A stretch of 64,000 nucleotides of DNA from Candidatus Rokuibacteriota bacterium (lineage in GTDB: Bacteria; Methylomirabilota; Methylomirabilia; Rokubacteriales; CSP1-6): NCBI GenBank assembly GCA_003220495.1, contig QHSP01000022.1:62001-126000 (forward strand). The letters are read 5' to 3'. The notes under the pieces were generated by a model, which had not been told where the DNA came from, made no database searches, and was given only the letters and a program-made list of their open reading frames with translations. Shown in pieces: positions 1-64,000 of the stretch (positions are counted from its first letter, which is position 1; the number at the start of each line of letters is the position of its first letter). A program made the position numbers and the translations under genes.

Positions 1-1
1 C

Positions 2-226
2 GGCCAGGTGAAGTACTACGGCAAGACCAAGGCGATCGTCGAGGGGCGCGCCAGGAAGCCGGTGCGCGAGTACCTCCTGAAGCAGGGGCGGTTCGCCCAC
101 TTCGTCGAGGAGGACCTCGATTACTTCCAGGCGAAGGTCGACGAGATGTGGGAGAAGTGGGAGATTCCGGCGGTGGTGCCGTTCCGTCGCCTCGACGCGA
201 CGCGCGCGGCGCTGTCGGCGAAGTAG
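2..226 (+). CDS. 2-oxoacid:ferredoxin oxidoreductase beta subunit, C-terminal fragment
   Basis: The frame is open through the left edge of the window, so only the last roughly 74 residues are present. They include KYYGKTKAIVEG, then REYLLKQGRFAHF, and a charged helix ending in MWEKW. This resembles the C-terminal tail of pyruvate/2-oxoacid:ferredoxin oxidoreductase beta (TPP-binding) subunits, where an EYLxxQGRF motif precedes the final helix. Such enzymes interconvert acyl-CoA plus CO2 and 2-oxoacids using ferredoxin. The catalytic TPP region lies outside the window, so substrate cannot be inferred. The gene ends about 45 bp before a strong hairpin terminator and is therefore the last gene of an upstream operon. 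The family call rests on the tail only. Confidence 0.65.
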   Translation, partial: GQVKYYGKTKAIVEGRARKPVREYLLKQGRFAHFVEEDLDYFQAKVDEMWEKWEIPAVVPFRRLDATRAALSAK

Positions 227-270
227 CCCCCGAATCGCCCTTGGCTCCTCCTCGGCGCTCTTAGCAGGGC

Positions 271-306
271 AGGGCCGGGCTCCCGGAAACGGGACCCGGC
301 CCTTTC
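271..306 (+). terminator. Rho-independent-type terminator after the oxidoreductase gene
   Basis: A GC-rich hairpin pairs 271-279 with 295-303 (9 bp) and continues, past one bulged base, with 281-284 pairing 291-294. The loop is GGAAAC. It is followed by TTTCGTGTC, a short and weak T run. The same CCTTTCGTGTC tail follows the hairpin at 5045-5072. Confidence 0.6.
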
Positions 307-335
307 GTGTCCATAAGCGTCTCCATGGATTACAG

Positions 336-390
336 GCGCGCCTCGGCCGGCGGGGCCCAGCCCGCGACGGCCTGCAACGCGTACCGCACG
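336..390 (+). repeat. GC-rich dispersed repeat, family 2, copy 1
   Basis: This segment upstream of tctC shares CGCCTCGGCCGGCGGGGC, an imperfect GGGC/GCCC hairpin core and GCCTGCA with 10302-10359 and, inverted, with 56494-56544. It lies 41 bp before the tctC start codon and has no long open frame of its own. It looks like a REP-type intergenic element. The rest of the 227-430 gap holds the terminator at 271-306 and the tctC ribosome binding site (AAAGGAG, about 418-424). Confidence 0.55.
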
Positions 391-430
391 ACATGGACTC
401 GGGGCCTGGCCTCGAGCAAAGGAGCGAGCG

Positions 431-1423
431 ATGAAGCTCGACAGAGTCGTCGTACTCGTCCTCACGCTGCTGGTCGCGGCTCCCGCCTCCGCCGTCGCAT
501 GGGAGCCGACCAGGCCGATCGACTTCGTGGTGCCAGCCGGGACCGGTGGCGGCGCCGATCAGATGGCGCGCCTGATCGCCGGTATCTCCGAGAAACACAG
601 GCTCTCGCCACGCCCGCTCATCGTCATCAACAAGTCGGGCGCCGCCGGCGCCGAGGGCTTCCTCGACGTCAAGGGCAGGAAGGGCGATCCCCACACCATC
701 ATCATCACGCTCTCGAATCTCTTCACGACGCCGCTACACAACAATCTCCCGTTCAACTGGCGCGACTACACGCCGCTCGCCCGCATGGCGCTCGACGAGT
801 TCATCCTGTGGGTGAATGCCGATACCCCCTACAAGACCGCCAAAGAGTACCTGGCCGCCGTCAAGGACAAGCAGTGCAAGGAGCGCCAGGGCGGTCAGTG
901 CCTGATGGGCGGGACAGGCTCGGCCCAGGAAGACCAGATCCTGACCATCCAGCTCGAGCAGGCGCTGCCCGGGACCAAGTTCTCTTACGTGCCGTTCAAA
1001 GGCGGCGGCGAGGTCTGCGTGAACCTGGTCGGCAAGCATGTCGACTCGACCGTGAACAACCCCATCGAGTGCGTGAGCCACTGGAAGGCCGGGCGCGTCC
1101 GTCCGCTGGCGGTCTTCGACACCGCGCGCATCACGGTCGGTGAGTGGAAGGACGTCCCGACCGTCAAGGAGGCGCTCGGCGTCGACGTGAGCTACCTGAT
1201 GCTCCGCGGCATCTTCGGCGCACCGGGCATGTCGAAGGACGCGGTCGACTGGTACGTCGCCTTTTTGAAGAAGGTCACCGAGACGCCAGAATGGAAGAAG
1301 TACACGGAGGACGGCGCGCTGAAGCCGGCCTTCGCGACCGGCGCCGAGTACGTGAAGTGGGTGGAGGACAACGAGCAGCTCCACAAGGAGCTGATGGCCA
1401 AGGGCGGGTTGTTGAAAAAGTAG
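431..1423 (+). CDS. Tripartite tricarboxylate transporter substrate-binding protein (TctC/Bug family)
   Basis: This 330-residue protein starts with a Sec signal peptide (MKLDRVVVLVLTLLVAAPASA) and continues with the Bug-family opening RPIDFVVPAGTGGGADQMAR. It should be a periplasmic binding protein handing an organic acid to the TctAB membrane pair encoded directly downstream. Four cysteines occur, two in an inserted segment (QCKERQGGQC, near residues 149-158) and two near residues 197 and 214. Disulfides are possible, which is unusual for the family. AAAGGAG stands 6-7 bases before the ATG. The ligand cannot be read from sequence. The tctB start follows 2 bp after the stop. Confidence 0.88.
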   Translation: MKLDRVVVLVLTLLVAAPASAVAWEPTRPIDFVVPAGTGGGADQMARLIAGISEKHRLSPRPLIVINKSGAAGAEGFLDVKGRKGDPHTIIITLSNLFTTPLHNNLPFNWRDYTPLARMALDEFILWVNADTPYKTAKEYLAAVKDKQCKERQGGQCLMGGTGSAQEDQILTIQLEQALPGTKFSYVPFKGGGEVCVNLVGKHVDSTVNNPIECVSHWKAGRVRPLAVFDTARITVGEWKDVPTVKEALGVDVSYLMLRGIFGAPGMSKDAVDWYVAFLKKVTETPEWKKYTEDGALKPAFATGAEYVKWVEDNEQLHKELMAKGGLLKK

Positions 1424-1424
1424 G

Positions 1425-1886
1425 ATGCGCGCCGCCGACCTCGCCACCGCATCGATCCTGATCTTGCTGGGGGGAGTCGTCGTCCTCGATTCCCTGCGGA
1501 TCGGCATCGGCTGGGGGACCGATGGCCCCCGGGCCGGATTCTTCCCGTTCTGGCTCGGCGTGATCCTGATCTTCGCATCGGTCACGATCGGCATGCAGGC
1601 GTGGCACCGTGCGACGGACAAGCCGTTCGTCACGCGCGCGCGGCTCGGTCCGGTGCTCAAGGTGCTGTGGCCGGCCACGCTGATGGTCGTCCTGATCACG
1701 CCGCTCGGCCTCTACGTCGCGTCGGCGCTCTACCTGGGCTTCTACATGCGCTGGGTCGGGCGGCACAGCTGGCTCGCCGTGATTCTGTGCGCGATCGGCG
1801 TGCCGCTGGTCACGTTCGTCGTGTTCGAGCTATGGTTCCTGGTGCCGATGCCCAAGGGCCCGCTCGAGACGTGGCTCGGGTACTGA
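1425..1886 (+). CDS. Tripartite tricarboxylate transporter small membrane subunit (TctB family)
   Basis: This 153-residue protein has about four hydrophobic segments. The N-terminal helix is followed by GTDGPRAGFFPFWLG, matching the GPGFFP-type loop of TctB (DUF1468) proteins. It is the poorly conserved small inner-membrane subunit that works with TctA. It is encoded between the binding protein and TctA with spacers of 1-4 bp, the standard tctCBA order, so translation is probably coupled. The identification leans on both the loop motif and the context. Confidence 0.85.
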   Translation: MRAADLATASILILLGGVVVLDSLRIGIGWGTDGPRAGFFPFWLGVILIFASVTIGMQAWHRATDKPFVTRARLGPVLKVLWPATLMVVLITPLGLYVASALYLGFYMRWVGRHSWLAVILCAIGVPLVTFVVFELWFLVPMPKGPLETWLGY

Positions 1887-1890
1887 GCCC

Positions 1891-3405
1891 ATGGGCCTCG
1901 AGAACCTCCTCCACGGCTTTCAGATCGCCGTCACGCCGTTCAACCTGTTCGTCGCGGTCCTCGGCATCACGCTCGGGACCATCATCGGCGTCCTGCCCGG
2001 GCTCGGCGGCGCCAACGGTGTCGCGATCCTGCTGCCGCTCACGTTCACGATGCCGCCCACCTCGGCGATCATCTTGTTGACGTCGCTCTACTGGGGCGCG
2101 CTCTTCGGCGGCGCGATCACGTCCGTGCTGTTCAACATCCCGGGTGAGCCCTGGTCCGTCGCGACGACCTTCGACGGATATCCGCTGGCGCGGCAGGGGC
2201 AGGGGGGCCAGGCGCTCACCGCGGCGTTCAGCTCCTCGTTCGTCGGCGCGTTCTTCTCGATCGTGCTGATCACGTTCTTCGCGCCGCTCCTGGCCGAGAT
2301 CGCCCTGCGCTTCGGGCCCCCCGAGTTCTTCGCGATCCAGCTCCTGACCTTCTCGAGCTTCATCGGCCTCGGCGGCGACGCCCCGCTGAAGTCGCTCGTG
2401 TCGATCGTGCTCGGGTTCATCCTCGCCGCCGTGGGTCTCGACGTCGTCACGGGGCAGCTCCGGATGACCTTCGGGTTCGTCGATCTCATGAAGGGGTTCG
2501 ACTTCATCGTGGCGGTCATCGGGCTTTTCGGGATCGGCGAGATCCTCCTCAGCGTGGAGGAAGGGCTCAGCTTCAAGGGCGCCAGCACGGGCATGAACCT
2601 GCGCGTGGTGCTCGACACCTGGAAGACCTTGCCGCGCTACGCGCGCACCTTCGTGCGCGGCGCCTTCATCGGCTTCTGGATGGGATTCAAGCCGGGCGGC
2701 GCGACCCCCGCCTCGTTCATGAGCTACGCCTTCGCCAAGCGGTTCTCGAAGCACCCCGAGCGCTTCGGCAAGGGCGAGATCGAGGGGGTCATCGCTCCCG
2801 AGACGGCCGCCCACGCCGCCGGCGTCGCCGCGATCCTGCCGATGATCACCCTCGGCATCCCGGGCTCGCCGACCGCGGCCGTCATGCTCGGCGGGCTCAT
2901 CATCTGGGGCCTCCAGCCCGGGCCGCTCCTGTTCACCGAGAAGCCCGACTTCGTCTGGGGGCTCATCGCGAGCATGTACACCGGCAACCTCATCGGCGTC
3001 CTGATGGTCCTGGCGTTCGTGCCGTTCTTCGCCGCGATCCTTCGCATTCCGTTCGCGATCCTCACGCCGCTGATCGTCGTCGTGTGCGCGATCGGCTCGT
3101 ACGCCGTCCACAACAGCATGATCGACATCTGGTACATGCTGATCTTCGGCGCGGTCGGCTACGTCTTCAAGAAGCTCGACTACCCGCTCGCGCCGCTGGT
3201 GCTGGCGCTGGTCCTGGGCGACCTCGCCGAGAACGCGCTGCGCCAGAGCCTGATCATGTCCCAGGGCTCGCTCGCGATCTTTCTGAACCGCCCGATCGCC
3301 GGCGTGATCACGGCCGCCGCGATCTTCTTCTTCGTCCTCCCGGTGCTGACGCCGTGGTGGCGCCGGGTCCGCGGCGCCTCGGTGCCCGCCTCTCGGAGGA
3401 CGTGA
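1891..3405 (+). CDS. Tripartite tricarboxylate transporter large membrane subunit (TctA family)
   Basis: This 504-residue polytopic membrane protein has the family hallmark GTIIGVLPGLGGANGVAILL near residues 29-48. A second hallmark, ITLGIPGSPTAAVMLGG, lies in the middle of the protein after APETAAHAAGVAA. Family members are secondary carriers with about 12 helices that move di- or tricarboxylates with periplasmic help from TctC. The length matches the usual 500-residue TctA. Its TGA overlaps the ATG of the TerC-like gene. The downstream GntR gene may be the operon's substrate-responsive regulator (inference). Confidence 0.93.
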   Translation: MGLENLLHGFQIAVTPFNLFVAVLGITLGTIIGVLPGLGGANGVAILLPLTFTMPPTSAIILLTSLYWGALFGGAITSVLFNIPGEPWSVATTFDGYPLARQGQGGQALTAAFSSSFVGAFFSIVLITFFAPLLAEIALRFGPPEFFAIQLLTFSSFIGLGGDAPLKSLVSIVLGFILAAVGLDVVTGQLRMTFGFVDLMKGFDFIVAVIGLFGIGEILLSVEEGLSFKGASTGMNLRVVLDTWKTLPRYARTFVRGAFIGFWMGFKPGGATPASFMSYAFAKRFSKHPERFGKGEIEGVIAPETAAHAAGVAAILPMITLGIPGSPTAAVMLGGLIIWGLQPGPLLFTEKPDFVWGLIASMYTGNLIGVLMVLAFVPFFAAILRIPFAILTPLIVVVCAIGSYAVHNSMIDIWYMLIFGAVGYVFKKLDYPLAPLVLALVLGDLAENALRQSLIMSQGSLAIFLNRPIAGVITAAAIFFFVLPVLTPWWRRVRGASVPASRRT

Positions 3406-4103
3406 TGGCGCTCCTCGCCGACCCCGAGTTCTGGCTGCGGCTGCTCGGCATCGGCATGCTCAATCTCCTCCTCTCGGGCGACAACGCCCTCGTCATCGCG
3501 CTGGCGGTGCGGGCGCTGCCCAGGCGCAAGCGGCTGCTGGGACAGATCTGGGGCGCCGCCGGCGCGGTCGTGCTGCGGCTGATCTTCGTCGGGATCGTGA
3601 GCGTCCTCTTGAGAATCCCGCTGCTCCAGCTCGTCGGCGGGCTGCTCCTCGTGTGGATCGCGGTCAGGCTCGTCAGGCCTGAGACCGCCGGCGAGAGCCG
3701 GGTCCGCCGGGGCGCCTCCCTCTGGGAGGCGATCTGGATCATCATCGTGGCCGACGTGACGATGAGCCTCGACAACGTGCTCGCGATCGCGGCGACGGCC
3801 CACGGCGATTTTCTTCTCGTGATGTTCGGCATCGGGCTCTCGCTGCCGATCGTCATCTGGGGCGCCGGCCTCCTGGCGCTCCTGATGAACCGCTACACGT
3901 GGATCGTCTGGCTCGGCGGGGGCCTGCTCGGCTATGTCGCGGGCGAGATGCTGATCGAGGACCCGGTCGTCCAGCGCCGGCTCGGCGAGAGCGCCGCGTG
4001 GCTCCACTACGCGATTCCCATCGGCATCGGCGTGGCGGTGACGGCATTCGGATGGTGGCTCGGGCGCGGCCGCCGGCACGTCCATGTGCCGGAGAATCTC
4101 TGA
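3405..4103 (+). CDS. TerC family integral membrane protein (YjbE-type)
   Basis: This 232-residue protein has about seven membrane segments. Paired acidic motifs characterise TerC proteins: LSGDN at residues 23-27 and MSLDN at 120-124. TerC proteins are implicated in metal ion (often manganese) efflux and membrane-protein metalation; tellurite resistance is a historical name. The ATG overlaps the TctA stop (TGATG), so it is in the transporter operon. Its link to tricarboxylate uptake is unclear. Longer upstream in-frame reading would run into TctA and is not supported. Confidence 0.87.
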   Translation: MALLADPEFWLRLLGIGMLNLLLSGDNALVIALAVRALPRRKRLLGQIWGAAGAVVLRLIFVGIVSVLLRIPLLQLVGGLLLVWIAVRLVRPETAGESRVRRGASLWEAIWIIIVADVTMSLDNVLAIAATAHGDFLLVMFGIGLSLPIVIWGAGLLALLMNRYTWIVWLGGGLLGYVAGEMLIEDPVVQRRLGESAAWLHYAIPIGIGVAVTAFGWWLGRGRRHVHVPENL

Positions 4104-4110
4104 GGCGCCG

Positions 4111-4875
4111 ATGAGCACGCCCGGCCGCCGGCGAGCGGACGATCCCGCGGTCGAGCTCGGACCGATCAAGTCGACGCGGATCTACGAGGAGATCGTCCGG
4201 CAGGTCAAGCAGCTGATCGCGGAAGGACGCTTCAAGAGCGGTGATCGGCTGCCGCCGGAGCGCGAGCTCGCCGAGAAGTTCGTCGTCAGCCGCACCTCGG
4301 TGCGCGAAGCGTTGCGGACGCTGGAGAGCCTGGGACTCATCGACATCCGCCCGGGCGAGGGGACCTTCGTCCGCGAGGTGTCCATCGACGCGCTCGTCGG
4401 CCCACTGGCCCTGGTGATGACCTCGCAGCGGGAGGCGATCGGCGAGCTCTTCGAAGCCCGGCGGGTCCTCGAGCCGGCCATCGCCGCGTTCGCGGCGAGT
4501 CGCGCGACGCCCGACGAGGTCCAGGAGATGGAGCGGATCCTCGAGGACCAGGCGCGGGAGATCGCCGCCGGGCGCACCGGGCTCGCGCAGGACGCCGCGT
4601 TTCACGCCGCGGTCGGCACTGCTGCGCACAATCGCGCGATCACGCGGCTGGTGCACGCGATCATGGATCTCCTCACCCAGAGCCGCGAGGAGGCGATCAA
4701 CACCCCGGGTCGTCCCACCCGCTCGCATCAAGACCATCGGCGAATCGTCCAGGCGATCGCGCGCCGGGACAGCGGCGCGGCGCGGCAGGCGATGCTCGAT
4801 CATCTCGTCGCCGTGGAGGCGCTCGTGCTCGGCCCGACGCGGGAGCGCCCGCGGAGCGGCCGGTCGCGCGCTTGA
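4111..4875 (+). CDS. GntR family transcriptional regulator, FadR/FCD subfamily
   Basis: This 254-residue protein has an N-terminal winged helix-turn-helix (residues about 22-88, with DRLPPERELAEKFVVSRTSVREAL and a GEGTFV wing). A helical FCD ligand-binding domain follows, with EARRVLEPAIAAFAA and the metal/ligand His-rich segment around FHAAVGTAAHN and HRRIVQAI. FCD regulators typically sense organic acids. It stands 7 bp after the TerC gene at the end of the tctCBA operon, so it probably controls that operon or the promoter placed across its own stop codon. ATG 4111 was chosen over an upstream GTG at 4084 that overlaps the previous gene. Confidence 0.9.
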   Translation: MSTPGRRRADDPAVELGPIKSTRIYEEIVRQVKQLIAEGRFKSGDRLPPERELAEKFVVSRTSVREALRTLESLGLIDIRPGEGTFVREVSIDALVGPLALVMTSQREAIGELFEARRVLEPAIAAFAASRATPDEVQEMERILEDQAREIAAGRTGLAQDAAFHAAVGTAAHNRAITRLVHAIMDLLTQSREEAINTPGRPTRSHQDHRRIVQAIARRDSGAARQAMLDHLVAVEALVLGPTRERPRSGRSRA

Positions 4876-4900
4876 CCCGACCAGGGCGACTCCGTATACT
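4872..4900 (+). promoter_or_regulatory. Sigma70-type promoter across the gntR stop codon
   Basis: TTGACC at 4872-4877 and TATACT at 4895-4900 are separated by exactly 17 bp. The -35 box overlaps the regulator's TGA. Initiation 6-8 bases downstream would fall at or just before the ATG at 4908, so a leaderless transcript is likely. Confidence 0.6.
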
Positions 4901-4907
4901 CCGCGTC

Positions 4908-4991
4908 ATGATTCGCACGAGGTCGCGAGTACCGCTCCTGGGCCTGATTCTGCTGGTACTGCCAGCCCTGCCTGGAGCATCCGCGACGTAA
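4908..4991 (+). CDS. 27-residue signal-peptide-like leader ORF
   Basis: The ORF runs from an ATG 8 bases after a good -10 box to TAA. It encodes a short basic N-terminus, a run of leucines, valines and prolines, and a cleavage-like PGASA end. It is either the stump of a degraded exported protein or a leader peptide, because it sits directly before two competing hairpins (5005-5072) and the ppdK gene. I have no homology evidence. The rest of the 4876-5228 gap holds the promoter at 4872, the hairpins, a second promoter at 5158, and otherwise no recognisable gene. Confidence 0.3.
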   Translation: MIRTRSRVPLLGLILLVLPALPGASAT

Positions 4992-5004
4992 GCCGACAAC
5001 GGAT

Positions 5005-5029
5005 GCCACGGGCGGGGACGGCCCGTGGC
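5005..5029 (+). promoter_or_regulatory. First hairpin of an attenuator-like leader
   Basis: GCCACGGGC (5005-5013) and GCCCGTGGC (5021-5029) are perfect 9-bp arms around a 7-base loop. The second arm can instead pair over 8 bp with 5047-5054, part of the terminator stem that follows. The two structures are therefore mutually exclusive. Confidence 0.45.
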
Positions 5030-5044
5030 GCAGGAACCCCTCAG

Positions 5045-5074
5045 AGGCCACGGGTCGAACGACCCGTGGCCTTT
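5045..5074 (+). terminator. Strong hairpin terminator upstream of ppdK
   Basis: Positions 5045-5057 and 5060-5072 form a perfect 13-bp inverted repeat, with a tetraloop once the innermost pair opens. TTTCGTGTC follows. It ends either the gntR transcript or an attenuated leader that starts at 4908. Confidence 0.6.
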
Positions 5075-5157
5075 CGTGTCTGTGCAACCGTTTTCCGGGA
5101 ATGCCGGGGAAAGCCAAATGAGAGAAGGCGCGGCGGTGGTAACGAGCGGTAGAATAA

Positions 5158-5187
5158 TTGACACTGGTGCTCGTCATCCACTAACAT
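5158..5187 (+). promoter_or_regulatory. Probable ppdK promoter
   Basis: A consensus TTGACA at 5158-5163 is followed after 18 bp by TAACAT at 5182-5187. The predicted start lies about 35 bases before the ppdK ATG. Surrounding DNA is locally A/T-rich compared with the rest of the window. Confidence 0.5.
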
Positions 5188-5228
5188 CACAAGACTTTTT
5201 TGGTCATCGGGGACGGAGACCCGCGCCT

Positions 5229-7940
5229 ATGACGAAATACGTCTACTTCTTCGGTGGGGGCCGTGCCGAAGGCTCCTCGGTCATGCGGAACCTGCTCGGT
5301 GGCAAAGGCTGCGAACTGGCGGAAATGACCAACCTCGGCATTCCCGTGCCGCCAGGATTCACCGTGACGACGCAGGCTTGGGCTCACTACAACCGATCCG
5401 GGCACGAGTGGCCCGAGGAGCTGTGGGAGCAGACCCTCGAAAACCTCCAGCGGGTCGAGTCCGCCGCGGACGCCGGATTCGGCGACCCCAAACGGCCCCT
5501 CCTCGTGTCGGTCCGCTCGGGCGCCCGCGTATCGATGCCCGGGATGATGGAGACGATCCTCAATCTCGGCTTGAACGACGCGACCGTCGAAGGCCTGGCG
5601 GCGCTCACCCGCAACGAGCGGTTCGCGTGGGACTGCTATCGGCGCTTCGTCACGATGTTCGGCGATGTCGTCCTCGGCGTTCGGCGCGAGATCTTCGACG
5701 CCGAGCTCGAGGCGACGAAATCGCGCCTGGGGGTCAAGACCGATCCGGAAGTTCCGGCGGCGGAGCTCAGAAAGCTGACCGACGCGTTCAAGAGCATCGT
5801 CAGCGAGCGGACGGGCCGCGCCTTCCCGGAAGACGTCAAGGAACAGCTCCGGCTGGCGATCAACGCCGTGTTCGACTCGTGGTTCGCGAAGAAGGCCACG
5901 GAGTATCGGCGCATCCACAACGTCCCGGAGGAGTGGGGCACGGCGGTGACCGTGATGGCCATGGTCTTCGGCAACCTGGGGGAGACGTCCGGCACCGGCG
6001 TCGGTTTCACGCGCGATCCCCGGACGGGCGAGCCGCGCTTCTACGCCGAGTTCCTCCCGAACGCTCAGGGCGAGGACGTCGTCGCGGGCATCCGCACGCC
6101 GCTGCCGATCGAGGCCCTGCACCAGCGGATGCCGGCGATCTACGACGAGGTCCTCGAGATCGCGGGTCGCCTGGAGCGCCACTACAAGGACATGCAGGAC
6201 ATCGAGTTCACCGTGCAGGAGGGCAAGCTCTATCTCCTGCAGACCCGCGCCGGCAAGCGCTCCGCGCGCGCGGCCGTCAAGGTGGCTCGGGATCTGGTCA
6301 ACGAGCACGTGATCGACCAGCATACGGCCCTGCTCCGCGTGCGACCGCAGGAAGTGAACGAGGCGATCCGACCCGTCTTCGACGACCGTGACAAGTCCGC
6401 AGCGGTTCAGAAAGGACGGCTGCTGGCCCGCGGGCTGCCCGCGGCCCCCGGCGCGGCGGTCGGCAAGGCGGTGTTCGACGCCGATCGCGCGGTGGAGTGG
6501 GCGCGCGCGAACGAGAAGGTGATCCTCGTACGGCCCGAGACCTCGCCGGAAGACGTGGCGGGGATGTACGCCGCGGAGGGGATCGTCACCTCGCGGGGCG
6601 GCCGGACGTCGCACGCGGCCGTGGTCGCGGTCGGGATGGGCAAGGCCTGCGTGGTCGGGGCCGCCGAGATCGTCGTGGACGAGCACCGCCGTGTCTTCGA
6701 GGTCGGGGGGCGCATCGTCCGGGAAGGTGACTGGATCTCGGTCGACGGCGGCACGGGCGAGGTCCTTCTCGACACCGTCAAGACCGTCGAGGGCGAGCTC
6801 GGCGACGAGGTTCGCGAGCTCCTGGCCTGGGCGGATCGCTACAGGACGGAAGGGCTCGGCGTGCGAGCCAACGCCGACACGCCCACCGATGCCCAGCGCG
6901 CGCGCGAGTTCGGCGCCGAAGGGATCGGGCTCGTCCGCACCGAGCACATGTTCTTCGCGCCCGATCGCATCCCGATCGTCCGCGAGATGATCATGGCCGC
7001 CGACCAGGCCACGCGTCGCGCCGCGCTCGAGAAGCTCCGACCGTTCCAGCGTGACGACTTCATGGGCATCTTCCGCGCCATGAACGGGCTCCCGGTGACC
7101 GTCCGCCTCCTCGACCCGCCCCTCCACGAGTTCCTGCCGAATCACAAGGAGTACAAGGAGCTCATCGAGACGCGAAGCCGCCTGGAAGCGCTCGGGATCA
7201 ACCCCGAAGAGCAGGCTCGCCTCGAGACGATCATCGCCAATGTCGAGAAGCTGCGGGAGGCCAACCCGATGCTCGGCCATCGAGGCTGCCGGCTCGGGAT
7301 CACCCATCCCGAGATCTACGGCATGCAGGTCCGCGCCATCATGGAGGCCGCCTGCACGGTCGCCGAGCAAGGCATTCACGCCGAGCCCGAGATCATGATC
7401 CCACTCACCGGGACCGTCGGCGAGATGAAGGAGACCTTCCAGCAGACCAAGCGCGTCGCCGACGGCGTCATCGCCGAGACGGGTGTTCCGGTGAAATATC
7501 TGATCGGCACGATGATCGAAGTGCCGCGGGCGGCGCTGATCGCCGCGCAGATCGCCGAGTTCGCCGAGTTCTTCTCGTTCGGGACCAACGACCTGACCCA
7601 GCTCACCTACGGCTACAGCCGCGACGACGTCGCGAAGTTCCTGCCGAAGTATCTCGATATGGGCCTGGTCCCCCACGATCCGTTCTCGGTCCTCGACCAG
7701 GAGGGGGTCGGCGAGATGGTCAAGATCGGGATCGAGCGCGGGCGCAGTCGGCGGCCCAATCTGAAGATCGGGATCTGCGGCGAGCACGGCGGCGAGGCCT
7801 CGTCGGTCGAGTTCTGCCACCGCGTGAAGATGACCTACGTGTCGTGCTCGCCCTACCTCATTCCCGGCGCGCGGCTCGCCGCGGCGCAGGCGCGCATCAG
7901 GGAGCGCCAGGTCGGCGGCAGCGGGGACTACCGTTTTTAG
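5229..7940 (+). CDS. ppdK: Pyruvate, phosphate dikinase
   Basis: This 903-residue enzyme interconverts pyruvate, ATP and phosphate with phosphoenolpyruvate, AMP and PPi. The N-terminal ATP-grasp part begins at TKYVYFFGGGRAEG and contains GGKGCELAEM and SVRSGARVSMPGMMETILNLG. The swivelling phosphohistidine domain has GGRTSHAAVVA (catalytic His near residue 461). The C-terminal TIM barrel has FGTNDLTQLTYGYSRDD and GICGEHGGE (catalytic Cys near 849). ATG 5229 matches the family N-terminus; in-frame sequence upstream to 5025 runs through the terminator and promoter and is noncoding. With the 2-oxoacid:ferredoxin oxidoreductase nearby it suggests pyruvate/PEP interconversion in gluconeogenesis. 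Confidence 0.97.
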   Translation: MTKYVYFFGGGRAEGSSVMRNLLGGKGCELAEMTNLGIPVPPGFTVTTQAWAHYNRSGHEWPEELWEQTLENLQRVESAADAGFGDPKRPLLVSVRSGARVSMPGMMETILNLGLNDATVEGLAALTRNERFAWDCYRRFVTMFGDVVLGVRREIFDAELEATKSRLGVKTDPEVPAAELRKLTDAFKSIVSERTGRAFPEDVKEQLRLAINAVFDSWFAKKATEYRRIHNVPEEWGTAVTVMAMVFGNLGETSGTGVGFTRDPRTGEPRFYAEFLPNAQGEDVVAGIRTPLPIEALHQRMPAIYDEVLEIAGRLERHYKDMQDIEFTVQEGKLYLLQTRAGKRSARAAVKVARDLVNEHVIDQHTALLRVRPQEVNEAIRPVFDDRDKSAAVQKGRLLARGLPAAPGAAVGKAVFDADRAVEWARANEKVILVRPETSPEDVAGMYAAEGIVTSRGGRTSHAAVVAVGMGKACVVGAAEIVVDEHRRVFEVGGRIVREGDWISVDGGTGEVLLDTVKTVEGELGDEVRELLAWADRYRTEGLGVRANADTPTDAQRAREFGAEGIGLVRTEHMFFAPDRIPIVREMIMAADQATRRAALEKLRPFQRDDFMGIFRAMNGLPVTVRLLDPPLHEFLPNHKEYKELIETRSRLEALGINPEEQARLETIIANVEKLREANPMLGHRGCRLGITHPEIYGMQVRAIMEAACTVAEQGIHAEPEIMIPLTGTVGEMKETFQQTKRVADGVIAETGVPVKYLIGTMIEVPRAALIAAQIAEFAEFFSFGTNDLTQLTYGYSRDDVAKFLPKYLDMGLVPHDPFSVLDQEGVGEMVKIGIERGRSRRPNLKIGICGEHGGEASSVEFCHRVKMTYVSCSPYLIPGARLAAAQARIRERQVGGSGDYRF

Positions 7941-7964
7941 GCTCGAACTCGAGGAGGACGCGAA

Positions 7965-9719
7965 GTGAAAATGCCCGGGGCCCGAATCGTTCTGGAGTGC
8001 CTCAAGCGCCAGGGTGTCGACCTCGTGTTCGGTCTGCCCGGCGGCGCGGTACTCCCCATCTACGACGCCCTGTACGATTTCGAGGGCCTACGGCACATCC
8101 TCGTACGCCAGGAAGCCGCCGCCGGACACGCGGCGGAAGGGTACGCGCGGACGTCCGGCCGGGTGGGCGTGTGCCTCGTGACCTCGGGTCCCGCCGCGAC
8201 GAATCTGGTGACGGCCCTGCAGGACGCGATGATGGACTCGATCCCGATCGTCGCCTTCACCGGCCAGGTGCCGACGCACCTCATCGGCAACGACGCGTTC
8301 CAGGAGGCGGACAACGTCGGGATCACGCGCCCGTGCACGAAGCACAACTTCCTCGTGAAGGACGGCAACGACCTGGGCCCCATCATCCGGGAGGCGTTCC
8401 ACATCGCGTCGACCGGGCGTCCGGGGCCCGTCCACGTGGACCTGCCGAAGGACATCCTCGTCAAGGAGTGGGATCTCGTCTGGCCCGAGCGGGTCCAGAT
8501 GCGCTCGTACAACCCGAACTACGACGGGCACCCCGGTCAGATCAAGCGCGCGGCCAAGCTCCTGGCGCGCGCGAAGAAGCCCGTGCTCTACGTCGGCGGC
8601 GGCGTGATCTCGGCCGACGCGAGCGCCGAGCTCCGTGAGCTGGCCGAGCTTGGGCAGTTCCCGCTGACTCAGACCTTGATGGGCCTCGGGGCGTTTCCAA
8701 TGGAGCATCCGCTCTCGCTCGACATGCTGGGCATGCACGGGAGCTACTACGCCAACATGGCGGTGCACCACTCGGACGTCCTGGTCGCCATCGGCGCGCG
8801 GTTCGACGATCGGGTGACCGGCAAGGTCGACGCGTTCGCCCCGAACGCGGAGATCGTCCACATCGACATCGACCCGTCCTCGATCTCGAAGAACATCAAG
8901 GTCGGCGTGCCGATCGTCGGCGACTGCCGCCGGGTTCTCGTCAAGCTGGTGGAGGCCTTCCGCGAGGAGCTGAAGGACGAGCTGTCGCCGGTTGTCCGTG
9001 AAGGCCGCCGCCAGTGGGCGGCCCAGATCGCCCAGTGGAAGCACGACGTCCCGTTCCAGTACGAATGGAGCGACGACGTCGTCAAGCCACAGTACGTCAT
9101 CCAGGAGATCTCCAACGCGACCGGCGGCGAGGCCTTCATCGTCACCGGCGTCGGCCAGCACCAGATGTGGACGGCGCAGTACTACAAGTTCAAGCATCCG
9201 CGGATGTGGTGCACCTCCGGCGGTCTCGGCACGATGGGCTACGGGCTGCCCACCGCGATGGGCGTCCAGGCGGCCAACCCGGGTAAGCTCGTCATCAACA
9301 TCGACGGCGACGGGTCGTTCCAGATGAACAGCCAGGAGCTCGCCACCTGCTTCACCGAGGGGCTGCCGGTCAAGACCGTGATCATCAACAACGGTGGCCA
9401 CGGGATGGTCCGGCAGTGGCAGCGGATCATCTACAAGGAGCGGTACTCCGCGATCGACCTGCCGCAGATCCCGGACTGGGTGCGCCTGGCCGAGGCGTAC
9501 GGCTGCGTGGGGCTGCGCGTGACGAAGCCGAGCGAGCTCGTGCCGGCCATCGAGAAGATGATCGCGACACCGGCCCCGGTCATCCTCGACGTGTGCGTCG
9601 ACAAGGACGAGTGCGTGTTCCCGATGGTGCCGGCCGGCGGCGCCAACACCGACATGATCCTGACGCCGCCCACCCGCGAGGTGCGGGACAAGGCGGCGAA
9701 GTCGCAGACGGGGTTCTGA
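7965..9719 (+). CDS. ilvB: Acetolactate synthase, large (catalytic) subunit
   Basis: This 584-residue TPP- and FAD-dependent enzyme makes 2-acetolactate or 2-aceto-2-hydroxybutyrate, the first shared step of valine, leucine and isoleucine synthesis. Visible features are [16 protein letters not shown], the catalytic Glu50 in [15 protein letters not shown], and the TPP/Mg motif [14 protein letters not shown] (about residue 447) ending in [19 protein letters not shown] is 7 bases before the GTG at 7965, favouring it over the ATG at 7971. The stop overlaps the ilvN start (TGATG), keeping the subunits coupled. Confidence 0.97.
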
Positions 9720-10294
9720 TGCAAAACGGCAGCGAGCCCCGCAAGCACACGATCTCGGTCATGGTCGAGAACAAGTTCGGCGTGCTCTCGCGTGTCGCCG
9801 GCCTGTTCTCGGCGCGCGGCTACAACATCGAGAGCCTGTCGGTTGGCGAAACGCTCGACCCGTCGGTGTCGCGGATGACGCTCGTCGTGCGCGGTGATGA
9901 GTTCGTCATCGAGCAGGTGACGAAGCAGTTGCACAAGCTGATCGACGTGATCAAGGTGACCGACCTGACCGACGAGGGCCACGTCGAGCGCGAGCTGGTC
10001 CTCATCCGCGTCAACGCCGAGCCGTCGAACCGGGCGGAGATCCTCCGGACGGCCGAGATCTTCCGGGCGCGGGTCGTGGACGTGACGCCGGTCTCATTCG
10101 TCCTGGAGGCCACCGGGGACGAGGGCAAGCTCGAGGCGCTACTCGAGCTGCTGCGGCCGATCGGAATCCAGGAACTGGTCCGGACGGGTAAGGTCGCGAT
10201 CGCGCGCGGCCCGAAGACGCGCGTGCGCCGCGTCGAGGCCCCCAAGAAGCCGCGCGTCGCGGATGACCCGAAGGTGGTCGGCTTCGCCGACTAG
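9719..10294 (+). CDS. ilvN: Acetolactate synthase, small (regulatory) subunit
   Basis: This 191-residue subunit has an N-terminal ACT domain ([34 protein letters not shown], about residues 10-45). The conserved C-terminal domain carries [11 protein letters not shown] and FRARVVDV. It binds valine and modulates IlvB. The ATG overlaps the ilvB stop. The last about 25 residues are a basic, proline-rich tail beyond the usual end of IlvH/IlvN (about 165 residues). It may be a lineage-specific extension. Confidence 0.95.
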
Positions 10295-10301
10295 AATAGT
10301 A

Positions 10302-10359
10302 GCCGCGCCTCGGCCGGCGGGGCCCCAGCCCCGCGAGGGCCTGCAGCGCGCACTACCGC
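10302..10359 (+). repeat. GC-rich dispersed repeat, family 2, copy 2
   Basis: This element lies between ilvN and ilvC. It holds a perfect GCGGGGC/GCCCCGC hairpin (loop CCCA) flanked by CGCGCCTCGGCCG and GAGGGCCTGCAGCGCG. It shares these blocks with 336-390 and, inverted, with 56494-56544. It may modulate mRNA stability between the two genes. Confidence 0.6.
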
Positions 10360-10375
10360 CAAGAAAGGACACGAG

Positions 10376-11383
10376 ATGCCCGCGAAGATCTACTACGACC
10401 AGGACGCCGATCTCGGCCTGCTCAAGGGGCGGAAGATCGCGATCATCGGCTACGGCAGCCAGGGGCACGCCCACGCGCTCAACCTCAAGGACTCGGGGCA
10501 GGACGTCGTCGTCGGGCTCTACAAGGGCTCGAAGAGCTGGGCGAAGGCCGAGAAGGAAGGGCTCCGGGTCGCGACCGTCAACGAGGCGGCGCAGATGGCC
10601 GACGTGATCATGATCCTGCTCCCGGACCAGAGCCAGCGCCACGTGTTCGAGACCGAGATCAAGGGCGGCCTGGGCAAGGGCAAGATGCTCATGTTCGCCC
10701 ACGGCTTCAACATCCACTTCAACCAGGTCGTCCCGCCGCCCGAGGTCGACGTCACCATGATCGCGCCCAAGGCGCCGGGCCACGTCATGCGCGACCTTTT
10801 CAGCCAGGGCCCGGGCGTTCCGGCGCTCCTCGCCGTGTACCAGGACGTCTCCGGCCGGGCGCGCGACCTCGGGCTCGCGTACGGCAAGGGCGTGGGCTGC
10901 ACGCGCGCGGGCGTGATCGAGACGACGTTCAAGGAAGAGACCGAGACCGACCTGTTCGGCGAGCAGACCACCCTCTGCGGCGGCATCTCGCACCTCATCA
11001 AGGCCGCCTACGAGACCCTCGTCGAGGCGGGCTACCAGCCGGAGGTCGCCTACTTCGAGTGCATGCACGAGATGAAGCTGATCGTCGACCTCTTCTACCA
11101 GGGCGGGCTCGCGTACATGCGCTATTCCGTATCGGACACGGCCGAGTACGGCGACTACACGCGCGGTCCGCGGGTCGTCAGCGACGCGACCAAGGCCGAG
11201 ATGAAGAAGATTCTCGGCGAGATCCAGTCCGGCCAGTTCGCGCGCGAGTGGGTGCTGGAAAACCAGGCCAACCGCGCCGGCTTTCTTGCGATGCGGCGGC
11301 GTGACGCCGAGCATCCGATCGAGGAGGTCGGCAAGCGTCTGCGCTCGATGATGGCGTGGATCGCGCCGCCGCGAATGGGATGA
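10376..11383 (+). CDS. ilvC: Ketol-acid reductoisomerase (class I)
   Basis: This 335-residue, Mg- and NAD(P)H-dependent enzyme isomerises and reduces acetolactate to 2,3-dihydroxyisovalerate. The Rossmann motif [17 protein letters not shown] is at residues about 25-41. The following cofactor loop contains [12 protein letters not shown]. The C-terminal knotted domain contains [11 protein letters not shown] and [12 protein letters not shown]. The length is typical of class I enzymes. AAGAAAGGA precedes the ATG. The stop overlaps the psd start. Confidence 0.97.
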
Positions 11384-12012
11384 TGTCGAAGCTTCCCGTC
11401 GCGCGCGAGGGCTGGCCCTTCATCGCGATTCCGGCGGCGATCGCCGCCGGGCTCGCGCTGACCGGCCGGCGCGCCCTCGCGGTACCCTTCGTGGCGGCGT
11501 CGCTGGCCTCCCTCGGCTTCTTCCGCGACCCGGAGCGGGAGACGCCGGCCATTCCCGGCGCGGTGCTGTCGCCGGCCGACGGCCAGGTGATGTCCGTCGA
11601 TGAGCTCGACGACCCGTTCGTCGGCCCGTCCGTGCGCGTCGCCACCTTCCTGTCGCCGCTCGACGTGCACGTCAACCGCGCGCCCATCGCCGGCCTCGTC
11701 GTCGCCGTCACCTATTCGCGCGGCCGCTTCCTCGCGGCCTATCAGGCGGAGGCGGGGCAGGCGAACGAGCGCTGCGTCGTCAATCTCCAGGGCGACAGCA
11801 TCAGGGTCACGGTGGTCCAGATCGCCGGCGCGGTCGCGCGGCGCATCGTGTGCCGCGTGGGCCCGGGAGACAAGCTCTCGGCGGGCGAGCGCTTTGGGAT
11901 GATCCGCTTCGGCTCCCGCACCGACTGCTACATGCCGCGCGGCACGCCGGTGCACGTCCACGCCGGCGACCGGGTCACCGGCGGCGTCACCGTCCTGGGA
12001 GCGGCCTCGTGA
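11383..12012 (+). CDS. psd: Phosphatidylserine decarboxylase proenzyme (short type)
   Basis: This 209-residue protein makes phosphatidylethanolamine from phosphatidylserine at the membrane. An N-terminal hydrophobic stretch precedes FFRDPERETP and SPADGQV. HVNRAPIAG carries a catalytic His. The C-terminal GMIRFGSRTD motif holds the Gly-Ser bond (near residues 177-178) at which the proenzyme self-cleaves to form the pyruvoyl group. It belongs to the short subfamily of about 210 residues. ATG 11383 overlaps the ilvC stop; its GTGA junction with pssA links it to that gene. Confidence 0.94.
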   Translation: MSKLPVAREGWPFIAIPAAIAAGLALTGRRALAVPFVAASLASLGFFRDPERETPAIPGAVLSPADGQVMSVDELDDPFVGPSVRVATFLSPLDVHVNRAPIAGLVVAVTYSRGRFLAAYQAEAGQANERCVVNLQGDSIRVTVVQIAGAVARRIVCRVGPGDKLSAGERFGMIRFGSRTDCYMPRGTPVHVHAGDRVTGGVTVLGAAS

Positions 12013-12797
12013 TCCGGCGTCACAAGGGACCGCGGCGGCGACGGTGGCACGAGCTTCGCGAGAAACGCGGGCGGGGCATCGTCCTGCTGCCGAGCCTCCT
12101 CACCACCGGCAATCTCTTCTGCGGCTTCTTCGCGCTCCTGCTCACGGTGGAGGGGCGGTTCTCCGAGGCGGCGCTGGCGATCTTCGTCGCGATGGTCATG
12201 GATCTGCTCGACGGACGGGTCGCGCGGCTGATGAAGGCCACCAGCCAGTTCGGGGTAGAGTTCGATTCGCTGGCCGACGTCGTCTCCTTCTGCGTGGCCC
12301 CCGCGTTCCTCGTCTATTCCTTCGCGCTCAAGGACCTGAGCCGCCCGGCGTGGTTCGGCGCCTTCCTGTTCGTGATCTGCGGCGCGCTCAGGCTCGCGCG
12401 CTTCAACGTCCAGACCGGCACCGTCGATCGGCGCTTCTTCATCGGGCTCAGCACGCCGGCGGCGGCCGGCGTGATCGCGTCGAGCGTGGTGCTGCTCGGT
12501 GACGAGCCTCTGGAGCGATGGGCGCAGATCGCCCTGGCGGTCGCCTCCGGTGTGCTCGCCCTGCTCATGGTCTCCACGTTCCGCTACTGGAGCTTCAAGG
12601 AGGTCCACTTCGTGCGGCGCCGACCGGTGCAGACGCTGCTGGTCGTCGTCCTGGCCATCATGATCGTGGCCACCAAGCACGACGTCTTCCTCTTCGCGCT
12701 CTTCACCGGCTACGCGATTTCCGGGCCGGTGCGACGCGTGCTCGTCGGGCGTTCGCTCTCGGCGCCAGCCGAGCTGACCAGCAAGGAATCGTCCTAG
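12009..12797 (+). CDS. pssA: CDP-diacylglycerol-serine O-phosphatidyltransferase
   Basis: This 262-residue membrane enzyme has about seven helices and makes phosphatidylserine, the substrate of the preceding psd. The CDP-alcohol phosphatidyltransferase signature is complete: DLLDGRVAR, then G and two aspartates in [32 protein letters not shown] is characteristic of PssA rather than PgsA. The GTG start at 12009 overlaps the psd stop. A basic N-terminal stretch ([18 protein letters not shown]) probably faces the cytoplasm. Confidence 0.94.
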
Positions 12798-12805
12798 GAG
12801 GCCGT

Positions 12806-14350
12806 ATGGACCGCGTCATCGTCTTCGACACGACGTTGCGGGACGGCGAGCAGGCCCCCGGCTTCTCCATGAACACGATGGAGAAGCTCGAGATGGCGCG
12901 GCAGCTGGCCCGGCTCCAGGTCGACGTCATCGAGGCCGGCTTCCCAATCTCGTCGGACGAGGATTTCGAGGCCACTCGCCAGGTGGCCCGCCAGGTCGGA
13001 ACCCTGGACAACGCGCCGTCCATCTGCGGCCTCTCCCGCGTCGGGCTCGCCGACATCGACCGCTGCTGGGAAGCGGTGAAGTACGCCCGGAAGCCACGGA
13101 TCCACACGTTCGTCGCGACGTCCGACATCCACTTGAAGTACAAGCTGCGGAAATCGCGGGCCGAGGTCCTCAAGGCGGCGGTCGACGCGGTCCGCCACGC
13201 GCGCGCGTACTGCGAGGACGTGGAGTTCTCGCCGGAGGACGCCTCGCGCTCGGATTTCGATTACATGTGCGACGTCCTGTCGGCGACGATCGAGGCCGGC
13301 GCCCGCACGATCAACATCCCCGACACCGTCGGCTACGCGATCCCGCGCGAATGGGGCGAGCGCATCGCGCGGATCCACGAGAAGGTGGAGGGACTCGACC
13401 GTGTCGTCCTCTCCGTCCACTGCCACAACGACCTCGGGCAGGCGGTGGCGAACTCGCTGACTGCCATCATGCACGGCGCCCGGCAGGTGGAGTGCACCAT
13501 CAACGGGATCGGCGAGCGCGCGGGCAACGCGTCGCTCGAGGAGATCGTGATGGCGCTCCGGACGCGCAAGGATTTCTTCGGCGTCGACACGCGGGTGCGG
13601 ACCGAGGAGATCTTCAAGGCCTCGCGCCTCCTCTCCCACATCACGGGCGTCCACGTGCAACCGAACAAGGCGATCGTCGGCGAGAACGCCTTCGCCCACG
13701 AGGCCGGCATCCATCAGGACGGGGTCCTCAAGGAGAAGCTCACCTACGAGATCATGCGACCCGAGGACATCGGCCGCCCGTCGAACAAGCTCGTCCTCGG
13801 CAAGCACTCCGGGCGCGCCGCGCTCGCCTCACGGCTCAAGGAGCTCGGCTTCTCGCTCGCCGGCTCGGAGCTCGACCGGGCGTTCAAGGCGTTCAAGGAT
13901 CTCGCGGACCGGAAGAAGGAGGTCTACGACGAGGACCTGATGGCGATCGTCACCGACGAGGCCACGCAGGGAGAAGCGCTCTACGAGCTCGACTACCTCC
14001 ACGTCATCAGCGGGACGGGGGTCGTGCCGTCGGCGACAGTGCGCCTGAAGAAGGAAGGGCAGACGTACCAGGACTCCGGGGTCGGCGACGGGCCGGTCGA
14101 CGCGGTGCTGGCGGCGATCGACGCCATCACCGGCCTCAAGGGTCGGCTACAGGACTACTCGCTGCGCTCCGCCACCTCCGGCAAGGACGCGATCGGCGAG
14201 GTCGCGATGAAGATCGATTTCGACGGCACGGTGGTCTCGGGCAAGGGCGCCTCGACCGACGTCATCGAGGCCAGCGCGCGCGCGTACCTCAGCGCCCTGA
14301 ACCGAATCGCGCGCTCGTCGTCCCAGCGAATGAAGGAAGTCGGCCCCTAG
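12806..14350 (+). CDS. leuA: 2-isopropylmalate synthase
   Basis: This 514-residue enzyme condenses acetyl-CoA with 2-oxoisovalerate, the first committed step to leucine. It begins with the TIM-barrel motif [24 protein letters not shown] supplies metal ligands, and [14 protein letters not shown] closes the catalytic domain. The C-terminal third (from about residue 390) has the LeuA regulatory-domain look, including [22 protein letters not shown] is 4 bases before the ATG. The genes for isopropylmalate isomerase (leuCD) are not between leuA and leuB here. Confidence 0.96.
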
Positions 14351-14361
14351 GAGGTCAGGTG

Positions 14362-15447
14362 ATGGCGACCTACAGGATCGCGGTTCTGCCGGGGGACGGA
14401 ATCGGCCAGGAGGTCACGCCCGAGGCGGTCCGCGTGCTCGAGGCCGTGGGCAAGGGCACGGGCACCGGGTTCGAATTCGAGCGCGGGCTCGTGGGCGGGG
14501 CGGCGATCGACGCGACGGGCAAGCCGCTGGCCCCGGGGACGCTCGAGCTCTGCCGCGGGGCGCACGCGATCCTCTTCGGCGCGGTCGGCGGCCCCAAGTG
14601 GGACGACGTGCCCCACGAGCAGCGGCCCGAGCGAGGCCTCCTGACGATCCGCAAAGAGCTGGACCTCTACGCGAATCTCCGTCCGGCCAAGTGCTTTTCG
14701 ATGCTCGTCGACGCCTCGCCGCTCAAGCGGCAGGTGGTCGAGGGGACCGATCTCATGGTCATCCGCGAGCTGACGGGCGGGCTCTACTTCGGCGAGCCCC
14801 GGGGGGTCGAGCGCTTCGCCGACGGCGGCGCGCGGGCGATCAATACGATGGCCTACACCTCGCGCGAGGTCGAGCGCATCGCCCGGATCGGCTTCGACGT
14901 CGCCCGCAAGCGCCGCCGGCGCCTCACCTCGGTCGACAAGGTGAACGTGCTCGTGGTGTCGCAGCTCTGGCGCGAGGTGGTGACGCGTGTCGGTCGCGAG
15001 TATCCGGACGTGACGCTCGACCACGTCCTGGTCGACAACTGCGCGATGGCCCTCGTGCACCGGCCCACGCAGTTCGACACGATTGTGACCGAGAACACCT
15101 TCGGTGATATTTTGTCGGATGAGGCCGCGATCCTCGCGGGATCGATGGGGATGTTGCCCTCGGCGTCGCTCGGCGGGTCGGTCGGCCTCTACGAGCCGGT
15201 TCACGGCACCGCGCCCGACATCGCCGGCAAGGGCATTGCGAACCCGATCGCGGCGATTCTCTCGGCGGCGATGCTGCTGCGCTACTCGCTCAACATGGAG
15301 AAGGACGCCGACCGGATCGAGCACGCGGTCCTCCGGGTGCTCGAGCAGGGGCATCGCACCGCGGACATCGTCGCGCAGGGGGCGCGAGCAACCGGCACCC
15401 GGGAGATGGGAGACCTGATCGTGCGCGAGCTGGAGCGTCAGTACTGA
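14362..15447 (+). CDS. leuB: 3-isopropylmalate dehydrogenase
   Basis: This 361-residue NAD-dependent enzyme carries out the oxidative decarboxylation step of leucine synthesis. [10 protein letters not shown] is at the start. GAVGGPKWD and [11 protein letters not shown] form the substrate and cofactor region. [33 protein letters not shown] and [17 protein letters not shown] are standard LeuB signatures. AGGAGG precedes the ATG. Its stop overlaps the asd start codon. Confidence 0.96.
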
Positions 15448-16454
15448 TGGCGTCCGGACTCTCGATCGCCGTGGTGGGCGCCACGGGCGCCGCCGGGCAG
15501 ACCACGCTCCGGATCCTCGAGGAGCGAAAGTTCCCGGTGCGCGAGCTCCGCGCGTTCGCCTCGGAGCGGTCGGTGGGCAAGACCGTGACCTTCCGCGGCG
15601 AGCCGGTCACGATCCAGCGGGTCGAGCCGGCGGCATTCAAGGGCGTGGACATCGCCTTCTGCTCGGCCGGCTCGGCGCAGTCGAAGGAATATGCGCCGAT
15701 GATCGTCAAGGCCGGCGCGACCGTGATCGACAAATCGAACGCTTTCCGGATGGACCCGGCTGTGCCGCTCGTCGTCCCCGAGATCAACGCTCACGCGGCA
15801 CGGAGTCACCGCGGGATCCTGGCGTGTCCGAACTGCACGACGATCGTGACGGTGATGCCGCTCAAGCCGCTGCACGACGCGGGACGGCTCACCCGCGTGA
15901 TCGCGACGAGCTTCCAGGCGGTCTCCGGCGCCGGCGTCAACGGCATCGCCGAGCTGCGGGAACAGACTCTCGCGTGGGCCCGGGGTGAGGCCATGGTCGC
16001 GCGCCACTTTCCCCACCAGATTGCCTTCAACCTCGTCCCGGCCATCGACCGCATCGGCCCCGACGGCTATACCGCCGAGGAGATGAAGCTGGTGAACGAG
16101 ACACGCAAGATCCTCGAGGCGCCGGGGCTGCCGGTGGCGCCGACCACCGTGCGGGTGCCGGTTTTCACGTCCCATTCGATCTCGGTCACCGCCGAGACCG
16201 AGGTGAAGATCACGGCCGGCCGTGCTCGCGATCTCTTCGCTCGATTCCCCGGGCTCAAGCTCTGGGACGACCCCGCGCAGCACCGCTATCCGATGCCGAT
16301 CGCGGTCGAGGGGCAGGACGACTGTTTCGTTGGCCGGATCCGCGAAGACCTGTCGAGCCCGAACGGACTGAGCTTCTGGGTGGTCGGCGACCAACTGCGC
16401 AAAGGCGCGGCCACGAATGCGGTCCAGATCGCCGAGCTGCTGCTCCACTCCTAG
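15447..16454 (+). CDS. asd: Aspartate-semialdehyde dehydrogenase
   Basis: This 335-residue NADPH-dependent enzyme reduces aspartyl phosphate to aspartate semialdehyde for lysine, threonine, methionine and diaminopimelate. GATGAAGQTTLRIL is the dinucleotide motif. The catalytic Cys is in CPNCTTI (about residue 129). SFQAVSGAGVNG and the RVPVFTSHSISV segment follow. SNAFRMDPAVPLVVPEIN is typical of the family. Translation is coupled to leuB. Confidence 0.96.
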   Translation: MASGLSIAVVGATGAAGQTTLRILEERKFPVRELRAFASERSVGKTVTFRGEPVTIQRVEPAAFKGVDIAFCSAGSAQSKEYAPMIVKAGATVIDKSNAFRMDPAVPLVVPEINAHAARSHRGILACPNCTTIVTVMPLKPLHDAGRLTRVIATSFQAVSGAGVNGIAELREQTLAWARGEAMVARHFPHQIAFNLVPAIDRIGPDGYTAEEMKLVNETRKILEAPGLPVAPTTVRVPVFTSHSISVTAETEVKITAGRARDLFARFPGLKLWDDPAQHRYPMPIAVEGQDDCFVGRIREDLSSPNGLSFWVVGDQLRKGAATNAVQIAELLLHS

Positions 16455-16493
16455 GAGAGCGTCGGGCAGGCGCGGCCCGGAAGGTCGGCGCTA

Positions 16494-16823
16494 GTGTCCC
16501 TCCGTCGCTACCTTCGCCGCCGCTTCCGCCGTTACGATCGATTCCACCTGGCGGTGTTCTTCACCATCCTGGTGGTGGCGTACGTCGCCGTGCCGCAGGT
16601 CGTACGGTTCGTCGACGCCGTCCGCGGATACGATCCCGCCTACTATGAGCCCAAAGACTTCGAGCGCCAGGCCTGGATCAAGAGCCAGGTCGCGCCGACG
16701 GTGATCCCGGGATTCTCGTGGGAGATCATGATCGACGTCATCCTGTTCCTTCTCGTGGCCGTCGTCTGGCTCACCTTCGTCCCGGCGCGAAGCCCGGGAC
16801 GACACCCGCCGCCGCCGCGATAG
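16494..16823 (+). CDS. Small membrane protein of unknown function
   Basis: A GTG start gives 109 residues. There is a basic N-terminus (RRYLRRRFRRYDRFH), a membrane helix at about 18-40, a polar loop, a second helix at about 78-97 and a proline-rich tail. I do not recognise the family. It lies between asd and truA and overlaps any long form of truA. The frame is open across the whole gap and the hydrophobic segments are coherent, which favours a real gene. Confidence 0.6.
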   Translation: MSLRRYLRRRFRRYDRFHLAVFFTILVVAYVAVPQVVRFVDAVRGYDPAYYEPKDFERQAWIKSQVAPTVIPGFSWEIMIDVILFLLVAVVWLTFVPARSPGRHPPPPR

Positions 16824-17572
16824 CCTCGGCCCGTTCGACCTTCCGTCTGGTGCTGTCCTACGACGGCACGGACTACCACGGCTGGCAGGCCCAGGCCGGC
16901 GCCCGCACCGTGCAGGGGACCCTGGTCCAGGCGGCGCGTGACCGCTTCGGCGCCGACACGCGCGTGACCGGCGCGAGCCGGACCGACGCGGGTGTCCACG
17001 CGCTTGGGCAGGTCGCGTCGCTGACCACGGCGGCACGCATCACCGCGGCGGGTCTTCGTGGGGCCCTCAACGCCGACTTGCCGCGCGACATCCGCGTGCT
17101 CGACGCGCAGGACGCGCCGGCCGGCTTCGACGCGCGGCGCGCCGCGAGCGGCAAGCGCTACGCCTTCCTCATCGACAACGGCCCGATCGCGAATCCGCTC
17201 CTGTCCCGCTACGCCTGGCACGTCCCTCAGCCGCTCGATGTCGCCGCGATGCGACGCGCTCTCCTGGCCCTTCGTGGCCGCCACGACTTCGGCGCGTTCT
17301 GCGCGGCGCCCGGCCGCGAGAAGGATCCGGTCTGCGTCGTGCGCGCGCTCCATGTGATCCGCCGGAAGGAGCGGCTCGCGGTGCTGCTGTCGGCCGATCG
17401 GTATCTCCATCATATGGCGCGCAACATCGTCGGCAGCGTGGTCGCGGTCGGCCGCGGAGCGCGCGATGCCGCCTGGCTCGGCGCGGTCCGCGAGTCGCGC
17501 GACCGCAAACAGGCGGGCCCGACGGCCCCGGCTCAAGGCCTCGCACTGATCCGCGTGATGTACTCACGCTAG
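16718..17572 (+). CDS. truA: tRNA pseudouridine(38-40) synthase
   Basis: The recognisable domain begins near 16841 with FRLVLSYDGTDYHGWQAQ and holds the catalytic Asp in GASRTDAGVHALGQ. FDARRAASGKRYAF and HHMARNIVGSVVAVGRG follow. TruA modifies the anticodon arm of many tRNAs. The start is uncertain: the only ATG, GTG or TTG codons in frame are the GTG at 16718, which overlaps the membrane-protein gene by about 105 bases, and a GTG at 16850 that would cut the first beta strand. The true N-terminus may use a rare start codon or be coupled. Confidence 0.9.
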   Translation: MGDHDRRHPVPSRGRRLAHLRPGAKPGTTPAAAAIASARSTFRLVLSYDGTDYHGWQAQAGARTVQGTLVQAARDRFGADTRVTGASRTDAGVHALGQVASLTTAARITAAGLRGALNADLPRDIRVLDAQDAPAGFDARRAASGKRYAFLIDNGPIANPLLSRYAWHVPQPLDVAAMRRALLALRGRHDFGAFCAAPGREKDPVCVVRALHVIRRKERLAVLLSADRYLHHMARNIVGSVVAVGRGARDAAWLGAVRESRDRKQAGPTAPAQGLALIRVMYSR

Positions 17573-17755
17573 TGCGCTGGCGCCACCGAACGCTCCGGCG
17601 GCGGGCCCGCGTCCGGCGAGGCATGCTGCGCGGTGCGATCCGGTATTGACTGGTGAGCGGGCGAGAGTCTTCCGCCCCTGGAGGGCCCGGGACGGTTGGG
17701 GCAATTCGCATCGGGAATATGGTAAACTCTCGCTGCACTTGACCTTTTGGAGCCT

Positions 17756-18556
17756 ATGCACCAGACCCTGTTGACGGTCGCGATCATCGGCTACGTCGCC
17801 GCGACGGGTCTCGCCTTGGCCTACCTGGTCCAGCGGGAGGAGTTGCTGCACCGCTTGGCCGCCCTGGCGACCCTGACGGCCTGGGTACTGCACACCGTCG
17901 CCCTGCTGACCTTGGCGATCGATCTGGGGCGCCCCCCGCTGGCCAGCATGCCTGAAGCCGTCTCGGTCTCTGTCTGGGTCGTCGTGCTGCTGGAGATGTG
18001 GATCGAGCGTCGCTACGGGCTCTCGGTCCTGGGCGCATTCGTCCTGCCCGTCGCCCTCGTGTTCAGCCTGCAGTCGACGCCGACGCGCTCGCTCATCGGG
18101 CCGACCCTCAGCGGCGCGTGGCTGTGGGTCCACATCGGACTGGCCCTCGTGGGCATCGCGGCGCTCGTGCTCAACTTCGCCGGCGCCGTCATGTATCTGC
18201 TGCAGGAGCACCAGCTCAGGACGAAGCGGCCGGGGACGTTCTACTACAGCCTTCCGGCGCTGGCCACCCTCGATCGGCTCACGTATCGGACCCTCGCCTT
18301 CGGGTTTCCCTTCTTGACGACCGGCTTGATCCTGGGCGTTCTCTGGGCGGGAACAGCCTGGGGCAGCGTCTTCACGTTCGACCCGCTCGCCCTCTCGTCC
18401 TACGTCGCGTGGGCGGTGTACGCGGCGACCCTGGCCGGACGCGCTGCGGGCGGCTGGCACGGCCGCCGCGCCGCGTATTTCGCGCTGGTTGGATTCGCCG
18501 TCCTCATGCTGACCCTCGGCGCCGGCCTGTTCCTGCCCGGAAAGCACGGCGGGTAG
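17756..18556 (+). CDS. CcsA/ResC-type cytochrome c biogenesis (HemX-like) membrane protein
   Basis: This 266-residue protein has about eight membrane helices. WVWVHIGLALVG-like and tryptophan-rich motifs occur here as GAWLWVHIGLALVGIAALVLN. SYVAWAVYAATL and WHGRRAAYFALVGF resemble CcsA, which moves heme to apocytochromes. Short homologues beside hemA are often called HemX and may affect glutamyl-tRNA reductase levels. GGAG is five bases before ATG 17756, preferred over a TTG at 17747. The hemA ATG follows the stop directly. The 17573-17755 gap has a weak possible promoter (TTGGGG 17696, TATGGT 17718). Confidence 0.85.
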   Translation: MHQTLLTVAIIGYVAATGLALAYLVQREELLHRLAALATLTAWVLHTVALLTLAIDLGRPPLASMPEAVSVSVWVVVLLEMWIERRYGLSVLGAFVLPVALVFSLQSTPTRSLIGPTLSGAWLWVHIGLALVGIAALVLNFAGAVMYLLQEHQLRTKRPGTFYYSLPALATLDRLTYRTLAFGFPFLTTGLILGVLWAGTAWGSVFTFDPLALSSYVAWAVYAATLAGRAAGGWHGRRAAYFALVGFAVLMLTLGAGLFLPGKHGG

Positions 18557-19825
18557 ATGGCGCTCTTCGTCGCGGGCCTCTCGCACCGGAACGCTCCGGT
18601 CGAGCTGCGCGAGCAGCTGGCCGTCGACGAGGACAAGCTGCGCGAGCTGCTGGGCGACATCGCCGCCGCGGGCGTCGTCCGCGAGGCGATCATCCTCTCG
18701 ACCTGCAACCGGGTCGAGGTGTACGCGGTGGCCGACGTGCCCGGCGAGGCGCGCGCCACGACGTTCCGCCAGCTCTGCCGCCACCGCGGCGTGGAGCCGG
18801 CCTCGGTGGAAGCGGTCCTCTACACCTACGCCGAGGGGGACGCGGTGCGCCACGCGTTCCGCGTCGCGTCGAGCCTCGATTCGATGGTGATCGGCGAGCC
18901 GCAGATCCTCGGCCAGGTGAAGGACGCCTTCGCGCTCGCCCAATCGTGCGAGGCGGTCGGCCCCGCGCTCCACTCGCTGTTCACGCAAGCGTTCGCGGTC
19001 GCGAAGAAGGTCCGGACCGAGACGGAGATCGCGCGGCACGCGGTGTCGGTCTCGTTCGCCGCGGTCGAGCTGGCCAAGAAGATCTTCGGCGGGCTCGAGG
19101 GCAAGGCCGTCCTCCTGGTCGGCGCGGGCAAGATGAGCGAGCTCGCCGCCCGCCACCTCGTCGAGCAGGGCGTGTTCCCGGTCTACGTCACCAACCGGAC
19201 GTGGGCGCGCGCCCAGGAGATGGCGCGCGCGCTCTCGGGCACCGCCGTGCCCTTCGACGAGCTCTCGACCGCGCTCGCCGCGGTGGACATCGTCATCACG
19301 TCCACGGCTGCGCCCGAGCCGGTGATCCGGCGCGAGATGGTCCAGCGCGTCATGCACGGGCGACGCGGACGCGCGCTGTTCTTCATCGACATCGCCGTCC
19401 CGCGCGACGTGGAAGGCGCCGTCGACTCGCTCGACGGCGTGTACTGCTACGACATCGACGACCTGAAGCAGGTCGTCGACGCGAACATCCGCGAGCGAGT
19501 CCGCGAAGCGCACCGCGCCGAGGCGCTGATCGACCGCGAGGTCGCGAAGTTCCTGGCGAAGCAGGGCGACGTCGAGGTGATCCCCACCATCGTGTCGCTC
19601 CGGGAGCGGCTCGAGGCGATTCGAACCGGCGAGGTCAAGCGGACGCTCGCGCGGCTTCCCGGGGCGACACCCGAGACGCGCGAGGCGATCGAGGCCCTGT
19701 CGACGGCGATCGTGAACAAGATCCTGCACGCGCCGATCACCAAGCTCCGGGAATCGTCCCGCGCCGGCTCGCCCCGGTCGTGGCTCGAGCTCGTCCACGA
19801 GCTCTTCGGTTTGACACGACGATGA
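18557..19825 (+). CDS. hemA: Glutamyl-tRNA reductase
   Basis: This 422-residue NADPH enzyme reduces Glu-tRNA to glutamate-1-semialdehyde, the first step of C5 heme synthesis. GLSHRNAPVELRE is at residues 6-18 and the catalytic Cys50 is in STCNRVEVY. GEPQILGQVKDAF is the conserved helix. LVGAGKMSELAARHL is the NADPH motif. A helical dimerisation region forms the C-terminus. HemL, which finishes the conversion to 5-aminolevulinate, is encoded at 24919. Confidence 0.97.
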   Translation: MALFVAGLSHRNAPVELREQLAVDEDKLRELLGDIAAAGVVREAIILSTCNRVEVYAVADVPGEARATTFRQLCRHRGVEPASVEAVLYTYAEGDAVRHAFRVASSLDSMVIGEPQILGQVKDAFALAQSCEAVGPALHSLFTQAFAVAKKVRTETEIARHAVSVSFAAVELAKKIFGGLEGKAVLLVGAGKMSELAARHLVEQGVFPVYVTNRTWARAQEMARALSGTAVPFDELSTALAAVDIVITSTAAPEPVIRREMVQRVMHGRRGRALFFIDIAVPRDVEGAVDSLDGVYCYDIDDLKQVVDANIRERVREAHRAEALIDREVAKFLAKQGDVEVIPTIVSLRERLEAIRTGEVKRTLARLPGATPETREAIEALSTAIVNKILHAPITKLRESSRAGSPRSWLELVHELFGLTRR

Positions 19826-19858
19826 AACCTGCCTGCGCTTTACCGGCGAGGGTTGATC

Positions 19859-19933
19859 GGGCGTGTCGGAGCCGGCTCGCGTCTATCTCAGGCCACCCTC
19901 GGTCCAAGGCATGCTCATGGCCCCCGCTACAAT
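19859..19933 (+). repeat. 75-bp dispersed intra-operon repeat, family 1, copy at hemC
   Basis: It begins GGGCGTGTCGGAGCC, contains CTCAGGCCACCCTCGGTCC and ends CCCCGCTACAAT. It matches 31820-31893 and 40000-40073 along its length. It lies between hemA and hemC and overlaps the hemC start codon (ATG at 19917 or 19911), so it supplies the translation start of hemC. TTGACA at 19811, just upstream, lacks a good -10 partner. Confidence 0.75.
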
Positions 19934-20846
19934 AACCATCAAGATCGGAACGCGCGGAAGCCCGCTCGCGCTGATGCAGGCCGAGAGCGTCGCCGCGCCG
20001 TTGCGCGCGCTGGGCAGCGACGTCGCGATCGTGCCGGTACGGACCGAGGGCGACCGGCGTCTCGAGGTCCAGCTGGCGACGATCGGCGGCAAGGGGCTCT
20101 TCGTGCGCGAGATCGAGGAGATGCTCCTCGCCGGCGCGCTCGACTGCGCCGTGCACAGCCTCAAGGATCTCCCGGCCGAGACGCCGGCGGGCCTCGCGCT
20201 CGCGGCGTTCCCCGAGCGCGAAGATCCGCGCGACGTCCTCGTGACGCGTGAGGCCCGCCGGTTCGAGGACCTGCGCCCGGGGGCGCGCCTCGGCACCGCC
20301 AGCCCGCGCCGGCGCGCGCTCGCGCTGGCGCTGCGCGCGGATCTCGTCGTCGAGCCGATCCGCGGCAACGTGGGCACCCGGCTCGGCAAGCTCGAGAGCG
20401 AGGGGCTGGACGGCGTCCTGCTCGCGGCGGCCGGGCTCAAGCGGCTCGGCGTGGCGCCGAGGCACGTGCAGGCGCTCGATCCAGACGCGTTCGTGCCGGC
20501 CGTTGGCCAAGGAGTCCTGGCCGTCGAGACTCGAGCCGACGATCGGCGCGTGCTGGCCGTCCTGAGCCGACTCGATCACGCCGCGACGCGCGCGTGCGCG
20601 CTGGCCGAGCGCGCGTGCCTCGGTCGTCTGGGTGCGTCGTGCAGCTCGCCGGTGGCCGCCCACGCCGTCCTGGACGGCACGAGGCTCCGGATGACCGCGC
20701 TCGTCGCGAGCGACGATGGGCGCAAGGTTCTCCGCGCTACCGCCTCCGGCGCCGCCGACGACGCGGAGCGCCTGGGCCGGCGAGCCGCCGAATCGCTGCT
20801 CGAACAAGGCGCAGCCACGGTGGCGCCGCTCAGGCCGGTGATCTGA
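19917..20846 (+). CDS. hemC: Hydroxymethylbilane synthase (porphobilinogen deaminase)
   Basis: This 309-residue enzyme polymerises four porphobilinogens. [16 protein letters not shown] is the N-terminus. [27 protein letters not shown] holds the catalytic Asp region. [12 protein letters not shown] and the dipyrromethane-cofactor Cys in [11 protein letters not shown] (near residue 241) are present. ATG 19917 gives a family-like start; ATG 19911 and a GTG at 19863 lie farther up inside the dispersed repeat. The stop overlaps hemD (TGATG). Confidence 0.96.
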
Positions 20847-21688
20847 TGGGGCGAGTCGGTCGCGCGACCGTGGAGCGGCCCCTCGAGGGGCGGACGATCG
20901 TCGTCACCCGCGCGCGCGCCCAGGCGCAGCGATTCGTCGAGATCCTGGAGGCCGCGGGCGCGCGCGTGCTGCAGGCGCCGACGATCGTGATCGAGCCGCC
21001 GGCGTCGTGGGAGCCGCTCGACACGGCCATCGCCGCGCTCGAGTCGTTCGCGTGGGTGATCTTCACGAGCGTGAACGGCGTGGCCATGGTGGACCGGCGT
21101 CTGGCGGCGCGGGGCACCCCGTGGACGGCGATCGCCCGCAAGCGGGTGGCGGCGATCGGGCCGGCGACGGCGGACGCGCTCGCCGAGCACGGCGTCCGGC
21201 CCGAGGTCGTCCCGTCCGAGTACCGCGCCGAGGCGCTGGTCGACCGGCTTCGCACCGTCGTCGGGCCGGGAGACCGGGTGCTGCTGCCGAGGGCGAAGGA
21301 GACGCGCGACGTGCTGGTCGTCGAGCTCCGCCGGCTCGGCGCGGCCGTGACCGAGGTGCCGGCGTACCAGACCCGGCGCATCGACGACGGGGTCGTCCGT
21401 CTGCGCGAGGCGCTCGCGTCGGGCGCCGTCGACGCCGTCACGTTCACGAGCTCGTCCACCGCCCGGAATTTCGCCGAGCAGTTCAGCGACGAGGAGCGGA
21501 GCGCCTGGCGCGGGCGCATCACCGTCGCCTCCATCGGCCCGATCACGGCGGCGACGGCCGCCGAATACGGCCTGTCGACCGATGTCATGCCGAGCGAGTA
21601 CACGATCCCCGCGCTCGCGCGGGCGCTCGCCGATTACTTCGCCCGTGCCGCCTGGAATGCCGGCCGCCGACCCAGAAGGAGCGTGTGA
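20846..21688 (+). CDS. hemD: Uroporphyrinogen-III synthase
   Basis: This 280-residue protein closes and inverts ring D of hydroxymethylbilane. The family is weakly conserved. Visible features are [15 protein letters not shown] at the start, [27 protein letters not shown], and a second half with [17 protein letters not shown] and [18 protein letters not shown]. These form the two alpha/beta lobes expected. It is translationally coupled both to hemC (TGATG) and to hemB (TGATG). Confidence 0.93.
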
Positions 21689-22674
21689 TGGCCCCTGCGA
21701 TGTTCCGTCCGAGACGTCTGCGCGAGAAACCGCTGCTGCGCAAGCTGATCCGTGAGACCGCGCTGGCGGTCGACGATCTCATCTATCCGCTCTTCATCGT
21801 CCACGGCCGCGGCGTTCGGGAGCCGATCGGCTCGATGCCCGGCCAGTTTCGCCTCTCCATCGACGAGATGGTGAAGGACATGAAGGACATCGCGAGCATG
21901 GGGATCCCGGGCGTCCTCCTGTTCGGGCTCCCGGTCGAGAAGGATCCGCGCGGCTCGGAGGCGTACGCCGAGGATGGCATCGTGCAGCAGGCGGTGCGGG
22001 CGGTGAAGGACGTGGTGCCCGACCTGCTGGTCGCCACCGACGTGTGCCTCTGTCAGTACACGAGCCACGGACACTGCGGCGTCGTCGAGGGCGGCACCGT
22101 ACGCAACGACCCGACGCTCGAGCTGCTGGCGCGCGTCGCGGTCTCGCACGCGGACGCCGGCGCGGACATGATCGCGCCCTCGGACATGATGGATGGCCGG
22201 GTCGGCGCGATCCGCGAGGCGCTCGACGAGGCGAGCTTCACCGACACGCCGATCATGGCCTACTCGGCGAAGTACGCCTCGAGCTTCTACGGCCCCTTCC
22301 GGGACGCCGCGGACTCGGCGCCGCAATTCGGCGACCGGCGGTCGTATCAGATGGATCCGGCGAACTCCGCCGAGGCCATGCGCGAGATCGCGCTCGACCT
22401 CGACGAGGGCGCGGACATCGTCATGGTCAAGCCGGCGCTGCCGTACCTGGACATCATCTCTCGGGCGAAGGCGGAGTTCGGCGTGCCGCTGGCCGCCTAT
22501 TCGGTCTCGGGCGAGTACGCGATGATCCGGGCCGCGGGCCGCCTGGGCTGGCTCGACGAGGAGCGCGCGATGATGGAGGCGCTCACGGCCATCCGTCGCG
22601 CGGGCGCCGACGTGGTGATCACCTACTTCGCCCGCGACGCCGCGCGTCTTCTCGAGCGTGGCGGTGTGAGCTGA
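21688..22674 (+). CDS. hemB: Delta-aminolevulinic acid dehydratase (porphobilinogen synthase)
   Basis: This 328-residue enzyme condenses two 5-aminolevulinates. [19 protein letters not shown] is a typical N-terminus. The cysteine-rich zinc site is complete in [14 protein letters not shown] (Cys near residues 120, 122 and 130), so this is a zinc-type rather than magnesium-only enzyme. Schiff-base lysines are in [14 protein letters not shown] (about 195) and [10 protein letters not shown] (about 247). AAGGAG precedes the overlapping start. Confidence 0.97.
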
Positions 22675-22684
22675 GCCATGGCTC
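22673..22684. promoter_or_regulatory. 12-bp perfect palindrome upstream of the Rrf2 gene
   Basis: GAGCCATGGCTC lies at the hemB stop, 54 bp before the Rrf2 gene start. A 10-bp direct repeat (GTGAGCTGAG) also brackets this short spacer. It is a possible operator for the adjacent regulator, but a palindrome of this length can arise by chance in such DNA. Confidence 0.25.
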
Positions 22685-22737
22685 TGCGTGGCGAAGCGAA
22701 CCCTTCAATTCTGAACCGCGTGAGCTGAGCTGAGGAC

Positions 22738-23178
22738 GTGCGTATCTCAGCGAAGGGCGAGTATGCGATCCAGGCGGTGCTGGACCTGTCGCTCCACCGG
22801 GAGCGCGGCCTCACCGCCATTCAGGAGATCGCGCGGCGGCAGGCGATCCCGCAGCGCTATCTCGAGCAGGTGTTGCTCGCGCTGAAGCGCGCCGGTCTGT
22901 TGACGTCCAAGCGAGGGTCAGCGGGCGGCTACCAGCTCACCCGGCCGCCGGAGGACATCACGGTGGGGGACGTTCTGAGAGCGGTGGAGGGGACCGCCGC
23001 GCCCTTCGAGGCGCAGCGCCGCGGTGGCCGGGGCACGGGCGAGCGCCACGATCTGTCCGAGCTCTGGGACGAGATCTCGAACGCGGTCTCGAAGGTGGTC
23101 GATCAGCTCACCTTCGGCGATCTTGCCGTCCGGGCGCTCGCGCGCCGGAGCGCCGCGCGTCCGATGTACCACATATGA
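22738..23178 (+). CDS. Rrf2 family transcriptional regulator (CymR-like, no cysteines)
   Basis: This 146-residue protein begins MRISAKGEYAIQAVLDLSLH. It has the Rrf2 winged helix (IPQRYLEQVLLALKRAGLLTSKRGSAGGYQL) and DITVGDVLRAVEG. It contains no cysteine at all, so it cannot bind an Fe-S cluster in the way IscR or NsrR do. This fits the CymR/CysR branch, which controls sulfur and cysteine genes, often with cysteine synthase as partner. Its stop overlaps the start of a cysteine synthase gene (ATGA), supporting that role. The start is GTG, with GAGG upstream. Confidence 0.9.
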   Translation: MRISAKGEYAIQAVLDLSLHRERGLTAIQEIARRQAIPQRYLEQVLLALKRAGLLTSKRGSAGGYQLTRPPEDITVGDVLRAVEGTAAPFEAQRRGGRGTGERHDLSELWDEISNAVSKVVDQLTFGDLAVRALARRSAARPMYHI

Positions 23179-24098
23179 CCGCGCCGCCAAAGATCGCGAA
23201 GTCGGTGCTCGAGCTGGTCGGCCGGACTCCGATGGTCCGGCTGAACCGCCTGCCCAAGCCGGGCGGCGCGGTGGTCGCGGCTAAGGTCGAGTCGCTCAAT
23301 CCCGGGGGAAGCGTCAAGGACCGCATCGCCGTCGCCATGCTCGAGGACGCCGAGCGGCGCGGCGTGCTCAAGCCCGGCGCGACGATCGTCGAGCCGACCA
23401 GCGGCAATACCGGCATCGGGCTCGCGATGGCGGCCGCGGTGCGCGGCTACCGGCTGATCCTGACGATGCCCGATGACATGAGCGTCGAGCGCCAGCGCCT
23501 GCTGGCGCGGTTCGGCGCCGAGCTCCATCTGACGCCCGCCATCGAAGGCATGACGGGCGCGGTCCACGCCGCGCGCGAGCTGCTCCGCGAGCACCCCGAC
23601 TACTTCATGCCGCAGCAGTTCGAGAACCCGGCGAATCCGGAGGCGCACCGGCGCACGACGGCGCTCGAGGTCCTCGACGCGGTCGACGGCCGGCTCGACG
23701 CCTTCGTGGTCGGCGTCGGGACCGGCGGGACCCTCACGGGAGTCGGCGAGGTCCTCAAGGAGAAGATCCCGGCGGTCCGCATCGTCGCCGTCGAGCCCGC
23801 GGCGTCGCCCGTGCTCGCGGGCGGCAAGGCGCGGCCCCACGCGATCCAGGGCATCGGCGCCTCGTTCGTCCCCGGCGTTCTCAATCGCGCGATCATCGAT
23901 CGGATCATCCAGGTGCGCGACGAGGACGCGCTCGCGTGGTCGCGACGGCTCGCGCGCGAGGAAGGGCTCCTGGTCGGTGTCTCGGCCGGCGCCGCCGCGT
24001 TCGCCGCGTGCCTGGTCGCCGCGGAGATGACACCGAGCCAGCTGGTCGTCACGGTCCTCCCGGATACCGGCGAGCGGTACCTCAGTCCCGGAGGCTAG
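23175..24098 (+). CDS. Cysteine synthase (PLP-dependent, CysK/CysM family)
   Basis: This 307-residue fold-type II PLP enzyme has its Schiff-base Lys48 in [24 protein letters not shown] is the substrate loop. [16 protein letters not shown] binds the PLP phosphate. [13 protein letters not shown] is typical of O-acetylserine sulfhydrylases. Whether it takes free sulfide or a protein thiocarboxylate, and O-acetylserine or O-phosphoserine, cannot be decided by eye. The gene next to it encodes a CysO-like carrier, so carrier-borne sulfur is plausible. I leave the symbol open between cysK and cysM. Confidence 0.93.
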
Positions 24099-24100
24099 AC

Positions 24101-24919
24101 ATGGCCGTGACGGTTTACATCCCGACGTCGTTTCGTCGGGCCACCGACAATCGCGATCGGATCCAGCTCGCCGCGAACGACGTGAGCCGGCTGCTCGATC
24201 AGCTCGAGGCCTCGTACGGCGGCCTGAAGGGGCTGGTGCGCGACGAGGGCGGCGAGGTGCATCACCACGTGAGCATCTACGTGAACAGCGAGGCGATCGA
24301 GTCCCTCCAGGGGCTTCGCACGCCTCTCAAGGACGGAGACGAGGTCGCGATCATCCCGGCGCTGGCCGGCGGGGCACGCACCATCGTCACGGCCGAGGAG
24401 CTCGAGGCGATCCGCCGGCAAGCCGTCGAGGAGTACCCGCGCGAGTCGTGCGGGGTCATTCTCGAGCAGGGCCAGCTGCGCCGGCTCGTCCGGTGCCGGA
24501 ACATCCAGGACGAGCTTCACGCCAAGGATCCACAGCGCCATCCGCGAGACGCGCGGACGGCCTACTTCATCGACCCCAAGGATCTTCTCCGCATCGGACG
24601 GCTCGAGGGCGAAGGGTACGAAATCGCCGTGATCTATCACTCCCATGTCGACGCCGGCGCCTATTTCTCGCCGACCGATCGTCAGCAGGCGCAGATCGGC
24701 GGCGAGCCGACGTACCCGGCGGCGACCTACCTGGTGACGTCCGTCATGGCGGGACGCGCCGAGGCGGTCGCCGCGTTTCGGTGGAACGCATCCGAGCGGG
24801 ACTTCGTGCCGGTCGCGCTCGACGCCGATCGCTGGCACTGGCACGAACGACTCTCGTTCGCGGCGGGCCGGATCTGGGAGCGGCTGGGCATCGGCGCGCT
24901 GCTCGGCCGGAGCTCCTGA
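24101..24919 (+). CDS. Fusion of CysO/MoaD-like sulfur carrier and JAMM (Mec+-type) protease
   Basis: This 272-residue protein has two domains. Residues 1-91 form a ubiquitin-like sulfur carrier resembling CysO/MoaD, with [30 protein letters not shown] and the di-glycine at 90-91. Residues 95-240 form an MPN/JAMM metalloprotease with Glu115 (ESCGV), His180, His182, Ser190 and Asp193 in HSH-x7-SPTD, a complete JAMM motif. In Mycobacterium CysO and Mec+ are separate: CysO carries sulfur as a C-terminal thiocarboxylate, CysM attaches it, and Mec+ clips off cysteine. Here carrier and protease are one chain directly after a cysteine synthase. GGAGG precedes the ATG. Confidence 0.9.
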
Positions 24920-26196
24920 TGCGCGACTCGAAGAGCCTCTTCGAAGCCGCCTCTCGCCTGATCCCCGGCGGCGTCAACAGCCCGGTCCGCGCCTTCCGCG
25001 GCGTCGGCGGCGAGCCGTTCTTCGTCGCGCGCGGTGAGGGCGCGCGGCTCTGGGACGTCGACGGCCGATCGTATCTCGACTTCCTCGGCTCGTGGGGACC
25101 GCTCATCCTCGGCCACGCCGCGCCATCGGTCGTCGCGGCCGTCACCGAGGCGGCGGCGCGCGGCACGAGCTACGGCGCGCCCACCGGGCTCGAGGTCGAG
25201 ATGGCCGAGGCGATCACCGCGGCCTATCCCTCGATCGAGCTCGTGCGGCTCGTCAGCTCGGGAACCGAGGCGGCGATGAGCGCGATCCGGCTCGCGCGCG
25301 GCGCGACCGGCCGATCCATCTTGCTGAAGTTCGACGGCTGCTACCACGGTCACGCCGACAGCCTGCTGGTGAAGGCCGGCTCCGGAGGCGCGACGTTCTC
25401 CATCCCCGACAGCGCCGGAGTGCCGGGCCCGCTCGCGCAGCTCACGGTCACCGCGCCGTTCAACGACCTCGACGCGGTCAGGTCGATCTTCCGCGAGCGC
25501 GGCCGCGAGATCGCGGCGGTCATCGTCGAGCCAGTGGCCGGGAACATGGGCGTCGTCCCGCCTCGTCCGGGATTTCTCGAAGGCCTGCGCGAGATCACGC
25601 GAGCTCACGACGCCGTGCTGATCTTCGACGAGGTCATCACCGGGTTCCGCGTCGCGTACGGCGGCGCCCAGGAGCTCTACGGCGTGCGTCCGGACCTCAC
25701 GTGTCTCGGCAAGGTCATCGGCGGCGGACTGCCCGTCGGCGCCTACGGCGGATCGCGACAGCTGATGAGCCACGTCGCGCCGCTCGGCGCCGTCTATCAA
25801 GCCGGCACGCTGTCGGGCAATCCGCTCGCGGTCGCCGCGGGGCTGGCGACCCTGGCGCGGCTGCGCGACCGCGAAGTCTATCGGCGCCTCGATGCGCTGG
25901 GCGCCGAGCTCGAGAGGGGACTGCGCGCCGGCGCCGAGCGCGCGCGCGTCCCGCTGACCGTCAACCGCGTCGGATCGATGCTGACGGGCTTCTTCTGCGA
26001 CGCGGCCGTGACCGACTACGCGTCGGCCAAGCGCTCCGACACCAAGCGCTACGCGCGCTACTTCCACGGGATGCTCGAGCGCGGCGTGTTTCTGGCGCCT
26101 TCGCAATTCGAGGCGGCCTTCGTCTCGCTCGCGCACACGGATGCGGACATCGCGCTCGCGGCCCGGGCCGCGGCCGAGGCGCTGGCCACCGCCTGA
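24919..26196 (+). CDS. hemL: Glutamate-1-semialdehyde 2,1-aminomutase
   Basis: This 425-residue PLP enzyme converts the HemA product to 5-aminolevulinate. [19 protein letters not shown] is the HemL N-terminus. [30 protein letters not shown] and [10 protein letters not shown] are class-III aminotransferase motifs. The PLP lysine is in [16 protein letters not shown] (near residue 264), and TLSGNPLA follows. The ATG overlaps the stop of the sulfur-carrier/protease fusion, so the cysteine genes are cotranslated within the heme operon. Confidence 0.96.
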
Positions 26197-26255
26197 GGCG
26201 GCGCGCGGCCGCGCCGTCGACTCGTCGCGCAGACCGCTCGAACCTCGTGAATCGA

Positions 26256-26285
26256 TTGACGGCCGGCGTGACTACGTGATAGCGT
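26256..26285 (+). promoter_or_regulatory. Possible promoter of the alternative complex III operon
   Basis: TTGACG (26256-26261) and TAGCGT (26280-26285) are 18 bp apart in the 132-bp gap between hemL and the pentaheme cytochrome gene. The -35 is good and the -10 poor. GGAGG at 26309-26313 stands 15 bases before the first ATG. Confidence 0.35.
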
Positions 26286-26328
26286 TCACGAGCAATCTAG
26301 AAAACCGCCGGAGGGCGATCGACCGTCG

Positions 26329-26922
26329 ATGATGGCGAAGGCAGGAGTAGGCGCACTCGGCGCAGCGCTCCTGGCCGTTCTGGTCTTCCTGGCGATTTCG
26401 TCCTGGAGCCGCCAGCCGGCCGCCGCCGCGAAGCCCTCGGCGCAGCCCATCAACTTTCCGCACAACGTCCATGTCGGCACCTACAAGATCGACTGCCAGT
26501 ACTGCCACAGCGACGCGCGCCGCTCGGAGTACGCGGGCCTTCCGTCCGTCGAGCGCTGCATGGGGTGCCACAAGATCGCCGCTGCCGACAAGCCGGAGGT
26601 CAAGAAGATCGCCGAGTACCACGCGAAGAAGGAGCCAATCCCCTGGGTGCGCGTGAACAAGCTGCCGGAGTTCACGTACTTCCCGCACAAGGCGCACATC
26701 CGCGCGGGCCTCAAGTGCCAGGGCTGTCATGGACCCGTGGAGACCATGACGACCTTCGCAGCCGAGACCGGACCGTCGCTGACGGTCGACCTGCTGCATC
26801 TCGTGGGCTTCAAGCCGGCGCCGCCGCCTCTGACCATGGGCTGGTGCGTCGAATGCCACCGGGTGCAGAACGCAACGGCCGGCCGGCATGCCCCGCTCGA
26901 CTGCGTGACATGTCATCACTGA
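26329..26922 (+). CDS. actA: Alternative complex III subunit A, pentaheme cytochrome c
   Basis: This 197-residue protein has an N-terminal membrane anchor or uncleaved signal (residues 6-24) and five CxxCH heme sites: Cys56, Cys77, Cys130, Cys173 and Cys192. Extra histidines (FPHNVH, FPHKAH) can serve as sixth ligands. Pentaheme ActA is the periplasmic electron-transfer subunit of alternative complex III, which oxidises quinol in place of the bc1 complex. It opens the six-gene actABCDEF series here. Confidence 0.92.
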   Translation: MMAKAGVGALGAALLAVLVFLAISSWSRQPAAAAKPSAQPINFPHNVHVGTYKIDCQYCHSDARRSEYAGLPSVERCMGCHKIAAADKPEVKKIAEYHAKKEPIPWVRVNKLPEFTYFPHKAHIRAGLKCQGCHGPVETMTTFAAETGPSLTVDLLHLVGFKPAPPPLTMGWCVECHRVQNATAGRHAPLDCVTCHH

Positions 26923-27022
26923 AAACAAAGCCACGAGTGTCCATCACTCGCACCCTCGTCGGATGCGGGCTGGAGCCGTCGATGAAATTGCGCCACGCGT
27001 GTCCGTGCGGAGAACCACGTAG

Positions 27023-29923
27023 ATGAACCGACGCGACTTCTTCAAGATCGTCACGGTGTCGGGCGCCGCGGCCGCGACCGGAGGCTGCCAGCAGGCGAGC
27101 GAGACGATACTGCCGCTGGTGGTGCCCAACGAGCAGCTCGTGCCGGGTGTCGCATCCTGGTTCGCCACCGTGTGCCGCGAGTGCCCGGCCGGATGCGGCG
27201 TCATCGCGCGCAATCGCGAAGGTCGCGTCGTCAAGCTCGAGGGGAACCCCGATCATCCCGTCAACGCCGGCGCGCTCTGCATGCGTGGCCAGGCCGCGCT
27301 CCAGGGGCTCTATCATCCCGACCGGATCGCGGGCCCGCTGGTCCGCGAGGGCAGCGCCGGATTCAAGAGCGCCCCGTGGGACGCCGCTGGGAAAATCGTC
27401 GCGGACAAGATCGGTGCGCTCAGAACCGGCGGCAAGGGCCGGGCGATCGCCGTCGTGACGCAGCTCGAGAACGGGAGCCTGGGCGGGCTGCTCGACCGCT
27501 GGGTGCAAGCGCTCGGCGCGCGCCCGCGGGTGACCCTGGAGCCGTTCGCGTATGAGTCGATCCGCGCCGCGAACCGCCTCACGTTCAACCGCGACGCGAT
27601 CCCGTATTACGCGTTCGAGGACGCCGAGGTCGTTTTCTCGTTCGGCGCCGACTTCATAGAGACCTGGCTCTCGAACGTCAACTACGCCCGGACGTTCGCG
27701 CGCATGCATTCGTTCAGGGACGGGCGCGCGGGCACGTTCATCCACGTCGAGCCGCGTCAGTCGCTGACCGCGTCGAATGCGGACGAGTGGGTCCGGAACG
27801 CCCCGGGGACGGAAGGACTGCTCGCCCTCGCGATCCTCCGCGTGATGGTCGACGAGGGAACCGCCGATCGGCGCTTCGGCGAAGCGGTCGCGTCGGTCGA
27901 CGTGAAGCGCGCCGCGGACGAGAGCGGTGTCGGCGTGGAGACGATCAAGCGTCTCGCGAAGGTGTTCGCCCACGCCAAGCCGGGGCTCGCCGTCGGCGGC
28001 GGCGTCTCCGTCACCGGGACCAACGCGACCCAGACCCAGGTCGCGATCAATCTTTTGAACGCGGCGGCGGGTAACGTTGGTAAGACCGTGCGCTTCGGCG
28101 CCGACTCGGCGTACGGCAAGGTGACCCCGTACTCCGAGGTCGCGAGCCTCGCGGGCGCGATGGCGAGCGGCGAGGTCGAGGTGCTGATCCTCGGCCCGGG
28201 CGTGAACCCGGCCTTCACCTTACCGTCGGGGCTCAAGCTCGCCGACGCGATCCGCAAGGTGGCGCTGGTCGTCAGCTTCGCGAGCGTGCCCGACCAGACG
28301 AGCGAGCTCGCGCACGTCGTCCTGCCGGCCACACACTGGCTCGAGTCGTGGGGCGACTACTCGCCGCGCGAGGGCATGGTGGGCTTCCTGCAGCCGACCA
28401 TGTCTCCGATCCGCGATTCGCGCCCGATGGGGGACACGCTCCTTCGAATCGGCCGGGGCGCGCTCGGGGTCGAGGAGGGAAAGGGACCGATTCCGTGGCC
28501 GACCTTTGAGCAATATGTGAAAGGGGCTTGGGCTCCTTTGGTTAAGGGAGACCTTGAAGGCGCTCTCCGGCGCGGCGGAGTGTTCGCTGACGTGGCACCG
28601 GCACCGGTCACCGCGAAGGTCACCGCGGGCGAGGTCACTGCCGCGAAGCTCGACGGCGAGGCGAGCGGCCTGACGCTCCTCGCGTATCCGTCGCTCAGGT
28701 TCTACGACGGGCGCAGCGCGGTCAGCTCCTGGCTCCAGGAAGCGCCCGACACGATGACGCAGGCGGTGTGGGACGCGTGGGTCGAGATCTCGACCGAGAC
28801 CGCCCGCAGGCTCGGCGTCGTCCAGGGCGACATGGTCGCGGTGAAATCGACGCAGGGCACACTCGAGCTGCCGGCGTACATCTCGCCGACGCTCCATCCC
28901 TCCGCGGTCGCGATTCCGATGGGTCACCGCTTCACGCCGTATCAGCGCCCGCGATACGTCGCCGCCGACCCGCGCTCGCTGAACCCGATGGACATCCTGC
29001 CGGCGGTGTCCGATCCGACGTCCGGCGGTCTCGCGTTCATGAGCGCGAAGGTGACCCTGAGCAAGCTCGGCACGCGGCGTCCGCTCGCCGTGCTCCAGGC
29101 GACGCACGATCAGGACGGCCGCGAGCTCGCCCAGCACGTGGACCTCGGCGCGGCGCGCGAGCAGGCGCTACGCGGCCGCGCCCCCGAACCGCCGCCGCCG
29201 ACCCTGTACGAGAATCAGAAATATCCGGGACCGCGCTGGGGCATGACGATCGACGTCGACGCGTGCGTCGGCTGCCAGGCGTGCGTGGTCTCCTGCCAGG
29301 CCGAGAACAACGTCCCGGTGGTGGGGAAGGCATCGGCGGCGTACGGTCGCCAGCTCCACTGGATCAGGCTCGAGCGCTGGGCCGACGGCAAGCCCGAGCA
29401 TCCGACGAACACGTTCCTGCCGATGCTCTGCCAGCACTGCGAAGTTGCGCCGTGCGAGCCGGTCTGTCCCGTGTACGCGGCCTACCGAACCGAGGAAGGA
29501 CTCAACGGACAGGTCTACAATCGCTGCGTCGGAACGCGCTACTGCGGCAACAACTGCCCGTACCACGTGCGCCGGTTCAACTGGTTTCAGTACGAGTTTC
29601 CTGCGCCCCTCGAGGTTCAGTTGAACCCGGACGTGACGGTCCGCCAGCTCGGCGTGATGGAGAAGTGCACGATGTGCCTGCAGCGGATCATCGCCGGCAA
29701 GGATCGGGCGCGCGACGAGAACCGCGCGGTACGCGACGGCGACATCCAGACGGCGTGCCAGCAGACGTGCCCGACGCAGGCGATCACGTTCGGCAACCTC
29801 AAGGACGAGGGGAGCTCGGTGACGAAGCTGACGCACTCCCCACGGGCCTACCACGTCTTGGAGGAGATCGGGACACGGCCCTCGATCACCTATCTCCGCA
29901 AGGTCGTCCGCGGACACGCGTGA
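27023..29923 (+). CDS. actB: Alternative complex III subunit B, molybdopterin-like / iron-sulfur protein
   Basis: This 966-residue protein has a Tat-type start (RRDFFK at 3-8, followed by an alanine-rich stretch and Cys). Its large N-terminal part resembles molybdopterin oxidoreductases (CRECPAGCGV, then EGNPDHPVNAGALCMRGQA); in characterised ActB this part lacks the molybdenum cofactor. The C-terminal part, from about residue 735, is an NrfC/HybA-like ferredoxin with CVGCQACVVSCQAEN, LCQHCEVAPCEPVCP, CVGTRYCGNNCPYH and CTMCLQRI plus CQQTCPTQAITFG. This gives ligands for several clusters. ActB1 and ActB2 are thus fused in one chain. ActC follows after 4 bp. Confidence 0.95.
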   Translation: MNRRDFFKIVTVSGAAAATGGCQQASETILPLVVPNEQLVPGVASWFATVCRECPAGCGVIARNREGRVVKLEGNPDHPVNAGALCMRGQAALQGLYHPDRIAGPLVREGSAGFKSAPWDAAGKIVADKIGALRTGGKGRAIAVVTQLENGSLGGLLDRWVQALGARPRVTLEPFAYESIRAANRLTFNRDAIPYYAFEDAEVVFSFGADFIETWLSNVNYARTFARMHSFRDGRAGTFIHVEPRQSLTASNADEWVRNAPGTEGLLALAILRVMVDEGTADRRFGEAVASVDVKRAADESGVGVETIKRLAKVFAHAKPGLAVGGGVSVTGTNATQTQVAINLLNAAAGNVGKTVRFGADSAYGKVTPYSEVASLAGAMASGEVEVLILGPGVNPAFTLPSGLKLADAIRKVALVVSFASVPDQTSELAHVVLPATHWLESWGDYSPREGMVGFLQPTMSPIRDSRPMGDTLLRIGRGALGVEEGKGPIPWPTFEQYVKGAWAPLVKGDLEGALRRGGVFADVAPAPVTAKVTAGEVTAAKLDGEASGLTLLAYPSLRFYDGRSAVSSWLQEAPDTMTQAVWDAWVEISTETARRLGVVQGDMVAVKSTQGTLELPAYISPTLHPSAVAIPMGHRFTPYQRPRYVAADPRSLNPMDILPAVSDPTSGGLAFMSAKVTLSKLGTRRPLAVLQATHDQDGRELAQHVDLGAAREQALRGRAPEPPPPTLYENQKYPGPRWGMTIDVDACVGCQACVVSCQAENNVPVVGKASAAYGRQLHWIRLERWADGKPEHPTNTFLPMLCQHCEVAPCEPVCPVYAAYRTEEGLNGQVYNRCVGTRYCGNNCPYHVRRFNWFQYEFPAPLEVQLNPDVTVRQLGVMEKCTMCLQRIIAGKDRARDENRAVRDGDIQTACQQTCPTQAITFGNLKDEGSSVTKLTHSPRAYHVLEEIGTRPSITYLRKVVRGHA

Positions 29924-29927
29924 GCCG

Positions 29928-31271
29928 ATGAGCGACGGCCGGACCACCACGTCCCCCACCTTCGCCGACGTCAACCGCGACGTCCTCCGCACCCTGGAGC
30001 CGCCGGGCAACCTCTACTTCGCCTGGATGTGCTTCGTGGCGCTCCTGCTGGCCGGGTTCTTCGCCGCCTGGGCCGGGCAGGTCTGGTGGGGGATGGGCAT
30101 GGCCGGCAAGCGCGTGCCCCAGATGTGGGCGATGTACATCACCACCTTCGTATTCTGGATCGGTATCGGCCACGCCGGCACCCTGATCTCGGCCATCCTC
30201 TATCTATTCCGGGCGCGCTGGCGCACCTCGATCTACCGCGGCGCCGAGGCGATGACGATCTTCGCGGTCATGACCGCCGGGCTGTTCCCGCTCATCCACG
30301 CCGGGCGCATGTGGTTCGCGTACTTCCTGCTGCCGTACCCGAACCAGCGCTTCCTCTGGCCAAACTTCCGGTCGCCGCTCGTCTGGGACGTGTTCGCGAT
30401 CTCGACCTATCTCTCGATCAGCACCGTCTTCTTCATCGTCGGGCTCGTTCCGGACATCGCCGCCCTGCGTGACGCCTCCACCGGCTGGCGGCGTCGGATC
30501 TTCGCGATGCTGGCACTCGGCTGGGAGGGCTCCGACACACAGTGGCGGCACTACCGGCGCGCGTACGGCCTGCTGGCCGCGCTGGCGACGCCGCTCGTCC
30601 TCTCCGTCCACAGCGTCGTGTCCTGGGACTTCGCGATGGCGCTCGTTCCCGGCTGGCACTCGACGCTCTTCGCGCCGTTCTTCGTCGACGGCGCGATCTT
30701 CTCCGGGTTCGCGATGGTGCTGATCCTCATCCTGCCCATGCGCCACTTCTTCCACCTGCACGCGTACATCCAGGAAAAGCACCTGGACGCGATGGGCAAG
30801 CTGATCCTCGTCACGGGCCTCATCCTGACCTACTTCTACATCTGCGAGATCTTCACCTCGCTCTACAGCGGCGAGCACATCGAGAAGGCGTCGCTCTTCT
30901 GGAAGGTGACCGCGACCTACGCCTGGGCGCTGTGGACCATGTACTTCTGCAACTGCATCGCTCCGCTGGTGCTCTTCTGGCGGCGCGCCCGCACGAGCCC
31001 GGTCGTGCTCTACGTCGTGTCGATCCTGGTGCTCATCGGGATGTGGTTCGAGCGCTTCAACATCATCGTCCCGTCGCTCGGCCACGACTTCTACCCCTAC
31101 ACGTGGGGCATCTACTATCCGAGCCCGACCGACACCATGATCGTGATCGGCAGCTTCTCGTTCTTCTTCCTCCTGTTCCTCGGCTTCATCAGGGTGATGC
31201 CGTCGCTCTCGATCGTCGAGGTCAAGGAGACGATCCCGCCGCCGGTGCGGGAGAGAGCCCATGGCCACTGA
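29928..31271 (+). CDS. actC: Alternative complex III subunit C, NrfD/PsrC-like membrane protein
   Basis: This 447-residue integral membrane protein has about ten helices. It is the likely quinol-binding subunit of the complex, related to NrfD and PsrC. Visible features include MWAMYITTFVFWIGIGHAGTLISA near the start. SVHSVVSWDFAMALVPGWHST and FFVDGAIFSGFAMVL are conserved ActC/ActF-type segments. Its 3' end overlaps the actD start by 11 bases, consistent with coupled translation. Confidence 0.93.
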   Translation: MSDGRTTTSPTFADVNRDVLRTLEPPGNLYFAWMCFVALLLAGFFAAWAGQVWWGMGMAGKRVPQMWAMYITTFVFWIGIGHAGTLISAILYLFRARWRTSIYRGAEAMTIFAVMTAGLFPLIHAGRMWFAYFLLPYPNQRFLWPNFRSPLVWDVFAISTYLSISTVFFIVGLVPDIAALRDASTGWRRRIFAMLALGWEGSDTQWRHYRRAYGLLAALATPLVLSVHSVVSWDFAMALVPGWHSTLFAPFFVDGAIFSGFAMVLILILPMRHFFHLHAYIQEKHLDAMGKLILVTGLILTYFYICEIFTSLYSGEHIEKASLFWKVTATYAWALWTMYFCNCIAPLVLFWRRARTSPVVLYVVSILVLIGMWFERFNIIVPSLGHDFYPYTWGIYYPSPTDTMIVIGSFSFFFLLFLGFIRVMPSLSIVEVKETIPPPVRERAHGH

Positions 31272-31797
31272 GACGGTTCTCGGCGTCTTCGCCCACGTGG
31301 ACACGACCGTGCGCGCCCTCGAGGAGCTGCGCGCGCGCGGCTATCACGACCTCACCGTCTACACGCCGCTGCCGGTCCACGAGATCGAGGAAGTGCTCGA
31401 GCGGGACCGTCCGGTCAGCCGGGTGCGGCTGTTCACGCTGATCGGCGGGCTCACCGGCATCGCCTCGGCCTTCCTGCTGACCATCTGGAGCTCAATGGTG
31501 TGGGGGCAGGTCACCGGCGGCAAGTTCATGCAGCTGGTGCCGGGCGGCATCGCCGGTGCGTCGCTGCCCCCCTTCTTCATCATCGCCTTCGAGCTGATGG
31601 TGCTCTTTGGCGGGTTCGCGACGGTCATCGGGATGGTGGTCCTCGGCCGGCTACCGCGGCTGCGGCCGAGCGCCTCCTACGATCCGCGGTTCACCAACGA
31701 CCGCTTCGGCGTGGCGGTCCACTGCGCCCCCGAGCGCGCCGCCTCGGTCCACGAGCTCCTGCGCGTGTCGGGCGCAGAAGAAGTGAAATCGCGATGA
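31261..31797 (+). CDS. actD: Alternative complex III subunit D (DUF3341-type)
   Basis: This 178-residue protein has an N-terminal soluble domain (VLGVFAHVDTTVRALEELRARGYHDLTVYTPLPVHEIEE). Two membrane helices follow (about 60-80 and 100-130), then a short soluble end containing HCAPERAASVHELL. This matches DUF3341 proteins, the small ActD subunit. Its role in the complex is structural as far as known. An in-operon dispersed repeat separates it from actE. Confidence 0.92.
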   Translation: MATETVLGVFAHVDTTVRALEELRARGYHDLTVYTPLPVHEIEEVLERDRPVSRVRLFTLIGGLTGIASAFLLTIWSSMVWGQVTGGKFMQLVPGGIAGASLPPFFIIAFELMVLFGGFATVIGMVVLGRLPRLRPSASYDPRFTNDRFGVAVHCAPERAASVHELLRVSGAEEVKSR

Positions 31798-31819
31798 GCG
31801 AAACCACGACGAGCAGATC

Positions 31820-31893
31820 GGGCGTGTCGGAGCCACTCGCTCCTGTCTCAGGCTACCCGCGGTTAAAGCCGGCCTCGAGGCTCCCGCTCCAAT
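31820..31893 (+). repeat. 74-bp dispersed intra-operon repeat, family 1, copy at actE
   Basis: It begins GGGCGTGTCGGAGCC and ends CCCGCTCCAAT. It matches the copies at hemC (19859) and hslV (40000), with more substitutions in its second half. Its last two bases are the first two of the actE ATG. GGAGC/GCTCC and CCTG/CAGG small stems can form inside it. Confidence 0.7.
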
Positions 31894-32419
31894 GAAATAC
31901 GTCTTCATCTTGATGCTGCTCGTGGTCGGCGCCGCGGCCGGAGCGTGGGGCGCGGCCATCGTCGTGCGCTGGAACGACAACATGACACAGACCGCGCGGA
32001 TCGTTCCGGGCGAGCGTGCGTGGTCGACGCCGTCGGGCGTGTTCTCGATGCCGCCGGGCGTGGTCCCGCGCGGCGGCGAGCTGATCATCCCGAAGGAGCA
32101 GCGGGACGTCGCGGCCAAGCAGCCGAATCCGGTCAAGGCGTCCGAGGGCTCCGTGGCGATCGGGAAGGAGCGCTACGCGACCTTCTGCGCGCCGTGCCAC
32201 GGCCCCGAGGGTAAGGGCGGCACTTCCGGGCTCGTCGCGACGAAGTTCATCCCGACCCCGGACCTGACCAACGCGGAGCTGCAGAAGCAGCGCACCGACG
32301 GGTACTGGCACAGCTACATCGTCGTCGGCGGCGCGGTGATGCCCGCGTACGGCGAGGCGCTGTCGACGCAAGAGGCGTGGCACATCGTGAACTTCCTGCG
32401 GTCCATCGCCCAGAAATGA
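31892..32419 (+). CDS. actE: Alternative complex III subunit E, monoheme cytochrome c
   Basis: This 175-residue protein has a hydrophobic N-terminus (residues 3-25), then a linker. One c-type heme site is in CAPCHGPEGKG (Cys99, Cys102, His103), and a likely Met ligand is in VMPAYGEAL. It probably passes electrons from the complex to a terminal oxidase or soluble cytochrome. The start codon lies on the edge of the dispersed repeat, and no clear Shine-Dalgarno is visible. Its stop overlaps the actF start. Confidence 0.93.
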   Translation: MKYVFILMLLVVGAAAGAWGAAIVVRWNDNMTQTARIVPGERAWSTPSGVFSMPPGVVPRGGELIIPKEQRDVAAKQPNPVKASEGSVAIGKERYATFCAPCHGPEGKGGTSGLVATKFIPTPDLTNAELQKQRTDGYWHSYIVVGGAVMPAYGEALSTQEAWHIVNFLRSIAQK

Positions 32420-33525
32420 TGGTCTTGTGGAGTCTCGTGGCCGCCCTCGGCGCGGTCGTGTTCCTGGTCGGCGCGAATTCGTCCGACGCGCAGCAGGTCT
32501 GGTCGATCTACCTCGTGAACCTCGTCTTCTGGTCCGGGCTCGCCGTGACCGGACCGGCGATCGCGGGAATGATGCAGGTGACCGAGGCGCGCTGGTCGCC
32601 GAGCGTGCGCCGCATCGCGCTGACGACCGCCGGGTTCCTGCCGATCTCGTTCGTGCTGCTGCTGGTGCTCTACGCCGGACAGACGGTCCTCTATCCGTGG
32701 GTCACGAAGCCGATCCCGGCCAAGGCCGGCTGGCTCAACGTGCCGTTCTTCTGGCTGCGGACGTACGCGTGCGCCGCGGTGCTCTTCGCCGTGTGCTTCG
32801 CCTTCGTGCGGGCGCTCCTGCGCGACGCGATTCCGCCCGACGACGAGCGCGAGCGCGCGCATCGCAACCGCGTGGCGGTCATCCTCCTGATGCTGTGGCT
32901 CGTGACGGTCTCGCTGTGGGGATTCGATCTTCTGATGTCGCTGGACCCGAAGTGGTACAGCGGCCTCTTCGGCGGCTACTTCGCCGTCAGCACGCTCTAC
33001 ACGGCGTTCTGCCTCCTCGCGATCCTCACGGTCCGGACGAACGCCCGCGGGCGCGCCTCGATCCCGCCAGCCGCCGTCCAGGACGTCGCCAAGCTGCAGT
33101 TCACGATGTCGATCCTCTGGATGTACTTCTTCTGGTCGCAGTACCTCGTGATCTGGTACGGCAACGTGCCGGTCGAGACTCGATTCTTCATCCAGCGGGT
33201 CTTCGTGCAGCCGTGGACGACCGTGGCGTGGGTGGTCCTCGTGGTCGGCTGGCTGATCCCCTTCGTGTATCTGCTCAAGCGGCTCACCGGCCGGCCGCCG
33301 CAGCGGCACGCGCCGCTTGTCGTCGTCGCGGTCTTCGGGCTGGTCGCGATCTTCCTCGAGCGCGTGTTCGTCGTCTTCCCCTCGGTCTCCTCGAGCGCCC
33401 GACTACCGCTCACGCTCCGCGACCTCGCGATCACCGCCGGCTTCCTCGCGCTCTTCGTCTTGAGCCGACGTTGGTTCTTCGCTCAATTCAAGCCCGTCCT
33501 CAATCTTCCTCACACCGGCCACTAG
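32416..33525 (+). CDS. actF: Alternative complex III subunit F, membrane protein
   Basis: This protein of about 369 residues has ten or so helices and resembles ActC at reduced length; ActF is thought to contribute to the membrane proton path. Recognisable segments are YLVNLVFWSGLAVTGPAIAGMMQ, SLWGFDLLMSLDPKWYSGLFGGYF and QFTMSILWMYFFWSQYLVIWYGN, which are typical of ActF. The start may be ATG 32416 or 32419, both at the actE stop. It closes the act operon. No cytochrome oxidase gene follows in the window. Confidence 0.92.
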   Translation: MMVLWSLVAALGAVVFLVGANSSDAQQVWSIYLVNLVFWSGLAVTGPAIAGMMQVTEARWSPSVRRIALTTAGFLPISFVLLLVLYAGQTVLYPWVTKPIPAKAGWLNVPFFWLRTYACAAVLFAVCFAFVRALLRDAIPPDDERERAHRNRVAVILLMLWLVTVSLWGFDLLMSLDPKWYSGLFGGYFAVSTLYTAFCLLAILTVRTNARGRASIPPAAVQDVAKLQFTMSILWMYFFWSQYLVIWYGNVPVETRFFIQRVFVQPWTTVAWVVLVVGWLIPFVYLLKRLTGRPPQRHAPLVVVAVFGLVAIFLERVFVVFPSVSSSARLPLTLRDLAITAGFLALFVLSRRWFFAQFKPVLNLPHTGH

Positions 33526-33536
33526 GCTCCGCGTCA

Positions 33537-33677
33537 CCGGGCGCCGAGGGGCGGACCGGGGTGCCTCCCGCGACCTGTGTAGGCAGGGTGACTTGAACGA
33601 CACGCCCGGAGTTCAACCTCGCGTGGCGTTCGTGCGCAGGTCGCGGGAGGCACCCCGGTCCGCCCCTCGGCGCCCGG
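33537..33677. repeat. Perfect 41-bp inverted repeat with 59-bp loop
   Basis: Positions 33537-33577 and 33637-33677 are exact reverse complements over 41 bases. The 59-base loop contains a further 6-bp inverted pair (TTGAAC 33593-33598, GTTCAA 33611-33616). It fills the gap between actF and moeA. It is far longer and more exact than the terminators in the window, and has no T run at either end. Confidence 0.9.
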
Positions 33678-33698
33678 CGCGTGTAGTAAAGTAAACGT

Positions 33699-34913
33699 GT
33701 GCTGACGGTTGAGGACGCGCGTGAACGCATTCTTTCACGCATAGAGCCGTTAGGGGTTGAGCGGGTCGAGATCATGGCGGCGCTCGGGCGTGTGCTCGCG
33801 GAGCCTATCGTCTCGCGCGCGACGATTCCGCCGTGGCCGAACTCGTCGATGGACGGCTACGCCGTGCGCGCTCAGGACACGACCGGCGAGCCCGTCGAGC
33901 TTGCGGTCGTCGGCAAGATCATCGCCGGCGCGATGCCGTCCCGCCCGCTGCGAGCCGGCGAGTCGATGCGGATCTTCACCGGGGCGCCGCTTCCCGAAGG
34001 CGCCGACGCCGTCGTCCCGCAGGAGGACGTCGCCGCCGACGGTCAGCGAGTGACGGTCCGCGGCCGGATCGTCCCTGGCGCGTACGTCCGCCACGCCGGT
34101 GAGGACGTCCGCACCGGCGACGTCGTCGTGAAACCGGGCGGCGTGATCGGCGCCGCCGAAGTCGGGCTCCTGGCGACGCTCGGATACTCGCAGGTGCGCG
34201 TGCATCGTCGCCCACGTGTCGCGATCCTCTCGACCGGGAACGAGATCGCGGACCTCGGCACCCAGCCGGGACCGGCCCAGATCCCGAACACCAACACCTA
34301 CTCGCTGATGGCACAGGTGATCGAGGCAGGGGGCGAGCCCGTCAATCTCGGAATCGCTCCCGATCAGCTCGAGGCGATCACCGAGCGGGTGCGCTGGGGC
34401 CTGGCGGCCGCCGACGTCCTCGTCACATCCGCGGGCGTGTCGGTCGGTGAGCTCGATCTGGTCCGCGAGGCGCTCGAGCGGAGCGGCGCCGAGCTCCATC
34501 TGTGGCAGGTGTCGATGCGTCCGGGTAAGCCCATCACGTTCGGCACCCGGAGCGGCCGTCCGGTTTTCGGGCTGCCGGGCAATCCCGTCTCGGCGATGGT
34601 GACCTTCGAGCTCTTCGTACGCCCTCCCTTGCGGCGGATGGCCGGCGCCGACGTCATCGACCGACCCCGGCTTCGGGCGCGCGCGCTCGAGCCAATCGCA
34701 AACCCCGGCTCGCGACGTGGCTATCTTCGCGTCACGTTGACCTCCGACGCGCAGGGCTACGCCGCGCGCCTGACCGGCGACCAGGGCTCGGCCATCTTGC
34801 GCTCGATGGTGCTCGCCGACGGACTCGCCGTCGTCGCCCCGGACACCACCATCGCCGCCGGCGAGTCGGTCGACGTCATCGTGCTCCGATCGCTCGAGCC
34901 GAGAACACGCTGA
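33699..34913 (+). CDS. moeA: Molybdopterin molybdenumtransferase
   Basis: This 404-residue protein inserts molybdate into adenylylated molybdopterin. Domain signatures are ALGRVLAEPIVSRATIPPWPNSSMDGYAVRA near the start, FTGAPLPEGADAVVPQED, STGNEI, NTNTYSLMAQVIEAGG and VSVGELDLVREALE. RPGKPITFGTRSGRPVFGLPGNPVSAMVTFEL is the MoCF motif, followed by the C-terminal barrel. GTG 33699 is used; a TAAAGT box ends only six bases before it, suggesting a leaderless message. moaA at 55465 belongs to the same cofactor pathway. Confidence 0.95.
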   Translation: MLTVEDARERILSRIEPLGVERVEIMAALGRVLAEPIVSRATIPPWPNSSMDGYAVRAQDTTGEPVELAVVGKIIAGAMPSRPLRAGESMRIFTGAPLPEGADAVVPQEDVAADGQRVTVRGRIVPGAYVRHAGEDVRTGDVVVKPGGVIGAAEVGLLATLGYSQVRVHRRPRVAILSTGNEIADLGTQPGPAQIPNTNTYSLMAQVIEAGGEPVNLGIAPDQLEAITERVRWGLAAADVLVTSAGVSVGELDLVREALERSGAELHLWQVSMRPGKPITFGTRSGRPVFGLPGNPVSAMVTFELFVRPPLRRMAGADVIDRPRLRARALEPIANPGSRRGYLRVTLTSDAQGYAARLTGDQGSAILRSMVLADGLAVVAPDTTIAAGESVDVIVLRSLEPRTR

Positions 34914-34917
34914 ATCG

Positions 34918-34947
34918 TTGACATGGTTTTCGGCCGCGTGCTACGGT
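34918..34947 (+). promoter_or_regulatory. Promoter of the YbgF-like gene, probably leaderless
   Basis: TTGACA (34918-34923) and TACGGT (34942-34947) are separated by 18 bp. The ATG at 34956 is eight bases beyond the -10 box. The alternative ATG at 34922 lies inside the promoter, which favours 34956. Confidence 0.45.
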
Positions 34948-34955
34948 CGGCGCGG

Positions 34956-35888
34956 ATGAGCCGAGGCCTCTGCGTGTTGGCCGCGATGGCGATTCTCGCT
35001 GGCGGCTGCGCGAGTCGGCGCGCGGTGGACCGACTCGAATCCGACGTCGGGCGGCTCCGCTCGGAGCTGGCCGAGATGCGGGTCGCTCAAGAAGTCACCA
35101 GCCGGGATCTCGCCAACGTCACCTCGCAGCTCCAGGCTCTCGACGTCAAAGCACTCGGAGACGAGGTCGCGCGGCTCACCCGGCGCACCGATGCGGTCGA
35201 CGCGGCGCTCGCCGCCACGCGAACGACGGTCGAGGCCCTTGCGGCTCCGACGGGCGCGCCGAGCGCGCCGCCGGCACCGGTGACATCGTCCGTCCCGGCG
35301 CCACTGCCACCGCCTGCTGCTTCGACATCACCGGTCCCGGCCCCGCTGCCGCCCGATCCCGCCGCGACGACCCCTGCGCCGGCCCCACCGCCACCGAACA
35401 GAGCGACGATCACGCCGACACCGCCGCCCACCGCCGCCGTCGAGAGGCCCAGAGTGCCTCCGCCGCCGGCGCCGATCGTCCCACCCGGGAAGCCGACTCC
35501 AAAAGCCCCCGACAATCCGGAGCAGGAGTACGCTGCCGCGCTCGCGACCTATCGCGCGCGCGAGCACGGCCAGGCCGTGATCGACTTCTTGGACTTCATC
35601 GCCAAATATCCGAAGCACCCGCTGGCCGGCAACGCCCAGTACTGGATCGGCGAGGCGTACTGGGCGCAGCGCGACTACCGGCAAGCGCTCGTCGAGTTCG
35701 AGAAGGTGTTCGAGCACGGTCCCGGGAAGGCGCCCGACGCGCTGCTGAAGATCGGCCTCTGCTATCTGCGCTTGAGCGACGTGCCCCGCGCACAGCAGGC
35801 GTGGCAGCGCGTGGTCAACGAGTACCCGAAGTCCGAGTCGGCCGCGATGGCCCGGTCCCTGATCGCCACGCACGCCGCCCGGCGGTAG
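34956..35888 (+). CDS. YbgF/CpoB-like lipoprotein with coiled coil and TPR
   Basis: This protein of about 310 residues starts with a lipoprotein signal (LCVLAAMAILAGGC lipobox). A heptad-rich coiled coil (about residues 20-90) and a long low-complexity Pro/Ala/Thr linker (about 95-185) follow. The C-terminus is TPR-like (EQEYAAALATYRAREHGQAVIDFLDFIAKYPKHPLAGNAQYWIGEAYW and similar). The layout matches CpoB/YbgF, the periplasmic partner of Tol-Pal that links outer-membrane constriction with septal peptidoglycan synthesis. No tol or pal gene is nearby. Being lipid-anchored differs from soluble E. coli CpoB. Confidence 0.82.
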   Translation: MSRGLCVLAAMAILAGGCASRRAVDRLESDVGRLRSELAEMRVAQEVTSRDLANVTSQLQALDVKALGDEVARLTRRTDAVDAALAATRTTVEALAAPTGAPSAPPAPVTSSVPAPLPPPAASTSPVPAPLPPDPAATTPAPAPPPPNRATITPTPPPTAAVERPRVPPPPAPIVPPGKPTPKAPDNPEQEYAAALATYRAREHGQAVIDFLDFIAKYPKHPLAGNAQYWIGEAYWAQRDYRQALVEFEKVFEHGPGKAPDALLKIGLCYLRLSDVPRAQQAWQRVVNEYPKSESAAMARSLIATHAARR

Positions 35889-35959
35889 CGTTTCGCGCCG
35901 TATCCGTTCGGGCTCTCTGGCGAGCCCGACCGCTTCGCTATACTGAAGACCCGCGACCG

Positions 35960-36853
35960 ATGGTTGAGCTTCGCCCCGGAGATCCTCGCTACCCCGCGCT
36001 GCTCGGCGCCGTGTCCTCAGCGCCCGCGCTCTTCGTGCGCGGCGAGCTTCACCCTGACGACGCGCTCGCCATCGCGATCGTCGGCTCGCGTCGCGCCACA
36101 CCGTACGGGATCGCCGCGACCGAGCAGCTCGCCTCCGACCTGGCAGGGCGCGGCGTGACGATCGTGAGCGGCCTGGCGCGCGGGATCGACACCGCCGCGC
36201 ACCGGAGCGCGCTGGCGGCGGGCGGGCGCACCCTGGCCGTGCTCGGCTGCGGTGTCGACGTCGTGTACCCGCCCGAGAACGCGCCGCTCGCGCGAGCCAT
36301 CGAGTCGCACGGCGCGATCCTGTCGCAATTCCCGCCGGGCATGCCCGCGCTGGCCGGCCACTTTCCCGCGCGCAACCGCACGCTCGCCGGGCTGGCGCTC
36401 GGCGTCGTCGTCGTCGAGGCCGCCGAGCGGAGCGGTGCCTTGATCACCGCGGGATTCGCTGGCGATCTCGGCCGAGAAACCTTCGCCGTTCCAGGCCGAA
36501 TCACGTCGCCGACCAGCGTCGGCGCCAATCGCCTCATACAGGACGGTGCTAAACTCGTTACATGCTGGCAGGACATCGTGTCAGAATTGCCAGAGCAATG
36601 GCGCCGCGCCGTACGCGGGTTGTCGGCGCCGCCGGGCGAGCAGCACGCGCCCGAACCTGGGAGTGACGAGGGTCGAATGCTTCAGCTCCTGGCTCCCGAT
36701 GAGCCGCAGCACATCGAGCAGCTGATCGAGCGCGCCGGATTGGCTCCCGCGCGCGCGGCGGCGCTGCTCGTGACCCTCGAGCTGGGCGGTTGGGCCCGGC
36801 AGCTTGCGGGACAGCGGTGGGTCTCGCTCGAGACGCGCGCGAGGAGAGCGTAG
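35960..36853 (+). CDS. dprA: DNA-processing protein DprA
   Basis: This 297-residue protein binds single-stranded DNA and loads RecA during transformation. The Rossmann-like core shows AIVGSRRATPYG, IVSGLARGIDTAAHRSAL, LGCGVDVVYPPEN, FPARNRTLAGLA, VVVEAAERSGALITA and FAVPGRITSPTSVGANRLIQDGA. The N-terminal SAM domain is absent. A winged-helix C-terminus (from about residue 235) is present. A TATACT box at 35939-35944 lies 15 bases before the ATG. It is coupled to topA (TAG/GTG overlap), an order common in several phyla. Confidence 0.94.
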   Translation: MVELRPGDPRYPALLGAVSSAPALFVRGELHPDDALAIAIVGSRRATPYGIAATEQLASDLAGRGVTIVSGLARGIDTAAHRSALAAGGRTLAVLGCGVDVVYPPENAPLARAIESHGAILSQFPPGMPALAGHFPARNRTLAGLALGVVVVEAAERSGALITAGFAGDLGRETFAVPGRITSPTSVGANRLIQDGAKLVTCWQDIVSELPEQWRRAVRGLSAPPGEQHAPEPGSDEGRMLQLLAPDEPQHIEQLIERAGLAPARAAALLVTLELGGWARQLAGQRWVSLETRARRA

Positions 36854-39105
36854 TGGCGGCGAAACGGTCACTGGTCGTCGTGGAGTCCCCCACGAAGGTG
36901 AAGACGATCCAGAAGTATCTGGACTCGAAGTACATCGTCAAAGCCTCGATGGGCCACGTCCGGGACTTGCCGAAGTCACAGCTCGGCGTCGACCCCAAGA
37001 AGAACTTCAAGCCGAAGTACGTCGTCTCGCCGGCCAAGAAGAAGATCCTCGACGACCTGAAGAAGGCCGCCGAGAAGGTCGAAGCCCTGTACGTCGCCAC
37101 CGACCCCGACCGCGAGGGCGAGGCGATCGGCTGGCACCTCGCCGAAGAGCTCGGCGTCGCCAAGAAAAACGTCTACCGCATCACGTTCAACGAGATCACC
37201 GAGCGCGCGGTGAAGGCGGCCTTCACCCAGCCGGGCAAGATCGACCTAAAGAAGGTCGACGCCCAGCAGGCGCGCCGCGTGCTCGATCGCCTCGTCGGCT
37301 ACAGCCTCTCGCCGTTGCTCTGGGAGAAGGTCCAGCGCGGCCTCTCGGCCGGGCGCGTGCAGTCGGTGGCCGTGCGACTCATCGTCGACCGCGAGCGCGA
37401 GATCAAGGCGTTCGTGCCGGTCGAGTACTGGTCGCTCCACGCCAAGCTCAACGCGGCGCGCCCACCCGAGTTCGTGGCCACCTTGAAGGAAGTCGCGGGC
37501 GAGAAAGCGTCGCTCGGCAACGAGGAGACCACGCGCGCCCTCATGGCCTCGCTCGACGGCGCCCGCTTCGTCGTCAAGTCCGTCACGCGCGGCGAGCGAC
37601 GGCGCAACCCGGCGCCTCCGTTCATCACCTCGACGCTGCAGCAGGAGGCGGGCAAGAAGCTCGGCTTCACGGCGCGCAAGACGATGACGATCGCGCAACA
37701 GCTCTACGAGGGTATCGATCTGGGGTCGGAGGGCGCCGAGGGACTCATCACGTATATGCGGACCGACTCGGTCCGGGTGGCCCGCGAAGCGCAAGCCGCG
37801 GCGCGCGGGTGGGTGATCGCGCGGATCGGCGAGGAGTACGTGCCCGAGGCGCCGCCGACCTACCGCTCGCGCGGGAGCGCCCAGGAGGCGCACGAAGCGA
37901 TCCGTCCCTCGGAGCTCAGGAACGAGCCCAGAGCCGTCGCGCAGTTTCTCTCCAAGGACCAGATGGCACTCTACCGGCTCATCTGGGAGCGCTTCCTCGG
38001 AAGCCAGATGATGCCGGCGGTCTACGACACGGTGGGCGCCGACATCGAAGCCGGGCACTGCCTTTTCCGGGCGCAAGGGGCCACGCTGAAGTTCAAGGGT
38101 TTCACCGCGGTCTACGAGGAGAGTCGCGAGGAAGACGAGGCCCAGCCCGAGCAGGAGCAGGAGGGCGCGGTCCCGCCGCTGGAAGAAGGCGAGGTGTTGA
38201 CGCTGCTCGAACTGGATCCCAAGCAGCACTTCACACAGCCGCCGCCGCGCTTCACCGAGGCGTCGCTGATCAAGGCGCTCGAGGAGCTCGGCATCGGCCG
38301 GCCGTCGACCTACGCCTCGATCCTCGGCACGATCATCAACGATCGGGGCTACGTGCACCGCGAGCGGCGCACCCTGTCGCCGACCGAGCTCGGCATGGCG
38401 GTGACCGACAAGCTGATCCCGTACTTCCAGGACATCATGAACGTCGAGTTCACCGCGCAGATGGAGGACAACCTCGACAAGATCGAGGAAGGCCAGCGCA
38501 AGTGGGTCGACACGGTCCGGGAGTTCTACGAGCCGTTCAAGCGCGACCTCGCCCGGGCCAAGCGCGAGATGCGAAGCGAGAAGGTGGGCGAGCCCACCGG
38601 CGAGGCGTGCCCGGAGTGCGGCAGCGAGCTCCTCGAGAAGCGCGGGCGGTTCGGGAAGTTCCTGGCGTGCTCGTCCTACCCCGACTGCCGCTACACCCGT
38701 AACCTCGACGGGAGCGGCCGCGCCGAGGACGAGCCGGCGAATGAGAACTGCCCGACGTGTGGCAAGCCGATGGTCATCAAGCACGGGCGCTTCGGCAAGT
38801 TCATCGCCTGCTCCGGCTATCCGGAGTGCAAGACGACCAAGCCGGTCACGCTCGGCATCGCGTGCCCCGAGCCCGGCTGCACGGGACAGCTGGTCGAGCG
38901 CCGCTCGCGCAAGGGCCGCACCTTCTTCGGCTGCTCCGCCTACCCGAACTGCAAGTTCATCGTCTGGCGGCGGCCGGTGCCCGAGCCGTGCCCGAAGTGC
39001 GGGGCCGCCTTCGTCACCGAGCGGGCGCTGAAGAGCCGCGTCGTCCGCAGCTGCGCGCGCGAGGGGTGTGACTTCGAGCGGGAGGTCGAGCTCCCGGTGA
39101 CATGA
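36853..39105 (+). CDS. topA: DNA topoisomerase I
   Basis: This 750-residue type IA topoisomerase relaxes negative supercoils. The Toprim domain contains [16 protein letters not shown] and [37 protein letters not shown] follows. The catalytic Tyr is in [12 protein letters not shown] (near residue 301), with [12 protein letters not shown] beyond it. The C-terminus carries four zinc-ribbon units (CPECG..CSSYPDC, CPTCG..CSGYPEC, CPEPGC..CSAYPNC, CPKCG..CAREGC). A 15-residue acidic Glu/Gln-rich insert lies near residues 430-450. GTG 36853 overlaps the dprA stop. Confidence 0.96.
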
Positions 39106-39983
39106 AGGATTCGCTGGCCGCGTTTCTCCGTTACCTCTCGCTCGAAAAGGACGCCTCGCCCCACACGCTCCGAAGCTACCGGACCGATCTCCTCGAGTTC
39201 GCGCAGTACGCCGGCACGGGCGATCCCTCCACCTGGCTCGCCGACGTCGACATCCGCACGATCCGCGGTTATCTCGCCCGCCTGCACGCGCGCTCGCTCG
39301 ACGCGGCGACGGTGGCGAGAAAGCTGGCGGCCGTGCGCAGCTGGTTCCGGTTCCTGGTGCGGCGTGGCGTGCTCGAACGGAACGTCGCCCGCGAGGTCCG
39401 CGGCCCGCGGCCGCCGAGGAAGCTCGTCTCCTTCCTGCCGATCGACGAGGCGACGGCCCTGATGGACGCCAGGGCGCCCGACGGCCCGGCCCGTGCGCGC
39501 GACACCGCCGTGCTCGAGCTCCTCTACGCGACCGGCCTGCGCGTCTCCGAGCTCGCCGGCCTCGACCTCGACGACGTCGACGGCTCGCAGCAGACGGTCC
39601 GCGTGCTCGGCAAGGGGCGGAAGGAACGGATCGTGCCGTACGGGAGCCGGGCGGCCGGCGCGCTCGCCGCGTACCTCGAGGGCCGCGGCGGCGCTGCGGG
39701 ACCGCTGTTCACCAACCGGCGTGGAGGGCGGCTCACCGTCCGCTCCCTGCACACGATCGTGCGGCGGAGCGCGGCGTCGATCGGGATAACCAGGCGCGTG
39801 AGCCCGCACACCCTGCGCCACACGTTCGCGACCCACCTGCTGGACGCCGGCGCCGACCTCCGGGTGATCCAGGAGCTCCTCGGCCACAGCCGCTTGTCGA
39901 CGACGCAGCGGTACACGCACGTGGGCGCCGACCAGCTCATGCGCGTGTACGACGCCGCCCACCCCCGCGCCCGCCCAAAATGA
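39102..39983 (+). CDS. xerC: Tyrosine recombinase XerC/XerD family
   Basis: This 293-residue protein resolves chromosome dimers at dif. The N-terminal SAM-like core-binding domain has [23 protein letters not shown]. The catalytic domain contains [18 protein letters not shown] (Arg near 147), the Lys in [37 protein letters not shown] and the nucleophile in STTQRYTHV (Tyr near 271). The position between topA and hslVU is a known housekeeping arrangement, so this is a Xer protein rather than a phage integrase. XerC versus XerD is not certain. Confidence 0.92.
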
Positions 39984-40641
39984 GCGCAAACGGCGGAACG
40001 GGCGTGCGGAGCCACACCGCACCTGTGTCAGGCCACCCTCGGTCCAAGGCCAGCTCATGGTCCCCGCTACAATCAGCCCCGCGACAATCAGCCCCGCGAC
40101 AATTAGCCCCGCGACAACAGATCAGGTCGACGACGGTGATCGCGGTTCGCCACCACGCTCAGGTGGCGGTCGCCGGGGACGGGCAGGTCTCGATCGGCAA
40201 CACCATCGTCAAGGCCGGCGCCCGCAAGGTGCGCAAGCTCTACGGCGATCGGGTGGTGGCGGGGTTCGCGGGAGCGGCCGCCGACGCATTCACGCTCTTC
40301 GCGCGATTCGAGGCCAAGCTGGAGGAGCATCGGGGGAACCTGTCGCGCGCCGCGGTCGAGCTCGCCAAGGACTGGCGCTCCGACCGCGTCCTGCGCCGGC
40401 TCGAAGCGCTCCTGGCGGTCGCCGATCGTGAGCACTCGTTCATCGTCTCCGGAACCGGCGACGTCATCGAGCCCGACGACGGCCTGATCGGCATCGGCTC
40501 GGGCGGCCCCTTTGCGCTCGCCGCCGCGCGGGCGCTGGTCTCCCACTCGGATCTCGACGCCAAGGCCATCGCGACCGAGGCGATGCGCGTGGCCGCGACG
40601 ATCTGCGTGTTCACCAACGACCATCTGACGGTCGAAGTCCT

Positions 40642-40645
<4 letters not shown>
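39980..40645 (+). CDS. hslV: HslV protease subunit with a repeat-encoded N-terminal extension
   Basis: The catalytic core starts at 40130 with [21 protein letters not shown]; its first Thr is the expected nucleophile, and the mature part is 171 residues, normal for HslV. No ATG, GTG or TTG stands just before this Thr. The only in-frame candidates are upstream, the first being ATG 39980, which overlaps the xerC stop (ATGA). From there 50 residues are read through a dispersed repeat and its tandem tail, giving SAPRQ repeats and then IRS before the Thr. HslV can remove its propeptide, so this may still work. A non-canonical start such as ATC 40121 is the alternative. Confidence 0.88.
40000..40073 (+). 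repeat. 74-bp dispersed intra-operon repeat, family 1, copy at hslV
   Basis: It begins GGGCGTGCGGAGCC, contains TCAGGCCACCCTCGGTCC and ends CCCCGCTACAAT. It is nearly identical to the hemC copy (19859) in its second half. It lies inside the open frame upstream of the HslV core and adds no stop codon in that frame. Confidence 0.8.
40062..40118 (+). repeat. 15-bp tandem repeat array before the HslV core
   Basis: Two exact units CAGCCCCGCGACAAT (40074-40088, 40089-40103) are followed by a third with two changes (40104-40118). They are preceded by CCCCGCTACAAT, the end of the dispersed repeat. The array therefore seems to have grown by slippage from the repeat's own 3' end. A 15-bp unit keeps the reading frame. 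Confidence 0.9.
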
Positions 40646-42005
<1,360 letters not shown>

Positions 42006-42006
<1 letters not shown>

Positions 42007-42869
42007 TGACAGACCCACACCGGGCGGAGATCCTGCTCGAGGCGCTCCCATACATCCGCGAGTTCCGCGGGAAGACCATCGTCATCAAGTACGGCGGCGC
42101 GGCGATGGAGCGAGCCGACCTCAAGGACCCGTTCGCCCTGGACGTGATCCTCCTGCGCCTGGTCGGCATCAACCCGGTCATCGTCCACGGCGGCGGCCCG
42201 CAGATCGGCGCCATGATGAAGCGGCTCGGCAAGGAGCCGCGCTTCGTCGGCGGCATGCGCGTGACGGATCAGGAGACGGTCGAGATCGTCGAGATGGTGC
42301 TGGTCGGCAAGATCAACAAGGAGATCGTCGGGCGGATCAACCACAACGGGGGCCGAGCCATCGGTCTCTCGGGCAAGGACGCCGGGCTCCTCCGGGCGCG
42401 CCGGCGGCCCCATCGCCTGCCGACGGGCGAGGAAGTCGACATCGGACTCGTCGGCGAGGTCGAGGCGGTGAATACCGAGGCCATCCGGCTCCTCACGGAC
42501 CATGGCGTCATCCCGGTCATCGCGCCGGTCGGGGTCGGGACCAACGGCGAGACGTACAACATCAACGCGGATCTCGTCGCGGGTGACATCGCGGCGGCGC
42601 TCCGCGCCGAGAAGCTGATCCACCTGACCGACGTCCAGGGGATCTTCGACGTCGAGCGCCGGCTCGTGAGCACCTTGACCCGAAAGGACGCGGAGCGACT
42701 CATCAAGGAAGGCGTGATCGAGGGCGGCATGCTGCCGAAGGTCGAGTCGTCGCTCCGGGCCCTGGAGGGCGGGAGCGGCAAAGCCCACATCATCGACGGC
42801 AGTCAGGAGCACGCGATCCTGCTCGAGCTCTTCACCCGCGAAGGCATCGGAACGGAAATCGTTCTGTGA
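42006..42869 (+). CDS. argB: Acetylglutamate kinase
   Basis: This 287-residue enzyme phosphorylates N-acetylglutamate in arginine synthesis. Motifs are [54 protein letters not shown] and [40 protein letters not shown] and [19 protein letters not shown] follow. There is an N-terminal helix ([17 protein letters not shown]) as in arginine-sensitive enzymes. The GTG at 42006 overlaps the hslU stop. It starts an argBDFG run. Confidence 0.96.
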
Positions 42870-42880
42870 GGTCGACGGCG

Positions 42881-44074
42881 ATGGACACCAAGACGCTCCT
42901 TGAATGGTCGGCGAAGTATCACACCCCGAACTATGGCTCCCGGGCGCCCATCGTTCTCGTGCGCGGCGAAGGCGTCCGCGTGTGGGACTCGAACGGGCGC
43001 GAATACCTGGACTTCGGCGCGGGCATCGCGGTGACCTCGCTCGGCCACTGCCATCCGCGCGTGACCGGCGCCATCCAGGAGGCAGCGGCGACGCTCCTGC
43101 ACGTCTCCAACCTCTACCACTCGGCGCCGCAGATCCATCTGGCAAAGCTCCTGACCGAGCACTCGTTCGCCGACCGCGTGTTCTTCTCGAACTCCGGCGC
43201 CGAGGCCAACGAAGCGGCGCTGAAGCTCGCCCGGAAGTACGCGAAGGAACGGATTTCTTCGGACCGCTTCGAGTTCGTCGCCACGCGCAACTCGTTCCAC
43301 GGGCGCACGTTCGCGACCGTCGCCGCCACCGGCCAGGAGAAGTACCACCACGGCTTCGAGCCGCTGGTCCCCGGCTTCAAGCACGTGGCCTACAACGATC
43401 TCCGGGCGATGGAGCGCGCGATCGACAACCGCACCGCGGGTGTGCTCGTGGAGTGCGTCCAGGGCGAGGGCGGCGTCAACGTCGGCGACGAAGACTATCT
43501 GCGCGGGCTCAGAAAGCTCTGCGATCAGTCCGGCGCGCTCCTCATCATCGACGAGATCCAGACGGGCGTGGCGCGGACCGGGCGGCTCTGGTGCTACGAG
43601 CACTACGGGATCGAGCCGGACATCATGACCCTGGCGAAGGCTCTCGCCAACGGCGTGCCGATCGGCGCGATGCTGACCCGCGATGACATCGCGAGCGTGC
43701 TGGTGGCCGGCACGCACGGCTCCACCTTCGGCGGCACGCCATTCATCACGTCGGTGGCGCTGGCGACCCTCACCACGATTCTCGACGACAAGCTCTGGGA
43801 GCGCGCCGCTCAGATGGGCCGCTACCTGATGGATGGGCTCCGCGCGATCCAGGCCTCGAACCCGGCCGTCCGCGCCGTCCGCGGCAAGGGACTCCTGATC
43901 GGGGCCGAGCTCGCCGGGCTTGCCGGGCCGGTCGTCGACGCCTGCCGCGAAGCCGGACTGCTCGTGCTGTCGGCCGGCGAGCGGGTGCTTCGGCTGACGC
44001 CGCCGCTGATCGTCGAGGAGCGGGATTGTGATCGCGCGCTCGCGATCATCAAGACCGCCCTCGGACGCCCCTGA
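42881..44074 (+). CDS. argD: Acetylornithine aminotransferase
   Basis: This 397-residue class-III PLP enzyme contains YGSRAPIVLVRGEGVRVWDSNGREYLDFGAGIAV, HVSNLYHSAPQIHLAKLL and FSNSGAEANEAALKLARKY. SFHGRTFATVAATGQEKYHHGFEPLVPGF is typical of ArgD. The PLP lysine is in LAKALANGVPIGAM. ATG 42881 with GAGG nine bases upstream is preferred over GTG 42866 at the argB stop. It may also act on succinyl-diaminopimelate, as many ArgD enzymes do. Confidence 0.94.
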   Translation: MDTKTLLEWSAKYHTPNYGSRAPIVLVRGEGVRVWDSNGREYLDFGAGIAVTSLGHCHPRVTGAIQEAAATLLHVSNLYHSAPQIHLAKLLTEHSFADRVFFSNSGAEANEAALKLARKYAKERISSDRFEFVATRNSFHGRTFATVAATGQEKYHHGFEPLVPGFKHVAYNDLRAMERAIDNRTAGVLVECVQGEGGVNVGDEDYLRGLRKLCDQSGALLIIDEIQTGVARTGRLWCYEHYGIEPDIMTLAKALANGVPIGAMLTRDDIASVLVAGTHGSTFGGTPFITSVALATLTTILDDKLWERAAQMGRYLMDGLRAIQASNPAVRAVRGKGLLIGAELAGLAGPVVDACREAGLLVLSAGERVLRLTPPLIVEERDCDRALAIIKTALGRP

Positions 44075-44076
44075 CG

Positions 44077-44989
44077 ATGCGGCATTTCCTGTCCGCCGCC
44101 GACCTGACGCGCGACGTCGCGCTCGGGCTCTTCGCCCTCGCCGCCGACGTCAAGCAGCGGCGCAAGGCCGGGCGGCTCTCGGCCCCCCTGGCCGGCAAGA
44201 CCTGCGCGCTGATCTTCGAGAAACCCTCGCTCCGGACGCGCGTGACCTTCGAGGTCGGCCTGATTCAGCTCGGGGGGCGCGCCGTCCACCTGGTCGGCCG
44301 CGAGATCGGCCTGGGCACGCGCGAATCCGTGCCCGACGTCGCGCGCAATCTCTCCCTGTGGGTCGACGGCATCATGGCCCGGGTCTATTCCCACTCGACG
44401 ATCACGGGGCTGGCCCGACACGCGTCGGTCCCCGTGATCAACGGCCTGTCGGACCGTGAGCATCCCTGCCAGGCGCTGGCCGATTTCTTCACCTTGTGGG
44501 AGCGCGGCGTCGACGTCGCCACGGTGCGGATCGCGTGGGTCGGCGACGGCAACAACGTCTGCCACTCCGTGATGCTCCTCGGCGCGCTGCTCGGCGCCTC
44601 GATCGTCGTCGCGTGCCCGCCCGGGTATGAGCCCGACGCCGGGGTGGTGGCCACGGCGCGGCGTCTCGGCGGTCGGATCGAGCTCACCGAGGACGCGCGG
44701 GCGGCCACGACCGGCGCCGACGTGATCTACACGGACGTGTGGACGAGCATGGGGCAGGAGGCCGAGCACGAGCAGCGGCTCGAGGCGTTCAGCCGCTACC
44801 AGGTCAACGACACGCTGGTCGGCTTCGCCAAGCCGTCGGCGCTCGTGATGCACTGCCTGCCGGCTCACCGCGGCGAAGAGATCACGGACAGCGTGCTCGA
44901 CAGCAAGCGGTCCGTCGTGCTGGAGCAGTCCGAGAATCGACTCCACGCGCAGAAGGCCGTGATGCTCCATCTCCTGGGAGGCTCGCTCG

Positions 44990-45000
<11 letters not shown>
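44077..45000 (+). CDS. argF: Ornithine carbamoyltransferase
   Basis: This 307-residue enzyme makes citrulline from ornithine and carbamoyl phosphate. The carbamoyl-phosphate loop is [12 protein letters not shown], a family variant of SxRT. The segment [24 protein letters not shown] follows. [32 protein letters not shown] and the ornithine loop [11 protein letters not shown] are all present. It starts 2 bp after argD and overlaps argG by 11 bases. Confidence 0.96.
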
Positions 45001-46198
<1,198 letters not shown>

Positions 46199-46201
46199 CC
46201 C

Positions 46202-46933
46202 GTGCGGATCGACGTCGCGCCGACAGCCGATGCGGTTGTCCCGGCCGAGCTCGCGGGCGTCACCGCGCTGGTGATCGACGTCCTCCGCGCCTCGACGACG
46301 ATCATCACGGCGCTCGCGAACGGATGCGACGCGATCGTCCCGGTCGCCGAGCCGCTCGACGCTCGGCGGCGGGCGCTCGCGACGCAGAACGGCGGCGCCC
46401 TGGTCGCCGGCGAGCGTCAGGGCGAGCCGATTCCCGGGTTCGATCTCAGTAACTCGCCCGTGGAGTTCCAGAGCCCGCGCGTGCGGGGCATGACCGTGTA
46501 TTTCACGACGAGCAACGGGACCCGTGCGCTGCTGGCGGCCCGGGCCGCCCACGCGATCGGCGTCGCGGCGCTCGTCAACGTCACCGCGGCGGCCGCGTGG
46601 GCCGCGGAGGCGGGGCACGACGTGGCCATCCTCTGCGCGGGCTCGCACGGCGCCCCGTCGCTCGAGGACTGGACGTGCGGCGGGCTCGCGGTCGCCCGCA
46701 TCCTCGCCGCGGTGCCGGCGGCCGTGCTCACCGAGGCCGCCCGCGACGCCCTGGAGACGGGCCGCCGTTACGGCGCGGATGTCGGCCGCCTCAAGCACGA
46801 CGCGCCGTGGGCGCGCCGGCTGATCGCGGCGGGGCGCGCGGCCGACGTGGACGCGTGCCTGCGTCTGGACACCACGAACCTCGTGCCGCGCTACCTGCCG
46901 CACGTTGACAAGATCGTGGGCGACCGCCAATAA
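46202..46933 (+). CDS. ComB-family 2-phosphosulfolactate phosphatase-like protein
   Basis: This 243-residue protein contains ALVIDVLRASTTIITALANG, SNSPVEF, YFTTSNGTRALLAARAA and ILCAGSHGAPSLEDWTCGGL. These are motifs of ComB, which in methanogens makes sulfolactate for coenzyme M. Many bacteria without coenzyme M carry ComB homologues whose substrate is unknown, and no other coenzyme M gene is nearby. It is the last gene of the arg run, 3 bp after argG, with a GTG start. The substrate is therefore left open. Confidence 0.85.
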   Translation: MRIDVAPTADAVVPAELAGVTALVIDVLRASTTIITALANGCDAIVPVAEPLDARRRALATQNGGALVAGERQGEPIPGFDLSNSPVEFQSPRVRGMTVYFTTSNGTRALLAARAAHAIGVAALVNVTAAAAWAAEAGHDVAILCAGSHGAPSLEDWTCGGLAVARILAAVPAAVLTEAARDALETGRRYGADVGRLKHDAPWARRLIAAGRAADVDACLRLDTTNLVPRYLPHVDKIVGDRQ

Positions 46934-46971
46934 TTGACGGTGGTCATTCGTTCCGGCGACGGAGCTCGAGC

Positions 46972-47541
46972 GTGAACTTGCCGATCGGTCTCACCCTGAC
47001 TCGCATCGTCGCGGTACCCCTGCTCATCGTGTTCCTCATCTCGTCGTCGCGGGTGCACGCGCTGATCGCCGCGGCGATCTTCATCCTCGCCGCCATCACC
47101 GACTGGGCGGACGGGATGCTCGCGCGGCGCCGAAACCAGGTCACGACTCTCGGGACGCTCCTCGATCCGATCGCCGACAAGCTGCTGGTCGCGGCGGCCC
47201 TGGTCTCGCTCCTCGCGATCGACAAGATCGATGCGTGGATCGTGGTGGTGATCGTCGGACGCGAGCTGGCGGTGACCGGCTTGCGGGCGGTCGCCGCGTC
47301 GGTCGGCGTTATCGTGCCGGCGTCGCGCCTGGCCAAGTGGAAGACGGTGAGTCAGTACGTCGCGATCACGATGCTGATCATCGAAAAGGGGTTCGATCCT
47401 CCGGGATTCCGCGTCGCGGCGACGGTCACCCTGTGGGCGGCGCTCGCGCTCACCATCGTCTCGGCGGTCGACTACTTCTATCGGTTCTTCCGGAAGGCCG
47501 ACTACCGCGCGATCGTGCCGGGCGAAGAACGCTGGTCGTGA
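46972..47541 (+). CDS. pgsA: CDP-diacylglycerol-glycerol-3-phosphate 3-phosphatidyltransferase
   Basis: This 189-residue membrane enzyme has about five helices and begins phosphatidylglycerol synthesis. It starts NLPIGLTLTRIVAVPLLIVFL. The CDP-alcohol phosphatidyltransferase motif is DWADGMLARRRNQVTTLGTLLDPIADK. GRELAVTGLRAVAAS follows. The GTG start lies 38 bp after the comB-like gene, with GGAG upstream. It overlaps plsY, forming a three-gene phospholipid set with plsY and gpsA. Confidence 0.94.
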   Translation: MNLPIGLTLTRIVAVPLLIVFLISSSRVHALIAAAIFILAAITDWADGMLARRRNQVTTLGTLLDPIADKLLVAAALVSLLAIDKIDAWIVVVIVGRELAVTGLRAVAASVGVIVPASRLAKWKTVSQYVAITMLIIEKGFDPPGFRVAATVTLWAALALTIVSAVDYFYRFFRKADYRAIVPGEERWS

Positions 47542-48149
47542 GCGCGATCCTCGCGATCGCCGCCGCCTATCTGATCGGCGCGGTGCCCATTGGCTATCTC
47601 GTGGGGCGCGCGTTCGGCGTCGCGGACATCCGACGCCATGGCAGCGGGACCATCGGCGCCACGAACGTGCTGCGGACCGCCGGTCGCCTTCCGGCGATCC
47701 TCACGCTCGGCGGCGACATCGCGAAGGGTTTCCTCGCGGTGGTCACGGGCGCCGCGCTCGGAGCGAGCCCGTCCGGGCCCGACACGGGCGTCATGGCTGC
47801 CTCCGCGGTCGCCGCGGTCATCGGCAACTGCTGGTCGGTCTTCCTCGGCTTCCGCGGCGGCAAGGGCGTGGCGACCGGGCTGGGCGCGCTCCTCTGGATC
47901 GTCCCGTGGGCGGTGCTCCCGGCCGCGCTCGTGTGGCTGGTGATCACGCTCAGCTTCCGGTACGTCTCGCTCGGCTCCATCCTCGCGGCCGCGTGCGTCC
48001 CGCTCGGCGCCTTGCTCCTCGGCACGCCGCCTCCGTTCGTGATCGCCGCGTTCGCCATCGGCGCGATCATCGTCGCGCGGCATCACGCAAACATCGCCCG
48101 GCTCCTCGCCGGCCACGAGCCGAAGCTCGGCCACCGGCGCTCGGCGTGA
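47538..48149 (+). CDS. plsY: Acyl-phosphate:glycerol-3-phosphate acyltransferase
   Basis: This 203-residue membrane protein acylates glycerol-3-phosphate at position 1 using acyl phosphate. AYLIGAVPIGYLVGRAFGV is the family N-terminus. Active-site motifs are HGSGTIGATNVLRTAGR and FRGGKGVATGLG. The end has ARHHANIARLLAGHEPKLG. The GTG start overlaps the pgsA stop, and the gpsA start overlaps its own stop. GpsA supplies its substrate. Confidence 0.95.
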   Translation: MSAILAIAAAYLIGAVPIGYLVGRAFGVADIRRHGSGTIGATNVLRTAGRLPAILTLGGDIAKGFLAVVTGAALGASPSGPDTGVMAASAVAAVIGNCWSVFLGFRGGKGVATGLGALLWIVPWAVLPAALVWLVITLSFRYVSLGSILAAACVPLGALLLGTPPPFVIAAFAIGAIIVARHHANIARLLAGHEPKLGHRRSA

Positions 48150-49135
48150 GCATCGCGGTCATCGGCGGGGGAAGCTGGGGCACGGCGCTGGCGATCCACG
48201 TCGCGCGGACCGGCGCGGCGGTCCGACTCTGGGCCCGTGAGCGCGAGGTCGTCGACGGGATCCGAACGCGCCGCCGGAGCCCGTGGTATCTAGCCGATAT
48301 CGACGTGCCGCCTCCGGTGGAGGCGACGAACGACATCGACCAGGCGCTCCGCGGCGCCACGCTCGCGATCATCGTCGTGCCGTCCGAGTTCGTGGCGGCG
48401 ACCCTGAAGACGCTCCCGTCCATCCCGGCAGACGTGCCGATCCTGTCGGCGACGAAGGGGCTCGATCCCGAGCGCCATCTGCGGATGAGCGAGGTGATCA
48501 CCGAGCGATTCCCCGACGCGCGCGTGGCCGTGCTCTCGGGCCCGACGTTCGCGCGCGAGGTGGCGCTCGCGCGTCCGACGGCGGCCGTGATCGCCACGCG
48601 TGACGACACCCTGGCCGCTGCGCTCCAGCGAAGGCTCGGCACGCGGGAGTTCCGGCTCTACGCGAACCGCGACGTGATCGGCGTCGAGGTGGGCGGCGCC
48701 GTGAAGAACGTCATGGCCATCGCCACCGGCATCGCCGACGGCCTCGGCCTCGGCGAGAACGCGCGCGCCGCTCTCGTCACGCGCGGGCTCGCCGAGATGA
48801 CGCGCCTGGCGGTCGCGCTGGGCGCCATCTCCGGAACCATGGCCGGTCTCGCCGGCCTCGGCGACCTCGTGCTCACGTGCACCGGGAGCCTGTCGCGCAA
48901 CCGGCAGCTCGGCATGGCGCTCGCGAAGGGCGGGACTGCGGCGGCCGTCGAGCGCGAGACGCGCATGATCGCCGAGGGCGCGCGCACGGTGGTCTCGGCG
49001 CTGGCGCTCGCCCGCCGCTACTCGGTCACCTTGCCGATCTGCCACGAGGTCGGCGCGGTGCTCTTCGACGGCAAGCCCCCGGCGGACGCGCTGGCCTCGC
49101 TTCTCGAGCGGCCCGTGAAACGGGAGGACCGTTAG
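48146..49135 (+). CDS. gpsA: Glycerol-3-phosphate dehydrogenase [NAD(P)+]
   Basis: This 329-residue enzyme reduces dihydroxyacetone phosphate to sn-glycerol-3-phosphate. The Rossmann motif IAVIGGGSWGTALA is at residues 3-16. LSATKGLD, LSGPTFAREVA, GVEVGGAVKNVMAIATGIADGLGLGENARAALVTRGLAEMTRL (catalytic Lys) and GLAGLGDLVLTCTGSLSRNRQLG are diagnostic. It is coupled to plsY, which consumes its product. Confidence 0.96.
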   Translation: MSIAVIGGGSWGTALAIHVARTGAAVRLWAREREVVDGIRTRRRSPWYLADIDVPPPVEATNDIDQALRGATLAIIVVPSEFVAATLKTLPSIPADVPILSATKGLDPERHLRMSEVITERFPDARVAVLSGPTFAREVALARPTAAVIATRDDTLAAALQRRLGTREFRLYANRDVIGVEVGGAVKNVMAIATGIADGLGLGENARAALVTRGLAEMTRLAVALGAISGTMAGLAGLGDLVLTCTGSLSRNRQLGMALAKGGTAAAVERETRMIAEGARTVVSALALARRYSVTLPICHEVGAVLFDGKPPADALASLLERPVKREDR

Positions 49136-49139
49136 CGCG

Positions 49140-50144
49140 ATGCCCGAGCTGCGCAAGGATCCGGTCGTCGGGCGCTGGGTGATCATCGCGACGGAGCGCG
49201 CGCGGCGGCCGTCCGACTTCGTCGCCGAGCCGGTGCGTCCTCGCGCGAGTGCCTGCGCCTTCTGCGCGGGCCACGAGTCCCAGACGCCGCCGGAGATTCT
49301 CGCCGGCCGCCCGCCCGATGGCGAGCCGAACGGCCCGGGCTGGACCTATCGGGTCGTGCCGAACAAGTTTCCGGCGCTCCGGATCGAGGGCGAGCTCGAG
49401 CCCTCGGGCGAGGGCCTCTTCGACCGGATGAACGGGGTCGGCGCCCACGAGGTCGTCATCGAGACGCCCGAGCACGGCGCGTCGCTCGCCGGCCTCTCGG
49501 TCGACGCCGTCGCCGACGTCTTGTTCGCGTTCCGCGAGCGCATGCTGGATCTCAAAAAGGATCCGCGGTTCGCGTACGTCCTCGTGTTCAAGAACCACGG
49601 CGAGGCCGCCGGCGCCTCGCTCGAGCACCCGCACTCGCAGCTCATCGCGACGCCCATCATCCCGATCATGGTGTCCGAGGAGCTGGCCGGGTCGGCCCAG
49701 TACTACGACATGAAGGAGCGGTGCGTCTGGTGCGACATGGTCCGCCAGGAGCGGCGGGGCAGGGGCCGGCTGGTCGTCGAGTCCAGCGACTTCGTGGCGC
49801 TGGCGCCGTTCGCCCCGCGGTTTCCCTTCGAGACCTGGATCCTCCCGGTGCGGCACCGGGCGGCCTTCGAGGAATCGACGGAGGAGGAGCTGCGTGGCGC
49901 GGCCTCCATCCTCGGCGAGGTCCTTCGCCGCGTGAACCAGGTGCTCGGCGAGCCGCCGTTCAACTTCATGCTGCACACGGCGCCGTTCCGCGAGGCCCAG
50001 CTGGAGTCCTTCCACTGGCATCTCGAGGTGATCCCGAAGCTCACGCGGGTCGCCGGCTTCGAGTGGGGCAGCGGGTTCTTCATCAACCCCGTGCCGCCCG
50101 AGGACGCCGCCGACGCTCTACGGGCAGGTACCGGTCGATCGTGA
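49140..50144 (+). CDS. galT: Galactose-1-phosphate uridylyltransferase family protein
   Basis: This 334-residue nucleotidyltransferase of the HIT superfamily has zinc-type cysteines in CAFCAGHESQTP. YRVVPNKFPAL and FKNHGEAAGASLEHPHSQLIATP contain the nucleophile His of HPHSQ (near residue 164). CVWCDM provides a second Cys pair. PRFPFETWILP and FHWHLEVIPKL follow. The family also includes ADP-glucose/phosphate adenylyltransferases, and there are no other galactose genes here, so the natural sugar phosphate is uncertain. Confidence 0.88.
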   Translation: MPELRKDPVVGRWVIIATERARRPSDFVAEPVRPRASACAFCAGHESQTPPEILAGRPPDGEPNGPGWTYRVVPNKFPALRIEGELEPSGEGLFDRMNGVGAHEVVIETPEHGASLAGLSVDAVADVLFAFRERMLDLKKDPRFAYVLVFKNHGEAAGASLEHPHSQLIATPIIPIMVSEELAGSAQYYDMKERCVWCDMVRQERRGRGRLVVESSDFVALAPFAPRFPFETWILPVRHRAAFEESTEEELRGAASILGEVLRRVNQVLGEPPFNFMLHTAPFREAQLESFHWHLEVIPKLTRVAGFEWGSGFFINPVPPEDAADALRAGTGRS

Positions 50145-50150
50145 TAACAT
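50143..50150 (+). promoter_or_regulatory. Possible extended -10 promoter for the tRNA genes
   Basis: TG-A-TAACAT directly overlaps the galT stop and ends 13 bases before tRNA-Gly. No good -35 box is visible. It is the only candidate between galT and the tRNA. Confidence 0.35.
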
Positions 50151-50163
50151 CACCGGCTGTGGC

Positions 50164-50238
<75 letters not shown>

Positions 50239-50270
50239 GAATCTTTCGATCGACCGGCTCCCACCATCGG

Positions 50271-50346
50271 GGCGGCGTAGCCAAGTGGCTAAGGCGGAGG
50301 TCTGCAAAACCTCTACTCAGCGGTTCGAATCCGCTCGCCGCCTCCA
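50271..50346 (+). tRNA. tRNA-Cys (anticodon GCA)
   Basis: Acceptor GGCGGCG pairs with CGCCGCC, then T and an encoded CCA. Anticodon stem GAGGT/ACCTC closes loop CTGCAAA, giving GCA. The T arm is AGCGG-TTCGAAT-CCGCT. Confidence 0.95.
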
Positions 50347-50394
50347 TGTCACCCACGTCGTCACCAACGTCTTGAGGATTCCCGGAGCGTCTTC

Positions 50395-50766
50395 ATGGCC
50401 GAGCTAATCAAGCGGGTGGGTCCGCCGAAGGCGACCGACCTCAAAGGTGAGGAATTCACCTGGACCATCCAGCTCAGCGTCGCGCCGTCGCGCGAATGGT
50501 CGCGGCTCTTCTCCGAGCCCGCCGAGTCGACCGTGCTCTGTCATCCCCGGCGTCTCGGCATGATGCACCAGGCCCTGGTCTTCAAATCCGACGAGGGCCA
50601 CCTGGCGACCTGGGTGCAGTACATCGACAAGTGGATCGGCGGCGCGAACAGGGGCATGGAGGAGCAGGAGGAGGCCGAGCGGCAACGCAAGACGAAGGCG
50701 CTCGTCGAGGAGGACGAGCGGCAGAAGCGCATCCGTCAGGTCAACGAGAAGGTCAAGAATCTCTGA
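50395..50766 (+). CDS. Hypothetical protein with charged coiled-coil tail
   Basis: This 123-residue soluble protein is encoded between tRNA-Cys and tRNA-Leu. The first 80 residues look globular (FTWTIQLSVAPSREW, CHPRRLGMMHQALVFKSDEGHLATWVQYIDKWI). Residues about 88-123 are a highly charged helix rich in Glu, Arg, Gln and Lys. No signal peptide, membrane segment or known motif is seen, and I do not recognise the family. Codon usage resembles the neighbours. The ATG follows GGAGCG by about 9 bases. Confidence 0.7.
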   Translation: MAELIKRVGPPKATDLKGEEFTWTIQLSVAPSREWSRLFSEPAESTVLCHPRRLGMMHQALVFKSDEGHLATWVQYIDKWIGGANRGMEEQEEAERQRKTKALVEEDERQKRIRQVNEKVKNL

Positions 50767-50767
50767 G

Positions 50768-50783
50768 CCCGTCGATCGACGGG
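50768..50783. repeat. 16-bp perfect palindrome at the 5' end of tRNA-Leu
   Basis: CCCGTCGATCGACGGG is its own reverse complement and overlaps the first three bases of the tRNA. It could act as a weak terminator for the preceding gene or as a processing signal. There is no T run. Confidence 0.35.
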
Positions 50784-50867
50784 GGCGTGGTGGAACAGGG
50801 ATACACTGAGGGCTTAAAACCCTCTGTCCGCAAGGACTTGCAGGTTCGAATCCTGCCGCCCCTACCA
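50781..50867 (+). tRNA. tRNA-Leu (anticodon TAA)
   Basis: This 87-base class II tRNA has acceptor GGGGGCG pairing with CGCCCCT (first pair G-U), discriminator A and an encoded CCA. The anticodon stem GAGGG/CCCTC closes loop CTTAAAA, giving TAA. The long variable arm is GTCCGCAAGGAC. The T arm is GCAGG-TTCGAAT-CCTGC. A LAGLIDADG-type gene starts 15 bp downstream. Confidence 0.93.
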
Positions 50868-50882
50868 CCCTCGCCGCTTCAA

Positions 50883-51500
50883 ATGCCCGCAGATCTCGAC
50901 GCCGCACAGCATGCGGCGTACAGCTACTTGCTCGGGATGTATCTCGGCGACGGCTACATTGGCCGCACACCTCGCACATATCGCCTCGAAGTCTCGTTAC
51001 ACAAACGCCAGGCGCGCGTCATCGAGCGCGTTGCGCGCGCCATCTCCGTGCTGCGTCCCGGCCACCCGGTCGGCCTTCGTCGTCGCGGTCCGGTCACGGT
51101 CGTCAATGCGTACTCCAACGCCTGGCCGGTGCTGTTTCCACAGCACGGCGCGGGACGAAAGCATCAGCGGCCGATCGTCCTGGAGCCCTGGCAACGAAGC
51201 ATCGTGGAGCAGCATCCGGTCGAGTTTCTTCAGGGATGTATCGAGTCCGACGGTTGCAGGCACCGGCGCATCGTGGCAGGGCGCAACTACCCGGCCTATT
51301 CGTTCACGAATCACTCGCCGGACATCTTGCAGCTCTTCGTCTGGGCGTGCGGCCTGCTCCGGCTACATCCGCGCCAAGCGAACCGCGTGACGATCTCGCT
51401 GGCGCGACGCGCAGACGTGGCCACGCTCGACAGCCTCTTCGGGCTCGGCGAAGGCGCGGAGCCGAGCGCCGGGAGCATCAGCCCACTCTTAACCCCGTGA
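50883..51500 (+). CDS. Free-standing LAGLIDADG-type endonuclease-like protein
   Basis: This 205-residue protein has two LAGLIDADG-like helices: YLLGMYLGDGYIGR (residues about 15-28) and FLQGCIESDGCRHR (about 116-129). Both keep the acidic residue expected for metal-dependent cleavage. The blocks WPVLFPQHGAGRKH, PIVLEPWQ and YSFTNHSPDI recall a protein family common in Actinobacteria and often annotated as a regulator or endonuclease. It starts 15 bp after tRNA-Leu, with no recognisable promoter. Insertion at the 3' end of a tRNA suggests arrival by transfer. Activity is not shown. Confidence 0.75.
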   Translation: MPADLDAAQHAAYSYLLGMYLGDGYIGRTPRTYRLEVSLHKRQARVIERVARAISVLRPGHPVGLRRRGPVTVVNAYSNAWPVLFPQHGAGRKHQRPIVLEPWQRSIVEQHPVEFLQGCIESDGCRHRRIVAGRNYPAYSFTNHSPDILQLFVWACGLLRLHPRQANRVTISLARRADVATLDSLFGLGEGAEPSAGSISPLLTP

Positions 51501-51528
51501 TATCCTGCGTTGTGTGCTGCCCCTCGTC

Positions 51529-52320
51529 ATGAGCTCACCGGGCGCGATCGCGTTCCAGATCGGTCCGATCGTCATCCGCTGGTACGGCATTCTCATGGCC
51601 ACCGCGATCGTCGTCGGACTCTGGCTCGGGTACCGGCAGGCCAAGCGAGACGGTCTTCCGGCCGATGACATCATCAGCGCCGGGCAGTGGGCGATTCTGG
51701 CCGGACTCGCCGGCGCGCGGCTCTACGAGGTCATCTTCAACTGGGACTACTACGGCCGCTATCCGTCGAAGATCGTCGCGGTGTGGGAGGGCGGCCTCGC
51801 CATGCACGGCGGCCTCATCGTCGGGCCGCTGGTCGGCGCGTGGCTCGCGTATCGGTGGCGGCTACCCATTCTACGAGGGCTCGACGTGGCCGCCCCGTCG
51901 ATGGTGCTCGGTCAGGCCATCGGCCGCTGGGGCAACTTCTTCAACGAAGAGGCCTTCGGCCGTCCAACCGACCTGCCGTGGAAGCTCTACATCTCGCCCG
52001 AGCACCGCCCGCTCGGCTACGCCCAGTTCGAGTACTTCCATCCGACCTTCCTCTACGAGTCGTTGTGGGACTTCGCGGTCTTCATCTTGCTCGTCGGGCT
52101 GCTGCGCCCGCGGCTTCAGGCGCGGCCGGGCGCTTTGTTCTTCGCGTACGTCGGCCTCTACTCGATCGGCCGCTTCGCCATCGAGGCGCTCCGGCTGGAC
52201 AGCTTCTGGCTCGGTCCGGTCCGCGTGCCGCAGCTCGCGAGCATCATCGGCGTGCTCGTCGCGGTCGTCGGGATGGCCTGGACGAGCCGCCGCGCCACCG
52301 AATCGCCAGCGACCAGCTGA
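51529..52320 (+). CDS. lgt: Prolipoprotein diacylglyceryl transferase
   Basis: This protein of about 263 residues has seven membrane helices and attaches diacylglycerol to lipobox cysteines. IAFQIGPIVIRWYGILMATA is the N-terminal signature. HGGLIVGPL contains the conserved HGG. IGRWGNFFNEEAFGRPTDLPW is the Lgt motif, and RPLGYAQFEYFHPTFLYESLWD follows. ATG 51529 is used; a GTG at 51514 would add five residues. It would serve the YbgF-like lipoprotein seen at 34956. Confidence 0.95.
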   Translation: MSSPGAIAFQIGPIVIRWYGILMATAIVVGLWLGYRQAKRDGLPADDIISAGQWAILAGLAGARLYEVIFNWDYYGRYPSKIVAVWEGGLAMHGGLIVGPLVGAWLAYRWRLPILRGLDVAAPSMVLGQAIGRWGNFFNEEAFGRPTDLPWKLYISPEHRPLGYAQFEYFHPTFLYESLWDFAVFILLVGLLRPRLQARPGALFFAYVGLYSIGRFAIEALRLDSFWLGPVRVPQLASIIGVLVAVVGMAWTSRRATESPATS

Positions 52321-52333
52321 GCGCGAGGGCAGG

Positions 52334-53734
52334 GTGCGCCTCGAGCGAGTGGGCACGTATCTCTGGCAGATTCCTCAGGACACGGGCCGCGGCATGCGCG
52401 TCCCGGGCCTCGTCATCGCCGACGAGCAGCTGATCGAGTCGATTCGTTCCGACGCGTCGCTCGATCAGATCGCCAACGGCGCGACGTTGCCGGGCATCGT
52501 GAGGGCCGCGATGGCGATGCCCGACATCCATCAGGGCTACGGGCTCCCGGTCGGCGGCGTCGTCGCGACCGACGCGCGGCACGGCGTCGTGAGCCCGGGC
52601 GCCATCGGGTTCGATATCAACTGCGGCGTGCGCCTGCTCGGCACCGCGCTCCGCGCGGACACGCTCGCCGATCGCATGGAAGCGCTCGTCGACGCGCTCT
52701 ACACCGCGATCCCGACCGGCGTGGGCTCCCGCGGCGAGCTGACGCTCGACGCGAACGCCCTCGATCACGTCCTCGCGCGCGGCGCCGCCTGGGCGGTGAA
52801 GACCGGATACGGCGACTCCGAGGATCTGGCGCGAATCGAGTCCGGCGGGGGCCTCGAGGGCGCCGCGCCCGACAGCGTCTCGGCCCACGCCCGCGAGCGC
52901 GGCCGGCGGCAGCTCGGCACGCTCGGCTCGGGTAATCACTTTCTCGAGGTGCAAACCGTCGAGGTGGTCTACGACGAGCGAGCGGCCAGCGCGCTGGGCG
53001 TGAGCGAGGGGCAGGTGACGGTCATGATCCACACCGGCTCGCGAGGGCTCGGCCACCAGGTGTGCACTGACTATCTCGACGTGACCGGCCGGGCGCTCCG
53101 CCGCTACGGCATCAGCGTGCCCGATCGCCAGCTGGCGTGCGCGCCCGTGGACTCCGACGAGGCGCGCGCCTACCTCGGCGCGATGCGCGCGGCCGCCAAC
53201 TTCGCCTTCGCGAATCGTCAGGTGCTCACGCACTGGACCCGGCAGGTCTTCGAGCGGAGCCTCCAGATCGGCCCGCGCGAGCTCGGGATGCGCGTCGTGT
53301 ACGACGTCGCCCACAACATCGCCAAGGAAGAAGAGCACGACGTGGACGGCGCCCGCCGGCGCCTCATCGTGCACCGCAAGGGCGCAACGCGCGCGTTTCC
53401 GGGCCAGCCCGTGCTCGTCCCCGGCGACATGGGACGCTACTCCTATCTGCTGCTCGGGACCGAGCAGGCGATGCGGGAGACGTTCGGGAGCACGTGCCAC
53501 GGGGCGGGGCGGCGACTCAGCCGGACGGCCGCGGTGAAGGCGGCGCGCGGCCGAAGGATCGGCGACGAGCTCCGCGAGCGCGGCGTGCTGGCCCGCGCGA
53601 CCGGTCGCGACGCGCTGGCCGAGGAGATGCCGGAGGCGTACAAGGACGTCGCCGACGTCGTCGACGTGGTGCATCGCTTCGGCATCTCGACGCGCGTCGC
53701 GCGCCTCAAGCCGCTGGCCGTCATCAAGGGGTGA
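52334..53734 (+). CDS. rtcB: RNA-splicing ligase RtcB family protein
   Basis: This 466-residue protein ligates RNA 2',3'-cyclic phosphate or 3'-phosphate ends to 5'-OH ends using GTP and manganese. AMPDIHQGYGLPVGGVVAT and GAIGFDINCGVRLL (metal Cys near residue 96) are diagnostic. LGTLGSGNHFLEVQ, IHTGSRGLGHQVC, VYDVAHNIAKEE, HRKGATRAFPG and STCHGAGRRLSR (nucleophile-His region) complete the family pattern. A GTG 13 bp after lgt with AGGGC upstream is the likely start. No archease gene is adjacent. Confidence 0.94.
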   Translation: MRLERVGTYLWQIPQDTGRGMRVPGLVIADEQLIESIRSDASLDQIANGATLPGIVRAAMAMPDIHQGYGLPVGGVVATDARHGVVSPGAIGFDINCGVRLLGTALRADTLADRMEALVDALYTAIPTGVGSRGELTLDANALDHVLARGAAWAVKTGYGDSEDLARIESGGGLEGAAPDSVSAHARERGRRQLGTLGSGNHFLEVQTVEVVYDERAASALGVSEGQVTVMIHTGSRGLGHQVCTDYLDVTGRALRRYGISVPDRQLACAPVDSDEARAYLGAMRAAANFAFANRQVLTHWTRQVFERSLQIGPRELGMRVVYDVAHNIAKEEEHDVDGARRRLIVHRKGATRAFPGQPVLVPGDMGRYSYLLLGTEQAMRETFGSTCHGAGRRLSRTAAVKAARGRRIGDELRERGVLARATGRDALAEEMPEAYKDVADVVDVVHRFGISTRVARLKPLAVIKG

Positions 53735-53761
53735 CCCCGCGCCGCGTGGTACACTAACGCG

Positions 53762-55465
53762 ATGTCCTGGTCACTGAAGAAGAAATCACAAGCGCTGCTC
53801 GCCGACGAGCAGGGGACCGTGATCAAGGATTGGGGCGGCAAGATCTCCGTCGCCCTCGTCTATCCGAACACGTACGCCGTCGGCATGTCGAACCTCGGCT
53901 TCCAGACCATCTATCGGCATCTGAACGCGATGCCGGACGTCGTCTGCGAGCGCGTGTTCATGCCCGAGCCGGCCGACCTGGACGAGATGCGCCGAGCGCA
54001 GACGCCGCCGTTCTCGCTCGAGTCACTCCGGCCCCTCACCGACTTCCACCTCGTCGGCTTCTCGGTGACCTACGAGGGTGACTACGTCAACGTCTTGCGG
54101 CTGCTCGCGATGGCGGGGATCCCGCTGCGCGCGAGCGTCCGACGTCCGCACGACCCGCTGGTGCTGATGGGCGGCGTCTGCGCCTTCTCGAATCCGGAGC
54201 CGATCGCGCCGTTCATGGACTTCGTCGTCGTCGGCGAGGGCGAAGAGCTGGTCGTCGAGCTGATCGCCGCCTATCGCGGGGGCTATCGCGACCGCGCGGT
54301 CCTCCTCGCCTCGCTCGCGGGTCTCGACGGCGTCTACGTGCCCGAGCGATACGAGATAGGCTACGGAGCGGACGGGACCATCGCGAGCGTCGACGCGTGT
54401 GACGGCGCGCCCGCGGTCGTCGCCAAGCGTCGTCTCCGCAACGTGAACGCCTTCGAGACGGTCGCGGCGGTGAAGACCTCCCACGCCGAGTACGGCCACA
54501 TGGCGCTCCTCGAGGTGGGCAAAGGCTGCGGGCGAGGCTGCCGCTTCTGTCTGGAGGGTCAGGTGTATCGCCCGGTCAGGCATCGCAGCGTCGACGCCCT
54601 GCGGGAGACCGTCGAGCGGATGGCGGCCGGCGGCGAGCGTCGCATCGGCCTCGTCGGCGCGTGCGTGTCGGACTATCCGTGGCTCGCCGACTTGCTCAAG
54701 GTCGTCGAGGACAACGGCATGGAGCTCTCGATCTCGTCCCTGCGTGCCGACAGCCTCAGCGAAGGGCTGGTGGCCGCGCTGGCGCGGGGCGGCCACCGGA
54801 CGTTGACCGTGGCGCCCGAGGCGGGAACCGAGCGGTTGCGACGCGTCATCCGAAAGTCGATCAGCGACGACCAGCTGATGACCGCGTGCGACCTCGTCCG
54901 GTCTCACGGCATCCCAAATCTGAAGACGTACTTCATGATCGGCCAGCCGACCGAGACCATCGAGGACGTCGAGGCGATCCCGGATCTGGCCGGGCGGATG
55001 CTCGAGCGCCTGCGCGTGCTCGATCCGACCGGCCGGCCGTTCGGGCGGCTCACCCTGTCGGTGTCGTCGTTCGTGCCGAAGCCGTGGACGCCGTTCCAGT
55101 GGGCGCCCTTCGACGGCGCCGAATCGCTCCAGTCGAAGCTCGAGATCATCAAGCGCCGGGTGCGCCGCTTTTCCAACGTGCGCGTGCTCCACGAGAACCC
55201 TCGCGAAGCGGCCCTGCAGGCGCTCCTCGCCCGAGGGGACCGGCGCGTCGGCGAGTTTCTCGAGCTGGCGGCCTGCCACGAGGGCGACTGGCGCCGGGCC
55301 TTGCGCGAGTGGGACGGCGACGCGGCCTTTTACACGACGCGCCGTCGGTTGCCGGAAGAGCGGCTGCCGTGGGATCACTTCGATGTCGGCGTCAAGAAGA
55401 CCGGGCTGCTCCGCGAGTGGGAGCGGGCCGCGGCGGAAGACGCCGTGGCCGCCGGAGCGCGCTGA
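53762..55465 (+). CDS. B12-binding-type radical SAM protein (TIGR03960-like)
   Basis: This 567-residue protein has an N-terminal cobalamin-binding-like domain ([78 protein letters not shown]). A radical SAM core with [19 protein letters not shown] (cluster cysteines near residues 254, 258 and 261) follows. [18 protein letters not shown] and [25 protein letters not shown] occur later. The family's reaction is unknown; it is commonly paired with a DUF2344 protein, which is absent here. A TACACT box ends six bases before the ATG. Confidence 0.88.
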
Positions 55466-56487
55466 TGGCCGTCCGGGACGTCTATCAGCGACCCCTGCGC
55501 AATCTCCGGATCTCGGTGACCGACCGATGCAACCTGCGCTGCAGCTACTGCATGCCCGAAGAGGACTACGTCTGGCTCCCGCGCGAGCAGATCCTCAACT
55601 TCGAGGAGATCAGCACGCTCGCCGACGTCTTCATCGACCTGGGCGTCGACAAGATCCGACTCACCGGAGGCGAGCCGCTGCTGCGGCGCGACCTCCCGGA
55701 GCTGATCCGCCTCCTGGCGGCGAAAACGAAGCTCCGCGATCTGGCGTTGACGACCAATGGCGTCCTGCTCGGCGAGCAGGCGCGCCTGCTCCGGGTCGCC
55801 GGACTCCATCGCGTCACCGTGAGCCTCGACACCCTGCGGTCCGATCGCTTCACGGCGCTCACGCGCCGTGCGAATCACGGGCAGGTGCTCGCCGGGATCG
55901 CGGCGCTGGCGCCGGCGGGCTTCACCGGGACGAAGCTCGACACGGTGGTCATGCGGGACGTCAACGACGACGAGCTGGCCGAGCTGATCGAATACGGCCG
56001 GACGGTACCGGCCGAGGTGCGCTTCATCGAGTACATGGACGTGGGCGGCGCAACCCGCTGGTCGATGGACAAGGTCGTGAGTCGGGCCGACATGCTGGAG
56101 GCCCTGGCGCGCCGATACGGGCGGATCGAGCCGGTGATCGAGGAGAGCACCGCGCCTGCCGATCGCTATCGGCTGGCCGACGGGACCGTCTTCGGGATCA
56201 TCTCGTCCACGACCGAGCCGTTCTGCGCGAGCTGCGACCGCAGCCGGCTCACGGCCGACGGCGTCTTCTATCTCTGTCTCTACGCCCAGCAGGGCGTCGA
56301 CCTCCGGGGGCCGCTTCGCCGCGGGGCGTCGCGTGATGAGCTCGCCGCGCTGATCGCAGGCGCATGGAGCCGGCGCGCTGACCGCGGCGCCGAGGAACGG
56401 CTGAGGCTGCGGGACCGCACCCCCCTCGTGCAGATCGGTCGCCTGCGTGAGGACCCGCACCTGGAGATGCACACGCGGGGCGGGTAG
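55465..56487 (+). CDS. moaA: GTP 3',8-cyclase (molybdenum cofactor biosynthesis protein A)
   Basis: This 340-residue radical SAM enzyme starts molybdopterin synthesis from GTP. The SAM cluster is in [11 protein letters not shown] (Cys22, Cys26 and Cys29). [14 protein letters not shown] and [12 protein letters not shown] follow. The second cluster is in [20 protein letters not shown]. It ends in the conserved di-glycine (HTRGG), which contributes to catalysis in MoaA. The ATG overlaps the stop of the preceding radical SAM gene. No moaC, moaD or moaE is adjacent; moeA is about 20 kb away. Confidence 0.95.
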
Positions 56488-56493
56488 CGTGGA

Positions 56494-56544
56494 GCGCGCG
56501 CTGCAGGCCGTCGTGGGCTCAGAACCCCACCCCGCCGAGGCGCG
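56494..56544 (-). repeat. GC-rich dispersed repeat, family 2, copy 3 (inverted)
   Basis: Read on the minus strand it gives CGCGCCTCGGCGGGG, a middle with GGTTCTGAGCCCACGA, and CGGCCTGCAGCGCGC. The ends match 10302-10359 closely; the middle has diverged. It lies in the 81-bp gap between moaA and the chlorite-dismutase-family gene, which also holds that gene's GGAGG. Confidence 0.5.
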
Positions 56545-56568
56545 TCGGTAGATTTGGAGGGCAGACGC

Positions 56569-57282
56569 GTGAGCGCCTCTGACACGACCAAGATCGACGT
56601 CCAGGAGCACGGCGCCGACCGGCAGACCTCCGATCGGCGGCTCTTCATGCAGCTCTCTGCCTTCGGCAACTGCCTCGACGCGAAGCCGCTCCAACGGGCG
56701 CTCGAGTCGAGCCGGCTCGAGGCCGTCCTGTACCAGGACGTCAACGACCCGCGCGGCGTCGCCGTGGTCTCGATGAGCGAGGATCCGACCTTCTTCGTGA
56801 CGGGGCTCCGCGAGGTGCTCAACGCCGAGCCCTTCGCCGGGCTTTCTCAGAAACCCGAGCTGACCATGTTCGGACGGACGTACGCTTCGGGTTTCGAGAC
56901 GGACCTCGAGGACTGGCTACTTCGGCGTCCCCGCCGCGCCGCGCTCAACCCGGCGTGGCCGTGGGGGATCTGGTATCCGTTGCGCCGCACCGGGTCGTTC
57001 AGCAAGTTGACGCCGCAGGAGCAAGGCGCCATCATCCGCGAGCACAGCGTGCTCGGCCGCGCCTATGGCGACGGCGATCTGGCTCACGACGTGCGGCTGG
57101 CCTGCCACGGCCTCGACGTCAACGACAACGACTTCGTCATCGGCCTCGTCGGGCGCCAACTCCACCCGCTCTCGCACCTCGTGCAGGCCATGCGAAAGAC
57201 CACGCAGACCGCGCAGTACCTCCAGACGCTCGGCCCCTTCTTCGTGGGCCACGCGCTCTGGCAGAGCCCGTTCGCGGGATAG
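56569..57282 (+). CDS. Chlorite dismutase / HemQ family protein
   Basis: This 237-residue protein has a first half with FMQLSAFGNCLDAKPLQRAL and LFGRTYAS-like segments. Its second half, WPWGIWYPLRRTGSFSKLTPQEQGAIIREHSVLGRAYGDGDL, then CHGLDVNDNDFVIGLVG and TTQTAQYLQTLGPFFVGHAL, fits the chlorite dismutase fold, in which the C-terminal half binds heme. HemQ members decarboxylate coproheme; true chlorite dismutases make O2 and chloride. I cannot tell which by eye, nor confirm the axial His. GTG 56569 has GGAGG eight bases upstream; a TTG at 56554 overlaps that site. Confidence 0.8.
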   Translation: MSASDTTKIDVQEHGADRQTSDRRLFMQLSAFGNCLDAKPLQRALESSRLEAVLYQDVNDPRGVAVVSMSEDPTFFVTGLREVLNAEPFAGLSQKPELTMFGRTYASGFETDLEDWLLRRPRRAALNPAWPWGIWYPLRRTGSFSKLTPQEQGAIIREHSVLGRAYGDGDLAHDVRLACHGLDVNDNDFVIGLVGRQLHPLSHLVQAMRKTTQTAQYLQTLGPFFVGHALWQSPFAG

Positions 57283-57301
57283 CTCGGACGAGGAGGACTC
57301 G

Positions 57302-57607
57302 ATGGCCCAGGCGACCTTGCCGCCGTGGATCCAGGCGCTCCAACAACGGGACCCCGAATTCGTCAGCTCGTACATGGCGCAGCGCGAGCGCATCTTGCGT
57401 GACGGCGCCATCCCGGCGAAGTACAAGATCCTCATGACGATGATCGTCGACGCGTTGCTGTCGCACCCGGACGGCGTGGCGAACATCGCCGGACGCGCCC
57501 GCGCCGCGGGAGCCTCGGACGCGGAGATCCAGGAAGCGGTCGAGGTGGCCTACCTCTTCGGCGGCACGCCGGCTCTGGTGACCGCGATGAACGCGTTCCG
57601 CGCCTGA
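57302..57607 (+). CDS. Carboxymuconolactone decarboxylase (CMD) family protein
   Basis: This 101-residue helical protein contains [89 protein letters not shown] follows. This is the CMD/AhpD-like repeat. The CxxC of peroxidase-active AhpD members is missing, so thiol peroxidase activity is unlikely. It is 19 bp after the chlorite-dismutase-family gene, with GAGGAGG before the ATG, and is probably cotranscribed. Function is unknown. Confidence 0.82.
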   Translation: MAQATLPPWIQALQQRDPEFVSSYMAQRERILRDGAIPAKYKILMTMIVDALLSHPDGVANIAGRARAAGASDAEIQEAVEVAYLFGGTPALVTAMNAFRA

Positions 57608-57616
57608 CCGCGGCGC

Positions 57617-58288
57617 TCAGCGAGCCGGCGTCGCGACGAAGATCCGGTGCGACGCGCGGAGCTCGGTCTGGGCGAGAATCTCGAAGCCGGCCTCGCCGAG
57701 GAGCCACCGCCAGTCCTCGGCCGTGTACTTACTGTGCACGGGGAAGAGACGAAAAGCTCGCCTGAGGCTGTCCGGGCCGCTTTCCTTCATCACGTCGCGC
57801 CGATAGGCCAGGTAGGCGGAGAGCGGCTGGCGAATCCAGTCGTTCAGCAGGAAGATCCCGCCGGGGACGAGCACCCGGCGGATCTCGGCGAGGGTCGGCA
57901 GCGGCTCGTCGAAGACGTGGAGCACCGACGACATGCTCGCGAGATTCACGGTGGCAGCGGCGAGCGGCAGCGGCTGGGCGACCACGTCGTGGATCGCGAA
58001 CGTCGCGGACGCCGCCTTGAAGACGAGCTGCCGGCCGTAGGCGATCATCGCAGGGGTGACGTCGTAGCCGTAGAGGACCGCGTCCGGGTAGCGCTCGCCG
58101 AGGTCGCGCAGAAGGAGCCCGGGGCCACAGCCCAGGTCGATCATCACCGCACGCGGCGGGAGCCGTCGTCCCACGTGCGCGTCGAAGAACGCCCAGAACG
58201 TCGCCTCGAAGCGCTCTCCGTGAGTCGCGACCATCCGCTGAAGCAGCTCCTCGTCCGATGCGCCGCCGAGCGATTGATGGGTGGGCAC
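57617..58288 (-). CDS. Class I SAM-dependent methyltransferase
   Basis: This 223-residue protein has motif I as VMIDLGCGPGLLLRDLG (about residues 48-64). An acidic residue at the end of beta 2 is in YGYDVTPAMIAYGRQL, with FAIHDVVAQPLPLAAATVNLASMSSVLHVFDEP and RRVLVPGGIFLLNDWIRQPL after it. This is a standard methyltransferase fold. The substrate is not predictable. It is transcribed toward the CMD gene (convergent, 9-bp gap) and divergently from the SLC13-type gene. GGAGGT precedes its ATG. Confidence 0.88.
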   Translation of the reverse strand: MPTHQSLGGASDEELLQRMVATHGERFEATFWAFFDAHVGRRLPPRAVMIDLGCGPGLLLRDLGERYPDAVLYGYDVTPAMIAYGRQLVFKAASATFAIHDVVAQPLPLAAATVNLASMSSVLHVFDEPLPTLAEIRRVLVPGGIFLLNDWIRQPLSAYLAYRRDVMKESGPDSLRRAFRLFPVHSKYTAEDWRWLLGEAGFEILAQTELRASHRIFVATPAR

Positions 58289-58351
58289 GAGGTACCTCCG
58301 CGAAGAGTCTAGCGCAGGCGAACGTCATTCGTGGGAGGATGGCGCGGCCCG

Positions 58352-59770
58352 ATGAGCCGGACGGAGGCGGCGGTGGCGGGGTCGACCCGACGCAAGACGA
58401 AGGCGCTCGTGGTCCCGCTGGCCGGCCTCACCGCGGCGCTGTTCCTGCCTCCGCTGCTCGCCGGTCTCCCGCTGGCCGGCCAGCGGGCGCTGATCGTCAC
58501 CGTGATCACGATTCTGTTGTGGACGGGCGAGCTTCTGGCGCCGGGTGTCGCCGCCCTCCTGAGCGTGACCTTGCTCGCGCTCAGCGGCGCCACGACGAGC
58601 CTCCGCGACGCGCTGCAGGGCTTCGCCAATCCCGTGCCCTTCTTCCTGATCAGCGTGCTGACGATGGGCGTCGCCGTCGTGCGCAGCGGGCTCGCCGAGC
58701 GACTGGCCCGGACGATCCTGGAGCGTGCGCGCGGGCGAAGTCTCACGGTCTACCTCCAGCTCGTCCTGTCGTTCCCGGTCTTGACGTTCCTGCTGCCGTC
58801 GGCGACGACGCGCTCCGGGATCCTGATCCACATCTACGACGAAGTCTTCGCGCTCGGCCGGGTGGCGCGGGGCGCGGACGTGGCCAAGGCGGTCATGCTG
58901 GCGCTCTCGTCGATCAATCGCCTCGCCTCGACCTCGCTCTTGACCGGTGGGATCACCCCCGTCATGAGCGCGGCCATCATCGGCGGCATGTCGTGGACGG
59001 GCTGGTTCGCGCTGATGGCGGTGCCGTACTACGCGATCCTTCTGCTCGGCGGCGCGCTCACCTACGCGCTCTATCGCCGCGGCTTCGCCCAGGGGCTGCC
59101 GACCCCCGAGCCGGCTCGCCGGCGCCCCATCTCGGGGGCGGAGTGGCGGACGATCGGGATCATCCTGAGCGCGTCGGCCCTGTGGCTCACCGACGGCGTG
59201 CATCATCTGGATCCGGCGCTTCCGGCGCTGCTTGCGTTCGCCGCGCTCCTCACCCCGGGATTGGGACCGCTCACCTGGGCAGACCTCGAGCGCGGCGTGG
59301 GCTGGGCGAACTTCTTCGTCATCGCCGCGTCGATCTCGCTGGCTCACGCGCTGGTCACCAGCGGCGCCGCGCCGTGGCTCGGCCGGCTTCTGGTCGGCGG
59401 GCTACCGGCGTTCGGTGACAGTGCGCTGAACGTGGTGGTGCTTCTGATGCTCGGCGCGACCCTGCTGCGCGCGGTCGTGCCCAACATCTCCGGCTTTCTC
59501 GCGCTGGCGCTGCCGATCGCGATGTCGGTCGGGCGCGAAGCGGGGGTCAACCCGCTGGTGTGCGCGCTCGTCGTGATGATGACCGGCGATGCGGTCGTCT
59601 ACTACCCGGCGCAGAGCTCGTCGGCGCTCGTCATTTACGAGCGTGGCCACGTGTCGGCCGGCGAGATGTTGAAGTTCGGTCTGTGGATGACCCTGGTCGG
59701 CTGGGTCGCGATCCTCGTCGTCGCGCTGCCCTGGTGGGCGCTCATCGGCGAGCCCCTCCGATCGCGCTGA
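58352..59770 (+). CDS. SLC13/DASS-type anion or dicarboxylate transporter
   Basis: This protein of about 472 residues has eleven to twelve hydrophobic segments. It shows the two-fold pattern of the divalent anion:sodium symporter and ion-transporter superfamily. LWTGELLAPGVAALLSVTLLAL and LPSATTRSGILIHIYDE are one half. ASISLAHALVTSGAAPWLGRLLVGGLPAF and VPNISGFLALALPIAMSVGREAGVNP, then MTGDAVVYYPAQSSSALVIYERG, are the other. Substrate is probably a dicarboxylate, sulfate or related anion. ATG 58352 was chosen, with GTG 58331 as alternative; GGGAGG lies 13 bases upstream. Confidence 0.83.
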   Translation: MSRTEAAVAGSTRRKTKALVVPLAGLTAALFLPPLLAGLPLAGQRALIVTVITILLWTGELLAPGVAALLSVTLLALSGATTSLRDALQGFANPVPFFLISVLTMGVAVVRSGLAERLARTILERARGRSLTVYLQLVLSFPVLTFLLPSATTRSGILIHIYDEVFALGRVARGADVAKAVMLALSSINRLASTSLLTGGITPVMSAAIIGGMSWTGWFALMAVPYYAILLLGGALTYALYRRGFAQGLPTPEPARRRPISGAEWRTIGIILSASALWLTDGVHHLDPALPALLAFAALLTPGLGPLTWADLERGVGWANFFVIAASISLAHALVTSGAAPWLGRLLVGGLPAFGDSALNVVVLLMLGATLLRAVVPNISGFLALALPIAMSVGREAGVNPLVCALVVMMTGDAVVYYPAQSSSALVIYERGHVSAGEMLKFGLWMTLVGWVAILVVALPWWALIGEPLRSR

Positions 59771-59786
59771 GGTGTTGCCGCTTCGA

Positions 59787-59850
59787 GCGCGGGCTTTGCC
59801 CGCGCAATCCAGTCCTGGGGGAGGCTCGGAGGGGGCCGTCGAGGCCCCCT
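59787..59850. terminator. Double hairpin between convergent genes
   Basis: Two perfect 8-bp stems occur: GCGCGGGC/GCCCGCGC (59787-59794, 59798-59805, loop TTT) and AGGGGGCC/GGCCCCCT (59830-59837, 59843-59850, loop GTCGA). They lie between the transporter gene (+) and gltD (-), which ends at 59855. They probably end transcripts from both sides. No long T run is present. Confidence 0.55.
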
Positions 59851-59854
59851 TCGA

Positions 59855-61300
59855 TTAGAGAGGCGCGGGAAGCGCCGACTTGCCCATCAGGTAGAGATCG
59901 ACGCCCCGCGCGGCGGAACGGCCCTCGGCGATGGCCCAGACGATCAGCGACTGGCCGCGCTGCATGTCGCCGCACGCGAAGACGCCCGGCACGCTGGTCA
60001 TCCAGTTCGTGTCGCGCCAGACGTTGCCGCGCTCCGTGAGCTTGACGCCGAGATCGGTCAGCATCCCCGAACGCTCGGGGCCGAGGAAGCCCATCGCGAG
60101 CAGCACGAGCTCGACCTCGAGCGTGAACTCGCTCCCGGCGATCGGCTTGAACTCGAGCCGGCCGCCCTCACGAACCGTGTCCACCTTGACCGCCTCGAGC
60201 GCCTTCACCCGGCCGCGGTCGTCTCCGAGGAAGCGCTGCGTCGCCACCGCGTAGACGCGCTCGCCGCCTTCCTCGTGGGCGCCGGACACCCGAAAGATGT
60301 TCGGCCACTGGGGCCACGGATTGTCAGGGGCGCGCTCGTCCGGGGGTCGCGGCAAGAGCTCGAACTGGTGGACGGAGACCGCGCCCTGGCGATGCACCGT
60401 GCCCAGACAGTCGGCGCCCGTATCGCCGCCGCCGATGATGACGACCCGCTTGCCCTGCGCGGTGATGAACCGCTCGTCGGGAACGTGATCCCCCTCGCAC
60501 CGCCGGTTCTGTAAGGTCAGGTACTCCATCGCGAAGTGGACACCGCCGAGCTCGCGCCCCGGGATCGTCAGATCGCGCGGCCAGCACGCGCCGCCGGCGA
60601 GAACCACGGCGTCGAAGTCACGGCGCAAGGTCTCGACCGGCACGTTGACGCCGACGTGCGCGCCCGTCCGGAAGCGCACGCCATCCTTCTCCATCAGCTG
60701 GAGCCGGCGGTCCACGAAGCGCTTCTCCATCTTGAACTCGGGTATGCCGTAGCGCAGGAGGCCGCCGATCCTGTCGTCGCGCTCGAAGACCGTCACCAGG
60801 TGGCCGGCGCGATTGAGCTGATCGGCCGCGGCGAGGCCCGCCGGGCCGGAGCCGACCACCGCGACGCTCTTACCGGTCCGGGCGACCGGCGGCTCCACGC
60901 CGACCCAGCCCTCGTCGAACGCCCGCTCGATGATCGCGACCTCGACGCCCTTGATCGTCACCGGATCGTCGTTGATGCCGAGCACGCAGGCGCCCTCGCA
61001 CGGCGCGGGGCACAGGCGGCCCGTCCACTCCGGGAAGTTGTTCGTCGCGTGCAGGCGATCGATCGCCTCGCGCCACTGGTCGCGGTAGACGAGGTCGTTC
61101 CAGTCCGGAATGATGTTCCCGAGTGGGCAGCCCTGATGACAGAACGGAATGCCGCAATCCATGCACCGCGCGGCCTGCTTCGTCAGCTCGTCGACCGGAT
61201 AAGGGAGGTAGTACTCCTTCCAGTCGCGGACGCGCTCGGCGACGGGACGCGCGGGCGGCTTCTTCCGCTTGATCTCGAGGAAGCCGGTGACCTTACCCAC
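59855..61300 (-). CDS. gltD: Glutamate synthase small subunit (beta chain)
   Basis: This 481-residue FAD protein passes NAD(P)H electrons to GltB. The N-terminal cluster region is [23 protein letters not shown], then [13 protein letters not shown], ligands for [4Fe-4S] clusters. FAD binding is [39 protein letters not shown] follows. NAD(P)H binding is [47 protein letters not shown] is near the end. Its start overlaps the gltB stop by 8 bases. The length matches bacterial GltD. Confidence 0.96.
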
Positions 61301-64000
61301 CGCTGGTTCCGACGAGCTCGGCGAAGGTCGGCGGGCGCCCTTCCGCTCGCGCGCGCGCCTCGGCGAGGAGGACGCGCTTGTAGTCCCGTGGCATGATCTT
61401 GACGAGGCGCGGCTGCATGTCGATCCAGTCGCGCAGGATACCCGCCGCGTAGGTCGATCGGGTGTACTCGACGTGACGCCGGATCAGGTCGCGCACCAGC
61501 GCGATCTCCTCCGGCTGGTCGAGACGCTCCAGATCCACCATCCCGAGATTGCAGCGGCGCTTGAAGTCGCCGTCCAGGTCGAGGACGTACGCGGCGCCGC
61601 CCGACATGCCGGCGGCGAAGTTCCGGCCGGTCCGCCCGAGCACCACCACGCGGCCGCCGGTCATGTACTCGCAGGCGTGATCGCCGACGCCCTCGACGAC
61701 GGCGTGGACGCCGCTGTTGCGCACGCAGAAGCGCTCTCCGGCGACGCCCCGGACGTAGGCCTCACCGCCCGTCGCCCCGTAGAGCGCGACGTTGCCGATG
61801 ACGATGTTGTCCTCGGCCACGAACGTGCTCGCGCGCGGCGGGTAGACGGTGAGCTTGCCGCCGGAGAGCCCCTTGCCCCAGTAGTCGTTGGCGTCGCCCT
61901 CGAGCGTGAAGGTGACGCCCCGCGGGACGAACGCGCCGAAGCTCTGTCCGGCGGACCCCGTGAAATGGACGCGGATCGTGTCGTCGGGCAGCCCCTCGCC
62001 GCCCCACCGCTTGGTGATGTGATAGCCGAGCGTCGTACCCACCGTACGGTTCACGTTGCGGATCGGCATCCGGAGCCGGACGGGTTTGCGATGCTCGACG
62101 GCTTCCCGGCATGCCGGCACGATCGTGGTGCTGTCGAGCGATTTCTCGAGCGCGTGGTCCTGAGATCGCACGCACCGCCGCGCCACGTCCGCCGGCATAT
62201 CCGGCTGGTAGAGGATCGAGGACAGGTCGAGCCCGCTCGCCTTCCAGTGCTCGAGCGCCGGCTTGAAGTCGAGCCGGTCCACGCGCCCGATCATCTCGTC
62301 CATCGTCCGGAACCCGAGACTCGCCATGTGCTCCCGGACCTCCTGGGCGAGGAACCGGAAGAAGTTCACGACGTAGTCCGCCCGGCCGGCGAAGCGCTTG
62401 CGGAGCTCCGGGTCCTGCGTCGCGATGCCGACGGGGCAGGTGTTGAGGTGACAGACGCGCATCATGATGCAGCCGAGCACCACCAGCGGCGCCGTCGAGA
62501 AGCCGTACTCCTCGCCGCCGAGCAGGGCGGCGATGACGACGTCGCGGCCGGTCTTCATCTGGCCGTCGACCTGGACGACGATGCGGTCGCGAAGCTTGTT
62601 CAGCACGAGGACCTGTTGGGTCTCGGCGAGTCCGAGCTCCCAGGGAACGCCGCCGTGCTTGATCGAGGTGAGAGGCGAGGCGCCGGTGCCGCCGTCGTGG
62701 CCGGAGATCAGCACGACGTCGGAGAAGGCCTTCGCCACGCCGGCCGCGACGGTGCCCACGCCGATCTCGGCGACCAGCTTCACGTGCACGCGCGCCTCGG
62801 GGTTGGCGTTCTTCAGATCGTGGATGAGCTGCTTGATGTCCTCGATGGAGTAGATGTCGTGGTGCGGGGGCGGTGAGATCAGCTGCACGCCCGGCGTCGC
62901 GAAGCGCACCTTCGCGATCCACGGATAGACCTTCGGTCCCGGCAGCTGGCCGCCCTCGCCGGGCTTGGCGCCCTGGGCCATCTTGATCTGCAGATCGGTC
63001 GCGTTGACCAGGTACTCGCTCGTGACGCCGAACCGCCCGGAGGCCACCTGCTTGACCGCGCTCCGACGCCAGTCACCGTTGGGATCGCGCCGGTACCGCG
63101 CCGCGTCCTCGCCGCCCTCGCCGGTATTCGAGCGCCCGCCGATGCGGTTCATCGCGATGGCGAGGGTCTCGTGCGCCTCCTGGCTGATGGAGCCGTAGGA
63201 CATCGCGCCAGTGGCGAACCGCTTCAGGATCGACTCGACCGCCTCGACCTCTTCGATCGGCACGGGCGAGGCCGACGGACGGAACTCGATCAGCCCGCGT
63301 AGGGTCGCCAGCCGCTTGCTCTGGTCGTCGCAGAGACGCGTGAAGTCCTTGAACTGCCCGTAGCTTCCGCTGCGCGTGGCGTGCTGCAGCTTGGCGATCA
63401 TGTCGGGATTGACCATGTGGTGCTCGCCGTCGCGGCGCCACTGGTACTCGCCGCCCCAGTCGAGCTCGGCGCCGACGGGCCGCTCGGGGAAGGCGTGCTC
63501 GTGGCGCCGCCGCACCTCGTCGGCGATCACGTCGAGCCCGATGCCGGACACGCGCGAGACGGTCCCGGTGAAGTAGCGATGCACCAGGTCGCCGTTGAGA
63601 CCGATGGCCTCGAAGATCTGGGCGCCGGTGTAGCTCTGCAGGGTGGAGATTCCCATCTTGGCCATGACCTTGAGGATTCCCTTGTTCAAGGCCTTGATGT
63701 AGTTCTTGATCGCTTTCGGCCGATCGACGCCGGGCAGCAGCCCCTCGCTGATCATGTCGTCGATGGTCTCGAAGGCGACCCACGGATTGACGGCGCCCGC
63801 GCCGTAGCCGATCAAGAGGCAGAGGTGGTGCACCTCGCGCGCGTCGCCGGTCTCGATCACGAGCCCACACCGGGTGCGCTCTCCGCGCCGGACCAGGTGA
63901 TGATGCATCGAGGCCGTGGCCAGGAGACTCGGGATGGCCGCGGTCTTACGACTGATGCCACGGTCCGACAGGATGACGACGTTGTAGCCTTCGGCGATCG
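61293..64000 (-). CDS. gltB: Glutamate synthase large subunit (alpha chain), 5' end outside the window
   Basis: The last about 901 residues of a protein usually near 1,500 are present; the frame stays open to the right edge, starting [18 protein letters not shown]. The FMN synthase domain contains [83 protein letters not shown] and [17 protein letters not shown]. The [3Fe-4S] cysteines are in [19 protein letters not shown]. The C-terminal beta-helix (GXGXG) domain has [10 protein letters not shown]-like glycine repeats. The N-terminal glutaminase is outside. With GltD it makes two glutamates from glutamine and 2-oxoglutarate. Confidence 0.97.

Follow-up and report, generated by a model that had tools for sequence, protein, structure and literature searches.

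E1 enzymes require a free glycine carboxylate. A capped carrier with a JAMM protease is known from Wolinella, as HcyS-Ala and HcyD. In the mycobacterial CysO-CysM-Mec+ route, CysO is loaded by the E1-rhodanese MoeZR and cysteine is released by Mec+ (PMC3227635, in excerpt). Capped carriers typically need a protease such as QbsD (PMC6006322, part of the text). Linear fusions of MoaD-MoaE and of SAMP1 are also cut by JAMM enzymes, and HvJAMM1 can do without the diglycine of SAMP1, according to the accessible part of PMC8832034. PMC6043591, in excerpt, describes an archaeal JAMM that cleaves a ubiquitin precursor exactly after its GG, and a second JAMM with SAMP precursors as substrates.

One reading frame for carrier and JAMM protease

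We analysed a stretch of 64,000 nucleotides, here called the window, which lies on contig C130 of a 5.98 Mb assembly (G000). The earlier note on this DNA had described a CysO-like sulfur carrier and a JAMM protease fused in one chain. This was confirmed by two Pfam domains in a single ORF of 272 residues, ThiS at residues 8-91 (E 6.4e-13) and Prok-JAB at residues 99-215 (E 5.4e-16), both above the cut-off. Gly90, Gly91, Glu115, His180, His182, Ser190 and Asp193 all stand where they had been placed, and the JAMM/MPN+ motif E...HxH...S..D is complete (Table 1). The one aligned row without Glu115 is a contig-cut half from G009 that does not extend to it, and the one row without the other four residues is the other half of G009. 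As had also been noted, the GG is internal in the fused chain. The protein therefore has no free C-terminal GG as encoded, and the window carrier would have such an end only after processing, like capped carriers.

Table 1. Features of the fused gene and its neighbours, in window coordinates.
Feature	Position	Strand	Evidence or remark
hemA, glutamyl-tRNA reductase	18557..19825	+	PF05201
hemC, porphobilinogen deaminase	19863..20846	+	PF01379
hemD, uroporphyrinogen-III synthase	20594..21688 (whole ORF)	+	PF02602
hemB, ALA dehydratase	21007..22674 (whole ORF)	+	PF00490
Rrf2 regulator without cysteine	22738..23178	+	best equivalog match CymR, below cut-off
Cysteine synthase, CysK type	23175..24098	+	TIGR01139 cysK 427 bits, cut-off 351; TIGR01138 cysM 298 bits, under cut-off 394
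Fused carrier-JAMM gene	24101..24919	+	272 aa; in-frame homologues in G015 and G018; dN/dS 0.09-0.10
CysO-type sulfur carrier domain, residues 1-91, ending ALAGG	24101..24373	+	PF02597
Gly90-Gly91 codons	24368..24373	+	predicted cleavage after 24373; GG in 54/54 readable carriers
Junction, residues 92-97 (ARTIVT)	24374..24391	+	stop/start overlap at the same place in most relatives
JAMM metalloprotease domain, residues 98-240	24392..24820	+	PF14464
Glu115, JAMM motif	24443..24445	+	E in 55/56 aligned rows
His180, His182, Ser190, Asp193, JAMM motif	24638..24679	+	each in 55/56 aligned rows
C-terminal stretch with predicted helix, residues 241-272	24821..24916	+	low confidence, 10-residue blocks pLDDT 56-71
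Class-III aminotransferase, called hemL from context	24919..26196	+	PF00202

The best solved sequence relative of the carrier half is Mycobacterium tuberculosis CysO (3dwg_C; fold Z 16.4), a chain that ends at its GG. For the second half, the best JAMM structural match is Pyrococcus furiosus JAMM1 with the ubiquitin-like SAMP2 (5lda_A, Z 14.6). An AlphaFold model made with 94 aligned sequences had a mean pLDDT of 89.9 and a pTM of 0.64, so each domain is modelled well but their mutual arrangement is uncertain. The alignment (A1) held 94 of 105 sequences; the JAMM-HemL chains described below, the G042 row and cut pieces were left out.

Comparison of the three fused genes of the window's genus gave a dN/dS of 0.09-0.10 over the whole ORF. 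By part, the carrier had 0.11-0.17, the JAMM core 0.04-0.06 and the laxer C-terminal tail 0.18-0.31. Purifying selection thus acts on both domains of the fusion. Between its codons 62 and 176, the window ORF has no in-frame ATG, GTG or TTG; CTG codons 88 and 126 are present and were not counted as starts. A JAMM domain that includes Glu115 therefore cannot begin at a usual start codon within this range, and a separate JAMM start in the window gene was rejected. In three of the five fused genes of the order (G015, G026 and G050) a separate start is possible, since there is an in-frame GTG close to the junction.

Split, fused and capped carriers in the order

The query was matched in all 60 genomes of the order, 55 of which carry the carrier/JAMM locus. 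The other five (G031, G033, G035, G058 and G059) gave weaker matches only, which resemble those of second carriers. Carrier and JAMM are separate genes at 48 of the 55 loci and fused in frame at five, in G000, G015, G018, G026 and G050. Two loci are undecided, as the frame of G042 is disrupted inside the carrier and the G047 locus is on two contigs. Pfam also matched both domains in the G026 and G050 fusions. The fusion claimed by the earlier note is therefore real but lineage-specific, with two separate genes in 48 of the 55 genomes that have the locus. Since the genomes are related, these counts are not independent events. Among the matches listed in a search of 95 genomes of the phylum, 60 of them from the order, none outside the order spanned both domains.

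The split genes lie close together. Thirty-four of the 48 pairs overlap by 4 nt (ATGA or GTGA) and four by 7 nt; seven are separated by gaps of 2-14 nt, and three have no ATG, GTG or TTG start. G015 and G018, of the window's genus, have the same in-frame fusion at 94% and 91% identity with different junction codons. Named records at these identities are Candidatus Rokuibacteriota MAGs, and the window's organism most likely belongs to the Rokubacteria group; the two records (L003 and L004) are probably G015 and G018 and were not counted twice. Split pairs occur in this genus too, for example in G014 and G020, and its fused JAMM still begins with IVT, as the split JAMMs do.

On a quick tree of the 55 rows, in which 15 of 52 inner branches were drawn open and G042 was entered as 72 residues, the fusion state requires three changes. 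The first falls in the window's genus and is backed by three genomes. The other two fall around G026, G027 and G050 and may reflect either two gains or a gain plus a loss, which change counts do not distinguish. The junctions of G026 and G050 differ from each other, and each of these fusions rests on one genome. An assembly or sequencing artefact could also produce a joined frame: a short indel is what distinguishes the fusion from the split genes of close relatives, and the disrupted frame of G042 may be such an error. In the window's lineage, however, three genomes share the open frame with different junction codons and a low dN/dS. This refutes an artefact there and makes it hardly credible as the general explanation.

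The GG, on whose conservation the earlier note had staked its reading, is kept in 54 of 54 readable carriers, G042 being left out of this count because its frame is disrupted inside the carrier. All 54 run past the GG, 48 of them for 1-29 residues, five into the JAMM and one (G047) off its contig. Two of the 48 split carriers end again in GG: G003 has a third Gly, and in G024 repeats of the carrier's own last residues lead up to a final GG. A blocked GG is therefore the rule in the order and not specific to the fusion, since split carriers also continue past it. The residue after the GG is G in 21 carriers, A in 15, R in 15 and another in three. In the five fusions it is A, A, A, R and G; as these are the residues found in the relatives, the would-be cleavage site looks unchanged. 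Extra residues are not dictated by the 4-nt overlap, because GGA-TGA or GGG-TGA would fit. Among the 34 pairs with this overlap, the last carrier codon is Gly just once (G003, as its third Gly).

As a control, we looked at 21 more distant carriers at other loci; GG forms the very C-terminus in eight of them but not in 13. They comprise 20 of the 22 highest-listed second carriers (without G054 and G058) and that of G000, and some may adjoin a JAMM. The second carrier of G000, on contig C49, is 46% identical to the window carrier and ends exactly in GG. Running past the GG in 54 of 54 versus 13 of 21 carriers gives a nominal Fisher p of 1.2e-5, or 3.7e-4 if G003 and G024 are scored as uncapped, both values ignoring relatedness. 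Residues after the GG are thus not peculiar to the carrier/JAMM locus, as 13 of the 21 carriers elsewhere also have them. The carriers of the order are capped carriers, and the fusion has the protease as its cap. Residues after the GG together with an adjacent JAMM are found at 48 split and five fused loci of the 55.

Copies of the carrier's own last residues, in repeats like GPALAGG, follow the GG in L085, L096, L102, L108, L109, L114 and L118.

Partner enzymes and the heme operon

The earlier note had found no E1 in the window. That holds, but an E1 exists elsewhere in the genome. A whole-genome ThiF search gave a strong match on contig C76, sub-threshold matching on C99 and nothing on any other contig, that of the window included. 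The strong match is a rhodanese-ThiF protein (PF00899 and PF00581) at G000:C76:38692-39915, which corresponds to L001 1369-2595 on the minus strand. Read through an in-frame TGA, it is an E1-rhodanese of the kind that partners CysO in the CysO-CysM-Mec+ route. The TGA stands at the position of an expected cysteine, which is presumably conserved in the family, and was present in 30 of 30 fetched loci (L130-L159) from the 54 genomes with a match. In codons +4 to +10 after the TGA, the third base is invariant in six of seven, versus 13 of 64 among the other nearby codons with an invariant amino acid. The genome has both SelB and tRNA-Sec. The RNA fold after the TGA showed no excess stability (z 0.30). 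The rhodanese-E1 is probably a selenocysteine protein throughout the order, from a known selenoprotein family; MoeB selenoproteins were already reported in 2005 (PMC1088965, in excerpt).

Contig C152 carries another ThiS-type gene with residues after its GG, near tRNA-Sec (L127 6062-6159) and selB. In six loci from NC10 and Dehalococcoidia (L031, L033, L034, L036, L037 and L046) the carrier is fused to a MoeB-type E1 with the GG internal, and Pfam confirmed ThiS and ThiF in L033 and L037.

A Prok-JAB/JAB search of the window's genome (98.4% complete) found no second JAMM besides the fused one. Cutting by a second JAMM was rejected, as the fused JAMM is the sole detected match to these families in the genome.

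The placement of a cysteine synthase and a cysteine-free Rrf2 regulator beside the fusion, within a heme operon, was borne out by the TIGR01139 match and by Pfam matches to the hem genes (Table 1). The true starts of hemD and hemB lie later than 20594 and 21007, because their domains start at residues 113 and 234. All 25 of the named loci that we examined (L003-L026 and L044, of 46) have the gene order rrf2, cysteine synthase, carrier, JAMM, hemL. Upstream, hemB is present in 24 of these loci, hemD in 23, and hemA and hemC in 21, the missing hem genes being those of loci ended by contig edges. An Rrf2 gene thus precedes the cysteine synthase in all 25, as the cysteine-free regulator at 22738-23178 does in the window.

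Of the mycobacterial route invoked by the earlier note, the carrier, the JAMM and an adjacent synthase are present, but the synthase fits the cysK model, scoring above its cut-off, and stays below the cut-off for cysM. It is the only one of 11 matches in its own genome above the cysKM cut-off. The genome also has cysE. These points speak against a full copy of the mycobacterial scheme. Since the synthase is of the cysK type and cysE is present, ordinary chemistry with O-acetylserine and sulfide may suffice.

The ATG of hemL and the stop codon of the JAMM share one A. In nine other genomes (L072, L073, L087, L098, L105, L110, L112, L117 and L122) the JAMM and the downstream HemL form one in-frame fusion, with four changes on the tree; Pfam was checked on L072.

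The carrier-JAMM fusion could be a neutral accident of overlapping genes that stays uncut, with the JAMM serving other carriers and the GG-ended carrier on C49 moving the sulfur. Gene merging is common in this operon, as the nine JAMM-HemL fusions and their four changes indicate, and the C49 carrier, at 46% identity, already has the exact GG end. However, the carrier half of the fusion is under purifying selection (dN/dS 0.11-0.17) and the GG is kept in three genomes of the window's genus. We therefore regard an accident as unlikely.

Alternatively, the uncut chain may be a JAMM tagged with a ubiquitin-like domain (Ubl), with a scaffolding or regulatory role such as binding of the synthase. 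A Ubl joined to an inactive JAB is the architecture that we take to be that of Npl4. Chains of Ubl and JAB do exist elsewhere, such as an ancestral architecture with an inactive JAB described in the accessible part of PMC1949818. Yet in the fusion the JAMM motif is complete and the GG is conserved, which makes a mere tag very unlikely.

Proposed release of the carrier and comparison with known systems

We suggest, with a probability of roughly 0.7, that the fused protein is a precursor. The JAMM would cap its own carrier until it is cut off after Gly91, and the freed carrier would be loaded with sulfur for cysteine synthesis. The earlier note had offered self-release by the JAMM as one of two ways in which an internal GG could work, and it appears to be the likely one. 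Cleavage after Gly91 by the fused JAMM is the most likely first step because E1 needs a free Gly, because there are precedents among JAMM enzymes and because this is the sole detected JAMM. The cut may occur within one chain (cis) or between chains (trans). It would yield a GG-ended carrier and a JAMM whose N-terminus is longer by a few residues, approximately what the relatives would make from two genes after cap removal.

For the steps after cleavage, we infer the mycobacterial scheme by analogy. The freed carrier would be adenylated and thiocarboxylated by the rhodanese-E1 of the genome. The loaded carrier would donate its sulfur to the adjoining cysteine synthase, with cysteine as the presumed product, and the same JAMM would hydrolyse the carrier-cysteine adduct, like Mec+. 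A more specific version is tentative. A self-cut in cis after Gly91 would give equal amounts of carrier and protease and no activation before the protease folds; the blocked end could then be a checkpoint of which the fusion is the end point, reached two or three times. We consider this possible rather than probable.

JAMM-freed capped carriers are known in few systems; here they would be near-universal among members of the order with the locus, and in five genomes the protease itself became the cap. These natural split and fused pairs allow testing whether a JAMM processes its own ubiquitin-like partner, in parallel to ubiquitin precursors. In addition, what is likely a sulfur-carrier module for cysteine is found here within a heme operon whose gene order is fixed, and a probable selenoprotein E1 is encoded at another site of the genome. 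A literature search, with subscription papers mostly outside its reach, gave no cellular sulfur-carrier-JAMM fusion among the matches listed.

The mycobacterial CysO-CysM-Mec+ system resembles the window locus in that CysO is the nearest solved relative of the carrier, a synthase gene is adjacent and an E1-rhodanese is in the genome. In comparison with the available account of that system (PMC3227635), carrier and JAMM are here one chain, and the carrier does not end at its GG as encoded. The synthase is of the CysK type, and the E1 lies on another contig with a TGA replacing a cysteine. Iyer et al. 2006 described operon types 4c/4d in which genes for ThiS/MoaD, JAB and cysteine synthase are likewise together. 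These are separate genes, and the sole Ubl-JAB fusion in the accessible part of that paper is a prophage TAPI protein (PMC1779556, Table 1 row 5).

Carriers with residues after the GG are also known from thioquinolobactin biosynthesis (QbsD) and from PtmS2/PtmS1, where the JAMM gene stands beside the carrier. Unlike in the fusion, the caps in these systems consist of one or two residues, and a separate protein acts as protease (PMC6006322, in excerpt). In-line fusions of a carrier to a partner enzyme with the GG internal, as here, are the MoaD-MoeB fusions of Rokubacteria and NC10, in which the partner is an E1 and not a JAMM (PMC11237513, part of the text). Closer in its processing is MoaD-MoaE of Deinococcus, an in-line carrier fusion that is freed by a JAMM, DR0402/DRJAMM, after Gly. 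In that case the carrier is joined to the enzyme that makes use of it, whereas in the window fusion its partner is the protease itself (PMC8832034, in excerpt). The fusion is thus a new form of the already known pair of capped carrier and JAMM.
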